A stretch of 64,000 nucleotides of DNA, from NCBI GenBank assembly GCA_963576735.1, contig OY755187.1, positions 6,696,001-6,760,000 on the forward strand, given 5' to 3'. Shown in pieces: positions 1-64,000 of the stretch. The translations under genes and the position numbers were made by a program. The DNA is from Bedellia somnulentella. Its lineage: Eukaryota; Arthropoda; Insecta; Lepidoptera; Bedelliidae. Each line of letters begins with the position of its first letter. Positions within the stretch are counted from its first letter, which is position 1. Below the pieces are notes generated by a model. It was not told where the DNA came from, searched no databases, and saw only the letters and a list, made by a program, of their open reading frames with translations.

Positions 1-366
1 GACAATTTGGAAAAAATCGTCAAAAGTAGCTACATCACCACCAAGTCTGACATAGTTGTCGGCCGTCCTTTTCACAACAGCGCCGATGCCATCGGGGGCA
101 CCTTTACCGTGTCCCGCTTCTTGATAATTCCATAAAATAAGTTTCAAAGTTTGTGGTGTTTCAGTTTGGACATCATGTAAAAAATATACCGATTGCGATA
201 TTGACTTGCCGGTGAATCTGATAAAAAAATTAATTCTGTAAGACTTGTGACTAACTTCTGGGCCATGTTCAAAACTAACGTGCTTTATATTTTAGCTTAT
301 TGCACAAAAAGATTTATGAATTACTTCTTTGGTTTCATAATCATAAAAATATAACACTCCTGTGTG
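1..366 (-). pseudogene. Unnamed repeat-family protein, 3' part (split by hAT-1)
   Basis: Read on the minus strand this carries the blocks HTGVLYFYDYETKEV, SDSPASQYRNR and WNYQEAGHGKGAPDGIG, followed by VVKRTADNYVRLGGDV. I recognise this combination from a family of long uncharacterised proteins found in many copies in moths, aphids and other invertebrates; its function is not known to me. It is broken: an in-frame TAA lies at 292-294, and the SQYRN and GHGKG blocks are in different frames, with the slip near the T-run at about 178-187. The 5' half of the same coding sequence continues at 3786-3957 on the far side of hAT-1, so this was one gene before that insertion. The window edge cuts the 3' end. 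Family recognition is from memory of its motifs. Confidence 0.6.
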
Positions 367-540
367 CAGTGGCGTAGCTAGCATAGGTGGCACCCGGGGC
401 GGATTTTATAGGTGTCACCCTAAAACTCAATCGAAACTGTTAAAATAAAAAAAAGTTATAATCATTTACGTTTTATTAAAATATGAGTACCTATTACAAA
501 TATTTGTTTATTATGTAAAACAAATTTAGTTTGTTAAAAA

Positions 541-2520
541 TTAAAATTTCTTCCTTCTAGCTTTGACACTAGCGAACTCCGAAATCACGTCTTCAAAATT
601 TATATTTTGTGTTGCTTCATGTTCTATCGTTAAAATACCAAGATTGTTTAATCTGGTTTCGGTCATTGTAGACCGCAAATAATTTTTAATTAATTTTAAT
701 TTGCTGAAACTTCTCTCACATGAAGCTACTTGAACCTTTACTTTGTAATGCAATCTGAGCATTGTTCACTTCCCTTATCACATCATTCCAAAAGAAAAGA
801 AAACAAAGAAATGAGAAATTGCACACAGCAGGCATAAGATTTTGTGCAGCACCTCTAGTTTCTAAATTTACGTCTTGGTCACATAGTTCCTCAATTGCAG
901 ATATTATCCCATCAAAATTTTCAGCCAATACTTTTACTGCACCGTAATGAGCACTCCATCGCGTTGTCGAAAGTCTTTTAACAGATGCTTTGCTGTGATT
1001 GAGGAGCACTTCCCAACGGCTTGTGGAAGTTGAAAAAAAGTTAAATATTGTTTCCACTGCTCCGAAAAATGTAACACAAGTCACATTTTGTGCGAACGAA
1101 TGTTGGCCGCATAAATTAATTGAATGATCTATACAACCAATAAAAATTGCTTTATTGTTTTTTTCTTTTATAATAGCTTTTACTCCTCCGTGTATACCAC
1201 TCATAACTGCAGCATTATCATAACCTTGAGAACGACACATCATAATATCTAAGCCATCGTTTTCAAGCTTCTTTAGTATTTCAGCGCTTAAGTCAGCTGC
1301 TTTTTTTTCCATGTATAGGAAAGAATCCTAAGAATACTTCTTTGACTTCTACTTTTCTATTATTAATTTTTACATAACGAATCACTTCAGACATTTGATC
1401 AACATGTGAAACGTCAGGTGTGCTATCAAACATGATACCGAAATATTTGGCCGATTTAATTTCGTTTACAAGCTGACATTTTACATGATTAGCTAAAACA
1501 TTTATGAACTCATTTTGTATTTCTGGCGATAAATATGTTACTTTAGGTGATTTTTCCTGCTCCAAATATAGTATATGTTCTTTGAGTACTGCATCATACT
1601 TTGACAGCAGTTTAACTAGTTCTAAGAAATTACCTTTATTAGACGACCCTTTGGTTTCATCATGCCCACGAAATGCTAGGTTTTGTTTAGCCAAAAACAA
1701 TGTTATATCAAATAATCGAGATAAAAGATTTTTCCACTTCTGTTTTTCCGTATTCATTAATTGCAAGGCTGCATCATCTATTGTGGTGTGAGATTTTAAT
1801 CTTATTTCCAAAGTTTTCCACTTTTCGAAATTTTCTAAATGTTCACATGAAGTTTCATGGTCCAATACTTTAGGATTTAGTTTCCACCACTTCTGAAATC
1901 CAGTTGTAAATGTAGTTTGTATGTTACTGACAGCAAAAACAGTACAGGTTATTTGATATAGGAGAAAATACCATCCATGATCGTAGAATTTTTTCATCAC
2001 TAGGCATCGGTTTATAAAACCATTCCTGTGAAAGATGACGAGAATCACCTTTAATCTTTGAACCATGACGAGATACAGTAGGAAACGGTCCTTCTTTGTT
2101 CTGGAAATGTTCACTGCCCTTTTTTATTATGTCAATGCGAACATTATCAGGTACCGGTAAACTCCAATGTGAAACAGCTCTCAAGTGTTGAACTGATTCT
2201 TCAAAGCTAATGCTATCTCCGAAAGTAGCATTAACGGCGTCATTTTCATTATTTATTTTGATTCCGTCAAGGTCCTGGGTCGTCTTCATTGATTCTGTAT
2301 TGTCGATGTTGCTATCTGAATGTGAGTCTCCAAGATGTGAATCATTACTTTCGTCAGCAGGAGACTCGGGTACTTTACTTGAACTTTGGCCGCTATCTGC
2401 TTTTGTGACATATTTGAAAAGAGAACCGGACATGCTCTGAATTTCATCCATTTTACCCTGTTTGGCTTTTCTCTGTTGAAACCCGCTTTGTCTTTTCGAA
2501 GTATGAATTCCCCGAGGCAT
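541..2520 (-). pseudogene. hAT-1 transposase (ZMYM1-like, TTF finger + DUF4371 + hATC), frameshifted
   Basis: Pieces in order on the minus strand: N-terminus MPRGIHTSKRQ (start 2518-2520) with a Ser/Asp-rich region and a TTF-type zinc-finger start (WFYKPMPSDEK, YCFCCQ) to 1924; a 1293-2114 piece with DUF4371 and the first catalytic region FGIMFDSTPDVSH; a 716-1312 piece with the hAT CxxH signature GCIDHSINLC and TTRWSAHYGAV; and the C-terminal hATC dimerisation segment SCERSFSKLKLIKNYLRSTM at 541-762. Three frame changes separate the pieces. The stretch expected between the 716 and 762 borders is too short, so an internal deletion has removed most of the helical region before hATC. The protein would cut and paste the element; this copy cannot. 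Start choice is the first Met upstream of the finger. Confidence 0.85.
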
Positions 2521-2644
2521 ATTTCGTTCTGGGTATTCTAAAAAATATTTTTAGTTAGTAAGTGAAACGTTGATTTTATAAACTAATTATAACAGTAAAT
2601 AAACACCTACACGTTACGTAACTAGCTTTGTGAAATATATTTTT

Positions 2645-2694
2645 CCCAGACGCAGGATTGTTAATTTATATTACCTAACAATCCTGCGTCTGGG
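2645..2694. repeat. Perfect 19-bp inverted repeat (hairpin) inside hAT-1
   Basis: Arms 2645-2663 and 2676-2694 are exact reverse complements (CCCAGACGCAGGATTGTTA) around a 12-nt loop. It lies upstream of the transposase start, in the 5' non-coding part of hAT-1. It may be the scar or end of a smaller insertion, since 2695-2950 also encodes an unrelated open frame of about 100 codons that I do not recognise. Confidence 0.85.
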
Positions 2695-3785
2695 TGTAAA
2701 TATGTTTTTAAGTATTATTAGAAAAATATTAGTTAAAAACTCCACCGTTAATTGTGATATCCGTGCCACGAGTGCTCGAGCTGCTCATCTCGGAGCAAAA
2801 TCAACGTACGCGAAGTTGTATGATATGATTATGATAACTTTCAATCAAAAATCTAAACTTAATGTATTCCGTTTTTGTAAACAAATCCCATTGCTATTAG
2901 ATAGGAAAATATTAAGTAAGTTAATAATAAATAAGAATATTATTTAAAATTAAACATTATTACCTAAAGTAATATCGTAAAACGTGTAGAAATATAAGTA
3001 AAATCTTTTTACACCAGCAAAGTCTTTAAAACCTATTTTAATAAATAAATACCTTTAGTAGATAAGTAATACTTGCCCAGGCTAAACAAAAAAATATTAT
3101 TGCAATCCGTCTGGAATACCTTCTTTAGGTACCTATTTATCATTTAGGACGTCTCAATAATATAGTATCAATAATATAGTATAGTAAAATACACAGTAAT
3201 TAAAAGAGAATAAAATTGAAGGGTTTTTCAAAATAATCTAAGATACTGCTATTAGAAACTAAATGGATAAAAAATGTAAGTATTACCTGTAATAACAAAA
3301 ATAATTCACTTACCTTGTTTATTTTCTTCAAGAATCGACTTTTATACAAAAAATGTTGTTTATAATATCTAATAATTAACAAACACTTTGCACTAGACTT
3401 TCACACGTTCACGTAAGCGAATATTGAAATGAATGCGGTCGGAAACAAAAGAAGCCCAATCCACAATACAAGTGACGAGCGCTATATCGAGGGAATCCCC
3501 TGACTAGCGTTGGTTATGCGCGAACGGGGTATTAAATTTTGGAGGAATCCCTGATCGATTGACACTGTGCACATTGTTTTTTTTTTAATATCAATTATTA
3601 TGTTCGTGGTACGATATTATAGTTACCTAGATAATTTTATTAGTGGCGGTTATGCTCTCTGCCGCAGATTTACGATTTTTTATAAATAGAAAGAACTATA
3701 ACTGATGGTCGTAGTCGGGCACCCGTTTAGGGGTGACACCCGGGGCGGGCCGCCCCTGCCGCCCCCCCCCTTAGCTACGCCACTG

Positions 3786-3957
3786 CCTGTATGTAAATAG
3801 ATTTGTTGGCGGCTTCTACCGAAATGAAAACTTTGTATTTCTTCATTATATTGTAATAAATAATTTTCGCTGAAGTCTATATGGCATATGACTTCACTAG
3901 GAGATAAATCACGTTCCAGATTCATAATAGCGGAATATTGCATTGATATATTTAAAA
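3786..3957 (-). pseudogene. Unnamed repeat-family protein, 5' continuation of the gene at 1-366
   Basis: Minus strand reads MNLERDLSPSEVICHIDFSEN, then NYLLQYNEEIQSFHFG and ending QIYLHTG exactly at the hAT-1 border. The DFSENY...IQSxHFG...HTG order is the same family as 1-366, and HTG is the codon block duplicated by the hAT target duplication (CCTGTRTG). Upstream it ends at about 3957, where a GC-rich repeat begins. Confidence 0.65.
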
Positions 3958-4190
3958 GTCAAGGTGACGCCGTATAGGCCGCAGGGCCAGCAGCACCAAA
4001 ACCGGGGGGTTTTGTTCAGTAAAAGTCTGACATACCCCCGCCGCTTTCTCGAGTGGCGGGATATCCTTGGAGGATTTCCCCCCGGTATAAAAACGAAAAA
4101 AAAAGACGCTACACAATGTGTAAAACGCCGATAACGAGCGGTACTCGTGATCGCAAAGCAAGCACTATGAAACTCCATCACGAGCTGGTG
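3958..4190 (-). repeat. GC-rich interspersed repeat (copy also at ~49540-49680, other strand)
   Basis: Contains AAGGTGACGCCGTATAGGC, CAGGGCCAGCAGCACC, a G/C-run block and AAGTCTGACATACC. The reverse complement is clearly related to 49540-49680, which reads CGGACTTTTACCGACTAAAA, then GGTGCTGCTGGCCCTGCGGC and GGCGTCACCTTGATG. Two copies in opposite orientation show a dispersed repeat. Coding potential is not evident; I cannot name the family. Confidence 0.6.
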
Positions 4191-4526
4191 CCCTGATCGG
4201 CGTGTGAACGAAAACTGCGTAATGAGGCGGGCTCGTAATCGGCTGTCAAAGTGTTAAATTACCTCCACGCAACTTCCCTTCTAAAAGCTAGCCATTGGCT
4301 ACCCAGCCATGGGCATTTTCAAACTATTGGATTTTTATTATTTCGGTCTGCAAATTTATTAACCCACAAGCAATAATAACTATTTGGTCTAAAAAGCTGA
4401 CATATTTATGATTAACAGCTGCGTGTCGTTATTATTTTAGATTGAATTACCTCTTCTTTTGTTGGTTTAATGGATGGGTTAACACTAAGGCGGCGTAAAA
4501 GAGAAGCTTTTCCTATTAAAAGGGCT
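4191..4526. other. Unassigned AT-rich interval
   Basis: No open frame, repeat pair or motif that I can support. Short peptide-like runs on the minus strand are not convincing. Confidence 0.4.
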
Positions 4527-4712
4527 TACACTTCTTTAAAACCAATAAAATATTTTAAAGTATTGCAGTGTTTATACTGGGACCAAGTACCTGATTGAGA
4601 CACAGGACTTTGTGGTTTTTGTATCTCTATTTCAAATGCATCTAGCAACATTGTGACATTAGAATACCTAATTTTGAAAGACAAGGGTAAACGTTTCATT
4701 TGCTATATGCTC
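4527..4712 (-). pseudogene. DDE_Tnp_4-type transposase fragment
   Basis: The minus strand reads LPLSFKIRYSNVTMLLDAF, then EIEIQKPQSPVSQSGTWSQYKHCNTLKYFIG without a break. The pattern F..xYxN...LLDxFEIxIQxP...YKxHNTxKxxIG is the first-Asp region of DDE_Tnp_4 (Harbinger/ISL2EU-like, often THAP-associated) transposases, with the catalytic Asp in LLDAFE. Only about 60 residues remain, flanked by stops. Confidence 0.55.
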
Positions 4713-4984
4713 AACTAAAGCTTACAGAGTTTTTGGCACTCCTATGTAGGACTTGTAATTAGCAATAAATTCCAACCTTTGTTGCCTAGCACTTAAAGTT
4801 TTTGAACAAGTAATTTGACTTCTGTGACATCTGTATCAGTTGTGAAACCATACAGTCATGGACTAGATACACTTTTAAACCCTGGTGATGATACCAAAAG
4901 TGACTGTAAAAGATTACGTCGCTTCCTAGACTGTTTTCAATTTACAGAGAGGTAAAATTTGATCCCAATTGTAATTCTTTGGAT

Positions 4985-5200
4985 TGTGATACATTCTCAT
5001 AATACTCGTAATACTGCGTGGAATCTTTCGAGAGCTCCGTTAGTTTGAGGGTAATATGCTGTGCTAAGGGTATGATTACAATTTTAAGTCTTTAATTAAT
5101 GAATTTCCGAATTCTCCACCTATGAAATCTCTTGAGAACACCAAAGTGTTGGCAGAATTTAAGTAACGCTATTGCTTGAACGAATCTAGTCTATTAAAGA
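4985..5200 (-). pseudogene. Gypsy-type integrase fragment
   Basis: The minus strand contains STAYYPQTNGALERFHAVL, the YhPQTNGxxERfh motif of Ty3/Gypsy integrase cores, preceded in other frames by a recognisable HFGV..(R)F...GGEFGNSLIKDL stretch that corresponds to the second catalytic Asp region. Frame changes and stops throughout; no LTR found nearby. An old fragment. Confidence 0.6.
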
Positions 5201-5529
5201 GTTCCTGTTACTGTAACCGTTCATTTTTCGGCTTCGGCCACTTTCATAACCAGTTATGAATATGGTTTTTTTTCACTGTTTCATAACCAGTTAACAAAGA
5301 AAACTTTTTTCCATTTTTACAACCAGAACCTGCTATTCATGTCTGGTCTCCTGGTACTTTTCTGAATAATGAGAGTTTACTCAAACATGCAATTGGGTTG
5401 TGATTCAGTCCAACTTAAAGGTGAAATTAAGTCTTAAAATACTTTAATAAAACACTTATATGAACATGAAAATAGTTATTTTGTCATTTTGATAAATAGT
5501 AAAAACTTAACCCATATCATAGTCCACTC

Positions 5530-5775
5530 AATGAAAGAAAAATAGGGGAAATAACTCGTGTAAAAGCAATTTTTGGCATAGTTGTAGGGAATGGTGTCGG
5601 AAACAACATACTTGAAGTACTGGTACATGGGGGGGGGGAGCTATCGGGTAGGGGGGTGTAAAGGTCCCCTTTTCAGTTTTTTTTTCAATAACTCGAAAAT
5701 GGTAGCTCACAACAAAAAAAGATCTACTATTCAAGTAATCCACATAAAATTCTCTACAAAAAAGGTTATATGCTT
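5530..5775 (+). repeat. Interspersed repeat A, copy 1 (inverted partner at 7535-7805)
   Basis: Shares with the reverse complement of 7535-7805 the blocks AATAGGGGAAATAA, GCAATTTTTGGCATAGTTG, a G-run, TGTAAAGGTCCC, TCAATAACTCGAAAA and AAAATTCTCTAC. No coding capacity. The two copies face each other and bracket the cysteine-rich gene. Confidence 0.75.
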
Positions 5776-6043
5776 TTTTTTATTTATCATGGTTGTTAAC
5801 GGTGAGGGAAAACATCGTGAGGAAACCCACATGGCTGATTTGTACTTAGTCATGTGACAGTGTATTCGTACAAAACGGCGATAGGCCTGCCCCCTATCAC
5901 GTGAGTACACTGTCCATGCAAAACGTGGGTACTCTGAACACCAGGTGACAAAGTCACGTGATGTTCAGAAGTATTTGTACCTCTGCCAACCCCTTCGGGG
6001 ATATTCGGCGTGAATGTTTATGTTATGTTATGTTATGCTTTTT
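5776..6043 (+). mobile_element. tRNA-derived SINE family 1, 5'-truncated copy
   Basis: Begins ATTTATCATGGTTGTTAACG and runs co-linear with positions about 31515-31745 of the full-length copy at 31396-31753, ending in (TTATG)n after TATTCGGCGTGAATG. The tRNA-like head is missing, typical of 5' truncation during target-primed reverse transcription. It keeps the CCCCTTCGGGG block that the 31.4-kb copy lacks. Joined directly to repeat A. Confidence 0.85.
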
Positions 6044-6125
6044 TTTGCTGGGATCAATATTTGATGAGATATGAAGGAAAGAAAATGGCCAGTGATAAAA
6101 TGAACGTATATTTCTTTAAAAAAAT

Positions 6126-6896
6126 CTAATTATCTTCTAAATCTAAAATATCATCATCGTCGACGATGTTTTCGATGGGAGTTCCATTAGTGCACGAGCC
6201 GAAGCATACACCGCAGACACTGGAGCAGGCAATTCCCGCTTTCCGGCAGCCGCATCGCACCCCACACCCAGTCGTGCATCGACAAAATATGGTGTTGAGA
6301 ATGGAGTCAGGTGCCACAGGATCGTTAGTTGTCACTGGTTTTAGGATGCCATCGTCTCCTCTGGCCCAGCCCCATTGAGTGGGTGGTAGGGGGTTGCCGA
6401 GCCATTGTTGCATCTGTAAAAGTTAGTAATAAGATCAACGTAAGTATATAGCTCAAATATATGTTTATATTACAGTACTAGCGGCCGCCCCTGACTTTTT
6501 ATGCGTAGACATCACGGTGATATTATGTTAATCCAGGACATGATTTATCTGTGTGCTAAATTTCATCGAAGTCGGTTCAGCGGTTGAAGCGTGAAAGAGT
6601 AACAAACATCCATCCATACATACAAACTTTCGAGATTTAACAACTTATGTAATTAATATTACCTGTAGGTAGACTCTCATCGAGTGCTGCTTCGAAGCTC
6701 CACTGGTGGGAGGAAGAGTGGCCAGATCTGATTTCGGCCTCATCGATGCTCTCAAAAAAGCTGAGTACCGGTATTTATTGAGATTTTGTTCCTCGGCAGG
6801 CGCTTGGTAAATAGCCAGAAACAGTTTCTCGCCGGCCTGATCAATACTCTCAGGTGATGTTGATAGCTTACTGAAAACGCAAACAAGAGGCACCAC
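6126..6896 (-). CDS. Cysteine-rich (CXC-like) repeat-family protein, 3' two exons
   Basis: Two minus-strand exons with clean splice borders. The upstream exon (6663-6896) ends ...SKQHSMRVYLQ; donor GT is at 6661-6662 and acceptor AG at 6414-6415; the downstream exon (6126-6413) starts MQQWLGNPLPPTQWGW. The join is phase 0 and gives the HSxRVYxQ...WLGN...PTxWGW order of an uncharacterised insect repeat family. The C-terminus has eleven cysteines (FCRCTTGCGVRCGCRK, CSSVCGVCFGSC), like Tesmin/CXC metal-binding repeats, then an acidic tail IVDDDDILDLEDN. The rest of the family protein is missing, so this is probably an internally deleted copy. The N-terminal piece is at 6910-7137. Function unknown; the cysteine pattern suggests zinc binding. 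Confidence 0.6.
6480..6650 (+). repeat. RTE-like LINE/SINE 3' tail in the intron
   Basis: Inside the 249-bp intron (6414-6662): CTGTGTGCTAAATTTCATCG, GTCGGTTCAGCGGTTGAAG and CGTGAAAGAGTAACAAACATCCATCCATAC. This is the common 3' end of RTE-group retroelements in Lepidoptera. It makes up most of the intron and does not disturb the splice borders. Confidence 0.6.
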
Positions 6897-6909
6897 GTGA
6901 TGTTGATGG

Positions 6910-7137
6910 TTACTCTGAAAGAGCTAGTTCTCTTAAAAACCGCTTTATTGAGTCACTTCTAACGTATTCTCTTCTGCAAGCATTGTGAACAACACCAGTC
7001 GTCTTATTCTTTAAACGTGTATCTTTCCCATCTTTCCTCAACGCACTCGCATTTATTATCCCAATTATCCCTTTACTTCCGACTCTACACAAGTCCGTTT
7101 CGACTACATCATCACAAATTAAACACTTTTCCGACAT
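6910..7137 (-). CDS. N-terminal zinc-binding segment of the same repeat-family protein
   Basis: Minus strand MSEKCLICDDVVETDLCRVG... to ...VVHNACRREYVRSDSIKRF. The C-x2-C ... H-x3-C arrangement followed by RREY is the N-terminal zinc-binding region that normally starts the protein family whose C-terminus is at 6126-6896. It stops at 6910; the next piece begins at 6896 in another frame. The long central part of the family is absent, so either a large deletion joined the two ends or splicing joins them. The ATG at 7135-7137 sits directly downstream of a GC-rich segment, a plausible promoter side. Confidence 0.5.
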   Translation of the reverse strand: MSEKCLICDDVVETDLCRVGSKGIIGIINASALRKDGKDTRLKNKTTGVVHNACRREYVRSDSIKRFLRELALSE

Positions 7138-7534
7138 GTCGAAATGTCACATCGAAAAAAAATTCACAACTTGCGACGTTCTGATCAATTTTGGCGCCAA
7201 GCTCGGCGCACGCACACAATCGCTTCCACTAGAGGCGCGTGCTCTACTGAGCCACCTGACCTGCCCTAGCCCCCGGCCCGGCACGGCGGCTTTCCCGCGT
7301 AAACATGCTCTGGGCGCTATACGCGAATCATAGTGCGAGGAGCCGCCAACGCCACTCCACCGGTGCGTCGTGATTGGTTGGCGGTGACCTTGCCGCCCGA
7401 CGACGCGACGCCACAGGAGCGCGGCGTGCGTGCTACCAGTTTGATTTGAGCCAAGACGTTAAATGAAACGTGAGAATTGATCATAATTAACATTTTTCCT
7501 TCAAGAAACTCGTTAATTATTGATCCTAGCGAAA
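7138..7534. other. GC-rich, CpG-containing interval upstream of the 7137 ATG
   Basis: 7170-7440 is markedly richer in GC and CpG than its surroundings (for example GCCCCCGGCCCGGCACGGC, CCGCCCGACGACGCGACGCC). It could be the 5' flank/promoter of the minus-strand gene starting at 7137. No TATA box or other defined element is evident, and no gene is seen in it. Confidence 0.35.
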
Positions 7535-7805
7535 AAATGCATGTAACTTTTTTCGTAGAGAATTTTATGTCGATTATTTGAATACTAGATCTCTTTTTGT
7601 TGTGATCTACCGTTTTCGAGTTATTGAAAAAAAACCTGAAAAAGGGACCTTTACACCCCCCCCCCCCCCCAACCCGTTAGATTCACCCCCACCCATCAGT
7701 ACTTTGAGTATATTGCTTCAGACACTATTTCCTACAACTATGCCAAAAATTGCCTTTACACGAATTATTTCCCCTATTTGGCTGTTTTTGGTCTTCATTA
7801 AGTGA
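7535..7805 (-). repeat. Interspersed repeat A, copy 2 (inverted relative to 5530-5775)
   Basis: Reverse complement of copy 1 over about 250 bp, with a long C-run at about 7660-7672. See 5530-5775. 7806-7985 holds nothing that I recognise. Confidence 0.75.
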
Positions 7806-7988
7806 ACTATCATCCCAAGCATACATAGACTTTATCGATGTTAACGAAAATTTTATCATAGCACCTTATTATGTATGTGAACATAAAACAATACTAAAAA
7901 ATATATTTTTTTATTCCTTTTGAAGTTTTGAAACCGATCGACTATAAATTAGTACCAATAAAATATTTAGTAAATTTACAAAATAAAG

Positions 7989-9229
7989 TTATTTTCTGTG
8001 GAATACAACAGTACATTTCTGGTGCAAGGCCACATTGCACTTAGAACATTTCATAAGTGTATTTTTGGGGCATAATCCACATCGGGTTGATTTGGTTTGT
8101 GTAATAATGTGATGACCTGTACCATCTAGCCTTATCGTATTAGGAACCCGTTTAATCACAGCTAGTGATGATTTGGGTACCGATACGTTAGCATTGCTGT
8201 TGTTGCTCGAGGCCTCTTTTATTAGAAAAAACGTACTAACTATGTACCTAGTAAATGACAAAAGATCATTTACTAACTATGTACCTAGTAAATGACAAAA
8301 GATCATGACTGTTGCCGTTATTCGATGCTGGAGATAATTTGTATAATTGGAAGGCATTGTTTACGCAGGCATTGAGTGGAAACATCAACAATTGCCAGTA
8401 CCACCTCTTCAGTCTTATCGATACTCGGTAGCACCCGACATTTTGGTCAAGTCGGTCGACGCCACCCATATATTTGTTGTAATTTATAAAACATCTTGGT
8501 TGGTCAGCATTTTTTTTTTTTGCTTGTCGCTGTAGCGCTTGACCTTTACTATTGCTTGTACGCCACACTGCGTAGATGCAACCGTAACAATATTGTTGTC
8601 ATTGTACCGGACTAAAGTGATTTCAGACAACACATCCGTACATTGATCATATGAACCTCTCTGGGTTTTCTTCATCTGTTTTGGATCTTTCTAAGGCGCA
8701 TTGTCAACTCTGTTCGCCCTTATAGTACCAGTAGCATCATGCCCTAACTTCTTCAGTTCATCCAGCAGTGCCAGTGAGGTGAAAAAGTTGTCCATATAAA
8801 GACTATAACTGCCAGACGGTAGTTTTTCTATAAGGTCAAGTATTACAGACGCACCCACACCAAGTTCTGGGTGAGTATTCCCAGTGCTAGCCCCTTGATA
8901 CAATTCACCATAAATAAGATACCCAAGACAAGTGCATATTGACCAACTTTTGTACCCAAACCTAATGGGTTTGCCATGTATGTGCTGCTTCGCTCCATGC
9001 TTGCCGTATAAGGAATCATCGATTCATCGATGCTCAAGTTTTTTTCGCCAGGATAATATTTCAGCCATCTGTAATTGAGAAGTTTGGTGGTATTATCAGC
9101 GACATGAAAGGAACGAAGTAAGTCTTCAAATCTGTTTCTTGACATGAGCGATGCCACGGCTTGAAAGCTACAATCAACTTGCTGTTCCCAATACATTCGG
9201 TACCTTGGCACGCTGTTATACCCTGACAA
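7989..9229 (-). pseudogene. piggyBac transposase, C-terminal two thirds, multiply broken
   Basis: Pieces on the minus strand follow piggyBac order. SGYNSVPRYRMYW and FEDLLRSFHVADN are followed by the first catalytic Asp in NLSIDESMIPY (8843-9229). The second Asp is in LYMDNFFTS (8691-8903), the third in YNKYMGGVDRLDQ (8266-8568), and the C-terminal cysteine-rich finger is CGLCP...MKCSKCNVALHQKC (7989-8261). Damage: a frame change near 8890, an in-frame TAG at about 8691 where NAPLKD is expected, a slip in the A-run near 8515, and a 37-bp tandem duplication at 8234-8306. The N-terminal third is absent; at 9240 the sequence switches to Harbinger. TTAA-flanked ends were not found. Confidence 0.85.
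8234..8306. repeat. 37-bp tandem duplication in the piggyBac gene
   Basis: 8234-8269 (TACTAACTATGTACCTAGTA...) is repeated exactly at 8271-8306 with period 37. It duplicates the codons for LLSFTRYIVS and shifts the frame, separating the catalytic part from the cysteine finger. Confidence 0.9.
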
Positions 9230-9242
9230 TAAGAGGTTATGG

Positions 9243-10437
9243 CAAAGAAAATGGATTGCCAGACGTTCTCAGTATGGAGCCAGCAATAAACTTTTTGAAG
9301 AAATTGCTAAAGAAGATCCTGCTGAATTTTACCGATCGATGCGAATGACAGAAACGCAATTTGAAGAGTTGCTGACGCTTGTTGAGCCCGCCATTAAAAA
9401 AAACAGATACTTTTATGAGAAGTGCACTCACGCCAAAATTGAAACTTCAGATAGTTTTGTATTTTCTTGCCACTGGTAGTAGTCTACGTACTTTGTCACA
9501 TTTATTCAGAGTATCTAAACCAGCAATAAGTTTCATGATACCGATAGTCTGCGATGCTGTATACAACGCCTTAAAAGATTATATAAAGGTTAGTAAAATA
9601 CATTAACAAATATTTCACATCGGTTTTATTTTTAGAAATAAAATTTTAAACATAATATTAGATTGGAATGTTATGCAGATTCCCAAGCTTGGGTTACCAC
9701 ATCATTTCTATGAAAATCAGAAGTTAATGGATTTTCAGAATTTGACTGATTTGTCACAACATTTGTATTTTCAAGATTTGCATAACTCAATGTGGCATTA
9801 TCACAGTATGTATCATCGTTGCCCGAATAATAAGAATTTCTAGAAAGGGTTGCAGAAGTGTTTTCTTCCATTTCATAAATAAAATTGGATGTTCGAGACT
9901 GACGACGGATATGTTTCAAGCGCAAACCTAAAATATAATTTTGAATAAACTGTTGTGCTTCAATGGCAGTGTCAATTGGTAAATTTTTTAATTGAACTGC
10001 AATGCTTCGTCCAAATAAGTCGAATTCATTCTCTGATTCAACAGATCTGTTGGCGCTATTGGCTACATTTTGGGCCGTTGTCAGTAAGTTATCATAGTCT
10101 CGTAGTATCGTCCTTTTCCGAGGATTCTTCGAGGATTGGCCCGAGTCATTCATTGAGGTTCTTCCTGAAGTATTTTCAACAGCCTTCTCACCTTCAGAGT
10201 GTCTTGTCTCAACATTATCTTCATTGATTTCATCTTGAGACTTCTTTTTGAGGTTCTGTAAATACGTAACATGGCATTAATAAATACATTTATTATTTGT
10301 TGCAGATTCCCAGAAGTAAAGAAGAAAGGAAAAGTATTGAAGAAGGTTTCAGTCGAAAATGGAACTTTCCCGGTTGCTGTGGTGCATTAGACGGTAAACA
10401 CGTCGTACTGAATGCACCAGATAATTCTGGAAGTTAA
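9243..10437 (+). pseudogene. PIF/Harbinger-1 transposase, exons 1-2 (truncated)
   Basis: Exon 1 (to 9588) reads RMTETQFEELLTLVEPAI, then after one frame change near 9400 TPKLKLQIVLYFLATGSS, LRTLSHLFRVSKPAISFM and CDAVYNALKDYIK; donor GT at 9589. Exon 2 starts at 10306 after TTGTTGCAG with IPRSKEERKSIEEGF, RKWNFPGCCGALDGKHVVL. GALDGKH holds the first catalytic Asp of the DDE triad. The join is phase 0. The open frame ends at 10434 and the remaining two catalytic residues are not present, so the element is 3'-truncated; the 5' side is cut at about 9240 against piggyBac. The partner protein lies antisense in the intron. Confidence 0.8.
9671..10258 (-). CDS. Harbinger-1 partner protein (MADF/BESS type), C-terminal exon
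   Basis: Minus-strand exon with acceptor-like TATTTACAG before 10258, reading NLKKKSQDEINEDN, an Asp/Ser-rich linker, then a BESS-like stretch FDLFGRSIAVQLKNLPIDTA, EAQQFIQNYILGLRLKHI, and a tail to 9671. Harbinger elements need a second Myb/MADF-like protein for nuclear import and target binding; the D.FGRSIA..L+.LP....A..FI...I spacing fits the BESS domain of that partner. Its DNA-binding MADF exon should lie upstream but is missing because the element ends at about 10437. It sits entirely in the transposase intron on the opposite strand. Confidence 0.7.
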   Translation of the reverse strand, partial: QNLKKKSQDEINEDNVETRHSEGEKAVENTSGRTSMNDSGQSSKNPRKRTILRDYDNLLTTAQNVANSANRSVESENEFDLFGRSIAVQLKNLPIDTAIEAQQFIQNYILGLRLKHIRRQSRTSNFIYEMEENTSATLSRNSYYSGNDDTYCDNATLSYANLENTNVVTNQSNSENPLTSDFHRNDVVTQAWESA

Positions 10438-10860
10438 ATTTATATTTAAAAGCAGGATTTAGCGCACCTGCTTATGGTGTAGCACTACTTCTTAGTATAG
10501 TAGTTCCTCTCTACGAAGTTGGATAGAGAGGACAGACGTGACTCAGAAGGTGATTCCGAGGTGATACCGCTCACCGAAATGCCGAAATGCCGAAAAACTC
10601 CCAACTTCCAAAAATGGCGCAACCGAAGAAAGATAAACTACCCTAGGAGGGTCCCAACCGGGACCGGGAATTCCTCCCTGAAACCTGCTTGCAGGGTTCA
10701 GGCTGCCCCTCGTATTCTGGGGGGGGGGGGCAAAGTTTAACTGGAGGAGGAAAAAAGAAGAGGAGAGGAGAAGAAGACCGAAGAGGCGATGACGTCTTCC
10801 GCAGGGTCCCCGACGTGCAACCGGGACCAATTGTACGGCACCCGGTGCACGGCATAGGTT
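10438..10860. other. GC-rich interval of unknown nature
   Basis: 10500-10860 is GC-rich with purine-rich tracts and open frames of 70-126 codons on both strands. None has recognisable motifs, and the composition (GGGACCGGGAATTCC, GAGGAGAAGAAGACC) suggests LINE or SINE leader sequence rather than a gene. Unassigned. Confidence 0.35.
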
Positions 10861-10985
10861 ATTACGAACAACTTTTTGTACGGGACTAACTTTGTTACTG
10901 GACAAAAAAATCAGCTGTTCCATAACAGTGAATATTTTTATTGTCGAGTAACATAATTAGTCCCGTACAAAAAGTTGTTCGTAAT
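10861..10985. repeat. Perfect 29-bp inverted repeat with 67-bp spacer
   Basis: Arms 10861-10889 (ATTACGAACAACTTTTTGTA...) and 10957-10985 are exact reverse complements. Partial similarity extends inward (GTTAC). Looks like a tiny MITE or foldback; I see no clear target duplication (flanks GGCATAGGTT and CATGGG). Confidence 0.75.
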
Positions 10986-11251
10986 CATGGGATGATTGAA
11001 TGATTCAGTTCAAATAAGTTTGGAGTTTTCATGATTTAAAAAAACATGAATTCAATTTAACCTATGCAGACCGTCTCATTTTACTCGGTAGAATTGAAAA
11101 TTAGCATTTAGTTTAATCTTAAGCAGCAAGTACATAGCAAGTGCAAGTTATGTAAATATCATACGGGTCATGGGTATAGTGGGATCTATGTTTGTATTTT
11201 GAAAAATAAAAGACAGCACTATTTTATACATGAATTTTATTGCATTATTTA

Positions 11252-11569
11252 CTATTGACCTTTAAACAAAATCAGTTTCGTGTGAAAATTTCGAATTCTT
11301 TCGTCTATTTCAGAAACATTTTTCAAAAGATGATGTATTCGTACATCTAAGTATTTTAAAGCTATAGCCTTTATTAACAGCACAAGGTGGTTTTCGAACG
11401 GATTTTGCTCTCTGATGTGGTCGTTTAATGTTCTAAAATTTTTTTTAAAATAACTGCGACCATTTGAGCCAAAGCTTTGTCTTTGGACAAAAACGAGGTG
11501 CCTTTCAATGAAAGGTTTTCCTTTTTTTATTTTTTTCTTCTTCCCTGTTCTCAGGATAGATGGCGCCAT
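11252..11569 (-). pseudogene. C-terminal fragment of a transposase-like protein
   Basis: Minus strand ends ...NHLVLLIKAIALKYLDVRIH, LLKNVSEIDERIRN, TKLILFKGQ stop. I recall this ending (hydrophobic helix, Y..xRxHH..K, R.....TKLxLFKxQ) from the C-termini of repetitive insect transposase-like proteins, but cannot fix the superfamily. No N-terminal part lies upstream, so it is a fragment. Confidence 0.4.
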
Positions 11570-11599
11570 GATTGAAAAGATGGTAAAATAAAGGTTGTT

Positions 11600-11740
11600 G
11601 GTGATGGGTCTCCAGCCGCATCGCCCAAAAATGCCTTAATAGCCCCAATACCGTTAGTCGCCTCTTACGTACATCTACCGGAAGAAATGGGGTAGTGCTA
11701 TTCTAAGCCGATACTACACAGCATAGCCACTTGCTATGTT
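11600..11740 (+). repeat. Degenerate 3' end of a lepidopteran retroelement
   Basis: GTTAGTCGCCTCTTACG, GGAAGAAATGGGGTAGTGCTATTCTA and ACTACACAGCAT match the 'TCGCCTCTTACGACATCC...GGGGTGGTGCTATTCT...CACACGGCA' 3' region that I know from moth LINE/SINE copies. 11741-12000 has no recognisable content. Confidence 0.45.
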
Positions 11741-12002
11741 ACTGGTAGGAACGGAACGTCACACCGTTTTTCACACTTGGATGTAATGATATCGTAAAAC
11801 GGAACGTACATAAAAACGTTCTGATTTGAAAGTCTAAACAAATATCACTTTAAACCAAGATAGCTTAAAAGTAAATAAACAAAGACGTTATTTATATTTA
11901 ACATTCTTTTTGTTGCCTTTACTCGCCAAAAAGAAAATGTCCCTAGAACAAAAGAAGAGGAGTTTGTGCCTTGTAGATTTATGTATGATAGAGTGAAAAA
12001 CG

Positions 12003-12250
12003 AATGTTAATGTGGTTTGGGCACATAGAGATGATGGATGAAAATAAAGCAGTGAAAGAGATATAAAGAGCCAATGTGGATTGGTACTAGAGAACGGCCT
12101 CGTAAAACTTATCTAGATCAGATAGAAAACATTCTTATAAAGGCGAGACCGTGTAGTCTTTCTGTGTATGGTACTTTTCGAAGCAAGGATAGTGGCAGAG
12201 TGGAACATTTCAGTCTGGACAGTAAAACAATGTTTCTTTTACGTTTACTC
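12003..12250 (+). pseudogene. RTE-type LINE, C-terminal fragment
   Basis: Plus strand reads MLMWFGHIEMMDENKAVKEI, then after stops and shifts traces of RPRKTYLDQIENILIKA. LxWFGHVxRMDExR...GRPRKxxxDxI is the conserved C-terminal tail of RTE-like reverse transcriptase ORFs. It ends against the hAT-2 left terminus at 12269. Confidence 0.65.
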
Positions 12251-12511
12251 CAAACATGGGCTCGTGATCAGTGTTGCCAACTCAATACTACAAAATATGC
12301 TAAAATGGGGTAGACAAAATGCTAAAAACATGCTAAAGTTTTATTGGAAATGCTAAAAATTATGCCCAAGAGTAAAACGTTCATTAACAATGGATTTATA
12401 TTACTAAAAAGCCAACTAGCTAACTGCCTAGTATTATTAAATAAAATATCAATGTATTAGTCAATCAGACAATCAGACAAATCAAACAAATAAAAAAAAA
12501 CATTGTAGTAG

Positions 12512-12694
12512 TCAATCAAATAAAATATTAATGTCTTCATCATCTTCAACAACGTCAACAGGAGCATCTGATGTTGAAGGCTGAGAGTAACTTTCGTTGG
12601 TACCAATGCTGCGTAGTACACTATCTGGAACATCGTAAGAGTAACAACACTTCCCTGCTCTTTTTAGACCAAATCGCACGTACAGTATAGCATT
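12512..12694 (-). pseudogene. hAT-2 transposase, C-terminal segment
   Basis: Minus strand NAILYVRFGLKRAGKCCYSY, DVPDSVLRSIGTN and acidic end DVVEDDEDINILFD, stop TGA at 12512-12514. It is the direct continuation of the middle segment, which ends ...LAVKTLN at 17298. R.GL+R..KCC....LP..VL..IGT is the usual C-terminal tail of 52-kDa-repressor/ZMYM-like hAT transposases. Confidence 0.8.
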
Positions 12695-12953
12695 TTATTT
12701 TATTTTATTATCGTTGGGGGGCTTACAGCTAAATTTACAATATAAAATAATAACATAGGCAGAAATAGGCCAATAACAAGCTCCCACATATGCATAAAAA
12801 TAAAGAACATCGAAAACAACAGAGAAACAGAAGGCTTAACTAAAAAGGAATTTAACTAATTAATAAAACAACAGCAAGAAAAATGCACCGAAACAAATGA
12901 TGTGACAAACCAATATTCGGCAACAGCAACCGCTAATTTGAAATACTAAAATT

Positions 12954-14321
12954 TTAAAAAAAGTCATTTGCAAATGATCGCTTAATGTGAGCTATACTGT
13001 TATGGAATAGATCCAAAGTGAGTTTAACATTATAATAATTAAATTCATTGCAAGATCTGATAAGATAGGCATTACGTCTGTAATTTGTTTTGGCTGGGGG
13101 GACATGAAGCAAATCATTGCTTCGCAGTTTTTTTGAAGGAACTCTCAAGCAAATTTTACTGAGGAGTTCAGGACAATCAATATTACCTCCTTGAGCAATC
13201 TTGGCTAGTAGACAGATATCTGCTATATTCCTACGCAAATGAAGAGGCAAAAGGTGTTGAACGATGCAACGCTTATTATAATCTAAGTATGCAATTTTAA
13301 ATTTGAAAGACAGAAAACGGGTCAACTTTTTTTGAATTCGTTCGATTCTATCAGAGTATACGCCATAACAGGGATTCCAAACTTGAGACGCATACTCAAG
13401 GTGACTGCGAACATCGGCACAATAGATAATTTTGACAGTTTTCATATTTTTAAAGTTCACAGATGATCGTATAAAAAACTCAAGAGCTTTATATGCTTTA
13501 TTAACAATATGATCGACATGTAAATCAAATAATAATTTACTATCATAAATGACGCCTAAATCTTTAGTATGAGTTATTTTTTCTAAATTTTGACCTTTAA
13601 TTTGGTAATTACATGAATTAATACTACGTTTACGTGAAAAATTAATAAAGAAACATTTAGAGGCATTAAGGTCGAGTTTGTTACGAAGGCAATAGTCATC
13701 AAGTCTGCTAATGTCCTCTTGTAATAGAGAAGCATCCTCAGAATTATTGACTGCTTTGAATATTTTCATGTCATCTGCAAACAATAGATATTTGGAATAT
13801 AGAAAACATGATCCGATATCCTTAATGAAAATAACAAATAGCAAAGGGCCTAATAGTGAGCCTTGGGGGACACCGGATGATATTTCCACCCATGAGGAAG
13901 TATAGCCGGATAGAACCACTACCTGCGATCTGTTTTGAACGTATGAAGAAAACCATCTAAAGAGGTCTCCGCGAATTCCCAGGGAGTGCAGTTTCGATAG
14001 TAGAATACAATGATCGATACGATCGAAAGCTTTACTGTAATCTGTATAGACTACATCAACTTGCTTGCCTTCAATCATGGTCTCGGTCACAAACTCATTG
14101 AAATCAAGAAGATTTGAGATTATTGAGCGACCCTTGAGGAAGCCATGTTGATGTTGATCAAAAGAACTTTTCAGGCAGTCATACACTGTATCATACACAA
14201 TACGTTCCAGTACTTTAGCAAGTAAGCACAACTTGGATACAGGCCTATAATTTTCAACACAGTTTTTGGCACCTTTCTTATGAATAGGTGTTATGTAGGC
14301 CTTCTTCCATATCTTAGGCAC
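12954..14321 (-). pseudogene. LINE ORF2, reverse transcriptase part
   Basis: 455 codons. RT blocks in order: WKKAYITPIHKKG, NYRPVSKLCLLAKVLERI, QHGFLKGRS, VYTDYSKAFDRIDH (first Asp), SSGVPQGSLLGPLLF, LLFADDMKIF (the FADD catalytic pair), then HTKDLGVIYDSKLLF and a C-terminal region ending KRSFANDFF. All catalytic residues are present. It is separated from the endonuclease part by one frame change at about 14325-14345, the main lesion of ORF2, so the product is probably not made as one protein. Confidence 0.9.
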
Positions 14322-14332
14322 TGTGCCTTCAT

Positions 14333-15853
14333 CTAAGGATCTTCTAAATAAAATGTAGTGACTGGAACGGTTAGCTCTTCCGCACAGTTAACTATATATA
14401 TCGCCGATAAAGAGTCAGGTCCAGCTGATTTGTTCAAGTCTAAAGACTTCAGTAATTTAAATACTCGGTCCGAGCTAACAAAAATAGAGGAAATATCACT
14501 AACAGAATCAACAGCATCAGATCTAGAATTGCTAATTTGCGGTTCATCTACCGACTTTAAAAACGTGGAACCAAAGTACGAGGAAAATAGTTCACTGATA
14601 CCAACACCAGTATCCCTCGTTTCATTACAGTAAGACATACAGGCCGGAAAGGATCCACTTTTACGTTTACTTGCCATAAACGTCCAAAAAAATTTGGGAT
14701 TCTTTATTATGGCCTCCTCAATTTGATCAATGTATTGGTCATAACATTTTTCTTCTACTTCTTTAGCCCTGTCACGCAGCATTTGAAAGGTATGTACATC
14801 AGATTTTCTGCCATATATTTTAAATTTAGTGTGATAATTAAACTTTTCTTTAATAACTTTAATAAGTGCAGAACTATACCACGGCGGATATCTAGAGTCC
14901 TTAACTTTACGCAATGGGATAAATTGTTCCCTGAGCTGGAATAAACGGGTATAAAATTCATTTACCGCATCATCTAAACTATCCGCATCAAGAACATGGC
15001 TCCAGTCAATTAAGGCTAGATGAGATCGAATTTTTTCGTAGTCACCGCGATTATATGCATATGTAGTACGAGGGAGCGCCTTCAATGGAGTATGTTCAAT
15101 AAAGAGAATTTGAATTATAAGTGTCTTATGGTATGCATCCTCTTGTATCAGAGGGTCCGAACACGTAGATACGTTAACGCAATCATTACATAAAACTAGA
15201 TCTAAAATACCACCATGCTCATTTGCGTGGTCGTTAAATTGTTTTAGATCGCAGTAATTCAGAGTATCCACAAAATTAACAATATGATCGTTTGAGACAT
15301 GCAAGGGTGTGAAGGCATCAGCCGTCGGTGACCATAGTATATCACTCATAATGAAATCTCCAACTATGAGAAATTTATCGAGAGGGAAACATTCCGTTAA
15401 TTCCCTCGGTTTATCTAAGAAGTTACTAAGTTGGACAAAAAAGGAATTACCTCTATTTTGCTTACATAAGTATATCGAACAAATATGCATCTTACATAAA
15501 GTGTTAAGCTTTGAATTATGGATAGTAACCGATACCCACAGGTCTTCTGCACTAGATTGCCAATTTACATTCTCGACAGCAGCTAAGTCTCTTCGAACAG
15601 CAATCGCAACTCCACCAACTCCACCGCCCATGGACTGTCCGGTTAACGTATAATTTCGATCACGCCGAAACACCAAATATCTTCCATCAAATAACTCACT
15701 GTCTGCAATTCCGTCCAAGAGCCAAGTTTCCGTTAGTAATAAAACATCATAATTGCTCATTTGTAAATTACGTAAAAATATATTGGTTTTTGTCCTGAGT
15801 CCTCGTTCTGACACGTTCTGATAATAAATTAATAAGTTAGCCATTAAAAACAT
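14333..15853 (-). pseudogene. LINE ORF2, apurinic-type endonuclease part
   Basis: 506 codons starting near 15850 (MANLLIYYQNVSERGLRTKT). Endonuclease landmarks: IYYQNVxGLRTK start, LLLTETWL with the metal-binding Glu, GGGVGGVAIAV, FLIVGDFIMSDILW, and the final DAYHKTLIIQI block in place of the usual SDH-type ending. A linker region with PKFFWTFMASKR precedes the thumb of RT. The enzyme nicks the target for primed reverse transcription. The frame ends 12 nt before the RT frame opens; one indel there breaks ORF2. Confidence 0.85.
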
Positions 15854-16268
15854 GGTATTATAAAACTATAGTTATTAAAGTATAATGAGAAATTCTTATC
15901 ATATCCCAGCAGTAAATAAGCACTAAAGTGATTGGACTCAATCAACTCGGTAACGATAATTAAAAGTAGTAATATCAGACTGCCAAAACAATAGCAAAAT
16001 AGCTCATAAGTTAAGGCATATAGGAACGAAATCAATAAATAAAATGAATAAAACGACACACCAATTATATCCGATTCATCAAGATACAGCTCACAAAAGC
16101 GGTCATAAATACAATGTGTCATACAATAGCGCTGTTCGATAGTATAAATAGAATTACAATGTTGCAAACAAAAGAACTCGTTATCAGCGAATACAAAGTA
16201 ACTAGTGCTTCTCAAACTTATTACTTTAAATGTATTTGTTGTTAAATATAATATTAAGAAAAATAACA
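15854..16268 (-). other. Inter-ORF spacer of the LINE
   Basis: AT-rich 415 bp between ORF1 and ORF2. A hydrophobic frame runs through it in continuation of ORF1's alternate frame (LLISFLYALTYELFCYCFG...), but without conserved motifs; probably non-coding. Confidence 0.4.
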
Positions 16269-17197
16269 TCAGACATGATTCTCTTCCTTTGAATCTTCGG
16301 TTTTTGCGCGTTGAATTTTGGCTAGATCCTTTTCGTTTTTCATAAGGAGAACCGGAGAGTTTTCGTTCTTCCGCACGAAAATTCTTGAGTTTTTTACCCA
16401 CACAAACTTGTAGTCGTGTTCAGTTGCAAGAGCCTTGGTTTTAGTCAATATAATTTTATTCTGAACAGTCAGGTGGTCGTTCACAAATATTTTATTCGAC
16501 CCATTTAGTCCTAGGTCTGCTGAACAGATCGTTTTTATAGAGCGTGCCGCTGCAACAAAGTCTTCCTTAGCATACCTATTTATAAAAGATACTACGATAG
16601 GTTTTGGTTTGCCTTTTTCACGTGAGGGCACTCTATGAATGAAATTTATGTAGGACTTTTGGACCGGGTAGGATATTTTCTGGCCAATTTTCATAAATAT
16701 TTCAAATAGGTTTCACGATCCTTCATAGGGACGCCTTTGATCTCCACGTTGTTAAGGCGCATCCACTGGTTTTTTTCGTTAAGGTCCTCTTCCAAGGTAT
16801 CAATTCGTTCTTTTAACGACGAAAGTTCTTCCTGCGCTTTTTCAACAGCTTGGATTCGAGCTTCTAGGTTCCCAAGTTTTGCTGAGTACTCGACAAAGGA
16901 AGTTTTGAGCGTACTGATTTCTGATTTAATCTCGTTAACAGTTGTGAGCAAGACGTCAATAGGGGCTATGGCTAACTTGATATTCGCCAATTCTTGCATA
17001 ACAAGCTCTTACGAGGGGGCCGACGGCGATATACCGCGGGACTTACATGAAGGGCATTTCCAGGTAGCCTGTCTGTCACCCAATTTGCGATAGCCAGCCT
17101 CCGTGATTCCTGCGCACCCATGATGATAGTGTTTGTTACAAACACAACACAGAGCAGCGTCGGAAGCGTTATCATTGCATCTAGCACACTTCAACAT
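16269..17197 (-). pseudogene. LINE ORF1: PHD finger, coiled coil, FP25-like domain
   Basis: Three abutting frames. 17009-17197 has a PHD-type C4HC3 finger: LKCARCN, CCVCNKHYHHGCAG, WKCPSC. 16691-16999 is a coiled coil (VEKAQEELSSLKERIDTLEE) ending in the RNA-binding-like WMRLNNVEIKGVP. 16269-16694 has the FP25/L1-like C-terminal domain (KGKPKPIVVSFINRYAKED). ORF1 proteins of this type bind LINE RNA and chaperone priming. Frame changes at about 17000 and 16692 (the latter a 4-nt overlap) break it, though the second could be natural coupling. Confidence 0.75.
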
Positions 17198-17297
17198 ATT
17201 TGATCAGTGAAATAGAATAATACGCACTTTAAACTTTGAGAAACTCTGGAAACGATCGTAGACGCGAGTGTTCTTTATGAAAGCGAATAGAGAACTC

Positions 17298-18126
17298 ATT
17301 GAGAGTCTTCACCGCCAATCGATTTCTCAGTTTAGTTTTCACCAAACTCATTTGACAGAAGACCCTTTCAATATCTGCGTTTGAGTGTGGCAATGTCAAA
17401 AGAGATATTGCAAATTGGCACAATTCTTCGAAGGGGTTGTTGTTGGCTGAATCTTTATAATCCATATCTTCGCACCAGAAATCTGTCGTAGATGTTATTG
17501 ATTCCCATTTTATGTGAACTATATTTCTCCACTGAGATACTAGTTTTTCAATTGTAGCTGCATTGACTCTTAACTCTTGTGCTATCTCGACAATGGAAGG
17601 TTTAACTACTTTTAAAGTATCTTGAACTGAAAACATAGATACTTTCATGAAAACTTTAAAATTGACAGGTAACCTGGAACGTAGTTCTGTTACGAGTTTC
17701 AGTGTGAAGTTACTACAACACTGCCGTAAACGGTTTGATACATCAGGTTGAAGATTATAATCTTGTAATTTGGTCTCAAACGCATATCCCATGTATGGTC
17801 TAGGGTCTAAGTAGCTGTCTATAGATTCGGTTAAAACGTCTACCCTAGCGGTTGGGTTTAATATACGCCGACTTATCGATTCCACCAAGCCAATCAGATC
17901 CTTGCAAAGTTTTGTGGGGTCAACATCATTGCTTTCGAATAACTTGTTTATAACTTGAACTTCCTGTAAAATTGGTTTTAAATATAATAAGTATAAGTGA
18001 TTCTGTGGATCATTGTACATGTTGTACAGCATAGCATTTCTGCAGTATAACAGTGCTCTTCACGTCTGGCAACTTCAAAGAGGCATTTTGGTTCCAGCCA
18101 TTGTTCCAGAATACGACAGACCGCTG
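17298..18126 (-). pseudogene. hAT-2 transposase, middle segment
   Basis: Begins right after the Transib target duplication with VCRILEQWLEPKCLF and runs TAEMLYNMYNDPQNHLYLL (one small frame irregularity near 18035), DPTKLCKDLIGLV, then the hATC dimerisation block LPHSNADIERVFCQMSLVKT, KLRNRLAVKTLN. The Glu in ADIERVF is the third catalytic acid region. It stops at the LINE border 17298; the codons read beyond it to 17229 (EFSIRFHKEHS...) belong to the LINE 5' end. Confidence 0.85.
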
Positions 18127-18238
18127 CACAGTTTACGATTTGACCATTCTAGCTGGACAAAATTCTAAACTATTTTGATTTAATTGAGAATAAGTAAAAA
18201 GACCTAAAAAACCTATATATAAAAATAAAACAACAGCG

Positions 18239-20734
18239 TTATATTAAAATTATGTTATTTATTCTGATTTTTAATAATTTTTGTACATCGTTAAAATGAG
18301 GTGTACATATTTTTTTCGGTAGTTTTCTTAATAATGAAATGTAGGGATCGGAGGACATTAACAAATATTTAATCATGTCATAATTGGTACGAACACGAGA
18401 AGTTTTCATTGCATATCCCAACCTGACATTTCGTATTTCTTTATTTTTAGCTTCTGAAGCTTCTTCCGACATTTGTCCGATTGGGATTAGCGAATGCCTT
18501 ATAATTTCTGATCCATGGACTAAAATTTTGTGAAGAGTAGCTGGCATATTATACCAAGAATATAATCGTAGATAAATGTGTCTTGTTTCTTCACAGTATT
18601 GCTTAAATTTATCGGGATCAATTTCATAACCGGATGCCATAGTCCACATTTGGATCAAATAGAAAATGTGCTCAGAAAGGCAGGTGTCCGCAGTATGAAG
18701 AATAAAAGAGCATGTATGAAAAGATTGATGGATGTAAACGAAGCCAGAGAGGTTTGCCAGGATCGTACAAAGTGGCGATCGATAGTCTCTGCCTACCCCA
18801 ATGGGAACTAACGGCGTGAGAATATGTATGTATGTATGTATGTATGCCATAGTCCCCAAAATAATGGGAAGTTGATATAATAATGTTTCATCGACACAAG
18901 TTATTTCTGATATTTTCTTATAATTTTGAAAGAATATTTTTGCCGTGTTTCCGTCGTTACTTGTGCCATATCCCGGTTTAATTTTATCAATAATGAGACC
19001 GATTTTTTTGAATTCTTTTATTATTTCTTTTCTCCTGTTCTTGACAATCTCTTGGTTGGTTTTACCCCTGATTTGCCACTTCTCTACTTGTTTTCGACTT
19101 GCGATGATTAATATACACTCCATTGTTCGTATATAAGCATGTAGGCTGGATATTCCGAATCTGTACATGTCCTGATTGGATTGTTTGCTCATAACAGCCT
19201 CGGAATTCATCTCCTTTGATGTAGCCTGGCAGATAAAGCATCTTTGGCTCGACTTGTTTTCCGACAGCACATTGCAGACTTTTCCGTCGATCATGCTAAG
19301 TATCAATTCATGACTCACTTTTATATTCATGCCATTGTTAAAATTTATGATACTGGGCACTAAAGTTTTTATTTGATTTTCTATTGCTGCACACTCCAAT
19401 TTTATTAACTCTTCAGTCTCCTTCTTAAAAATAAATTTGATTATCCTACAAAACCGTGGCGAAGACGGTCGTGGGTTTTCCCACACAATCTTATTTTCAG
19501 CGTTTTCAGTTATAAGCCTCATTGGCACTACAGATATGACAAACATATACTCGTCCATGTCTTCACTGTCCTCAAAACGCTGCTTATAAATGCTGTGTCC
19601 TGAAGAGCCGTCACAACCCAATTTATATACTAACTTGTAGCTAAATGAGCAACTTAAATTCTCTATTCCGAGGATGTTTTTACAAATCCTTGTAGCTGTA
19701 TGCGTTAAAAGAGCTTGCAGTTGCACCTCAGCATATGTTTCTGTTAAAGTGAATATTTCAACTGGAGGATAACATTGTTTTTTCACTTTAGCTACAACAT
19801 CGTAACATGGATATAGCTTGAATCCCCTTTCATTTGCTTCGTGTTGAATGATTTTGTGTGTTTGAACGCTCAAATTATTTGCAATGAATAAAGCTAACGC
19901 CTCTCCTGCATTGTATGGAGAAGAGCCTCCGCTGCTCTTTGGTATTTAGATTCTTTTTGGCAATTTTATATCGAGTAGCTCTTTTAGGTGATGATGTAGA
20001 AACTTCATGGATAAGATTAGCAGCTTCCCTTTTTCCAGAAGCACGCATGCTTAATTGAGCCGCAAATGACAGTTGTTTGTCATCATACTTATCTAGAAGA
20101 TGCTTGACTTTTCGCCGTTTCGTTCTGGAAGAACTATCTTCAAATGTTTTTTTTTGCGTCCCCGTACAGGTTCTAGGTTGTGGTGATGGCTCTTGAAACA
20201 TATCAAGAATTAATTTTTCGTTCAACCATGTGTCATAGGTCCTCGAAAATGGGTCAAGTTTCCTTGATAACCTGTCCCACTTAATACGAATTTTCTCACA
20301 TTCGTTTCTCAAAAACAGAAATAAGTTATGTTCGCCATCTTCAGTAATAGTAAAGTGAGTAAATTTGGATTTAACAAACTTTATTACCGCTTCCAGTTTG
20401 CCTTTCGGAGGAATAGATCGCCAAAAATCAAACAATGACTTTCGCGAAATTCGGGCACCTAAAACAAAAAAATCAAAATCTTAGAAAACGCAAAAATGCG
20501 CAAAAAAAATGAAATGACATCAACTTATGATAACCAAAAATAAGGTCAATAACACTTTTAAAGCTTTACTATCATTTACTACATACTAAATCTCAAGGGA
20601 AACCTAGAAAAGTTCATTTAATTTCGCTGTAAAATAGATATACTTTGACATGCTTTTTCTATATAAAGTGTTGTATTGAAATGTGTTAAATTAGTTTAAA
20701 TAATTCAATAATTACCTGTTCTCAAAGTATCCAT
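18239..20734 (-). pseudogene. Transib-1 transposase (RAG1-core-like), two exons
   Basis: Exon 1 is 19 nt (20716-20734, MDTLRT+G); intron 20459-20715 with GT/AG borders; exon 2 from 20458 begins ARISRKSLFDFWRSIPPKG. Catalytic residues of the Transib/RAG1 DDE set are all visible: SMIDGKVCNVLSENKSSQ (first Asp) with the following CFIC zinc pair, GTSNDGNTAKIFF (second Asp) and SEEASEAKNKEIR (Glu). The frame changes once near 19930-19945 (from ...LNTKE to GGSSPYNAGEALALF). Seventy codons at 18646-18855 come from an in-frame antisense LINE tail plus duplicated target. Apart from the frame change it is remarkably intact. Confidence 0.9.
18646..18843 (+). mobile_element. RTE-like LINE 3' fragment inserted in Transib-1
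   Basis: Plus strand HLDQIENVLRKAGVRSMKN, KRACMKRLMDVNEAREVCQD and RTKWRSIVSAYPNGN stop, then GGCGTGAGAATATGTATGTA... tail. This is the C-terminus of an RTE-type reverse transcriptase with a (GTAT)n 3' end. The 12-bp direct repeats ATGCCATAGTCC at 18634-18645 and 18844-18855 flank it. Insertion plus one target copy is 210 bp, a multiple of three, and its antisense strand has no stop in the transposase frame. Confidence 0.92.
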
Positions 20735-21001
20735 CGCAATATCACAAATGAAATAACTTGAATGATAGCCAGACATGCACAAACGCGAGCGTTGAGAGTC
20801 GAACTGAATGAGCGGCCGTATACCTGCCTTTGTAACGGTATGTGTGTCTATTATTATTTAGGGTTTCGCTTTACAAAAAGGGTCGTAAAATATGTTATCG
20901 GACAAAAGAACTAAAGGAGATAAAAGTTCCTTTTAAAAAAATGACTAAATATTTTCATTTAAGCCTTTTGTCCCGCCAGATAGCTCTAATCGTAAACTGT
21001 G

Positions 21002-21985
21002 CGCTAGTTCAATAGATATCCATCTGGTGTTGGCCATTTGAGAAATCGCCAATGGAACTGATCCGCCGTTGATAGTTTGATAGATGCTTTTATAAAAAAG
21101 TCTTCGATTTGACGAATGACTGAACCAGTTGTAAGATTCCCTTATAAGAAATTCTACATTTCTTGGTAGAGTTTCCGCTGCAGCATGCGACAAAGCCAAC
21201 TGTAGTGAATGGCATACACAGCGAACCAAGACTAAATTTTCGTTCCTCGTAGCATTTTTCAGCAAAGCGTGTACTCCATTGTTAGTCCCAGTCATCACTG
21301 AAGCATTATCCGCACCGATACCGATTAATTTGTTTAAATTTATGTTCAATGCTAACAGTAATCCTTTGAATCCGTTCACTATGCTGACTGCAGTGCCATC
21401 TTCAATCTCAACCAATCCCAGAAAGGTGGAAATTATCTTTTTTATTGTACGACTGAAATATCTGATTGATACCCCGAGCATTTTTACAACTGATATATCT
21501 GTCGATTCATCAAGTAAGAGACTGTATTGCTGGTCTCCTAAATCTGACACAATTTCTTGAATAACGTGGGGTGCCAAAACATTTTTAATGATATTAGTGC
21601 ATTTAGTTCGATGCAATCTTACGTCGCTGTTTTTGCTGTCACCAAATCGGTGTGTGCACAATTGAGAAAGATGATCTACAGCCATAATTGAACAATGTTC
21701 ACATACAAACAAAGCAAGTGCAGATTCTGCTTTCTGTGTCTCCAGGTTTTTCTTAACTTTAGGAAAATTTATTGTTTTCTGATTTTTTATGGGTTCTTTT
21801 GATTTTCTGTGTTTTGATGATAAAATATGCAGTTTTAAAACAGACAATTTAGCTATCATGTCGCACCTGCAGTATTTACAATAGGCTTTCGTCTCATCGT
21901 TTTCAGCGGGGTGCAACCACTCTTTGAAGTCGGTCATTTGCTCCCAGTCTGACCTATAATGTTGGTTATATTTGGTAGGCGGCAT
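21002..21985 (-). pseudogene. hAT-2 transposase, N-terminal segment
   Basis: Start MPPTKYNQHYRSDWEQMTDF at 21985. BED/CCHH-like finger AYCKYCRCDMIAK...LHILSSKH; first catalytic region YSLLLDESTDISVVKML; Asp of GIGADNASVMTG; the hAT CxxH signature VRCVCHSLQLALSHAA; ends MANTRWISIELA at the Transib border. Codons read beyond it (HSLRLELSGG... to 20945) are Transib end sequence. Open throughout, so the gene was probably intact when hit. Confidence 0.88.
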
Positions 21986-22169
21986 AGTTAATAATCAAAA
22001 GTGAACTTCGAAAATCTGACGTAGGTAATCGAATCACCGTAAGTAGTTAACACACACAATAGTCGACACACACTGCAATTTTTGCACACAATCAATAAAC
22101 ATAATATGTAAGTAAGAACTTCAATATAATAATAAGCTGTATCAATTAACTAATCTGTGGCTGTATATC

Positions 22170-22237
22170 GGGAATCCCCTAGTATAGCATCATAGACCAA
22201 GACCAGATGGTCTATGATGCTATACTAGGGGATTCCC
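22170..22237. repeat. Perfect 30-bp hairpin with 8-nt loop
   Basis: Arms 22170-22199 (GGGAATCCCCTAGTATAGCA...) and 22208-22237 are exact reverse complements around AGACCAGA. It lies where the missing right terminus of hAT-2 should be. Perfect identity over 30 bp implies recent origin or selection. Confidence 0.95.
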
Positions 22238-22846
22238 ACATAGGAATGACTCGTTCTAAAATGTGTTGCTTGTTTGAAAAAATATTGCGATGTGATGAGT
22301 TACGTTCAGAAACATGTTTTAACTTTCTTTATTTTTGTAAGACAAAAACTAATATGCTAAGCACGTTCCAATATGCACATGGGAAGCATTGTGCCGTATT
22401 ATTTTATTAATGCTGGTACTAGCAATATTTCCTACTTGTCTTGCTAGGGAAAATGCTGTATCACAGAATCGAACAAATCTGTAAATTTGATCCGGGTTAG
22501 CAGGATCGAAAGAGAAATTAGTTGAGTTAGGGTTCCCAAATCAAAATTGGATATGAACAGTTTTGAATCATTTTAGTTCGGCATTGTTATTTATTTATGT
22601 ATAAATTAGATATTCGTTTTTTATTTAAATAAAGCTATTAAAAAAGTAAGAAGGTTGGAAAATACATATAAATATATATATTTAGTAGGTTTTGATAAAC
22701 GTAAATATATTAAAACGTTGGAAAGGTTGGGATTAGAGCAAACTTTACTCACCAGAGCACCACATGGACAGTAACATCGTCACGAAAGCAGCAGGCTCAG
22801 CAGCTCCTCTTGAAGTCCCGGGGACACCGTTTATTTAATTGTTAAT
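22238..22846. other. Unassigned interval
   Basis: A 67-codon frame at 22207-22410 starts in the hairpin arm (MVYDAILGDSHIGMTRSKM) and is not recognisable. 22540-22700 is AT-rich. Nothing else supported. Confidence 0.35.
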
Positions 22847-23540
22847 TTAAAATAACATTGGGGCTTGAATTGCGGCAGCGCGTGGGATAAACCTGCTATA
22901 GAAATTAAGCATCCCTAAGAAGCGACGAAGCTCTCTTACCGTGCGAGGTGGAGAAATAGCTTGCACTGCTTCGACCTTACAGTCAAGGGGCTTAGTACCG
23001 GCAGCAGAAATGTGGTATCCTAGGAAATTTACCTCAGAAGCGCCAAATACGCACTTTGAGGTGTTGATCAGGATTCCGTATTTCTTCATCCTAGTGAATA
23101 ACTGCCGGAGGTAGTCTTCGTGCTCTGCCTCGTCCTTGGAAAACACTAAGAAGTCATCTAAAAAGCAATAACAAAACTCTAGGCCACGAGTCACCTCATC
23201 CACGAACCTTTGGAATGTCTGTCCGGCATTCCTTAAACCGAAGGTCATGAATGGAAACTCGAAAAGTCCAAATGGAGTTGTGATTGCGGTTTTGGGTATG
23301 TCAATGATTTGGTTGTATGCCTTGACCAAATCTACAGTAGAAAATACCTGGCAACCTGCAATGTTGTGTGAAAAATCATGTATGTGCCTGATAGGATATC
23401 AATCCGGCACAGTTCGGGCGTTTAATAAGCGATAATCGCCGCATGGACGCCAACCGTTATCTTTTTTCGGCGCTAGATGAAGGGGTGAGCACCAGGGGCT
23501 TTCCGATGGTCGAGCTGTACTAGCTTGCAGCATGGCTTCA
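22847..23540 (-). pseudogene. Gypsy reverse transcriptase (truncated, one nonsense codon)
   Basis: Minus strand: [34 protein letters not shown], an in-frame TGA where Arg is expected (a CGA to TGA change) at about 23401, then [23 protein letters not shown] (first Asp), [33 protein letters not shown] (catalytic FLDD) and [10 protein letters not shown]...[15 protein letters not shown]. All RT palm motifs are present. It ends before RNaseH. Confidence 0.9.
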
Positions 23541-23542
23541 AA

Positions 23543-24125
23543 CTACCGTTTTGCGATAATCATTTTATCGGGTGCTAATCTGCGGGTGGAACAAGAAATG
23601 GGGGGTCCTGGAGTGGTGCGTATGTGGTGTAGTGTGTTGTGTGTCGGTGCATGTGTTGCACCTGCTGGTCGAGTTATTTCTGGGAACTCGTCGAGGATCA
23701 CATGGTACCGAGAATCACCAGCTGAGACCTTAACAGAAAACACATCTGCATGTAGGGCGTTAATCGCATTTGTTTACAATGACGTTAAGTTATCTATCTA
23801 CGGTGTCTACAATCTACAACAATATTAAAAAAAATTAAAAATCTACACCAATTATCGCCTTCGTCACATCGGCGACAATAAACTTCCACACGAAATCCCG
23901 CCGTAGTCCCAGATCCAGGCTCAGTTGTATGTAACCAAATGTGTTGATGGCACTACCGTTGGCGGCGCACAGCTGGTAGGTTGTCTTCACTCGCCGCTCA
24001 GTAACTGACGAACGGGGGAAGACGCACAGGTCACTGCCGGTATCCACCAGGAACTGCACCTTGGATCTTCGGTCTGTGACGAATAAGCGACCACTAGAAT
24101 TCGGGCAATCGCCAGTCGCCATCAC
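23543..24125 (-). pseudogene. Gypsy aspartic protease and linker to RT
   Basis: 23835-24125 encodes a retropepsin: FLVDTGSDLCVFPRSSV (catalytic Asp), IQLSLDLGLRRDFVWKFIVADV and KAIIGVDF. 23543-23743 encodes the linker DEFPEITRPAGATHAPTHN, LHHIRTTPGPPISCSTRRLAPDKM that precedes RT in this Gypsy group. About 90 nt between them are out of frame. The protease would process the polyprotein. Confidence 0.85.
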
Positions 24126-25020
24126 CGACTGCCCCGAGCGTGTTCCGACGAGTAGTCACAAGGCGGAATACAGTTCTTGGCGTTGGCTCCAAATCGTGAG
24201 TGGTACCAGCAAAGCGGGTGCTTGCGGTAACTTGATTTGGACCTGGAACGGCTGTTCTTCCTACTCCTGTCGTTACCTCTACTCTTCGGCCTCGATCTAG
24301 GCGAGTCGTTCACGCGGGCTGACAATGCTCGCAACTGCGCAGTCAATTCCGATATCTGCTGAGACATGCTCTCCAATGACGGTGGTTGAGGTGTCGCAGA
24401 CGTAGTTGCTACCTGGCGGTGAGGGGGTGGCACGATGTCGTGAATCCTATCCGCGAGGTCTGCGATTCTGTCGATGGGTAGCGGTCCTGGGATGCGATAA
24501 TTGTTTGTGTGCTCTGGGGGAGGCGGCTCGTCCAGATCGTTTTTATAAAATCCTCCGGAACGCCAACTCCAGCAAGATGTTGCAAATGCCGCAGGAACTG
24601 AGATGGCTTTCTGTCACCCAACTCTTCGTGCATGAGCAGCTGTTGCACTCGCATCTCCTTGGATACCGAAAGGCGCTTTATTAATTCTGCTTTGAGCTTC
24701 TCATACCTGTTGGGTGTGTCAGTTGGCAGCATCAATATGTCTTCAACTTCGGCAATGTATTGGCTATAAATTTCCAATTACGTAGTTATATTTGGTCGCG
24801 TCAGTAGTCACACCACTAATGGAGAATTGACCCTCAATTTGCGCGAACCAAATGGCAGGCTTCTCTGGTCAAAATGGGGGTATGCGTATGCCAACGCGAA
24901 ACACCTCGGCGGACTGCCGTCTCGACTTTCGGGTATGTCGGCTGCTGCTCCCATCTGCTCCATGGCTCCCGGCTCCTGGCCTTTCGAGTGCTGTGTCATC
25001 ACCACTATCCACACTGTCAC
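24122..25020 (-). pseudogene. Gypsy gag
   Basis: Starts MSDSVDSGDDTALERPGAG, then RVGIRIPPFWPEKPAIWFAQ with IEGQFSISGVTTDATKYN, the PPFW..xPxxWFxxxExxF capsid start. Then LPTDTPNRYEKLKAELIKRL, EELGDRKPSQFLRHLQ, a Ser/Arg-rich region (SRPKSRGNDRSRKNSRSRSK) and HPLCWYHSRFGANAKNC, the C..H..C zinc segment of this group instead of a CCHC knuckle. Two or three frame changes (about 24870, 24770, 24430). Confidence 0.8.
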
Positions 25021-25067
25021 TCATTGTTCCGTTTTTACTCAGTTCAGGGGTCACCACTTTGGTAAGT

Positions 25068-25353
25068 TAAGGTTCGGTTCTAACTTTGTGCAAGGGTTAA
25101 ATTATACTGAGGAACCCTCACAAATAATATTCACAAAGATTGTTGAATCACTATGTAACTGTTCCACAAAGTCAATAATACGGCATAATTTACATAAAAC
25201 AAACTAAACATACAATTAAAACGAAGGTGCACAAGAAACAAGAAAGGATGGTCAGTAGAATAAAGAATAACAATTACGGAGCGCAATGCACAATAGAAAA
25301 CGTTTTACATCCGTGCGTATCGATAATAAATCTCAACTGATGTCTGTCGCCAT
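25068..25353 (-). other. Probable single LTR / 5' flank of the Gypsy element
   Basis: Upstream of the primer-like site on the minus strand lies AT-rich non-coding sequence that should be the 5' LTR. Without a second copy the boundaries cannot be set. Confidence 0.4.
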
Positions 25354-25863
25354 CAGCGTTGCCAGAATGTTACAAAAGTAACATTTTACGTTACTTTTGA
25401 CCCTCTCATGTTACTTCCATGTTACATGACTCAATATGTTACTTTTGTGTTACTTTTCAGATTTTTGAAGCTTTCCTTTCCTGAAGTTTTAAGCTAATAA
25501 AAATAGCAATAAAATTTACCTCTCTATTATTGGCTATGTGAATAATAGTACAAAGTAAGTTGAAGTACAAAAAGACATGACTGAATCTAAATTGGGGTTG
25601 GTATATGTATATTACTAATACACATAATTTACATAACATATAACATAAATTTATTGAATGTGAAATTGTTCTAGAAGAAGTACCGCGCTTTTTCTCAATA
25701 AAATAAGGTGATGTGATGACCTTTTTTTTTTAGCCATATTTCAAGCGTTTATGCGCCATACCAAATCTACGAGTGTTTCACAGGTCATGTTACTTTCCTC
25801 GTGTAAATGTTACTTTTTGAGCTGTGTCGTGTTATATTTGACCATCTGGCACTGGCAACACTG
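25354..25863. mobile_element. 510-bp hAT-type MITE with perfect 8-bp target duplication
   Basis: Ends CAGCGTTGCCAG (25354) and inverted CAGTGTTGCCAG (ending 25863); 8-bp direct repeats GTCGCCAT at 25346-25353 and 25864-25871 are identical. The interior has no transposase. Both subterminal regions are packed with GTTAC / ATGTTACTTTT words in either orientation, probably transposase binding sites. Its termini resemble the hAT-2 left end (CAGTGTTGCCAACTC), so hAT-2-like transposase could have moved it. Confidence 0.92.
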
Positions 25864-25871
25864 GTCGCCAT

Positions 25872-26229
25872 GCAGATCCTAGACATCGCAAGCGCGCTGA
25901 CTCACATCACGCCACCGGCCGCTAGCGAATCACAAGACATCGATGAATCGACGCAGTGGTCAGGTGTTCAAGTACTTGCGGTCAAAACGGCAAAGTGTGC
26001 CTTGAGTTTTAGATAATAAATTAATATAATTATTTTGTATGGGAATAAAATTAAATATTTAATTATAAGAAATAATTAAATGTATGTATCGTATATTGTT
26101 GTGTACATATAGAAATAAAATTACACACATAAAATATATTTTTATTATTTTATTAATAAATAAATAAAATGTGTAAAAATTATAAATATGTAAATATTGT
26201 AAAATATACATAAACTATGTGTGTAATAA
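25872..26229. other. Unassigned flank
   Basis: 25872-26010 is moderately GC-rich and may continue the Gypsy LTR beyond the MITE. 26010-26229 is very AT-rich and may include the 3' UTR of the LINE at 26230-26496. No gene seen. Confidence 0.35.
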
Positions 26230-26496
26230 ATAGGTACGCCACAATATAATCATTTAAACTGTAATAAGCTTTTAAATGAAGACTGCGTTTTATAATTACT
26301 TTGAATTTCTTTTCTGTTAGATTCAAAATGTCATCAGGTATTTTATTATAAAATTTTACACATTACCCCATAAAAGATGTATTTATTTTTGACAATCTGT
26401 ACTTTTGAATTGAAATTTTATTATTATCTCTAAGACTTCTAGTATGTCTGTCACAGTTTTTGGGAAATGCTTTCAATTTTTTTCTTACATACATAA
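26230..26496 (-). pseudogene. LINE C-terminal fragment (3' part)
   Basis: Minus strand MYVRKKLKAFPKNCDRHTRS, RDNNKISIQKYRLSKINTSF, CVKFYNKIPDDILNL and SLHLKAYYSLNDY: the usual end of a Jockey/CR1-group LINE ORF2. A stop replaces the residue after FMG. Its upstream part lies at 28549-28735; a DNA transposon separates them in frame. Confidence 0.75.
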
Positions 26497-28545
26497 CACT
26501 GGCCAACAAAAAAAAACTTTTTTTTTGGTGCGGTAAAAATTTGTTTAGATATTGTTTTTGAACGTGTCTCTGATGACAAACCTACAACTGCCATTTTTGT
26601 ATCAGCTCTAATTTCATAACTACCCTCAATTTTAAAATTTCGTCACTTTGACTTCAACAAAGTATCGCAATTCTTTTATTTTCATCAATTTCGTTGTTTT
26701 GGCATAATGGCAAGCTCATCAAGATGTTGTTTGACCAATCCTAATTCATTTTGTTATATTTGTGGTGAATATACGTTTGAGGAAAACAGAAAACCCATAA
26801 CAGAGTTCGTGAAAAATGCATATTTCGCATACTTCAACCTATCTATTGAGCATCAAGATAAGCCTTGGGTGCCCCATTTTGTGTGTAAAACATGCAGAGA
26901 ACATTTGAGACAATGGACAAATTGCAAAAGAAGATGTATGAAATTTGGGATACCGATGATTTGGAGGGAACAACAAAATCACTTCAACGACTGTTATTTC
27001 TGTTTGGTTAAGATTGTCGGCATAAATCGAAAGAATAGAAGTAAATGGACATATCCTGATATACCATCAGCGAAAAGACCTGTACCTCATTCCGAAAGTG
27101 TCCCTGTGCCTACGTACCACTCGCTGCCAGATATCGAAGTGGAACAATATAACGAAATCCAAGCAAATCCCGAGATCGACAGTGATTATGGCGAGTTGAA
27201 TCGAACCTCTCGTTTTTTTTCACAAGGTGAGCTTAATGATCTGATAAGGGATCTAGATCTTTCAAAGGAGCGTGCTGAATTGTTGGCTTCTAGATTAAAA
27301 GAGAAGAATTTGCTTTCACCAAACACAAGAGTTACATTTTACCGTCAAAGAGAACGCGATTTGCTACCATATTTTTCTGAAGATAACAATCTTGTTTATT
27401 GCAATGATATTGGTGGTTTATTAACAAGAATGGGTTTACAAAAGTACGACTCAACTGAGTGGCGTCTTTTTATAGACAGTTCCAAAAGAAGTCTCAAATG
27501 TGTATTGCTTCATAATGGTAATAAACACGCTTGTGTTCCAATTGCTCATTCTACCCGAATGAAAGAAGAGTATGAAGCAATTGCACTGCTTTTAGAAAAG
27601 ATTAAATATGATAACCACCAATGGTTTATATGCGTCGATCTCAAAATGGTTAATTTTCTGTTGGGACAGCAAGGTGGATATACAAAGTATCCATGTTTTA
27701 TGTGTCTTTGGGATAGTAGAGATAAACCGAATCACTGGGTACGAAAAAATTGGCCGATCAGAGAAAGCCTAGCTGTTGGAAAGCAAAATGTTATAAATAC
27801 ACCTTTAGTCCCCCGAGAAATGATCATTTTACCTCCTCTACACATAAAACTTGGTCTCATGAAACAATTTGTAAAAGCATTAGACAAATCGGGCTCATGC
27901 TTTCAATACATTACGAGGGCATTTCCAGCTTTAAGCACAGAAAAACTCAAGGCTGGAATATTTGACGGTCCTCAGATAAGACAGTTAATTAAAGATGATA
28001 ACTTCGCAACATCTATGAATGAAACGGAACTTGCTGCGTGGAACTCATTTGTGCAAGTGATCAAAAATTTCCTTGGTAATCATAAGGCAGAAGATTATGA
28101 AAGTATTGTAAACCAAATGCTTTCTTGCTTTCAAAAGTTGGGATGTAATATGAGCATCAAGGTTCATTACCTACACAGCCATTTGGACTGCTTCCCGCAT
28201 AACCTGGGTGACTTAAGTGAGGAACAAGGAGAGCGGTTTCATCAGGACATCAAAGTCATGGAGGATCGATACCAGGGTAGATGGGATACTCACATGATGG
28301 CTGATTACTGCTGGGCTCTTATGAGAGACAACCCAATGCATAAACATGAAAGAAAATCTATTAAGAGGAGTTTTTTGTACACTGACTAATAAAAAATGTG
28401 TTTTTTCGTTGAAAATTTTTTTTTTTTAATATTTTCAAAACTAGAGCTGATACAGAAAAACTGATTACATATTTGAAATCAGTGAAGAAATTACTTTCAT
28501 AATCAGGTCTTAAAACAACGGCACCAAAAATAGTGTTGGCCAGTG
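26497..28545 (+). mobile_element. Complete 2049-bp DNA transposon (CACTGGCCAACA ends)
   Basis: Terminal inverted repeats CACTGGCCAACA (26497-26508) and inverted copy ending 28545; inner similarity continues (TTTTTGGTGC). 3-bp direct repeats TAA at 26494-26496 and 28546-28548. Removing it rejoins a LINE frame (YIYENI|MYVRKK). It carries one intact ORF. CACTG-type ends with a 3-bp duplication suggest the CMC (EnSpm/Chapaev-like) group, but I am not certain. Confidence 0.85.
26707..28389 (+). CDS. Intact transposase, 560 aa
   Basis: Single exon ATG 26707 to TAA. N-terminal zinc-binding region: CYICGEYTF, WVPHFVCKTCREHLRQW and a further C..C pair NDCYFCLVK. Residues 180-230 hold a helical NDLIRDLDLSKERAELLASR segment. 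The presumed catalytic domain includes EWRLFIDSSKRSLK (Asp), QWFICVDLKMVNFLLGQQGG (Asp) with CFMCLWDSRDK, and HYLHSHLDCFPHNLGD with EEQGERFHQDI (Glu region) before WDTHMMADYCW near the C-terminus. I know this as a very common insect transposase family. No stop or frameshift, so it may be active or recently so. Assignment of the DDE residues is inference. Confidence 0.85.
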   Translation: MASSSRCCLTNPNSFCYICGEYTFEENRKPITEFVKNAYFAYFNLSIEHQDKPWVPHFVCKTCREHLRQWTNCKRRCMKFGIPMIWREQQNHFNDCYFCLVKIVGINRKNRSKWTYPDIPSAKRPVPHSESVPVPTYHSLPDIEVEQYNEIQANPEIDSDYGELNRTSRFFSQGELNDLIRDLDLSKERAELLASRLKEKNLLSPNTRVTFYRQRERDLLPYFSEDNNLVYCNDIGGLLTRMGLQKYDSTEWRLFIDSSKRSLKCVLLHNGNKHACVPIAHSTRMKEEYEAIALLLEKIKYDNHQWFICVDLKMVNFLLGQQGGYTKYPCFMCLWDSRDKPNHWVRKNWPIRESLAVGKQNVINTPLVPREMIILPPLHIKLGLMKQFVKALDKSGSCFQYITRAFPALSTEKLKAGIFDGPQIRQLIKDDNFATSMNETELAAWNSFVQVIKNFLGNHKAEDYESIVNQMLSCFQKLGCNMSIKVHYLHSHLDCFPHNLGDLSEEQGERFHQDIKVMEDRYQGRWDTHMMADYCWALMRDNPMHKHERKSIKRSFLYTD

Positions 28546-28548
28546 TAA

Positions 28549-28735
28549 TGTTTTCATATATATATATTGACATGGCAGTGTCATTATATTTATGGTTTCA
28601 AACAATTCTCTAAGGGAATCTCGTGAACCTAAATTATAAATAGCTCTTATTGCTCTTTTCTCTTCTCTGAAAATTCTAAAGAATTTGGAAGAGTATAGCG
28701 AACTTTGTTATGAATGGAAAGAGTTTCAGCTACTG
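28549..28735 (-). pseudogene. LINE C-terminal fragment (5' part)
   Basis: Minus strand REKRAIRAIYNLGSRDSLRE, LFETINIMTLPCQYIYENI, continuing at 26496 across the transposon. R+AIR.IYNL is the conserved block after the RT thumb in Jockey/CR1-group elements. The RT itself is missing, so the LINE is 5'-truncated at about 28735, as most LINE copies are. Confidence 0.75.
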
Positions 28736-29275
28736 TACTTGTTTATTTATTCAGGTCAGGTTTACACATGATTTACTAATGGCCACCTGTCTGGCCTTTT
28801 ATCCCGCTTGGTGGCGCTAGTTGCATGGAGACCTTTCACACAAATTACGTACGTCAGCAGCCGAAGATACAAAAATTATTTAAAACTAATTTAATGAATA
28901 AAAGATACAAGTGAATTATAACGAAAGTTAATGTCTAATGCCCGATGGTTATGACAAAAGGGCTTCATCAATTCCCTGGGATCACGACGCCGACGCTCGA
29001 CGCTGTCGCCATGCAGCGATCACGTTGCCTCACGTTGCGCTGACGCTGCATCGAACAAATGGAACTTGCGTGTAACTATGACTTGAGGTCAGTTCGCTAG
29101 TCAGCGTATCCTGGGTATGTTTGCGACATTACTCACACATACAGTTTGGTTTTGTTTTGTTTATTTATTTATTATTCGTTATTGTTACGAATATTAATAA
29201 AAATTTGAACTCTGGCTAGGTTGGTCCATGTTGATTTTCATATCATATTAAAGCACCCCTATTTTCCACCCCGAG
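28736..29275. other. Unassigned interval
   Basis: No open frame of note. 28950-29100 is locally GC-rich (ACGACGCCGACGCTCGACGC). 29150-29260 is AT-rich. Nothing supported. Confidence 0.35.
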
Positions 29276-29491
29276 TCAGTGTATTGTTAGATATTTTAAT
29301 GGTTCCCTGTTGATATAAGTTATATAAGAAATAATATACTCACATCTGCAGCCTCCGCATTTATTTTTACGCCAGTTAGTGCACCGCCAAAAAATATTAC
29401 TATTTTTATATATTTTCTTTTTATGATATTTTGTTCCGTTAATAAGCAAAATTTCTCCATGTTTTTCTATTTTTGTTATAGTTTCCGACAT
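29276..29491 (-). CDS. FLYWCH-type zinc-finger exon (MULE-like?)
   Basis: Minus strand MSETITKIEKHGEILLINGT, KYHKKKIYKNSNIFWRCTNW, KNKCGGC. The G..L..NG..Y.+.+......FWRC.N+...+C pattern is the FLYWCH finger. In insects it occurs in Mod(mdg4)-like proteins and at the N-terminus of MULE transposases. After CGGC the frame meets a possible donor (CAGATGTGAG), and no further coding part is found, so it is a lone first exon or a fragment. ATG at 29489-29491. Confidence 0.5.
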   Translation of the reverse strand: MSETITKIEKHGEILLINGTKYHKKKIYKNSNIFWRCTNWRKNKCGGCRCEYIISYITYINREPLKYLTIH

Positions 29492-29729
29492 GATTTCACT
29501 TTCAATGTTTGTTTATACTGTGAGAGCACTTGTCATTACTAATTCACTTCATTGACAAGTCATTTTATTTTCAGCTAATTTAGCAAAAAGGTCAGTAAAG
29601 TTTGTCAATAAAAATGTTACGTAAAAACCCTAGCAAATGCTAGCTAGAGTATACCTACTTAGACTTATTCAATGAAACAAGGCAATGTATGAAAGCACCT
29701 TTACTTTGATTTAATTTGAGGGGCTCCTG

Positions 29730-30290
29730 ATGAACCAACAAGTTCGCTAGGATCCTCTAGGGGATTGAACTGGGGGATCCTGATGGACACACTCGAAGTT
29801 GTTGCTTTAAGCGTTTATGAGATTCCTGCCTTTCTAACTGACTTATGCATTCGTCATAGTATTTGGCATATTTTGCATCGGGTGTTCCAATTAGCCATTT
29901 AAGGGTGGTGCTGAGTCCATCTAGTATTTCGAGTTTAGAGCGACAAACACTATAAAATTGCAGTTCCGATAAACGAGATTCAATTTTTTCAAGATTTAGT
30001 TAAAAAAATGATGTCAAAGTATGTACGTTTGAAATTGAAGTATGATTATATTTTAAAGCATTATCGCCCGATTTCTGAATTGAGTAATCCAGCTGAGAAC
30101 AACTTAAGTATCGTTCTGTCGCATTGAAATCTTAACAACTGAATTTTTGGTCTTAAAAACTGAGTCGAAGTCTTTGTAGACAACGAGTTTCCAGGAGCCT
30201 TGGGGAATATGGATATTCCCTCCCTCTTCATAGTACAGAGAAGATTTTGAGGGATTTTTTTGGATAAGAGATTCTCCTGCAACTGACAAT
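29730..30290 (-). pseudogene. Errantivirus-type Env (F-like) remnant
   Basis: The minus strand from 30289 has YYEEGGNIHIPQGSWKLVVY, typical of the N-terminal part of insect errantivirus Env. Further down in other frames come ESRLSELQFYSVCRSKLEIL and STTLKWLIGTPDAKYAKYYD, the region that follows the cleavage site and fusion peptide. The basic cleavage motif expected just before this block is not recognisable here (SVCRSKLE). At least two frame changes; no membrane anchor was found. A decayed endogenous viral-type glycoprotein. Confidence 0.6.
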
Positions 30291-30299
30291 GTTGTGAAG

Positions 30300-31384
30300 T
30301 ACCTGTAAGTTAAATATTTAGACCTATTATCTAAAAGTTTTTAAATTGATAATTAATGTGGTTTCATTCCTACATAAATTTTATAATTAAGACAGAGAAG
30401 ATTAATTCTATTAAAGAACATATTACAAAGCTAATATATGGATTATTTATTAGGATTTCCATATTATTCGCTATGGCATTAGTAGGTAATAAACAAACTT
30501 AATGGGAATGCTATGAGACCTAGGATCCTAACCTATCTATCTATATATGTACGCCTAAATAACTGAGGGGTAGGTAGAGATTACCTCTATCCTACCGACG
30601 TCCTAACAACCCTAGAACCCTAAGTCCCTAGCCCTAACCATACAAGTTGAAATATCTAAATAAGTACGGGAATGTCTGTATACCGGGAGACCTAAGGTAA
30701 CAGACGGAAGGTTGGTAGGATATGGGAAGTGATACGATAATCACTGTCAATTACTCAGACTCGTGCAACTGCGAAGGCGAAAGGTGTCTTGGCCACAGTG
30801 ATGGAAATGGTAGGGAAGTAGTAGGTAAGCAATAGTCGGGAGTCAAAGGTAGAAAGAGACTTTATTTAAATTTTTACACAGTATTTATACAAAAATATAT
30901 ATCTGTATTCATTTATACGGATGGTGCTTTCCTTGGTGTGCGTTATATGTTGTCAGCGTTGCGTTTAACCGGATGACAGTTAATTGCTCTAGATTTATAT
31001 TGCTGATGTTCACACTTGAACATTCTGGCTTCTCTCAGGAACGGGATTAGGATAAGTCCTCATCTCGTACAGTTGATCCGTGCCGTGAGTTGGGCAGTTC
31101 GGCGCTGTGGTATCGCGTAGGTGTGCGGTGCGGTGGGGCGCCGGGGGGAGCTTCGGCTGCTGTGCTCGTTGGGATGCAGCACGTCCGTGTCGTCATCGGT
31201 ATGTGATGGCTCGGAGGGATGTTGAAATGGAAAAAATGTATTAAGAGTCGATATATATAAAAATATTAATATCGGGCCCGATATATCGAGGAAAAAATAT
31301 CGATATATCGGTCTCAGATTAGTAAATTTAAAAAATTGCAAAATATGGTTAGTTTGTTACAAACATTATTTTATTTAAAACCAT
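30300..31384. other. Unassigned interval with palindromic AT/GC motif
   Basis: 30300-30900 has no recognisable gene; 30580-30640 has CCCTA-rich words. 31060-31210 is GC-rich. 31235-31310 carries nested palindromes (ATATCGGGCCCGATAT, CGATATATCG) that might be the end of a small transposon. No LTR pair recognised. Confidence 0.35.
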
Positions 31385-31395
31385 TTAAAACCAAA

Positions 31396-31753
31396 CCGCA
31401 ACCGTGATAGCCCAGTGGGTAGAACACTCGGTTATCGTGCAAACGACTAGTGTTCAAATCCTGGGTCGGGCCTACACCAATTTGTCTTTTCTAAAGACAT
31501 ATGTGTGGTTAATTTATCATGGTTGTTAACGGTGAGGGAAAACATCGTGAGGAAACCCACATGGCTGAGTTGTACTTAGTCATGTGACAGTGTATTCGTG
31601 CAAAACGGCGATAGGCCTGCCCCCTATCACGTGAGTACACTGTCCATGCAAAACGTGGGTACTCTGAACACCAGGTGACAAAGTCACGTGATGTTCAGAA
31701 GTATTAGTACCTCTGCCAAATATTCGGCGTGAACGTTTATGTTTTATGTCTTA
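31396..31753 (+). mobile_element. tRNA-derived SINE family 1, full-length copy
   Basis: Starts CCGCAACCGTGATAGCCCAG. RNA polymerase III box A TAGCCCAGTGGG (31407-31418) and box B GTTCAAATCC. The body includes TCATGGTTGTTAACGGTGAG and CACGTGATGTTCAGAAGTAT, and the 3' end TATTCGGCGTGAACG with TTATGTTTTATG. 11-bp target duplications TTAAAACCAAA at 31385-31395 and 31754-31764. Other copies: 5776-6043 and, as a shared tail, 56405-56520 (minus). It lacks an 11-bp CCCCTTCGGGG block present in those copies. It depends on a LINE for movement. Confidence 0.92.
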
Positions 31754-31919
31754 TTAAAACCAAAAACATACATTCTAAACAAACCAGTATTTATCTGGCA
31801 ACGACAGCGAATGTGTTTACTTGTCCTCCTAATCTGTTTACCTGTTCTGTTTCAACCTTTCCCGGGATAGAGGTGAACTTCTTGATAACCTCCTCAATTA
31901 TTTTATTGACCCTATCTTA

Positions 31920-32130
31920 GGGCCGGCGCTGACTGCCGGCACGGCACAGGATGGCACGGTAAGTTGTGTTGCAGCATTCCGAAGGATAACACAGCCTTCC
32001 GCGGCATGCCGTGGCATCCTGCTGGCATGACACGGCAAATTATGCTATGGCATCCCGAAGGCCGCTACGGCATTCCGCGGTAAGCTGTGGCATCCTGTTG
32101 TTGACCCAGCCACTCAAGCAAAAATTAGTA
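31920..32130 (+). repeat. Harbinger-2 left terminus with subterminal GGCAC/GGCAT repeats
   Basis: After TTA (31917-31919, a Harbinger target site) the sequence begins GGGCCGGCGCTGACTGCCGG and continues as an irregular array of GGCACGG, GGCATCC, GCATTCCG and CCGCGGCA words to 32105. The array differs sharply from its AT-rich surroundings and lies 40-240 bp ahead of the transposase exon, where partner-protein or transposase binding sites occur. No matching right end was found. Confidence 0.55.
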
Positions 32131-32158
32131 TTAACTCCGCGCGTGTACAAAGTTAGTT

Positions 32159-32467
32159 GTGTTCATCATGATTGACTGGGATTTAGTATTAATAGCAATT
32201 TTAGCTGAAGATAAAGAGAGGCGCCATAAAACTCATTTAAAGAAAAAACAATTCTGGGTTCATAATTTGTGGAGAATAAGATCTACGAATGGTGAATTCA
32301 GCAACTTGTTCAATTATTTGAGATACAACATGAGAAAATTCTACGATTATTATAGAATGGACTACGAAAAGTTAAGTGATTTGTTAAAATCTCATACTCA
32401 AAAAAATAAAACACCTTTTCGATCGCCTATATCTGTTGAAGAGAGATTGACTGTATGTTTCAGTTAA
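32159..32467 (+). CDS. Harbinger-2 transposase, first exon
   Basis: RRHKTHLKKKQFWVHNLWRI, RSTNGEFSNLFNYLR, KFYDYYRMDYEKLSDLLKSH and PFRSPISVEERLTVCF. FWVHxLxxxR...GEF..L...L......F..YYRM....F..LL.....I....T..R..IS.EERL.V.L is the N-terminal signature of PIF/Harbinger transposases. After TVCF a GT follows (TTTCAGTTAAG), a likely donor, but no catalytic exon can be found downstream. The Met is at 32159 or 32168. Confidence 0.75.
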   Translation: MFIMIDWDLVLIAILAEDKERRHKTHLKKKQFWVHNLWRIRSTNGEFSNLFNYLRYNMRKFYDYYRMDYEKLSDLLKSHTQKNKTPFRSPISVEERLTVCFS

Positions 32468-33453
32468 GTCCATATTATATCATAATTTACTGACCAACCG
32501 ACAGAACCGATGACATATATAGCTTGCTCATTCTACTAAGTTATTATATTATAAATATTATAATCTACTCGTAAACAAGTCATGATATGTATGTGAATAG
32601 ACAAATATTCCGAGAAATAATTTTATGCTTGTATTTATAATTTTAAAAAGTGATTCAATTAATACAAATGTTATGATTGGTTCACATTTTTTATTACTGA
32701 AATTCGTTTAAACAAGAATAAATCTCACACCATGAACGTACAGAAACCTTTCGGCATTTTTTATAATAGCCAATAATCCGAAACATGCAAAGAGACAATA
32801 AAAAAATCACAGATTGAATCATCACTAGCAATGCTGGAATTACATTTTTTTATTGTAATATTATTGAGCCATTTTTACACTAAAGGTAAGTAGGTAAGGC
32901 TTTTACTAGGTAAGTAGGTTCACATTAAAATATAATATTTATTACTAGATAATCATATTAAGTAGGTAATAAAAAAACTATTTTTTTTTATTTATTAATT
33001 ATGGGATTGCTCTTGGCCAGCATCTAGCCAGGGGGCAAAGATGAGGTCGACGATGAAGCGAGCTCACCCAGAAAATGCCTATTCACTCTTTCCTTAAATA
33101 GGTCCAGGTTAAATGAACTCGGAAATCCAAACCATCACATAAAAGGCAGAATGATATGTATCTGAATAGCTGTTCGTGTCACAGTTTAAACCCCTTTTTG
33201 TTAAAAAGCGTTTGCTCTCCGAAATAATATGAACTGATGAAACACTAGTTTTAGATTTTTACTATCGAAAACGCTTTGTAACTAGAAAGGAATGTTTAAC
33301 TAAAACATAATACATCAACATCACATACAAAGTCTTGATATTATATTATAATAATGTACTTTTATAATCAACTTGACAATTTTCATAATCAGTTACTATA
33401 TAAAGATGATCAATTCAGCATGACACAAAGTAAAATTTTGAATTTTTAGTCTC
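32468..33453. other. Harbinger-2 interior / degenerate sequence
   Basis: No catalytic Harbinger exon, no open frame over 60 codons with recognisable motifs. Largely AT-rich, with TAGGTAAGTAGG-type short repeats near 32885-32925. Confidence 0.4.
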
Positions 33454-33950
33454 TTAAATCCGGCATTTGATTATCATCATATTATTATGACATCTAGATA
33501 TAGGCGTTGGTATGTATTCAGTAGGTGTAGATCCGTAGTATGTTTCGTTATATTGGTGTTCGATGGTATTAAATGGAGAAAATATAAGATTGGGATTTGT
33601 ACTTCCGCTTATGTTTTGGTTTCTCGCAGCAGAAGTTGGTGTGTTTTGCTGCGATGAATGAATATTTAAATCATTTGAAATGGCGAATCTTGAACTTGAG
33701 GTTGAAGGTCGATTTTGTTGCATAACCTTAGCTAACTCCATATATTCCAAATGTTTAATCTCTGCATCAGTAACAATGTGTAAAACATCACGTTTTATTT
33801 CTGCTTGTAACTTTGGTGGTAAAAACTTCGCGTGGCCGCCATTGACTGAAAAAATATCTCCATGGGATGTTGTTCCTTCTTTCAGCAGGCTGATTACGCA
33901 TCTTTCGGCAACTTGCGATACAACAGCAGGCGAGACCTTAGCCGCTCCGC
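33454..33950 (-). CDS. Probable Harbinger-2 partner protein, C-terminal part
   Basis: The minus strand from about 33910 reads VSPAVVSQVAERCVISLLKE, GGHAKFLPPKLQAEIKRDVL, IVTDAEIKHLEYMELAKVMQ, then a Ser/Asn/Thr-rich tail ending in the stop at 33454. Its position and antisense orientation relative to the transposase exon, and the low-complexity tail, parallel the Harbinger-1 partner at 9671-10258. The BESS-like match is weak, so this is mainly contextual. 33951-34559 has no recognisable gene. Confidence 0.4.
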
Positions 33951-34559
33951 AGCAACTCGATCACAATAAATGTTGGTATTACGTAAGCACACTGGTCGCA
34001 GCGGCTCTTGAATCGCTGAATGCACTTTGACTTAGTGTCAATACATGACACTAGCGTCCTCAGCCAACAATTAACAAACAGTGGAACTACGAAGAGTGAT
34101 ACCACTTTAGGACTTGTAAATGTTTTCCCTTGATTTAAGGATACATTTTCAGAATAATTGTTCATACTTGGGTAAGGCCGAGAATTTTCCCACTTAGTAA
34201 TATTGAGTAACGTAGATACTTCTATGTTACGGTAACGTAGAAATAACATGAAAGTAACGAGTAAAAGATGTAAGGCCGATTTCATACTGCACCTTTTTGA
34301 TGTAATACTGTATGCCTTATGATATGCATGGATAACAAGAAAATATAAAACTAAAACTTTTATCAAATTATGTCTTTTATTTAGATTAAGTGCCTAACTA
34401 AGTACCAAATTAAATTAGCACAACATTTTTATTGTTCCCTTAAATCTTCTAGTAGTAAATTACACAGAAAATAATTAAATTTATTTTTCATAAGAAACTA
34501 AGGAAACAGAAAAACAATAGTAATTCTTTTTTCTAAAACTTTTAGCAATGTATTTTACA

Positions 34560-34697
34560 AAGAAAATAAGCATGGTGCGAGGGCGTGGTGCTTTGCGGAT
34601 CCAACTGTGAGGCGAAGTTGAAGACCCGTGTTAGCTTCCCTTTGATACTGCTTCGTTTTTTTATGAATGTATCCATGTCCCGTTTAGTAGTACTCAT
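34560..34697 (-). pseudogene. BEL/Pao-type gag N-terminus fragment
   Basis: Minus strand from the ATG at 34695-34697: MSTTKRDMDTFIKKRSSIKG, KLTRVFNFASQLDPQS. The +R.S+KG+LTRF...L start is characteristic of gag proteins of BEL/Pao elements. It loses similarity at about 34600. A short fragment, not connected to the BEL element at 56908. Confidence 0.45.
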
Positions 34698-36292
34698 TTT
34701 AACGGATTACATTTAATTTTATTGTGTAGCCAAAATTTAGAGATGTTCCGTCGGACAAGTATGGCGGAGAGGCAGAAAATTTTCTTGATCACTTCCGGCC
34801 GCTCGATAAAGTTATGTAGTCAAAGATATCCCTTTTTAGTAGATGTGTCGATAAAGTATAGTATAGTTTCTTCGGTATTCCGATGGCGCTGGGTGTTCCC
34901 GGAAGTTACCAATGTAATTTGAGCGGCAAAATATAAAAATTGAGATTTTGCTTATCTGAGTTCTGTTCAAGATGGCTTCCTCCTTGTCCTTGCCCGCTGC
35001 TCGAATGGACCATTTCATGTATATGATTGAAACAGCTTCTTATGGTTTGAACGTTTATTGGCACACGTTATTCACATTACACTTGGACATAAAATGCAGT
35101 TAGGAGAACTTTAGATCAGTCTTTCTATTTTTAATTAATTAAATTATGTGGAGCCTAATGTTACGTTGGCACAGACGATGTGTGAGAGAGAGAGAGAGAG
35201 AGCAATAGAGCGAGACAGCTATACATGAAAACCACAGACAATAATTTAGTGAATACTAAACATTTACAAAAACGCAATAAATAGCACAATATAATGATAT
35301 GAACAAACCTTTACAACACTTCTACGTTACGTAACATACAATGAACGTTACCGGTAACATAGAAGTAACATATAAGCGAGATTTTTTAGGTTATAAATTA
35401 CCATAAATCGATAATTCGAGCGTAATTTCAACGCACACGCCACGCATTGCTTCTCCACTTATACATAATTTTATTCGGAACATGACTTCACAGACCGCAA
35501 GATGGCGTCTTTTTTTAATTTTTTTTATTCGCATATAGTATATAGATACTCGGTGTTGCCAGTGTCAATACAAAATAGTACCACAAAAGATTAACATTGT
35601 TTATAGGGGAAATTGTGGTAACATACAAAATTGTAACGTAGAAGCGAAAATACGGGGACAAACATTTAAATTGCGATAAAGTCATGAAATCTATTTATTC
35701 CAAAAGAACGAAACTACTAATAAATTGCTTAGTTTAAGTTTATTTAAGTCAGTTCTTGTTAATTTGTCATTCAATAGAAGAAAATACAAAGGAGAATGAG
35801 CAAAAATGTATGGAAGCTGGTATACCTTGCAATAACAATGAGTCATATATGCATAGAAGGGTAATTTTATGTATTTGCATACGTACTAGGTCGCATGTTT
35901 CTAAGAGTTGTCGGATCTGAGTTCTACTACTTTGAATCTGACAGTATTAAATGTAAAATACGGAAAATTATGGTATTTTAATACATACATTTTGTGTAAA
36001 ATAATGTTACCTATATTTTTTTAAGTAACGTGCGCTTATTATAGTAACATGTAGAAACGAATGTAGGTACAAACGAGGAGTCACGTGCATTACCATCTCT
36101 AGGTCGAGTATCCTTTGCACTGGTTGGACGATTCGCAAAGGAAACGTACCCGAACGCTGTCACGGCGTGCGCGGGATTATTTCTGAAACTGGTAATGCAC
36201 GAAAGTCCCCGACTGTACATAAATAATAATAATAATATTTTGGACACTTACACTATAAAAACACAATAGTGGATATAAAGATATTAAGTATA
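34698..36292. other. Long interval without recognisable genes
   Basis: 35180-35202 is a (GA)n tract. 35300-35370 and 34190-34260 share TACGTTACGTAACAT / GGTAACATAGAAGTAACAT words in both orientations. At about 35552 a hAT-end-like CGGTGTTGCCAGTGTC occurs, without a detectable partner. These suggest a decayed hAT-type element, but I cannot bound it. 36011-36247 holds an uninformative frame. Confidence 0.35.
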
Positions 36293-38045
36293 TTAAATAT
36301 CATCATCAAAAATAACGTCGTTAAGAAACAATGCGGGTGCAATAAACCCTTCATGACGGGCACACCCTAAGTACCATATTATCGACAGCACATGGGCACA
36401 AGTACCTATAGTACGTCGTCCTGTTAAGCAGGTACAATAATATTGTATAATATTGTTATTCATATTATTAATTAAGATATAACAATAATATTTCCTAGCT
36501 CGGACATGTCGAGATTGTATGCGTCCACGCAATAGCCAAGATTTCTCGTTAATACCATGTTGTGGCAAGTCTTCTAGAGCGTTATCCCTATACGTTTCGA
36601 TTATATAGAGGCCATTATGTAGGTGCTCGCTGCAATATGATCTAGCGAGCTTCAGCTGGTAAGTTCCCAAGGCACAAAGTATGACTTGTTCCTCAGTGAG
36701 CCTTGGGAAGTTTGCTATTTCATTTGCTTCGATTCGCATGAGTTTAAAAAGTCTTCTGCATGTGCACTGTCTTCGATGGGAGCGTGGAAGTGGTTTAGAA
36801 TAGCCCCACATATTTTGAAATCGGTAAACATTTGTGGCAGCGTTTTATAAAAATATTTTTGACGTAAAAGTCTAAAATCTCGCTTAAACCTCCCATTCAC
36901 TACTTCCACCGCCCATCGGCACATGGTGCCTAGACGAGACTGATAAGCTTGCTCTGTGGTAAGCTGGTTTTTTCTTCTGTCTTTAGTTGGTGGCTCATAA
37001 TGTTCGTAGCCACAAGCTTCTATATCCTCCAAGTTGTCTCTGAATCCTCGATCTAGGATAAATGCATCATTACGTTCGAGTAACCAATGCAGCGGCTCAT
37101 CTTCTTTTTTCATTACGTCACTCATAATATTGGCATCTGTCTTAGTAGCGGCGAATGGCCCTTTGATGTCTAATATATAGCCGTCCGTGGTTACCATCAA
37201 AAACGGCTTCAACAAGTTTTGGTACTTGTGCAAGCTGTATGATAGCCGTTGAAACAAAAAGTTGGAACTTTTGTTAATATAAATATATGTACCGTCACAT
37301 ATAATTACGGCTTTGCTGTTTGCTTCGTTTCCAAATAAAGCTCTTGGAATAGTTAAGTTTCTTTGGAGAATATTATTTCTAGTAATGTGGTCCACTCCTA
37401 AATGAAGCACGACGTAATCATTAGTTAGACATTTTCGAACCATAGGTAAAAAACGTTCTAGTTTTCGTCGAGATATGTTAAATAATGTTGCCAGTCTCTC
37501 GTCAGAATCTCCAGTTCTTAGTTTCGTTAAATATATGCCTAATGCAGTTTTAGGCTGGTTACAATTTTCGCTTAATGAAGGAGTTTGCTCTAATATAGCT
37601 TCGAACTGATCGTACGTTCCCCCAGTCCATAAGTGCATTTTATCATTAGATATCGCACCTCTGCTTTCGAAGTCGATTCTTGGCTCGTGTTTTGCAGCCA
37701 TTCTCATTAAGTCACAGAGCGAGGTAAACTGAGCGTCATTAAAATCATGTGTCATATTACATAATTGCGGCAGGTTGTTCCATTCATTGTTTGCTAAATG
37801 TTCGGTGCACGCCCTAGCGCCGTCAGGAATAAAAAGTTTGCTCTCACAAAATACATTAACCCCTATCGCGTTAGGTATACGATGACGGGTAACATTAGCA
37901 CAATTATTAAAAATAATCTTGAGAGTGCACTGTACCGGGCACCCGTACTGGTTCCGCTTGCTGTGCAGGTCCATGATCACGCTCAGTCCTCTGCCAACAT
38001 CGGTGACACAAGCTTCGAGTATTGTCGAACACCATCTAAAATTAA
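36293..38045 (-). pseudogene. DDE_Tnp_4 transposase fused to a C-terminal SWIM zinc finger
   Basis: The minus strand begins in an exon entered after TTTTAG at about 38046 (WCSTILEACVTDVGRGLSVI), with N-terminal blocks HRIPNAIGVNVFCESKLFIP and GARACTEHL. DDE_Tnp_4 core: AVIICDGTYIYINKSSNFLF (Asp), GPFAATKTDANIMSDVM, DAFILDRGFRDNLED (Asp), MCRWAVEVVNGRFKRDF (Glu). The SWIM finger is at 36400-36480: YYCTCLTGRRTIGTCAHVLS. One frame change near 36740 (EDFL to KLMRIEANE). About 560 residues. The SWIM finger (CxCxnHxC) probably binds DNA or protein. Element ends not found. Upstream lies the repeat at 38063. Confidence 0.8.
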
Positions 38046-38062
38046 TAGCAATTAATACTTAA

Positions 38063-38342
38063 ATAAAAAACCGGCCAAGTGCGAGTCGGACTCGCGCACG
38101 GAGGGTTCCGTACCATTATTCATCCAACATTAGACACTATAATAAAATAATATTTATTTTATTCTATTTTTAGTATATGTTGTTATAGCGGCAACAGAAA
38201 TACATCATCTGTGAATATTTCGACTGTCTAGGTATCACGGTTCATGAGATACAGCCTGCTGACCGACAGACAGACAGTCAGACGAACAGCGAAGTCTTAG
38301 TAATAGGGTCCCGTTGGGCACCCGTCGGGTACGGAACCCTAA
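38063..38342. repeat. Lepidopteran short interspersed repeat (GGTTCCGTAC family)
   Basis: AAAACCGGCCAAGTGCGAG, GTCGGACTCGCGCACGGAGG, GGTTCCGTACC, later CAGACGAACAGCGAAGTC, TTAGTAATAGGGTCCCGTT and GGGTACGGAACCCTAA. The inner GGGTTCCGTACC and GGGTACGGAACCC form inverted ends. Non-coding, a very common repeat in moth genomes in my knowledge. It lies between the transposase and the repeat-family gene at 38343. Confidence 0.75.
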
Positions 38343-39470
38343 CTCCCTAACCTCCCTAACCCTAACTCCCAGAAAGCATTAAATATGGCCAATCGTGACT
38401 CCTCATTAACATTTTCTTGACACTTAAGTCTACACCTTTCCGTGCGAGGAGCTTTGACGCTGCGACCGGGAATCAATCTAGATGAAGTAGATAACGACGT
38501 GGAGGGTTTACCGCTATTTCTTAACTTCTGTACTTTGTTTTGCCTCCAGGTCTCCGGGTTACTAACTTTTTTTCGACCTCGCTTTTGGGTGGTATTGGGC
38601 AATTGTGTATTCTCCGAAGCTGACGTTGAGCTAGGAACTGTCGGAATCTGAAGAACTAGAAGAAGAACTGCTAGTTGAAGATCCAGATGATGAAGATGAA
38701 TTTTCTATAATTCTAGGTGGACTATGCTGCAAAGTACCCACATTGAAGATCGGGTCAATATCACTCAGATCAACTTCACTCCCCTGAATTTATGGGTGAA
38801 AATACGTATCGCGGGTCAGGCATCATGTTCCTTGTCTCATACGAACCACTTTGGCTTCTAAGCAACTTCGGATCTAAATAATTTACCTGGTCCGTAGAAG
38901 AATTAAAAGAATTCTCAATAATATCACTATTCTCCTTTTCGGTCGGCTCATTTTGATTATTAAGTGTTTTCGGGGACTCTTGATTTTGAGTGAGATTGAT
39001 CGACTGTGACTGTAATAAACAAAGTTTTAATTGCGAAATTTAACATAGATAGCTAGGAGAATATAACTAGAAGCTAAAAATAAGATTAAGCTTCATAGCA
39101 GTAGGCGATTGCAATAAATATAATAGGGGAAATTACAAATTTAAGCATCGAAATTTTAAAGTGATTCTAAAAGAATTTATAACCTGGACTTACCAAATTA
39201 ATGGCAACTGCATTTGAAGTGTTTTCGGCACCCAGACACGATTGCCCGGGATTTTCTTGAGGTTCATTAGCAGCACCAGCAAGCCGCAAAATTTCTTTTA
39301 TTCTTTTACTAATGCTAAAATAAGTTAAAACTTAGATGAATTTGAAATTTATACATTTTCATATACATAAAACCTGTTCCCGGATATACGTCTCACCTCT
39401 AACACCTTGTATAATTTACCACCGTCGCACAGTGTAGGAATTTCATGATCTGGCGGGATTTAATTATTTA
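38343..39470 (-). pseudogene. Unnamed repeat-family protein, N-terminal exons
   Basis: A multi-exon remnant of the same family as 1-366/3786-3957. Exon a (about 39410-39470) reads DHEIPTLCDGGKLYKVLE with donor GAG|GTGAGACG. Exon b (39193-39315, after TTATTTTAG) SISKRIKEILRLAGAANEPQ...; donor GTAAGTCC. Exon c (from about 39010 after TTATTACAG) SQSINLTQNQESPK to a Ser/Asp-rich stretch, then RRGRKKVSNPETWRQNKVQK-like basic block, PGRSVKAPRTERCRLKCQEN and FNAFWELG, truncated at 38343. One frame change near 38790 and a stop at about 38649. RLKCxENIxEExR..IF..FW.LG is the family's N-terminal hallmark. Confidence 0.6.
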
Positions 39471-39607
39471 ATAAACATAACTTATTTTTTGTAGTGAAAT
39501 GGATGTTATTTGCTATTAAAAGTTTTATTAAAATAATAAAAAGTAACGAAATAAGTTTTAAAGGTAAATTCACTAAAAAAACATTTTACTATAGCACAGA
39601 AAGTACT

Positions 39608-39640
39608 ATATTATATATATATATATATATATATACTATA
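39608..39640. repeat. (TA)n microsatellite
   Basis: Uninterrupted TA dinucleotides within 39480-39655, an otherwise unassigned AT-rich interval. Confidence 0.9.
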
Positions 39641-39655
39641 TCATTAAAATACATA

Positions 39656-40252
39656 TTAGTCACTTTGCTCGTCCCTAGGTGTCTCATTTGGCGTAGGTAA
39701 GGAAAGCAAATTCAAAACTTCGGGTTCCAGTTGACTTTTTTTCATCCTAGGGATATATCGCAAGCTGGCTATATAAGGATCTGATGATATCAATAGCCTG
39801 TTAATAAGATCCTCGTTGGTGTCGACACGTGATCTTTTTCGTGTAAAATATTCTCTATACCTTCGGGTATCCTTATTCCTGGCCTCTTGTGCTTCCTCAG
39901 ACAATTGGCCAATAGGAAGAATACATGAGGTTATTACTTCTCTGCCATGGAATAGCACTTTGTGGACGCTGACAGGCATATTGAACCAAGAGTATTCCTG
40001 TAGATAGAGGTTTATGGTATATGTATTTGATATATGGTATCTTTGACGATGATGATGATGATGAGTCAGTAAGCATCCTCTTACGAGCTATTTTCATCTC
40101 CGTACCTTTATTTGGCGAACCCATAGAAAGCTCCTTGATAATAGTAGCCGAGTCTCGTTTGCCTTGTTTCCGAAGGTTTAACTCGTTCGCGACTGTTATT
40201 TCTTCAGGGCTGGTGGAAGCAATAAGATTTTCAACGTTTGTTTTTGATGCGA
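39656..40252 (-). pseudogene. Transib-2 transposase, middle and C-terminal pieces
   Basis: C-terminus at 39656-40000: YSWFNMPVSVHKVLFHGREV, ILPIGQLSEEAQEARNKDT (catalytic Glu region), RSRVDTNEDLINRLLISSDP. Directly upstream at 40060-40250 in another frame is the pre-core region LIASTSPEEITVANELNLRK, MGSPNKGTEMKIARKRMLT. The whole DDE core between them, including both catalytic Asp residues, is deleted: about 300 codons are reduced to about 40 nt with a (TCA)n run. Homologous to Transib-1, but clearly a different copy. Confidence 0.85.
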
Positions 40253-40713
40253 GTATGTAGTAGTATGTGGGGTGTGTGTAGCTTATAATTGAAACAACTT
40301 TTGATTTTCGGATATTTTAATCGCGTATTATTACATTATTTTTAAAGCCCGACGTTTCGAAAACTTTTCAGTTATCATGGTCACGGGAAGACTGAGGTGT
40401 TATTTGTCATTATACAGTACTATAAAATTATTAATACTAACTACCTTCACAAAATTTTAACTTAAAATTTTGACTTAAAATTTTGATTAAAATTTTGATT
40501 TTAACTTAAAATTTTGTGAAGGTAGTTAGTATTAATAATTTTATAGTACTGTATAATGACAAATAACACCTCAGTCTTCCCGTGACCATGATAACTGAAA
40601 AGTTTTCGAAACGTCGGGCTTTAAAAATAATGTAATAATACGCGATTAAAATATCCGAAAATCAAAAGTTGTTTCAATTATAAGCTACACACACCCCACA
40701 TACTACTACATAC
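40253..40713. repeat. Near-perfect foldback: 208-bp inverted arms
   Basis: Arms 40253-40460 and 40506-40713 are reverse complements with no mismatch that I can see, around a 45-bp AT spacer of TTAAAATTTTG units. Blocks: ACACACCCCACATACTACTA, ACGCGATTAAAATATCCG, CGAAACGTCGGGCT, CCATGATAACTGAAAAG, CACCTCAGTCTTCCCGTG. The sequence type is common in Lepidoptera and resembles Penelope-like terminal repeats, which is inference. It lies where the Transib-2 intron/coding border should be. Confidence 0.9.
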
Positions 40714-40725
40714 TTAAAATTTTTA

Positions 40726-40903
40726 ACTTAAAATTTTGTGAAGGTAGTTAGTATTAATAATTTTATAGTACTGTATAATGACAAATAACACCTCAGTCTT
40801 CCCGTGACCATGATAACTGAAAAGTTTTCGAAACGTCGGGCTTTAAAAATAATGTAATAATACGCGATTAAAATATCCGAAAATCAAAAGTTGTTTCAAT
40901 TAT
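40726..40903 (+). repeat. Third, identical copy of the foldback arm (direct to right arm)
   Basis: 40729-40903 repeats the right arm from TTAAAATTTTGTGAAGGTAG to GTTGTTTCAATTATA without visible difference (about 175 bp). Two tandem copies plus one inverted copy of one unit. Confidence 0.9.
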
Positions 40904-41454
40904 AATGTGCAATCGTGAAAATCTTAGAAAATACTATGTGTGTAGCTTACTTGAGGTGGTAAGTATCTTCAGTGAAAGTCCTTATTCCAGTTGCACACGA
41001 TTTAATAAATAATAACACATACACTATAAACAATAGAAGGATTGAAGAATAATTTGTAAGTACTAAACACTAATTAAAAGGTAAAACAAAAGTCAACAAA
41101 ATACAACACAACACGGGATTTTACACAACGAAATAGCGCGAATGAATTTGCAATAATTACGGCGACACGTTATTAGCCGAGAAACAATCAAGGGACGACT
41201 GACTGACAAGCGATAGCTTCGATGCACACACCTGGCCCTCAATCAACCAGTTATTTCCGGATTATCTAAGATCGAGCGCCGAGAACAATGCGCATGGATA
41301 CTTACTCTTCCAGCTAACGTATGTATTCGGTTCCCATTACGTTTTCACAAACGTTTGTATGTGAAAACGTAAACGTGTTAATGTTGTTGTACAACTTTGT
41401 AAATAGTTTAATTTTAATAAAAGTGTATAAATAAAACAATGTAAATAAATATTA
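40904..41454. other. Remaining Transib-2 intron-like interval
   Basis: Non-coding. Contains TGTGTGTAGCTTA near 40937, also present at the foldback's outer edge. 41150-41330 is less AT-rich. No gene seen. Confidence 0.35.
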
Positions 41455-41845
41455 AATTAGTAGGTATCCTACAAACTTTTCGCCTTTTAGTCTTATTACA
41501 GCATTCTGAAAAAGGCTTTTGTGGTCTTCCAGGACTACTCAAATGCGAAGAAGATGGAAGTTCTTGCATTACACGGTACGGAAACACGATTTTAGTATTC
41601 AACCAGTCGGAATTATTCTGTAAAAAGCGATCGCGTGTACGGTTACTATCTGCCCATTTTTCTTCCAATCTTGCCAATAAAGACCTTAAAATCTTTTTCA
41701 TTTCCTTTAAAGCATCTTCAGAAAGCCTTATTTGCTCAAAACGGCTGATAATAAAATGAAAAACAGCATCAAAACGCTCTTTCCTCTTCTTCACATACCA
41801 AATATCAAATATTTGCATTCTGGTAATTTCAGAAGTATCCTGAAA
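41455..41845 (-). pseudogene. Transib-2 transposase, N-terminal exon
   Basis: Enters after TTTTTTTTTCAG at about 41846 with DTSEITRMQIFDIWYVKKRK, RFDAVFHFIISRFEQIRLSE, LRSLLARLEEKWADSNRTRD, SDWLNTKIVFPYRVMQELPS and CCNKTKRRKV, then a donor-like GTAGGATACC. It aligns block by block with Transib-1 exon 2 (IFDxWxxxKKR, F.HF, W....RTRD...WL..K, KTKRRKV), in the same order and spacing. The downstream exons are 39656-40252. Confidence 0.85.
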
Positions 41846-42081
41846 AAAAAAATTCTTTGAGAGGGGCAAAAACGGGCCAAAACTGTTAATTACATCTACT
41901 AGTTAAGACTACAACCTATATTATGATGTAATTTTTGCTACGTAATATCGTGTAATAATGTAACATTTTCCCTATTCAAATTTACCTTTATAAAAAAAAC
42001 GTATATTTTTTAGGCTCATTCGTTTAAATGCGTTTATGTATATATTCTAACATCTAAATATTAAAAAAAACATTCTTATTC

Positions 42082-42440
42082 TTACCTTAAGATACTGTAA
42101 ACACCGTAAATAACACAAAATACGCAGTTATAGCAATAATCACTCTGTAATTGTATTAACAATGTACGCAAATAAACGGTTCGCTTTGTGTCAATCCAAT
42201 GATCAATTTTATGTACTACCTTCAACATCATTTTATTTTGGTTTTGAAATACGTACAAAAATTTTAAGTAACCTTCCAACTTGCTGATCACGAATCTCAA
42301 TGTTGTTTCAGCTGTGATTAGAGTCGACTCCCGCCGACACAAAACTTCTACAGCTAGTTTCATTGGCTGGAAAACTCGTTCTAAGTAACAATTTTTTTTT
42401 GAACTACAACTTATCATGTAGTATGGATTCAGCTCAGCTG
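42082..42440 (-). pseudogene. hAT-3 transposase, segment downstream of the glycoprotein insertion
   Basis: Minus strand LERVFQPMKLAVEVLCRRES, TLITAETTLRFVISKLE, then a degraded stretch to 42082. L.P.KLAVE.LCRR...L.TAE....F is the helical middle of ZBED/hAT transposases and follows directly on the segment at 43641-44090. 41870-42081 holds nothing recognisable. Confidence 0.7.
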
Positions 42441-42455
42441 ATTGAACATTCAACA

Positions 42456-43640
42456 CTATGACCGGCCAGCTAGCTCAAGTATAGCTCTTCTTTGACGAGA
42501 GAATTTAGTTGAGGAGTCACATTTATGCTTTTTATACTTTCTCCATAATACTATACAAACAATGCTTATCATCAAAAGTCCTATCAAGAGTAATAAAGAT
42601 ATACTTTTATCTACATTGAACCTATGATCATTAAAGTTTGCAAATCGTTCTAGATCTCTCTCATGTTGTTTTAGAGCTTTTATATCCCCCTCTAGATTTG
42701 TCCATACTTCTGTAGAGAGAATATGGTCGATGTTTGTTTCATCGAAAGCAGAAGTATTCCTAGTTGCCGATACTACAACCGGTTTGTTCAGATCTTTTAT
42801 AGATCCACTGAACGAATAATGGCTTACTTGCAAGTAGTCAAATGAGCTGTATGGAATAAAAGTTATGTTTTGTTCATCTAAGTAGACTTTTCTTGGTTGA
42901 GCAATCTTACGTTTCAATATAATTTGTTCTACCACATCTCTAAAACCTCTAATCACTACGCCATTCTTTATCCCTGTAAGTACTCTTATATTCTCTTTAC
43001 TCGCTAGAAGAGAACTAATCCCACAATATTTATCTATGTCTCCTACTATTCTTTTGTAATAACTGTGGCGCATGATGTCTGTGCAGATGTTTCAATGTAC
43101 TGATTACTACAGACATATATAGAGGGTTTGACTTCACACTTAGTTAAGTCCACAGGTAAAGATGTTTTTAGAGGTAGAGAGCCTTGGCCATTTTCGCCTT
43201 CCCTGTCTTCTGTCACTATTGATACCATTTTAGGTAAGTTTAGCTTATATATTCTATCCTTCTTTACCCACCCGAAGTTATAAATCTTGTATATGGGAGA
43301 TATATCCCCATAGCTTATCATCGGTATAATTATTAACAGAGACAATATGTTCTTACTCCTATCATAAGTAAGAGGGACAGTTTTACTTATTTGGTAAAAG
43401 AGTTCTGGCTCCTCTTGGTATATGCTGTCAGAAAAATCTGGTAAAGAAAGTATATGTCGTTTGAATTCTCCCGCGGTAATCATGTCAGTGGTTGTATGTC
43501 CTATTAATGCGGAATTCATGAGTCGAGTCATAAACTCTCTCACCTTATACGCATAATTGAGGAATAAGTCAAATCTATTTCTATATATTTCACAATTGGC
43601 TCGAGTAACGCTGTGAGCCATTTTTGGTATGATGCTGCGA
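42456..43640 (-). pseudogene. Endogenous viral-type membrane glycoprotein, C-terminal ~400 aa
   Basis: Two overlapping minus-strand frames (43046-43640 and 42456-43073; one frame change near 43050) make one glycoprotein-like sequence. It has spaced cysteines (SIYVCSNQYI, CGISSLLASK), a conserved-looking middle (RKVYLDEQNITFIPYSSF, a potential N-glycosylation site), a membrane anchor SISLLLLIGLLMISIVCIVL and a short basic tail KYKKHKCD. No signal peptide; the 5' end is missing. About 90 nt after the stop there is an A-run just before hAT-3 resumes. The family is unassigned; arthropod mononegavirus- or gp64-like origins are candidates only. It would mediate entry if complete; here it is truncated and broken. 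Confidence 0.55.
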
Positions 43641-44090
43641 ACAGTCACTTAACACAGTATATTCCTCTTCACTGAAGAAGTAAGCTGGATTAGCAGACAG
43701 GCCTAGATCAAATAAAGCTTTTGATTTACACAATTTGACTTTGTTGAATGTAGTTATCATTTTTGAAAGACTAGACCATCTCGTTTTACAGTCTAACGAT
43801 AAACTTAAGTTTTTCCCTAAGTCCTTTACAATATATGTCTGGAGTAAATCATTTTTGGTCGGTGAATTTTTAAAAAGCTTGACGATCTTTCTCAGTTTTT
43901 GTATTATTTTTGAGTATTCTAATGACAAATCTACTTCGCTCGTGGGAAGAACCAAATCAAAGCCACTGTCCACACTTGCAAAGTTATCATCATCCGGTTC
44001 AATGTCTGATGAATCGTTCTCTGTCCTTACTTCATCAGTACCAGTATCATTGACTTGTAGTATAGATACCTATTTATCTACAACTTAGTA
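43641..44090 (-). pseudogene. hAT-3 transposase, segment upstream of the insertion
   Basis: Minus strand DDDNFASVDSGFDLVLPTSE, LEYSKIIQKLRKIVKLFKNS, CKTRWSSLSKMITTFNKV, KALFDLGLSANPAYFFSEEE and ending TVLSD. +.xVK.F+.SP.KND.LQ.Y......L.LD..TRW.S...M is the middle of ZBED-type hAT transposases. It continues at 42440 with LERVFQP. No ends of hAT-3 were found. Confidence 0.7.
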
Positions 44091-44310
44091 TGTAATCATG
44101 TATATTACCGAATACCAAAGACAAATATAGGCAGTCTTAATCCAACAGTCAGAGCGTTTTATTCAATTCATACCCACAACCTTACATAGCGACCCTGCCA
44201 TTTAGGAGTGCGCTGCTAGCGCACCGTAATCACACTATTTGTAATGGAAAGTGAAAGAAATTACGCAAAAATGTGTTAATTAACATCGATAAATTTGCGA
44301 ATAACTAAAA
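44091..44310 (+). promoter_or_regulatory. Possible LTR end and primer-binding site of an errantivirus-like element
   Basis: CAACCTTACA|TAGCGACCCTGCCATTTAGG at about 44188-44217 resembles the LTR end plus tRNA primer site (TGGCGACCCTGCC type) of insect Gypsy/errantivirus elements. About 100 bp later two small ORFs follow. Only one end is present, so this is tentative. Confidence 0.35.
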
Positions 44311-44640
44311 ATGGGCAATAATAACGCGCCCCAACCTGAAGAAGTGACCATCAATCAAAATGGCATTGGAGCAACGAATAGTGCCAGTAACGAACAATTA
44401 CAATTTCATCTTTCGGCTATCAGCACAGTGATGGTAGCTATTCTTGTGATATTGCTGGTAGCTCTCACATATTTTGGGTACAAATGCTACAGGAAGTGTC
44501 ACCACGATTGGATCGATAATCAGATTATACGCCAAAACATGAATACCAGTTTTTCTCACGCCAGAGCGATCGTTCCAGCCGGTGAAGGGGTTAGTTCCTC
44601 ATGTGGAGGATCTGGAGACCAACCATACAAACTAATGTGA
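44311..44640 (+). CDS. Small myristoylation-type single-pass membrane protein, 109 aa
   Basis: MGNNNAPQPEEVTINQNGIG: Gly2 with small residues fits an N-myristoylation signal. Then a polar, Asn/Gln-rich ectodomain-like stretch, a 22-residue hydrophobic segment (AISTVMVAILVILLVALTYF, about residues 46-67), immediately a Cys/Lys cluster YKCYRKCHHDW and a polar tail. Intact, with AAAATGG start context. I have seen similar small ORFs ahead of gag in insect LTR elements. The architecture (myristate, one helix, palmitoylatable Cys/basic cluster, short tail) also recalls viral fusion-associated small transmembrane proteins. No homology claimed. Confidence 0.55.
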   Translation: MGNNNAPQPEEVTINQNGIGATNSASNEQLQFHLSAISTVMVAILVILLVALTYFGYKCYRKCHHDWIDNQIIRQNMNTSFSHARAIVPAGEGVSSSCGGSGDQPYKLM

Positions 44641-44730
44641 TTAATGAGTGATTGTGTAAGTTTAAAGACATAACGAACTTAAGTACTGATTTAATTCGTG
44701 AAGTGCAAGTAAGAAGTATAAAATAAGGTA

Positions 44731-44919
44731 ATGTTCAATTTCATTTACATTTTACATTTTGTGAATATGCGAAGGTATAAAAGTGTTTTTATTATAGCCG
44801 AAGAGCTAAATGATATCGGCATTAAATTAAAGTCTATAAAAGAAAACTTAAACAAGTTGAGTTACGAAAAGAGAACTCCCAGAAAAATTGCAGTGCAGGT
44901 TAGATTGATCTGTGCTTAG
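44731..44919 (+). CDS. Start of a second retroelement ORF (possible gag N-terminus), truncated
   Basis: MRRYKSVFIIAEELNDIGIK, LKSIKENLNKLSYEKRTPRK after an upstream Met at 44731 (the inner Met at 44767 is likelier). Amphipathic, coiled-coil-like, ending in a basic RTPRK. The sequence switches at about 44902 to the minus-strand repeat-family gene, so the rest is lost. The order small membrane ORF, then coiled-coil ORF, on the same strand suggests the 5' end of one errantivirus-like element. Confidence 0.4.
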   Translation: MFNFIYILHFVNMRRYKSVFIIAEELNDIGIKLKSIKENLNKLSYEKRTPRKIAVQVRLICA

Positions 44920-45162
44920 ATCTTGGGCGGTCACATGCGGCAGCTCTGAGGGTATTGCCTGATATTGGACAACGGGTGTCATTTCACATTTTTCCAACTC
45001 TTTTTCAATTTTTCCCGAATATGTATTGGGTCCCGAAGTAGCGCCATCGATATGTGCAAACAAGTGCTGAAATGGCAGCTCATTCATATGAAGCAGACAG
45101 ACAATCCATTGCAATGGTTTATTCAACTGTTTTTCTAGTAAACGTATGATTTCTGCATACTT
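44903..45162 (-). pseudogene. Repeat-family protein (GCDGTNVN family), 3' part
   Basis: Minus strand YAEIIRLLEKQLNKPLQWIV, CLLHMNELPFQHLFAHIDGA, SGPNTYSGKIEKELEKC, VTAQDLSTDQ. RLLEK.L.+PLQW.VC.LH.NELP.RHL...DG.T.GP..+.G.I continues directly from the segment ending GCDGTNVNVGK at 47436. It is truncated at DLSTDQ (about 44903). Family known to me only as an uncharacterised, multi-copy invertebrate protein. Confidence 0.65.
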
Positions 45163-45355
45163 TGTTAAAAAAGTTATTATTGTGCAATGTAATATGGTCA
45201 AGGTGTGAGTGAGACAAAGATATATATCTCTCTCCCTCTCTAGGTGTCATGGCGTGGCGTTGTTCTGTATTAGGTAGGAGTGTGTAACTGTGTAGCAAAA
45301 AGTTAATTAAATGTTTTTCTAAAGTTTAAGCCTTCTTTTAATTTATATTCTATCT
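45163..45355 (+). repeat. 5' LTR (193 bp)
   Basis: TGTTAAAAAAGTTATTATTG... to ...AATTTATATTCTATCT. Contains CTCTCCCTCTCT microsatellite and GTCATGGCGTGGCGTTG. Confidence 0.92.
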
Positions 45356-46143
45356 GGTTATGGGCCCAGTTGTAGACAATCTTTGGGCCTTGAAATTTAC
45401 ATGCATTAGAGCGTGCTTTATCTCAGCTGTTTCATCACTTATTCCCGTCAAAGTGGGGATACATCTGACTTTTGGATCCAGCTGTGTTCTTATCAACCTC
45501 AATTGAGCCGCCCATGCCATATGAGGTGATGTTAACTCACCCATCTTGTTTTTCAAGGTGTCAAGTATTGACTTGTCAATGTACTCTCTCTGGATGCTTG
45601 AGTCAGGCAGAAAAGCTTGAATTATGGCTTCATTTCTCATGCTAGCAGGTAGTTCTGCAATGGGTATTGAGTTCTCACCACTGACCTCTCCAGTTCAACC
45701 CTTCCAAACTGAAAAGCCATTCTTTTCCAGTCTACCTTGTAATAGTCAGACACACTTTGATCACCCTTCCTGCATAGCACTTCTATGACCTCTTTCGCCT
45801 CGGGACTTGGATCTCCTGCTTCTTTTATCCACCACTCAATCAACCCATATGCGGCCAGTATCCTCCCATGAAGATGTGAGTCCTCAGGTCCTATGAGATG
45901 TTTAGGAACCCCGAACTTCAGAACAGAGTCTCTTCTCACAGTTAACGGATATTTGCTAGACATGTTTGTCATGGTTGTCACCAAAGGGTTGGGTTCTTTT
46001 ACATTTCTAGAATTTCTCTCTATCAGTCTTATATTGTTTGTGCTTGTGCTCCGCAATATTGATATTGACTTTTCCTTCGCCGCTTTTATTTCTTTCACTG
46101 CTGCCATGAGTTGATCTTTCGCTGCCCGATCTGGTTGGTCCAT
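45350..46143 (-). pseudogene. Orthomyxovirus-like PB2, N-terminal ~260 residues, one frame break
   Basis: Two frames (45637-46143; 45350-45660) overlap. Reading continues sensibly if the frame changes at about 45680, just before IAELPASMRNEAI; the ATGA stop/start overlap at 45637-45640 is then coincidental. Landmarks for the PB2 N-terminal domain: a helical start (KEIKAAKEKSI), NPLVTTMTNMSSKYPLTVRR, EWWIKEAGDP, then the PB1-adjacent linker-like region ending TLTG...EIKHALMHV. The ATG at 46141-46143 may be the viral start. The open frame runs through the primer site into the LTR (GPITR stop). PB2 is the cap-binding subunit of the viral polymerase; this part is truncated and non-functional. Confidence 0.6.
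45356..45369 (+). promoter_or_regulatory. Primer-binding site, Copia type
   Basis: GGTTATGGGCCCAG immediately after the 5' LTR. Copia elements prime minus-strand DNA from an initiator tRNA-Met 5' half; the decayed Copia at 51919 has the same site in the form GGTTATTGAGCCCAG. Confidence 0.8.
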
Positions 46144-46166
46144 TCTATTTTTGTTAAAAGGACTGT

Positions 46167-46472
46167 TTATACTAGGTTGATATGGTATTTTAACATGTCA
46201 TCTCTAATTTCTAGGTATTTCTCTCCAACTATCCAAACAATGCTCTTTGTTCCTATTGGGATTATATCCCTTTGTTCGTGTAGAGTCTTCAAACTTCTAA
46301 CTGTTTCTCTCTCCGGGATGTATTGGGAGAAACGATATCCAGGTATCAGACCTGTCATCAGTCTTCCAGTATCTGTGTGTCCCCCTTCTTGCACTATCAA
46401 TTCTTTCCCATATATTATTAAATTTCCTGAAGTTGATACCTGAACGATCCCTTCATAAGCCTTGAGGGACAC
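46167..46472 (-). pseudogene. Orthomyxovirus-like PB2, C-terminal (627/NLS-like) domain
   Basis: About 100 residues on the minus strand, without an ATG (the frame opens just after a TAG upstream). NLIIYGKELIVQEGG, LMTGLIPGYRF, ERETVRSLKTL, DIIPIGTKSIVWIVGEKYLE. The strand-turn pattern L.I.GKE...G, long helix, then IP.G.K....VG...LE follows the PB2 627 domain, and it ends at its own stop near where PB2 ends. It lies upstream of, and in the same orientation as, the N-terminal piece with only 23 nt between, i.e. tail-before-head order. Assignment from fold-level motif similarity only. Confidence 0.5.
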
Positions 46473-46531
46473 CGTGTCAACATCATTGTAGACACAATTA
46501 TGATCAAACTAACTCCCGATTTCCCTCAAAA

Positions 46532-46960
46532 ATGAGAGTAGAAGCCTTGTCAATGACAAATCGGAAGCCTCATGAGTTCTTGAGGGTGCATGAAGAGCAG
46601 TGGCTAAGCTGGTCTCCACAAAACGGGGGATCTATAGGCCCTCTGCACATTGATGAAAATGTAGAATATCAAGAGGCTCCACAAACATTCCTTCAACCGG
46701 ATGACAACTTAAACATGATAAGCAAACACACAGGGCAAAGAGTCAGTCTGCCACCAATCCCTAGGAATCTGCCCCCTCTTCCTGCTGTTGTTGACTCAGG
46801 CAATCCAATGTTGATTGACAGCTTATATCCATCCAAATTGCTGAGGAAGAAAATAATGTTTTTCCATTCAAATGTAGGTATGATGATGGATAAAATAGCT
46901 AGGGATAGGTGGGACTGGCAAAACGCTGCTGTTTCATCATACCTACCTACCCAGGAATAA
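46532..46960 (+). pseudogene. Orthomyxovirus-like PB2, middle/cap-binding region piece (inverted)
   Basis: 142 codons on the plus strand, AAAAATGAG start context, open to a TAA. EALSMTNRKPHEFLRVHEEQ, WLSWSPQNGG resembles the cap-binding domain strand FLRVx..xxLSPxxG; the remainder (IPRNLPPLP, KIMFFHSNVGMMMDKIARD) is not clearly assignable. Opposite orientation to the two other PB2-like pieces, 59 bp from the C-terminal piece. If the assignment is right, all three ORFs derive from a single segment. Confidence 0.45.
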
Positions 46961-47228
46961 AAGCAAACATTTCAGCATGTGCAGTCAATTTCATTAAGAT
47001 GGCTGTCACTTCCACTCATTATCAGAAATTACTAATCTGTTTCTGGTATTGCTTCACTTCTTGAGTTCGTTGGGAACTACACTCCTACCATGACTTTTGT
47101 CAGTGGATAATTTAGTTATAAGTTAAAAGTAGATATGTATCCTCATAAATAAAAGATGTTATTAAAGGAAAGAAAGGAATTCATGTCAAAAAACATTAAA
47201 TTAAGATATGTATCCTGTTTATTACATT
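46961..47228. other. Cargo without recognisable coding
   Basis: 268 bp between the middle-domain ORF and the purine tract. May include further viral or Copia sequence; no motif that I can support. Confidence 0.4.
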
Positions 47229-47237
47229 GAGAGGGGG
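47229..47237 (+). promoter_or_regulatory. Polypurine tract
   Basis: GAGAGGGGG abuts the TGTTA start of the 3' LTR, as expected for the plus-strand primer. Confidence 0.8.
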
Positions 47238-47435
47238 TGTTATAAAAAGTTATTATTGTGCAATGTAATATGGTCAAGGTGTGAGTGAGACAAAGATATA
47301 TATATCTCTCTCTCTCTCTCTAGGTGTCATGGCGTGGCGTTGTTCTGTATTAGATAGGAGTGTGTAACTGTGTAGCAAAAAGTTAATTAAATGTTTTTCT
47401 AAAGTTTAAGCCTTCTTTTAATTTATATTCTATCT
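47238..47435 (+). repeat. 3' LTR (198 bp)
   Basis: TGTTATAAAAAGTTATTATT... to ...TATTCTATCT. Near-identical to the 5' LTR; differences listed under the element. Confidence 0.92.
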
Positions 47436-48560
47436 TACTTTCCAACGTTCACATTCGTCCCGTCGCATCCAATTGCCAGCAAATCACCCATACATAGGTT
47501 TTCATTTAAAAAATATTCTGTGATTGCCTTTACTATCATTTTAGAAGTTCCGGAAGTTGGTGTAGTGTGACCTAAATAAATAGAGCCTGGTTCTTTTATA
47601 AGTGATATATGTTCCTCCAGTATAGTTTGCCTGTAATACTTTGCTCCTTGTTTTATCATCGTAAGAGTTCGATCTTTGCGTCCATCGAAATATAAAGCCG
47701 GGATTGATTGTACTTTGTCCTTAGACATTATACTTTGTCGTGTTTTGGTTCTTTCTCGGCGCAATTTGTTTTTGTCAATCACCGGGGCAGACTCTGTTGC
47801 TTGCAAATCTACGGAAGCAATAGCTGCTTCTGCCCTGTCGGATATGCCAAACCTATCGCAAGTTTTTGAAAGCGCAGAAAAATTTATTCCGCTGGATACC
47901 TGCTGAGATGTAGTTGGTTTGGGTACCTTTACTACAACTACTGAATCATCGGAATCGTTGGTAATTGATGATGAGGATGAAGAACTAATTGGTTCTATTG
48001 GAATCTCGGTGCGATCTATGCTTTTGTTTCGTGCATTTTGTTGTTGTAAATGTTTTATTTTCAATGATTTTCTAAGTTGATTAATACTAGTGACGTCGAC
48101 GTTTCCTATAATCATTTTTCTCAAGGTGCGTTGATCAGTCAGAAAAATACGCTCATTTGTTGGTACTTTCCTTTCTTTATAACATATGCATGAGTTTAAA
48201 TCTTTGCATTTGCAAGAACAAATGTCAAAGAGAACCTTGCTATTGCGCTGAAACTCATCTATGTTTTTCTGGGGTATTTTAGGGTGAGATTTGAGGAGGT
48301 TCTTGTACTTAAGATGGTACGATTTTAGCATTTGACATACTCTAGCGTGTGTCACAGTTGGTAAAGATGCTTTATTCCAAATACCTTCAATTTTTTTCAC
48401 AACAATATTCGCGATTTCCAAAAATGTTGGCTCTTTTTGTGAACTTTTGTTGAATTTGACTTCCCTTCTCATCCATTCGTAATATTTGATTAAATCCTCA
48501 TAGGTTGGTAGCACATTCTCTTTTATATCGCACAATTCACCTAGCAAAGGACATTTGAAA
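47436..48560 (-). pseudogene. Repeat-family protein (GCDGTNVN family), 5' part
   Basis: Minus strand from about 48560: FKCPLLGELCDIKENVLPTY, YYEWMRREVKFNKSS, a cysteine cluster FDICSCKCKDLNSCICYKER, a Ser/Asp run, INFSALSKTCDRFGISDRAE, DKNKLRRERTKTRQ, ALYFDGRKDRTLTMIKQG, EPGSIYLGHTTPTSGTSK and ending LAIGCDGTNVNVGK at the LTR element. Continuing at 45162 the frame is exact (GK|YAEIIRLL). About 370 residues open here. The upstream exon is not found. The cysteine cluster suggests metal binding; function unknown. Transposon-encoded or domesticated status cannot be decided. Confidence 0.65.
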
Positions 48561-48670
48561 CTTTTTCAAGTACGTTCCATGAACTGAGCAAAACACGTCC
48601 TCTAGGTATAATAACTGCGGGGCAAGCACGAGCAAAAATGGCCATATCGAAATACACACTATCTTATCGA

Positions 48671-48918
48671 CAGCCGTGGCCGAGTGGATAGGTGACTAGC
48701 TTCTCGGTCCGGAGGTCGCGGGTTCGATCCCCGCTGAGAGCATCATTTATGTGATGAGCATAAATGATTGTTTCTTAGTCTTGGATGTTATTTATATGTG
48801 TATTATATAATATTAAATATATCGTTAAGTTAGTATCCCATCATAATACAAGTTCTACTTAGTTTGGGGCTAACTTGATCTGTGTAATATGTCCATATAT
48901 ATTTATTATTATTATTTA
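48671..48918 (+). mobile_element. tRNA-derived SINE family 2
   Basis: tRNA-like head GCCGTGGCCGAGTGGATAGG with box A TGGCCGAGTGG and box B GGGTTCGATCCCC. Body ...GATGAGCATAAATGATTGTT, AGTTTGGGGCTAACTTGATC and TGTAATATGTCCATATA; (ATT)n tail. 7-bp target duplications TTATCGA at 48664-48670 and 48919-48925. The acceptor-stem bases do not pair and there is a long body, so it is a SINE and not a tRNA gene. Confidence 0.88.
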
Positions 48919-49069
48919 TTATCGAAGTTTTCTATCGATCTCTTTCCCAAACTGCGAGCACGAGAAAAAGGTTTTCCAGGGATTTGAAATTAGAAGTAGC
49001 GACTTCTGGAATTAGAGAGGAGAAAATGCTTGGCTTATTTAACAATTATTTCCTTATAAATTAAAGAAT

Positions 49070-49133
49070 AAATAAAGGAAAGAAAAATTTCGACACAGGC
49101 AATTTTTTTCTTTCCTTTATTTATTCTTTATTT
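49070..49133. repeat. Imperfect AT-rich hairpin
   Basis: AAAGAATAAATAAAGGAAAG and its inverted copy CTTTCCTTTATTTATTCTTT around CGACACAGGC. 48926-49347 otherwise holds short retroelement-like words (GGTTAGGGATTTGTAGCTG) and no gene. Confidence 0.7.
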
Positions 49134-49347
49134 TATTAGTAATAATCCCCACATGAGGTTTTCATGAACAAAAAGATTTAAATTATTTCCTTACCTAACT
49201 AAGAGAAATGTCTGAAGATTTTATTTCTAAGCGGGGTTAGGGATTTGTAGCTGTGATTATATTTTGCATTCTAACTCATCATTCTAAGGGTTTTTTTTAA
49301 AAGCATACTGAACACTGCCATGACAATATATTTAATAAAATATCATA

Positions 49348-50353
49348 CACTAGCGACCCGCCCCGGCTTCGCACGGGTGCAATGCAAAATATACCTACTA
49401 CAGAATGTCCTTATACACAACATTCACAGCTTTTTTGTCATTAGCCAATACAAACATGTTTAATTCTTGATATTTTCCTCGCTAGAGAGCTCCGATAAAC
49501 GCGTGCGATCGCTGCAAATCATAAAGTGCTATAAGGCGAAGCGCTTTTTTTTTTGTTTACCGGAGGGGAAATCCTCATGGATCCGGTATGTCGGACTTTT
49601 ACCGACTAAAACCCCTCCGGCTCGGTGCTGCTGGCCCTGCGGCCTATGCGGCGTCACCTTGATGTGTTGTGCCGGGCGGTGAAAAGGAGTGTACCTAAGC
49701 TAAGTCGGATAGGTGTACCTAAGCTAAGTCGGATAGGTGTACCTAAGCTAAGTCGGATAGGAAAGGCGAAGCGCGGCCATCGACGCGCTATTTATAGGCA
49801 CGCGCCGCCCGGCGCAAACAACTACGACCCTGCATTTTAAATTTGTAATATCTTCGGTAATATTCACTTAAATTACATGCTGTAAAAAGCATATTGATCT
49901 ATAATAAATGCACAATTTATTTAAGGTACTTAATTGGATAAGGATTAATGCTGTATTGTTTAAAATCACTTCGTAAATTACCATTTTTTAGTAAAGAATA
50001 AAAATGGTTATGCTGGGTTATCCCTAAGAGATAGACATATACCATCGCGGACTTTTTTGTTGAACTTTTTAAGGTGAACAATACTGTAGTACATTATTTT
50101 GGTCTATCTCGTAGGGTTCAGCCAGCGTTTGCAATATAAGCGCAAAAAAACGTGCTTATTTACGACATCACATTAGAAACCTTTAAATGTATCAGTGTTT
50201 CTCTACTATATTATGCATTTATTATACATACAAACCTTCCTTAAGAATCACTCTATCTATTAAAAAAAACCGCATCAAAATCCGTTGCGTAGTTTTAAAG
50301 ATCTAAGCATACATACGGACATACAGCGAAAGCGACTTTGTTTTATACTATGT
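49348..50353 (+). repeat. Lepidopteran interspersed repeat with nested GC-rich repeat
   Basis: Starts CTAGCGACCCGCCCCGGCTT, CGCACGGGTGCAATGC and ends ATCAAAATCCGTTGCGTAG, AGCGACTTTGTTTTATACTA. I recognise both ends as one common moth repeat. Nested at 49540-49680 is the GC-rich repeat also found at 3958-4190, followed by a 3x24-bp tandem array. Non-coding. Confidence 0.6.
49689..49760 (+). repeat. Three perfect 24-bp tandem units
   Basis: GTGTACCTAAGCTAAGTCGG+ATAG repeated exactly at 49689, 49713 and 49737. The plus-strand frame reads VPKLSRIG three times. Confidence 0.95.
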
Positions 50354-50497
50354 ATTGATGATGTAAGAATATGTATGAAAAACCAGGCTGCTGTAGTCAA
50401 AAACAGTGATAAACATATTTAAAAACTAAGAGACAGCAACAATATTTCAGTACAAAAATACTGACAGGCACAAGTAAATAAATCTTTCATGGAGTTA

Positions 50498-50595
50498 AAA
50501 CTCAACTTCCAAAAGTGGCTGAGGAATTTCTCATTCCAAAGCTCTGGCTACCCCGTTAAGGGATTTATAGCCGTGAGTATATGTATGTATGTATG
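50498..50595 (+). mobile_element. RTE-like LINE/SINE 3' tail with target duplication
   Basis: ACTCAACTTCCAAAAGTGGC ... CTGGCTACCCCGTTAAGGGA, TAGCCGTGAGTATATGTATG. (GTAT)n tail like that at 18843. 11-bp direct repeats TCATGGAGTTA at 50487-50497 and 50596-50606. Confidence 0.85.
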
Positions 50596-50606
50596 TCATG
50601 GAGTTA

Positions 50607-51918
50607 TGTGAACTAAAATACATGACAAACATTTTTTTTTTTCAGATACCAAAAAAAATTAGTAGTTAAAAGAAATCATACTTTGAAAGCCTTTTATTAT
50701 ACTAATGATTCCATTAATGATAAAATGGCTTGATGTCATCAGGGCTCTTTGCAGTATGTTTCTGGGCTAACACCAAAATACTCAATCATTTATTACATTC
50801 AACAATGTGTTGTGTATGACAGTTCTTATTCAGTCATAATTCATGGTTCTACATTAAAGACCCGGTGGCGCACAGCAATTTCTTAAATCTAAGTTATTTT
50901 ATAATAAAACTAAATTGGAAAATAGGAGAGGAGGAAATTCTATAGAAGAAATTATAACTTTCATGGTTATAGACTTTAAAAAGATGTGTGTTTGATGAGT
51001 TTTTACAGGTTCTCCTCACAAACATACACCTACCGTATGCAAAGTAGATGTGTATTTTATCTTAAAAGTTACAATTTATCATTCAAAAAACATAGATTAA
51101 TCTTTTTATTTTGAAGAAAATGATTATTTTATTTCGTAATTTTTATTATATTTGAAAATGAGATGATTTACAATAAAAGTAATAAATTATTCCCTTCTTT
51201 AACACCAAAAACTGATTCTTGACAGGTGATCAAAGATGTGCGAATGACCATAAATCCAAATAAGGGAAGCCAGAATCTTCTGAATCTTCTGCTACTTCTG
51301 AAATTAGAGTGGAGAAAATTTGTTAAGTTATTGATGGTTGTTGTTGCTTTTCTTATCTTACAATTTTTTCCTTACTTAATTTACGAAGGGGCTGATGATT
51401 TTCATATTCTAAAGCTTTGGCTACCCAGAGATTAAATTAGGGATTGACAAATGTGATTCAATTACCCATTCTATTTCATCATATTGTCACAATACTGATA
51501 TACGATAAAGTTGAAAATGGGTGACTTACAATTAAAGTATTTACTGTCCAAATTATGTATACTTACCAATTGAACATAGTACAAATATGATTTTAGTCCA
51601 TTGGGAGGCATCATGTATTACACCTAAAATAATAGGCAATTTATGTTTTGTCTTCAATTGATATACAATTTATTCCCATCTTAAATCTGTTGAAGCGAAA
51701 GAGGTCGTGTGACATTCTAAGTTCTATAATAATTTCATTGTTGTCTATTCTTCTTTTTTACAAGACATATATCAAATTTTGTTATTTATTATTACTTCTG
51801 ATTTTTACATGTGAACAAGTTGATTAAAATAAATTCTTAACCACAATTTATTTTAATCTTTCATTTGCACATAAATCCACTGCATACTGCATATTAATGA
51901 TAGCAGAGTGCTATCATA
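50607..51918. other. AT-rich interval, probably includes the Copia 5' LTR
   Basis: 51226-51440 resembles degenerate RTE-tail sequence (ATTTACGAAGGGGC, TTTGGCTACCCAGAG). The last part, up to 51918, must contain the 5' LTR of the Copia element, but with no 3' LTR its start cannot be fixed. Confidence 0.4.
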
Positions 51919-51940
51919 GGTTATTGAGCCCAGAATAAAA

Positions 51941-52687
51941 ATGATGTCAAATGATTGTTCAAATGCAAGTTCAAGAGATTCACCCTCGGGAAGTTCGGGA
52001 AGCCTTCCTTCAATAGAGAAATTGAATGGTGCGAGTAATTATTCCTAATGGAAATTTCTCATGGAATTATATCTAATTCATGATGATTTATGGCAGTTCA
52101 CAAGTGAAACTCCAACTGATGCCCAAGGTGTAAAACGAGATCAGAAGGCTCGGGCAAAGATTTGTCTGATGGTAAGACCTCACTGTCTAGTTCATGCTCG
52201 AAGAGCACAAACCGCCAAGGAAGCATGGAATGCTTTAAGAGACGCATTCGAAGACAAGGGTCTAAATAATAGATGTCGACTTTTATCAAAGTTAGTCGGA
52301 ATGAAATTAGAGAATTTCCCAACGGTTAGAGATTATGTTACTGGAATTATGCGTACTTCGCAAGAACTGTCAGATTTAGGAAAGGAAGTAGATGATGAAC
52401 TCTTGGCTGCCCTCATTCTCCAAGGTTTGACTAGTGAATTCCAACCAATGAGACTCGCTATAGAAAACAGCAATGTTGCACTTACTACAGATTACGTTCA
52501 AAAAAAACTATTTCAAATGGAAAAACATTACCACCAGAGTCATTTAAGTGAAAACAGTGCACTTATGAGTAAGAAGCAAAAAGGAAAGAACTTTAAAAAA
52601 CATATGAATAAAATAAAGTGCTTTATATGTGGAGGGCCACATAAAGCTAATGTCTGTTCCGACAACACAAATAAAAGGAAGGAATAG
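51941..52687 (+). pseudogene. Copia gag with nonsense codon
   Basis: ATG at 51941 (MMSNDCSNASSRDSPSGSS). KLNGASNYS then TAA at 52046-52048 where the usual 'NY..WK' continues as WKFLMELYLIHDDLW; UBN2 capsid region ARRAQTAKEAWNALRDAFED, LENFPTVRDYVTGIMRTSQE; zinc knuckle CFICGGPHKANVC. The knuckle is C-x2-C-x3-H-x4-C, one residue shorter than the canonical CCHC spacing. Stop at 52687, then the protease in another frame. Confidence 0.88.
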
Positions 52688-52691
52688 TACA

Positions 52692-53115
52692 AGCTGAGGA
52701 GTCAGAAGAATGGATTATAGATTCTGGAGCCTCTACTCATATGTCGAATCGGATGTCGTGGTTCAAAGAGTTAAATAAAAGCGAAAAACTTTTAAAAGTT
52801 ATGTGTGCTGATGGAAATGTAGTTTTGGGTGAAAGTAAAGGGACTGTAGAGTGTGACAAGATTGGTTTAACTATAGGAAATGTAACATATGTACCGAAAT
52901 TATCTTCAAATTTATTGAGTGTGAATGCCATTGCGAGAAAGGGAAATGTGGTGGTATTTACAAAATCTGGATGTGAGATCTTTAAAAGAGATGAATGTGA
53001 GATAAGAGGAAAGGCTGTATTAAAAGGTGTAGAAGAAAAAGGCATATATAAACTTAAGTGCTGTTTACAGGGTTCTGCACTTTCTTCAGCTACTCAAGAT
53101 AATCAGTTGATGTAA
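52692..53115 (+). pseudogene. Copia protease and pre-integrase linker
   Basis: VQAEESEEWIIDSGASTHMS carries the catalytic DSGAS. Continues CADGNVVLGESKGTV, YVPKLSSNLLSVNAIARKGN, GVEEKGIYKLKC and stops at 53113-53115, directly before the HHCC region. It begins in a different frame from gag; in Copia gag and protease are normally one frame, so a 1-nt change near 52688 broke it. Confidence 0.85.
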
Positions 53116-53832
53116 TGGCATCGTAGGATGGGACATCTTGGTGTAAGAAATCTCATATTACTTAAAGATAAACTGGCAAAAGGGGTAAGTTTTCCCAAAT
53201 CTATTAATAAAATAGAATGCGTATCCTGCATAATGGGCAAATAAACCAAACAGCCATTTCAGAAAGGAAAAGCTACGAGAGCTTCAAATATGTTAGAATT
53301 AATACACGCAGACGTATGCGGACCCATGGAGGTAGCGTCAATTAGTGGGTATAGGTATTTTTTAACATTCATAGACGATTTTACGAGAAAAACGTTTATT
53401 TATTTTTTGAAACAGAAAAATGAAGTTTATGAGAAGTTTATACAATTCAAAGAGTTTGTTGAAAAACAAAGTGGAAGAAAACTGAAGGTTCTTAGAAGTG
53501 AAAATGGAGGAGAGTTTGTTAACAAGCAAATGAACAATTACTTTGAGCGATGTGGAATAGTACACCAGATGACAGTCGAGTATACACCCGAACAGAATGG
53601 GGTAGCCGAGAGGGCTAATCGCACAATCTGTGAAAAGGCACGATCAATGCTACAAGATTCTGGATTAGGAAAGCATTACTGGGCAAAAGCTGCTCGACAT
53701 GCAGTTTTTCTGAAAAACAGGGTTGTGTGGCATTTATGCACATTCCTTAGCAGAAACGGAAAAAATGGGATCAGAAAAGCAGAGAGCTTGTTCACACTGG
53801 TATCTGTGATGATACTAAGGCTTATAGGCTAG
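53116..53832 (+). pseudogene. Copia integrase, with altered catalytic residue
   Basis: HHCC zinc part WHRRMGHLGVRNL...ECVSCIMGK with an in-frame TAA at 53242-53244. Core LELIHADVCGPMEVASISGY (first Asp), FTRKTFIYFLKQKNEVYEKF, KVLRSENGGEFVNKQMNNYF (Glu where the second catalytic Asp stands; third Glu present in VEYTPEQNGVAERANRTI). After FLKNRV the frame shifts (the in-frame peptide WHLCTFLSRNG is out of phase) and the C-terminal part is shortened. Confidence 0.85.
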
Positions 53833-55252
53833 TGGACCCCAAAACAGGAAAAATCTTCAAAGCCAGAAATGTTATATTTTTTGAAAATAAGAGAATTGGT
53901 AAAAATGGGAACTTAGAGAAGATTTTTGATGAAGATGAAGAAATTGTGTATATTAGTGTAGAGCAGAATCCACAACAAGATTTAGTTAACATTAATTATG
54001 ATATTAATCATACAGTAGAGTAAACTGATAATAGGAATCTGCAATATGAAGATGTCTATCAACAACCCGTAGATGTCAATCAGCAGACAGCAGAAAGAAT
54101 TCAGCAAGTTGAAAATGATAGTAGTCCAGCAGTTGAAACAAGAAGTGAAGAAAATATTCTTGAACCAACTACAAGAGCGAATGACGAAAACGAAGATGAG
54201 ATAGAAGAATTTGTTGAATGTGAGCCTATTACAGACAATGAAGAGATACCCTTGGAAGAAGGTGGTCGAAGATATCCACTAAGAGATAGGAAGCCAAAAC
54301 TATTTCCTGATTATATACTATATCAAGCAGCTGAATTGATTCAAGATCCGAAAACCATTCAAGAGGCACTATCTAGAAATGACAGTGAAGAGTGGAGAAA
54401 AGCTATCCAGGAGGAGTTGGATGCTCTCCAGAAAAACCAGACTTGGAAGTTGGTTAAGAGACCGAGTAAATGTCACGTCATTGATTGTAAATGGTTATTT
54501 AAAATAAAGGACGAAGGGGGGAATAGAAGACGATATGAAGCGAGGCTGGGTGCAAGAGGTTTTGATATGGAGTAGATTATGATCAGACCTTTGCTCCAGT
54601 CGTACGACATAGCTCCCTCAGAACATTATTGGCTTTTGCAGCATATAGTGGATTAAAGATTGCTCAATTGGATGTGAAAACTGCATTCTTAAATGGAGAT
54701 TTGTCTGAAACCATATACATGAAACAGCCGGAGGGTTATGAAATAAATGGTGAAGATTATGTATGTTTATTAAAGCGGTCCTTATATGGATTAAAGCAAG
54801 CTCCAAGGGAATGGAATCGTAAATTAAATAAGGAGTTATTAAATTTAGGTTTTATCCAATCTCTTTATGAACCTTGTGTTTACACAAGATATAACGGATC
54901 AAAGATAACTATATTAGCAATATATGTAGATGACATGCTAATATTTTGGAATGATAACCAGGAGCTAGAGAAAGTTAAGAAAGGTTTGATGACTAAGTTT
55001 GAAATGAAGGATCTCGGAAATGCAGAGTATATATTAGGGGTGCGCATCACACAAAATGATAAAGAGATTAGAATTGATCAAGAGAGGTATATTAATAAAG
55101 TGTTAAAATCTTTTGGGATGATTGACTGCAAGAGTGCATCAACACCTTCAGTACCTGGTCAAAAACTTGACAAACCAGGACTAGAGCACATAAATAATAA
55201 GAATATACCGTATCAAACTCTAATTGGGTCATTGATGTACATAACTACATAG
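53833..55252 (+). pseudogene. Copia reverse transcriptase
   Basis: Linker LVDPKTGKIFKARNVIFFEN (frame shifted near 53830), acidic spacer, then NDSEEWRKAIQEELDALQKN, TWKLVKRPSKCHVIDCKWLF, a frameshift at about 54572 (GFDME), LKIAQLDVKTAFLNGDLSET (first Asp), RSLYGLKQAPREWNRKLN, LAIYVDDMLIFWNDN (catalytic YVDD) and NAEYILGVRITQ. Stop near 55250. Catalytic residues are intact, but the gene is cut by at least three lesions. Confidence 0.9.
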
Positions 55253-55254
55253 CG

Positions 55255-55810
55255 GTGTGTACAAGGCCAGATATTGTGCATGCAGTTAACTATCTTAGTC
55301 AATTTAACAGTTGTTATACTGAAAGCCTCTGGACAGCTGCTAAAAGAGTTTTAAGATATTTAAAGGGTACCACAACTGTAGGACTGACCTATAGTAAAGA
55401 TAAAAATCTTGATTCTGTGGTGGGCTATGCAGATGCAAGTCATGGTTCATGTCGTGATTGAAAATCCTACACAGGAATAGTTTTTCTATGGCAAGGAGGA
55501 GCTATTAACTGGGAAAGTAGAAAAAAAGAGACTGTAGCTCTCTCTACTGCAGAGGCTGAATATGTCGCAATATCTGAAGCAGCTAGGGAAGCTATCTTTC
55601 TTAAGAGGTTTATATCTGAGATAACTTTCAAGGAGGAGAAGCCTATCAGAGTTTTTAGTGATAGTCAATCTGCTATTGCAATTGCGCAGAACCCTGTACA
55701 TCATCAGCGAACAAAGCATATAGACGTGCGCCACCACTTTGTGAGAGAAGTAATTGAATGTGGACATTATGAGGTTGGACTATGTGCAGACAGCACGAAT
55801 GCTAGCTGAT
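55255..55810 (+). pseudogene. Copia RNaseH, truncated
   Basis: TRPDIVHAVNYLSQFNSCYT, AAKRVLRYLKGTTTVGLTYS, VVGYADASHGS, a TGA at 55459-55461, then INWESRKKETVALSTAEAEY, IRVFSDSQSAIAIAQNPVHH, RTKHIDVRHHFVRE. The element ends after CADSTNAS; the ADxLTKxL end is missing. Confidence 0.9.
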
Positions 55811-56177
55811 ACTTTTAAGATTAAGATTATTTAAGATTAAGATTATATATTCAGAAAAAAGACAAATGGATAAGACTTAAAATAAAATACGACATAAAAA
55901 GTTTACAAAAGAAAAATATGGTCGTTTACACACGCTGATGCTGTACTAGGTCGAACCCGTATTACAGTCACCAGAGTCTTCCAATGTTTACAAGTAAAAG
56001 TGATATTAAAGTCTTAACAATGATAAAATGTAAACAAAACTAGTCAGTGCTTTAGATAAATTGGGAAACATATTATATTAAAATAATGCAAGATAAATAT
56101 AATTAGTGCGATTAATAACTGGTTTAGAAACAAACGTAATAAGAGAAATAAAAGATAATATTAATTAGAAATATATA
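55811..56177. other. Unassigned AT-rich interval
   Basis: No gene. The Copia end should lie at about 55810; no LTR recognised. Confidence 0.4.
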
Positions 56178-56178
56178 A

Positions 56179-56227
<49 letters not shown>
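56178..56227. repeat. (TA)n microsatellite
   Basis: About 25 TA units. 56228-56400 is AT-rich without features. Confidence 0.95.
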
Positions 56228-56235
<8 letters not shown>

Positions 56236-56404
56236 TAGTAAAAGTAATATGTAAATAAATATACTTTGAGAATATGTGTATATGAACTCGTATTATTTAA
56301 TGTGTAATATAAAAAAAATATACTTAATTTGACATATATAGTATGATGAAAAGTCCTGAACCTTAATATTACTACAAATGAGAATTGTAAAAAAATAATA
56401 AAAA

Positions 56405-56520
56405 ATAACATACATAACATAACATAAACGTTCACGCCGAATATCCCCGAAGGGGTTGGCAGAGGTACTAATACTTCTGAACATCACGTGACTTTGTCAC
56501 GTGGTGTTCAGTTCAGAGTA
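56405..56520 (-). repeat. LINE 3' tail shared with SINE family 1
   Basis: Minus strand ACTCTGAAC..GAACACCACGTG, GACAAAGTCACGTGATGTTC, CCCCTTCGGGGATATTCGG, CGTGAACG then (TTATG)n. It is the same 3' end as SINE family 1 and lies 52 bp after the stop codon of the LINE ORF at 56572. Either this is the LINE's own 3' end (SINE/LINE tail sharing) or a 5'-truncated SINE copy. Confidence 0.8.
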
Positions 56521-56571
56521 TAATAAAAAATAATAATAAAAATAGTCAATGTTACTTCAGTTGAGAACTAA

Positions 56572-56907
56572 CTATTTTAGATAAGTTAGCAGTTCTTCCG
56601 TTGAAATGTAATCAGTATTGCGGAGAAATTTGCTAACTGTTAGTTTGCATTGATGAGGAGAAAGGTGAAAAATGTTGAGTTTATGATTAATTCTATTATA
56701 TAAATGTGGACCCAAAAAATTTAAAAACCTTTGAGCAAAAGAAGTTCTGCATAATTTTGAAGAATATACTCGATGGATATTACGTCTAGAAATTTCTTCA
56801 TTACACTGGGTATTTTGGACATTAGACAATTTATGTATTTTAATTACACTTGATAAAACATATAATTTGCGAACTGATAACACGTCAGCTATTTTGAATA
56901 AGTTGGT
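56572..56907 (-). pseudogene. LINE ORF2, C-terminal segment (continuation of 62756-64000)
   Basis: Minus strand NLFKIADVLSVRKLYVLSSV, IHKLSNVQNTQCNEEIS, RRNIHRVYSSKLCRTSFAQR, FLGPHLYNRINHKLNIF, RNTDYISTEELLTYLK stop. It joins in frame to ...NLPFRTPTTN at 62756 across the BEL element. L.VRKLYI...I...H and FLGP.LYN.I are C-terminal landmarks of Jockey/CR1-group LINEs. Confidence 0.8.
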
Positions 56908-57131
56908 TGTACGGGCCAATAGCCGTACATTTTGCTATGTAAACAATTTTACCTTAGTGACCTAAATTAAGTCAGTTCATGTCCGTCATCAACCGCGCGC
57001 GACACGTACTTATCCTCATATCATTATAGAATAGTTATCAGTTTAAATAAATCAAATTATCATAATTATATACTTCTTTTATCATTTCTATCATCTTATC
57101 AAATTGGTGTGTGGACCTGGCCCTCACAACA
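56908..57131 (+). repeat. BEL 5' LTR
   Basis: 224 bp. Followed by ATGGTCCTTCGAG, the probable primer-binding region. 57132-57487 is untranslated leader with two partial repeats of TATCATATCAACTTATCAGTG. Confidence 0.95.
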
Positions 57132-57487
57132 TATGGTCCTTCGAGTTTTTTTGGACAGGCGGGGCTAACAATCGCGAACTTCGAACTTCCGGAACACGTG
57201 TTTTTGTAGCCTAATTACTTCCTGTGACTAGCAGTTCAATATCGAGAACAATATCATATCAATTTATCAGTGACTATTAAAAAGACTAATCAAAAACTTT
57301 AAACTATCATATCATATCAACTTATCAGTGAACAATTTATAAGTGAAGTGACTCCTTTGAATTTGGATTTAATCGGGTCAGACAGATCTGGTTGTTCCCG
57401 CCAGGAATTCGAAGCAGAGTCATCGAGGTGGTTTGGCAGCTTATCAAGTAAGATCCACCCATTTTATTATCATCAGCTTTTATATCA

Positions 57488-58935
57488 ATGAGCAGCGAGA
57501 TGGAAGATATCTTAGCTACTCAGCAGCAGATTATCAACGGCGTAGAACAATTTTACGTTAATTTTAAGAAAGACAACTTTGAGAGGAAGCATTCACTTGG
57601 CTACGCTAAAAGGAAACTCGAACCCCTTGACGCGTATTGGAGAGAATTTCAGACAAACCATATCAAACTTTGCGGATTTAACATCCCGAATCATCAATAT
57701 TTTACGCAAAATCAATACGAAAGTTGTAAAAGTAGGTACGAGTATATAAAAAGCAAGATAGAAGCTGTTCAACATGAAAAACCAGCTTCCCTGCTGAAGC
57801 CACCAGTTCTCGTGGTTGGCGAGGCATTCGCCAGCTCCTCAGGAGAAGGCGGCGCGGGCTCCGGCGCGCAGGCCGGGAACACCATCGCCTACTCTACATC
57901 ATCATTCGCAATTTGCTTCAACCTCTACTCTAAAGTTATCTGAGAAAATGAAGGAGTTATTAAAAAGGCAGAACAGTAATTTCAGAGCTCTACAGCGTAC
58001 GTTAACAGGTATCCACATGAATAATATAACGGAGAAGTGGGAATTAGAAGATACATTACGCAGCATCCAAGCTAGATGGCAGATCATAGACTCGCTACAT
58101 TGGGAGTTGGACAGCGAACTGGAGGGAAAACATGAGGAGTATGAAGAAGCTTTCTCTTATTACGAGCAAAGCTACAGCAACGTCAAAAAAGAACTTAACA
58201 AGAAGATGTGGTCGACTCAACATAGGGACAAACTGACTCCACAGATGGATATACCTTCTTTTGAAGGCAATTATCACCAGTGGGTGTCCTTCAAGGACCT
58301 GTTTACGGAAACAATCCATCTAAATCCTTCATTATCAGGCGCACAGAAGATGCAGTATTTAAAATCAAAGGTGAAAGGAGAAGCTGAACGTTTAATCCAA
58401 CACCTTCCTATCAGCTCTGAGAATTATGACGTTTGTTGGCAACTACTTAATCAACGATTCAATAACAAAAAACTAATTTTCACATCCCTTATCAATATCA
58501 TAATGAACATCCCTATCATGCAATCAGTATCAATTCACGGCATCAAGCGCCTTCACGACTCGGCGTCAGAATCGCTCAACGCTATCAAAAAACTTGGTGT
58601 GGATACCAGTAGCTGGGATCCATTGCTCGTCCACATTCTAGCACAAAAGTTGGACTCAGAGACTCACAATGAGTACTTGGCCTCTCTAAAAGAACCAAGA
58701 GAACTACCGAATTGAGATGAATTCTTAAAATATCTCGAAAATAAATTCACAACATTGGAGTCGTCGCGCAAGAAACAGGAGAATATGATATCAAAAACGG
58801 GTCCAAATTACAATCAAAATCATTCAAAATATCAATACTCAAAACCTACTTATTTGAAACAATCATTTACGGCGATAAATAACTCAATTTCGCAACGCAA
58901 ATAATCAGGGCACTGCAAGAGTTCAACGCTCGGGC
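57488..58935 (+). pseudogene. BEL/Pao gag (DUF1759), frame changes and a stop
   Basis: MSSEMEDILATQQQIINGVE at 57488. A helical N-terminal region is followed by an Ala/Gly-rich linker; the frame then changes at about 57905 into KMKELLKRQNSNFRALQRTL. DUF1759 core: LTPQMDIPSFEGNYHQWVSF, KDLFTETIHLNPSLSGAQKM, QYLKSKVKGEAERLIQHLPI, CWQLLNQRFNNKK. A TGA at 58713-58715 interrupts ...ELPN|DEFLKYLENKF. The zinc-knuckle region expected before the protease is missing (58860-58935). The Gag would form the particle; this copy probably cannot make it whole. Confidence 0.85.
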
Positions 58936-59376
58936 GTGTCACAGCCGCAATCATCATCATCAGCAAGAATGGAAAATGGTCAAATACGTGGAACTTCGCA
59001 CGTGTCATTGCAACCACATAACGTCACCGAGATCCTATTAGCAACAGCAATTATCAATATCAAGGGAGCCGACGGGAGCTATCATACATTCAGAGCCTTG
59101 CTGGACCAAGGATCGCAAACATCCCTTATCACGGAGCGAGCGGTACAAGAGCTTGGTCTTTCGCGGAAAAAATGCCTAGGAACTATATCAGGCGTAGGAA
59201 TGAAGGAAAACAGCTGTAAGGGCCTGATCAGCATACAATGTTCATCAGTAAACCATGACTTTTCATTCTCTATGGAAGCATTTATCATGAATCATCTTAT
59301 CAGGAACCTGCCTAGTTATTCATTTGCGGAACCACAGTGGGACTTTTTAGAAAACATCAACCTAGCGGACCCTTAA
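58936..59376 (+). pseudogene. BEL/Pao aspartic protease
   Basis: TEILLATAIINIKGADGSYH, FRALLDQGSQTSLITERAVQ, ELGLSRKKCLGTISGVGM, then ENINLADP. LLDQGSQxS is the DxGS active site in the form used by BEL/Pao. The next residues (FYVSRPVDLLLGAEVY) are in this frame after a TAA at 59374-59376. Confidence 0.88.
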
Positions 59377-60360
59377 TTCTACGTGAGCCGTCCAGTAGAT
59401 TTACTGCTAGGAGCAGAAGTATATTCAAAAAAATATTAATGAATGGAATTTGTAAAATTGATGACAACCTTCCTATTGCGCAACAGACGTGCTTAGGTTG
59501 GATTTTAAGCGGTAGTTTCAGATCATATCAATGCAACATCGTATTACATAACATGGACGAAATACAACAAATCGAGGATATCACGGAAACATCATCATTA
59601 TCAGTATCAGATCAAAATGTCATCAAGTTTTATGAAGAAACAACAAAACAAAAAGCTTTCGCCCAATTTCATCAATTAGAACGTAAATTAAATAACAATA
59701 AAAACATCTCGGAACAATATAAAGTATTTATGAATAAGTACAAACAGCTCGGTCATATGACACCAGCCGATAACAACATGAAACCCGACTATTATAAGCC
59801 CCATCATCATGTGACTAGAGAGGACTCTATTAGCAGCAAGTTAAGAGTTGTTTTCAATGCTAGCACACCAGGACTGCCATCAAACTTAAGTCTCAATGAC
59901 CTCATGGAGAGGGACCCGAATCTGCAGCAAACAATCAAGTCTATACCACTGGACTGCTGGCGCTATGCGGAATCCAAGGACAGCCCAGCTGACTGCGCAA
60001 GCAGAGGTATCAAACCGGAGCAACTACAAAACCATAGTATATGGTGGCAAGGGCCCTCATGGCTACCTACATATCATAACAGAGATGCGGAAAGGACACT
60101 TTACTCGACTGAAAAGGAGGTAAAAAAGATCAAACAAGTGAACAGTGTTCTTATATCAGAAAAGGCAATCACCAAGATACTGGATCACTACAGCTCATTT
60201 TCAAAAGCTGTACCAGCAACAGCGTGGCTCGCACGATTTATCAAATATCTATCAGACATTAGGAATGGGTATGTGAGGGTGATGACTGTGAAGACGAAGA
60301 ACGGAGTATTAAAACTCTCTCGTCCACCTGTCCATTCAACTAACTGCTCCAAAAATGTAT
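59337..60360 (+). pseudogene. BEL/Pao pol remnant with two internal deletions, frame kept open
   Basis: After an A-run near 59430 the correct frame is NGICKIDDNLPIAQQTCLGW, ILSGSF, then FYEETTKQKAFAQFH. RT starts SKLRVVFNASTPGLPSNLSL, NDLMERDPNLQQTIKSI; there it jumps directly to the post-RNaseH block CWRYAESKDSPADCASRGIK, HSIWWQGPSWL. The RT palm (catalytic Asp pair) and RNaseH are gone. It next jumps from AWLARFIKYLSDIRN to the integrase C-terminal GYVRVMTVKTKNGVLKLSRP, without the catalytic core. The open frame still continues into Env. Confidence 0.85.
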
Positions 60361-62328
60361 CATCTTCATCAAGCAATCAAGACCTAAAACAACCCACTGC
60401 ATCAATAGAAAATAATAAAAGACCACAGAGTACAATCAGGAAGAAAAACATAAACCTTTTATCATTAGCTTCATTACTATTGTTTTTCTTCAGCTTGTTA
60501 ACCACGTCGCAATGCGCCTACAACTTCACAAAATTACCACCTAATCAAATGTTATACTTCGACAAATTGAGCAACATGCAAATTATAAAGGACGACTGGC
60601 GACTCGTTGTCTATTATGACTTAGATCCGTATTGGGCTGGACTAGAAACACTTAATAAACAATTAAAATACCTGGACGGCTCATGTTCTGCGATAAGAGG
60701 TCAGTCACATTGCGAACAGATCATATCACAATTACAGCACGGGTTCTCAGAAATACGCTACTACAATGAGGTTTTGCTGACTCAAAAGCCGAGCGTGTAC
60801 GACAGACGGCATCGTCGCGGACTGATAAACGGTATTGGAAACCTAGCAAACAACTTATTCGGAATATTAGACGATAAGTTCGCTTCAAAATACGAAAGGG
60901 ACATCAGCCTAATTAGAGAAAATGAAAATCATTTAGCGAAGTTATGGAAAAATCAAACGTCAGTTGTAGAAGCAGAATTTAACCTTATGAAAAGAATGGA
61001 GAGTTTTATAAATAAACAGCACAAATCTATCAATCAACGCTTATCAAGTTTCGAAAACACAATGAATACCATGGGAAAACAAATAAATTACTCATCACTG
61101 ATAAACGATTTCACTATGTCATCAATAATAGCCAACAATATGTTAAATCAAATTAAATCTGTGCAGACTGTTCTACTTGACACCATCACAGATATATACA
61201 ATGGAAAGCTGAGCTTACATATGTTGACCCCGGAACAATTACACCAAGAGTTAAATATCATATCAGCACAAATACCGAGAGATTTAAGCATCCCGACATC
61301 AGAGGTACAATTACCTAAACTTTATCATCTTCTTAAAGTAAAATCAAAAATATCAAGAGAGTATTTAATCTTCGAGATTTCCATACCTCTACTATCAAGA
61401 AATATGTATGAAATATATCAAGTCCTTCCCATTCCGAAACAATCATACAAGAATATGATAAAAATAGTCCCTATATCAAGTTACGTAGCGATAAACCTAC
61501 AGAAAGAGTCTATGATACCGATTACTGCCGAAGATATTAATTCATGCTTAAACCAAAACGAAGACACAATTTTATGCCATATCAGCAAACCAATGATTCA
61601 TTTATCAAATGATGAATGCGAGAAGAATAATCAAACATCCATTTGTAACTCAATTACCACTGATTGCAGAAACAGTTGGATAGAACTACATCCCATCAAT
61701 AGTTACATGTATTTTTGTTGTAATCAATGCAACATCAAAATATTATGCAAAGACCAAGCTGTCGCGCTACAGCTGAGTCAGGCTGGATTATTTACTCTAT
61801 CTGGAGAATGCACTATCAGAGCTAAGGAATTCACCGTAACATCCCATTACCAAAGGTTTAACAACCTGACCATAAAGGCCGACTTATCAATCCCAGAAAT
61901 AGCACCAATCAACAACATCATCAACATTACCTTACCTGTTAACGCTAATATCAGAATATCACGAATCAGAGCTAAATTTAATCAAGCAGAAAATAGATGC
62001 TATGAAAGAAGAAACTCCGCTACTATCAGACAGAGCGACATATCACGACATCCATCAATACACGGTTCTGTACGGCATGCTGGGAGTGATGGCGGCGGCG
62101 GGCGGCTGGTTTCTGTGGAGGCGGCGGCGGCGCGGGCGCTCCGCCGGGGACGCGGCGACGGCCACGGGCGGCCCTAAGCCCGAGCCTGCTGTTCTCTACA
62201 GGGTTAAGTGTAGTGCATGTGAAATAGCAAATTTCGGTCGTGATAATTTAAATTTTCAGTGTAGTGAGAGTGGTTACAAAGTCCCTATAGTGAGCCCGCG
62301 TAATAAAAAGTTCAATAGATCAATGTGA
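60361..62328 (+). pseudogene. Errantivirus-type Env (F-like glycoprotein), one frame break near the end
   Basis: Signal-like hydrophobic segment LLSLASLLLFFFSLLTTSQC at about 60457-60520. Ectodomain start PPNQMLYFDKLSNMQIIKDD, WRLVVYYDLDPYW. Basic furin-type cleavage motif RRHRR at about 60808-60822, followed by the fusion-peptide-like GLINGIGNLANNLFGILDD. Helical region, Cys-rich C-terminal ectodomain (CLNQNEDTILC, CNQCNIKILC), then membrane anchor YTVLYGMLGVMAAAGGWFLW and an Arg-rich tail, read in the frame opening at 62002. The main frame runs to 62177 out of phase, so a frame change at about 61990 separates ectodomain and anchor. Insect Env of this type is related to baculovirus F proteins. 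The codon-rich GC patch at 62080-62180 differs from the rest. Confidence 0.85.
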
Positions 62329-62531
62329 AAATAAAAATAAATAAGTGCGAATTAAAAATCCTTTTAATACTTTAGTGGACTTTAAGTTTTTGTTGAAAAA
62401 ATAAAATTAATATTGTTCAGTCATCATGTCTCATGTCAATCATCATCATTATTAATACATATATCATATTATTTTTTTCTGCCTTTATCATTAATTTAAT
62501 AGATTTTCCTTCCTTCTCTGGTGGGGGAGTA

Positions 62532-62755
62532 TGTACGGGCCAATAGCCGTACATTTTGCTATGTAAACAATTTTACCTTAGTGACCTAAATTAAGTCAGT
62601 TCATGTCCGTCATCAACCGCGCGCGACACGTACTCATCCTCATATCATTATAGAATAGTTATCAGTTTAAATAAATCAAATTATCATAATTATATACTTC
62701 TTTTATCATTTCTATCATCTTATCAAATTGGTGTGTGGACCTGGCCCTCACAACA
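62532..62755 (+). repeat. BEL 3' LTR
   Basis: 224 bp, see element. 62329-62531 is the 3' untranslated part ending in the purine tract. Confidence 0.95.
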
Positions 62756-64000
62756 TTGGTCGTAGGGGTACGAAAGGGCAAATTATAGCTCACCTTGAGA
62801 ATTGCTCTTTGAGATCTTTCGAGTTTTAGCATGTAAGATTTAGAAGCACCACCCCAAACTCTAATACAATAAGACAATAGTGATTGAGTAAGCGCGTAGT
62901 AGATCGTTTTTAGTAGTTTCAGGTCTACTAAAGATCTTAAGTGTCGAAAAAGAGCCATCAATTTTCGGATTTTAGCCGAAAGTGTTGAGATATGTTTCTC
63001 AAATGTAAGGTGCTGGTCGATGATAATACCAAGGTATTAAATGTTATCAACTCTGTCAATGCAAAAGGATGAGCAAGAACATGGAAAAACAGAAGAGATA
63101 TTGAAAATTTCACAATTTCCTGAATGAACTAACAGTTTATAAGCATCAGGGAATGATTGGGTCGTTTTATTAATAGTGAAACATATATACTTAGTTTTTT
63201 GGATATTGAGAGCGAGCTGATTATTTATTAACCATCTATTTACATTATCAAGACCTTGTTGAGCAAAATAAAACGTTTTATTCCAAGTTTTTTCAGAAAA
63301 TAATAAGGCAGTGTCATCCGCAAAAGTTATTATTTTACCATTGATCAACTTAAGATTGCACAGCTCATTAATATAAACTAAAAAAAGCGTAGGACCCAAG
63401 ACACTTCCTTGTGGAACACCATATGATATTGGCTTAGCTGTACCCGAAAACTCACCTATCCTTACACTCTGACATCTATCACTAAGGTAACTAATAAAAA
63501 GTTTAAGTTGAGTATCACGTACACCCAGGGACTCAAGTCTATCAATCAAAATGGGGATATACACTGTATCAAACGCTTTTTGTATATCTATAAACAGTGC
63601 AAGACACTTTTCCGATTTATCTAACCTTTCTACTACCCAGTTAGTTAGATTTAAGGCAGCATCTTCAGTAGACCTTCGACTTCTAAATCCATATTGGTTA
63701 TCTGATAAAAATCCGAACTTTTCTAAATACTTTATTAACTGACGATTTATGATGGTTTCTAAAATTTTAGACATTGTTGGTAAAAGAGAAATGGGACGAT
63801 AGTTACTAAAAGTTTCTTTGGGACCGGATTTATGAATAGGGATGACAACAGATCTTTTGAAAGCGTTTGGAAAGATCCCCGAAGACAGAGAAAGATTAAA
63901 TATGTGCACTAAAAGACCAGATAGAATAGATGAATTTGGTTTTAAAATTTTAGCTGTCAGGTTATCCCAGCCTGATGATCATTTATTTTTTAAAGATTTG
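62756..64000 (-). pseudogene. LINE ORF2 reverse transcriptase, interrupted by BEL, runs off the window
   Basis: The minus strand from the window edge: LTAKILKPNSSILSGLLVHI, FKRSVVIPIHKSGPKETFSN, YRPISLLPTMSKILETIINR, QYGFRSRRSTEDAAL, CLALFIDIQKAFDTV (first Asp), SYGVPQGSVLGPTLFLVYIN, KIITFADDTALLF (catalytic FADD), then after a frame change at about 63040 (DNI...) FEKHISTLSAKIRKLMALFR, YYALTQSLLSYCIRVWGGAS, RSQRAILKVSYNLPFRTPTT. It continues at 56907. RT motifs complete; one frame change and the BEL insertion break it. Jockey/CR1-group; exact clade uncertain. Confidence 0.88.

Follow-up and report, generated by a model that had tools for sequence, protein, structure and literature searches.

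A 2.27-kb element bounded by two long terminal repeats (LTRs) lies at positions 45163-47435 of the window, by which we mean the whole 64,000-nucleotide stretch of Bedellia somnulentella DNA analyzed here. The framework of the element and the interrupted reading frame around it are made up as follows.

44848..45162, minus strand: 3' part of a host or repeat ORF, in which the frame resumes once the element is removed together with one TACTT
45158..45162: left copy of the target-site duplication, TACTT, directly outside the 5' LTR
45163..45355, plus strand: 5' LTR, 193 nt, TGTTA...CTATCT
45356..45369, plus strand: primer-binding site (PBS), 14 nt, GGTTATGGGCCCAG
47100..47237, plus strand: Copia 3' tail, with matches to family copies
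47143..47203: insertion of 61 nt nested within the tail, with a duplication of 12 nt, AGATATGTATCC, on either side
47229..47237, plus strand: polypurine tract, GAGAGGGGG
47238..47435, plus strand: 3' LTR, 198 nt
47436..47440: right copy of the target-site duplication, TACTT, directly outside the 3' LTR
47441..48565, minus strand: 5' part of the same host or repeat ORF, broken by the insertion

The two LTRs differ by two substitutions in 193 aligned bases and by two short indels, one of which falls in a microsatellite. Because the LTRs are near-identical, the insertion is fairly recent; at neutral rates of 2.8e-9 to 1e-8 per site per year, their divergence corresponds to an age of about 0.5 to 1.9 million years. 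Each LTR starts with TG and ends in CT rather than CA, as do those of other family copies. The PBS sequence should pair with the anticodon stem region of initiator Met tRNA. There is one instance of it in the window, against 0.11 expected from shuffles when up to two mismatches are allowed. An LTR pair starting with TG, a 5-bp target duplication, and an internal polypurine tract together place the element among the Copia (Ty1) retrotransposons. No gag-pol or other retroelement domain was found in the scanned interior ORFs, so that the element is non-autonomous at most. Scanning the window for Rfam families and for tRNAs gave no matches.

The insertion can also be read from the sequence that it interrupts. 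An empty site, proposed earlier as a check, was recovered exactly: removing the element and one TACTT restores an unbroken 479-aa frame. Among the 120 homologues of this frame listed out of 611 matches, all 118 that span the insertion point are ungapped across it, the best of the 120 is 88% identical, and those that are named come from beetles, aphid relatives, and moths. The original prediction, made from the DNA alone, had described near-identical LTRs, a Copia-type primer site, a polypurine tract, the TACTT duplication, an interior lacking retroelement genes, and a recent insertion, and all of these held up.

A Copia-family insertion

In the 549-Mb assembly (486 contigs), where repeat counts are lower bounds, the element's LTR gave 22 matches, all of which were scored. 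Two are its own, and the others comprise 15 full-length matches at 82-87% BLAST identity and five partial ones at 80-98%. Ten stretches around LTR matches (L009-L018) were taken as a sample of the family. Over aligned, ungapped columns, the LTRs of our element are 92.3-94.5% identical to those of the main group of copies and 89.5-90.2% identical to those of L017 and L018. Its own LTR variant is present in none of the ten stretches, and a direct parent was not found there. A Copia remnant at 52.0-55.3 kb of the window is an unlikely parent, there being no match to the element's LTR in it.

The LTR is followed by the PBS in eight of the ten stretches (three exactly, four with one mismatch, and one with two), and L014 and L017 have other sequence at that position. 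All eight PBS-bearing stretches continue with ATAAC(G/A)AAC, where our element has viral sequence. At the opposite end, the 3' tail is matched in seven of the ten stretches, with 97.7-100% identity over a 43-nt part and 94-97% over a 34-nt part. Six family LTR pairs were examined for target duplications, and four of them have one of 5 bp (CTTTT, CATAC twice, and GTGAT); those of L012 and L013 have none. Copia-type gag, integrase, and RVT_2 domains were tested for in one family copy, L009, which has identical LTRs around a 1336-aa open frame containing Retrotran_gag_2, rve, and RVT_2, and this implies that the family recently had complete members. By its shared LTR, PBS, tail, and polypurine tract and by the exact empty site, the element is a Copia-family insertion.

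A rearranged cargo of orthomyxovirus type

The interior holds four ORFs of more than 100 aa, all on the minus strand apart from a single plus-strand one. When these were searched singly, one of the four matched a Pfam model (Flu_PB2_3rd, E 0.11, below its cut-off), and one of the four gave seven PDB matches, six of them to PB2 (E 0.28-0.95), the other three ORFs giving no PDB matches or unrelated ones. A protein search with the unpadded N-terminal piece gave nothing among 55 candidates, and two scans of viral contigs gave 1 and 15 pattern matches, none of which was confirmed. The N-terminal piece was also lengthened by padding, which admitted long proteins as candidates; in this form, it matched three of 311 with E no higher than 1, the long relatives P0001, P0002, and P0003.

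P0001, a 747-aa protein encoded on a 2338-nt contig, matches all four window ORFs, with E values of 6e-87, 3e-59, 3e-58, and 1e-82 in single comparisons and identities of 72% (residues 1-162), 84% (161-259), 76% (615-720), and 67% (411-565), respectively; a further match covers residues 567-602 at 83% identity. Compared with the PDB, P0001 finds 22 distinct sequences with E no higher than 1, and all of them are PB2 (best E 1.8e-5, over residues 14-394). In Pfam, each of the three long relatives matches one Flu_PB2 model below its curated cut-off (E 0.15 for P0001, 0.097 for P0002, and 0.0021 for P0003). The C-terminal half of the cargo is assigned to PB2 because the same protein, P0001, contains it. 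A structure prediction for piece B alone, made with no alignment, reached a mean pLDDT of 46.6, too poor for use. On these homologies, we regard the origin of the cargo from orthomyxovirus PB2 as established.

Aligned with P0001, the cargo divides into the following parts.

45370..46143, minus strand: viral piece A, PB2 residues 259-1 in antisense; abuts the PBS, with a frame change near 45660
46144..46175, minus strand: stretch of about 30 nt preceding the PB2 start codon, probably viral 5' untranslated region; holds joint J3
46176..46494, minus strand: viral piece B, PB2 residues 720-615 in antisense
46487..46494: joint J2, an 8-nt microhomology, TGTAGACA, shared by antisense residues 615-617 and sense residues 412-414
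46487..47101, plus strand: viral piece C, PB2 residues 411-615 in sense, with frame changes near 46950 and 47062
47099-47101: joint J4, from the cargo to the Copia tail, at residue 615, with 7 of 8 nt alike, CTTTT(C/G)TC

Read along the plus strand, the element thus runs from LTR and PBS through antisense residues 259-1, the stretch of about 30 nt, antisense residues 720-615, and sense residues 411-615 to the Copia tail, the polypurine tract, and the second LTR. About 570 of the 747 PB2 residues (~76%) are covered, none of them twice except the shared codon 615. The cargo has three frame changes, and there is no stop inside the stretches that the four ORFs match to P0001. Flanked as it is by host DNA at one locus, this viral sequence belongs with the endogenous viral elements, and the LTRs around it could still drive transcription of PB2 sequence.

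This bears on what had been expected. The original prediction assigned three ORFs to three domains of an influenza-like PB2. Its choice of family stands, but the ORFs number four and their order is rearranged; the domain named for each ORF was roughly right, on the basis of collinearity with influenza PB2. In the profile search that it proposed, the direct match of a single ORF remained below the cut-off; PB2 was reached by way of P0001. It also pictured a viral cDNA packed between two LTRs and inserted at one stroke. The single Copia-type insertion is borne out; the single viral cDNA is not, since the cargo, as its alignment with P0001 indicates, is a rearranged set of PB2 pieces.

The joints and the probable origin of the chimera

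Two of the four joints, J2 and J4, are closely resolved, and so is J1 on its Copia side. At J1, the viral sequence begins directly after the 14-nt PBS. At J4, the family copies that have the tail read CTTTTCTCAGTGG and the chimera reads CTTTTGTCAGTGG. Taken with the viral sequence next to the PBS, this difference indicates that nothing of the Copia interior survives between the PBS and the last ~140 nt, its place being taken by viral sequence. The cargo is thus joined to the LTR element at a microsimilarity (J4), with a microhomology also inside the cargo (J2). Joint J3 links residue ~720 to the PB2 start, its placement being approximate because it comes from protein homology. As a separate observation, TTGTAGACA occurs at both J1 (45370) and J2, forming a 9-nt direct repeat that flanks pieces A and B, and it is unexplained by the two-ended model described below.

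The ends of the pieces carry further information. Codon 615, GTC, stands both at the end of piece C and at the start of piece B, which would make the two pieces neighbors in the virus, abutting within about 4 nt as placed by protein homology, with piece C inverted. An inverted segment adjacent in its source to the next segment is the arrangement typical of twin priming, here again with placement by protein homology. When the three pieces were placed at random with A fixed at residue 1, they failed to overlap with a probability of 0.093, and the end of C met the start of B within 4 nt with a probability of 0.0036. Non-overlap together with any contact within 4 nt had a probability of 0.006, a figure (0.6% of trials) that is conditional on a model chosen after the data were seen.

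Very probably, then, the locus represents a one-off virus-retrotransposon chimera that arose in reverse transcription and was integrated as one Copia cDNA. The enzyme would have left its Copia RNA during reverse transcription and taken PB2 RNA of an insect-type orthomyxovirus as its template instead, and the finished two-LTR cDNA would have integrated as an ordinary Copia element does, with a 5-bp duplication. We infer that the template was viral RNA present at the time of infection and that a complete Copia element of the same family supplied reverse transcriptase and integrase in trans. More tentatively, both growing DNA ends may have been extended on plus-sense PB2 RNA. In such a two-ended version, minus-strand cDNA starting from the Copia tail would copy residues 615 to 411. 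Plus-strand strong-stop DNA, which terminates at the PBS, would copy residues 259 to 1 and then 720 to 615; the two 3' ends, complementary over 8 nt, would anneal through TGTAGACA/TGTCTACA. The PBS joint, the inversion, the adjacency, and the microhomology would then be accounted for together.

This course of events has a parallel in LINE-1 twin priming, which likewise leaves an inverted segment that is adjacent in the source to its neighbor and joined to it with microhomology. LINE-1 primes at nicked target DNA, whereas in the chimera the LTR element would have supplied both primers itself, as its minus- and plus-strand DNA; the topology is the same. That an LTR retrotransposon can twin-prime in this sense, with minus-strand cDNA and plus-strand strong-stop DNA (the latter reaching precisely to the tRNA-copied PBS) jumping onto the same viral RNA, is a proposal we make tentatively, as one that is quite possible though short of probable.

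One minus-strand cDNA could instead have switched templates serially with no two-ended priming, from the Copia tail to plus-sense PB2 RNA (615-411), to minus-sense genomic RNA (615-720), to the 3' end of a genomic RNA (1-259), and so to the PBS. The ends of orthomyxovirus genomic RNA are paired, which would help the switch from 720 to 1. The final order would be identical, as it would be after capture of an already rearranged viral RNA, and the microhomology at J2 would prime the switch there too. Serial switching would, however, need both RNA polarities in the particle, and it leaves the adjacency of C and B to chance (0.36% of random placements). We consider this path possible but rather doubtful.

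It is improbable that the template was instead a transcript of an older, already rearranged PB2 insert in the genome, as in LTR-mediated retroposition. The genome does contain other PB2-like inserts, but they are divergent. Two of the four PB2 pieces (those other than A2, 45350-45691, and B) were searched against the assembly, and they found this locus at 100%, followed only by the divergent L020 (29%, PB2 9-225) and L022 (26%, PB2 213-663). Where they align with the window pieces, the divergent inserts share just 26-29% identity, and no close donor for the two pieces was found in the assembly. In the stretches of 3.3-3.4 kb around L020 and L022, no match to the chimera's LTR was longer than 22 nt. 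The cargo itself, moreover, shows frame changes but no stop where it matches P0001, which also argues against passage through an older insert.

The same searches bear on the suggestion in the original prediction that the element is perhaps mobile, which found no support. Intact LTRs, PBS, and polypurine tract and the presence of an apparently complete Copia relative would suit an amplified, non-autonomous family. Against this, the assembly yielded no further instance of the LTR pair (counts being lower bounds), only two of the 22 LTR matches being the element's own, and the two PB2 pieces searched have no other high-identity copy there. With the Copia leader behind the PBS missing and no duplicate of the chimera detected in these searches, onward mobility seems unlikely, and we give an amplified family very little credence. 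Secondary entry of viral DNA into a resident Copia copy, or an assembly error, is hardly credible: the tail does contain a separate nested insertion, but the viral sequence is bounded by the PBS end on one side and by a position in the tail on the other, and the contig, which measures at least 6.76 Mb, yields an exact empty site.

Precedents and significance

There are precedents for parts of the chimera in recombination between LCMV and IAP, AeBunya1, Anakin, and LTR-mediated retroposition. LCMV, an arenavirus, recombined with an IAP element in infected cells and mice (Geuking et al. 2009, as described in the review PMC3205384), and according to that review no endogenous LCMV element had been found as of 2011. 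In both cases, reverse transcription linked an RNA-virus sequence to an LTR retrotransposon, and the product became part of host DNA; the chimera differs in being a resident locus with both LTRs, a target duplication, and an empty site, and in involving the Copia superfamily and an orthomyxovirus. AeBunya1 of Aedes aegypti, described as embedded in a full-length Pao-Bel element (PMC5497376), is likewise an RNA-virus sequence inside an insect LTR retrotransposon, but in the chimera the element is Copia rather than Pao-Bel, the cargo replaces all retroelement genes, and the joints can be read. The same source puts the share of Copia around Aedes aegypti viral inserts at 1.46%, versus 5.34% in the genome.

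In LTR-mediated retroposition, template switching at microsimilarities brings host mRNA sequence into the cDNA (Tan et al. 2016, as described in the review PMC5408686). Cargo is inserted between LTRs via microsimilarities there as well as here, and the chimera is set apart by its viral cargo, by an inversion with source-adjacent breakpoints, and by a start at the end of the PBS. Anakin comprises Pao retrotransposons that carry a chuvirus glycoprotein, retain gag-pol, and are described in several copies (PMC7642597). They and the chimera are all LTR elements carrying a gene of a negative-strand RNA virus, but the chimera lacks gag-pol, and a second copy of it was not found. Quaranjavirus-like or orthomyxo-like elements have been reported from Campodea, ixodid ticks, and Photinus (PMC6938034, PMC10675110, PMC6191289); the passages that describe them deal with PB1, nucleoprotein, or unspecified sequences and mention no LTR-bounded chimera. 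An early survey reported no apparent target duplication at any of its insect insertions (PMC2987831). At the level of titles, abstracts, and passages in the open-licence literature, with subscription journals mostly outside it, we found no LTR-bounded orthomyxovirus chimera; at the same level in that literature, we found neither a Copia-bounded RNA-virus gene with an exact empty site nor twin priming by an LTR element.

How RNA viruses, lacking reverse transcriptase, come to enter insect genomes has mostly been deduced from viral fragments lying near retroelements, as described for example in PMC5497376. Here, one locus retains nearly the whole footprint: the enzyme family, both LTRs, the joints, the target duplication, and an exact empty site. 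This makes the route testable, with a PBS joined directly to foreign sequence as the signature to search for. If the two-ended reading is true, twin priming by LTR elements would be a route by which RNA-virus genes come into insect genomes inverted and rearranged, and its signature could be sought in other endogenous viral elements.

Joints and tail of the chimera

The 9-mer TTGTAGACA occurs twice in the chimera, the two-LTR Copia-family element with a rearranged orthomyxovirus PB2 cargo: once at the joint between the PBS and piece A (J1, 45370-45378) and once at that between pieces B and C (J2, 46486-46494). The two copies form a direct repeat on either side of viral pieces A and B, for which the preferred model of its origin gives no explanation. 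The Copia tail holds a further insertion:

47143-47203, nested insertion of 61 nt with a 12-nt duplication

L018, a stretch fetched around a genome LTR match, has a truncated LTR, and parts of this insertion recur next to it in both orientations.

The LTR variant and related Copia copies

The LTR variant of the chimera (45163-45355) is carried by none of the fetched elements L009-L018, and the parent element may be lost, unassembled, or polymorphic. Two of the Copia copies, L010 and L011, lie ~12.5 kb apart on one contig (G000:C10); because their LTRs are identical and their flanking bases are the same on either side, a segmental duplication or an assembly duplication is suggested.

Other retroelements and PB2-like inserts

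Two other stretches of the window resemble retroelements:

52049-55252, + strand, broken Copia (domains: integrase, RVT_2)
57798-62177, + strand, ORFs matching DUF1759 and Baculo_F (the latter at residues 393-852 of a 953-aa ORF)

Self-comparison of window 49.0-58.5 kb found no LTR pair for the former; the latter is probably an LTR retroelement carrying a baculovirus-F-like envelope gene.

Elsewhere in the assembly are two divergent PB2-like inserts, numbered by the 747-aa PB2 protein P0001:

G000:C27:8168331-8168774 (L020), residues 9-225, 29% identity to the window pieces
G000:C28:5553187-5553471 (L022), residues 213-663, 26% identity to the window pieces

The chimera's Copia LTR was not found in the 3.3-3.4 kb fetched around each, and we read both inserts as derived from older or different orthomyxo-like viruses.
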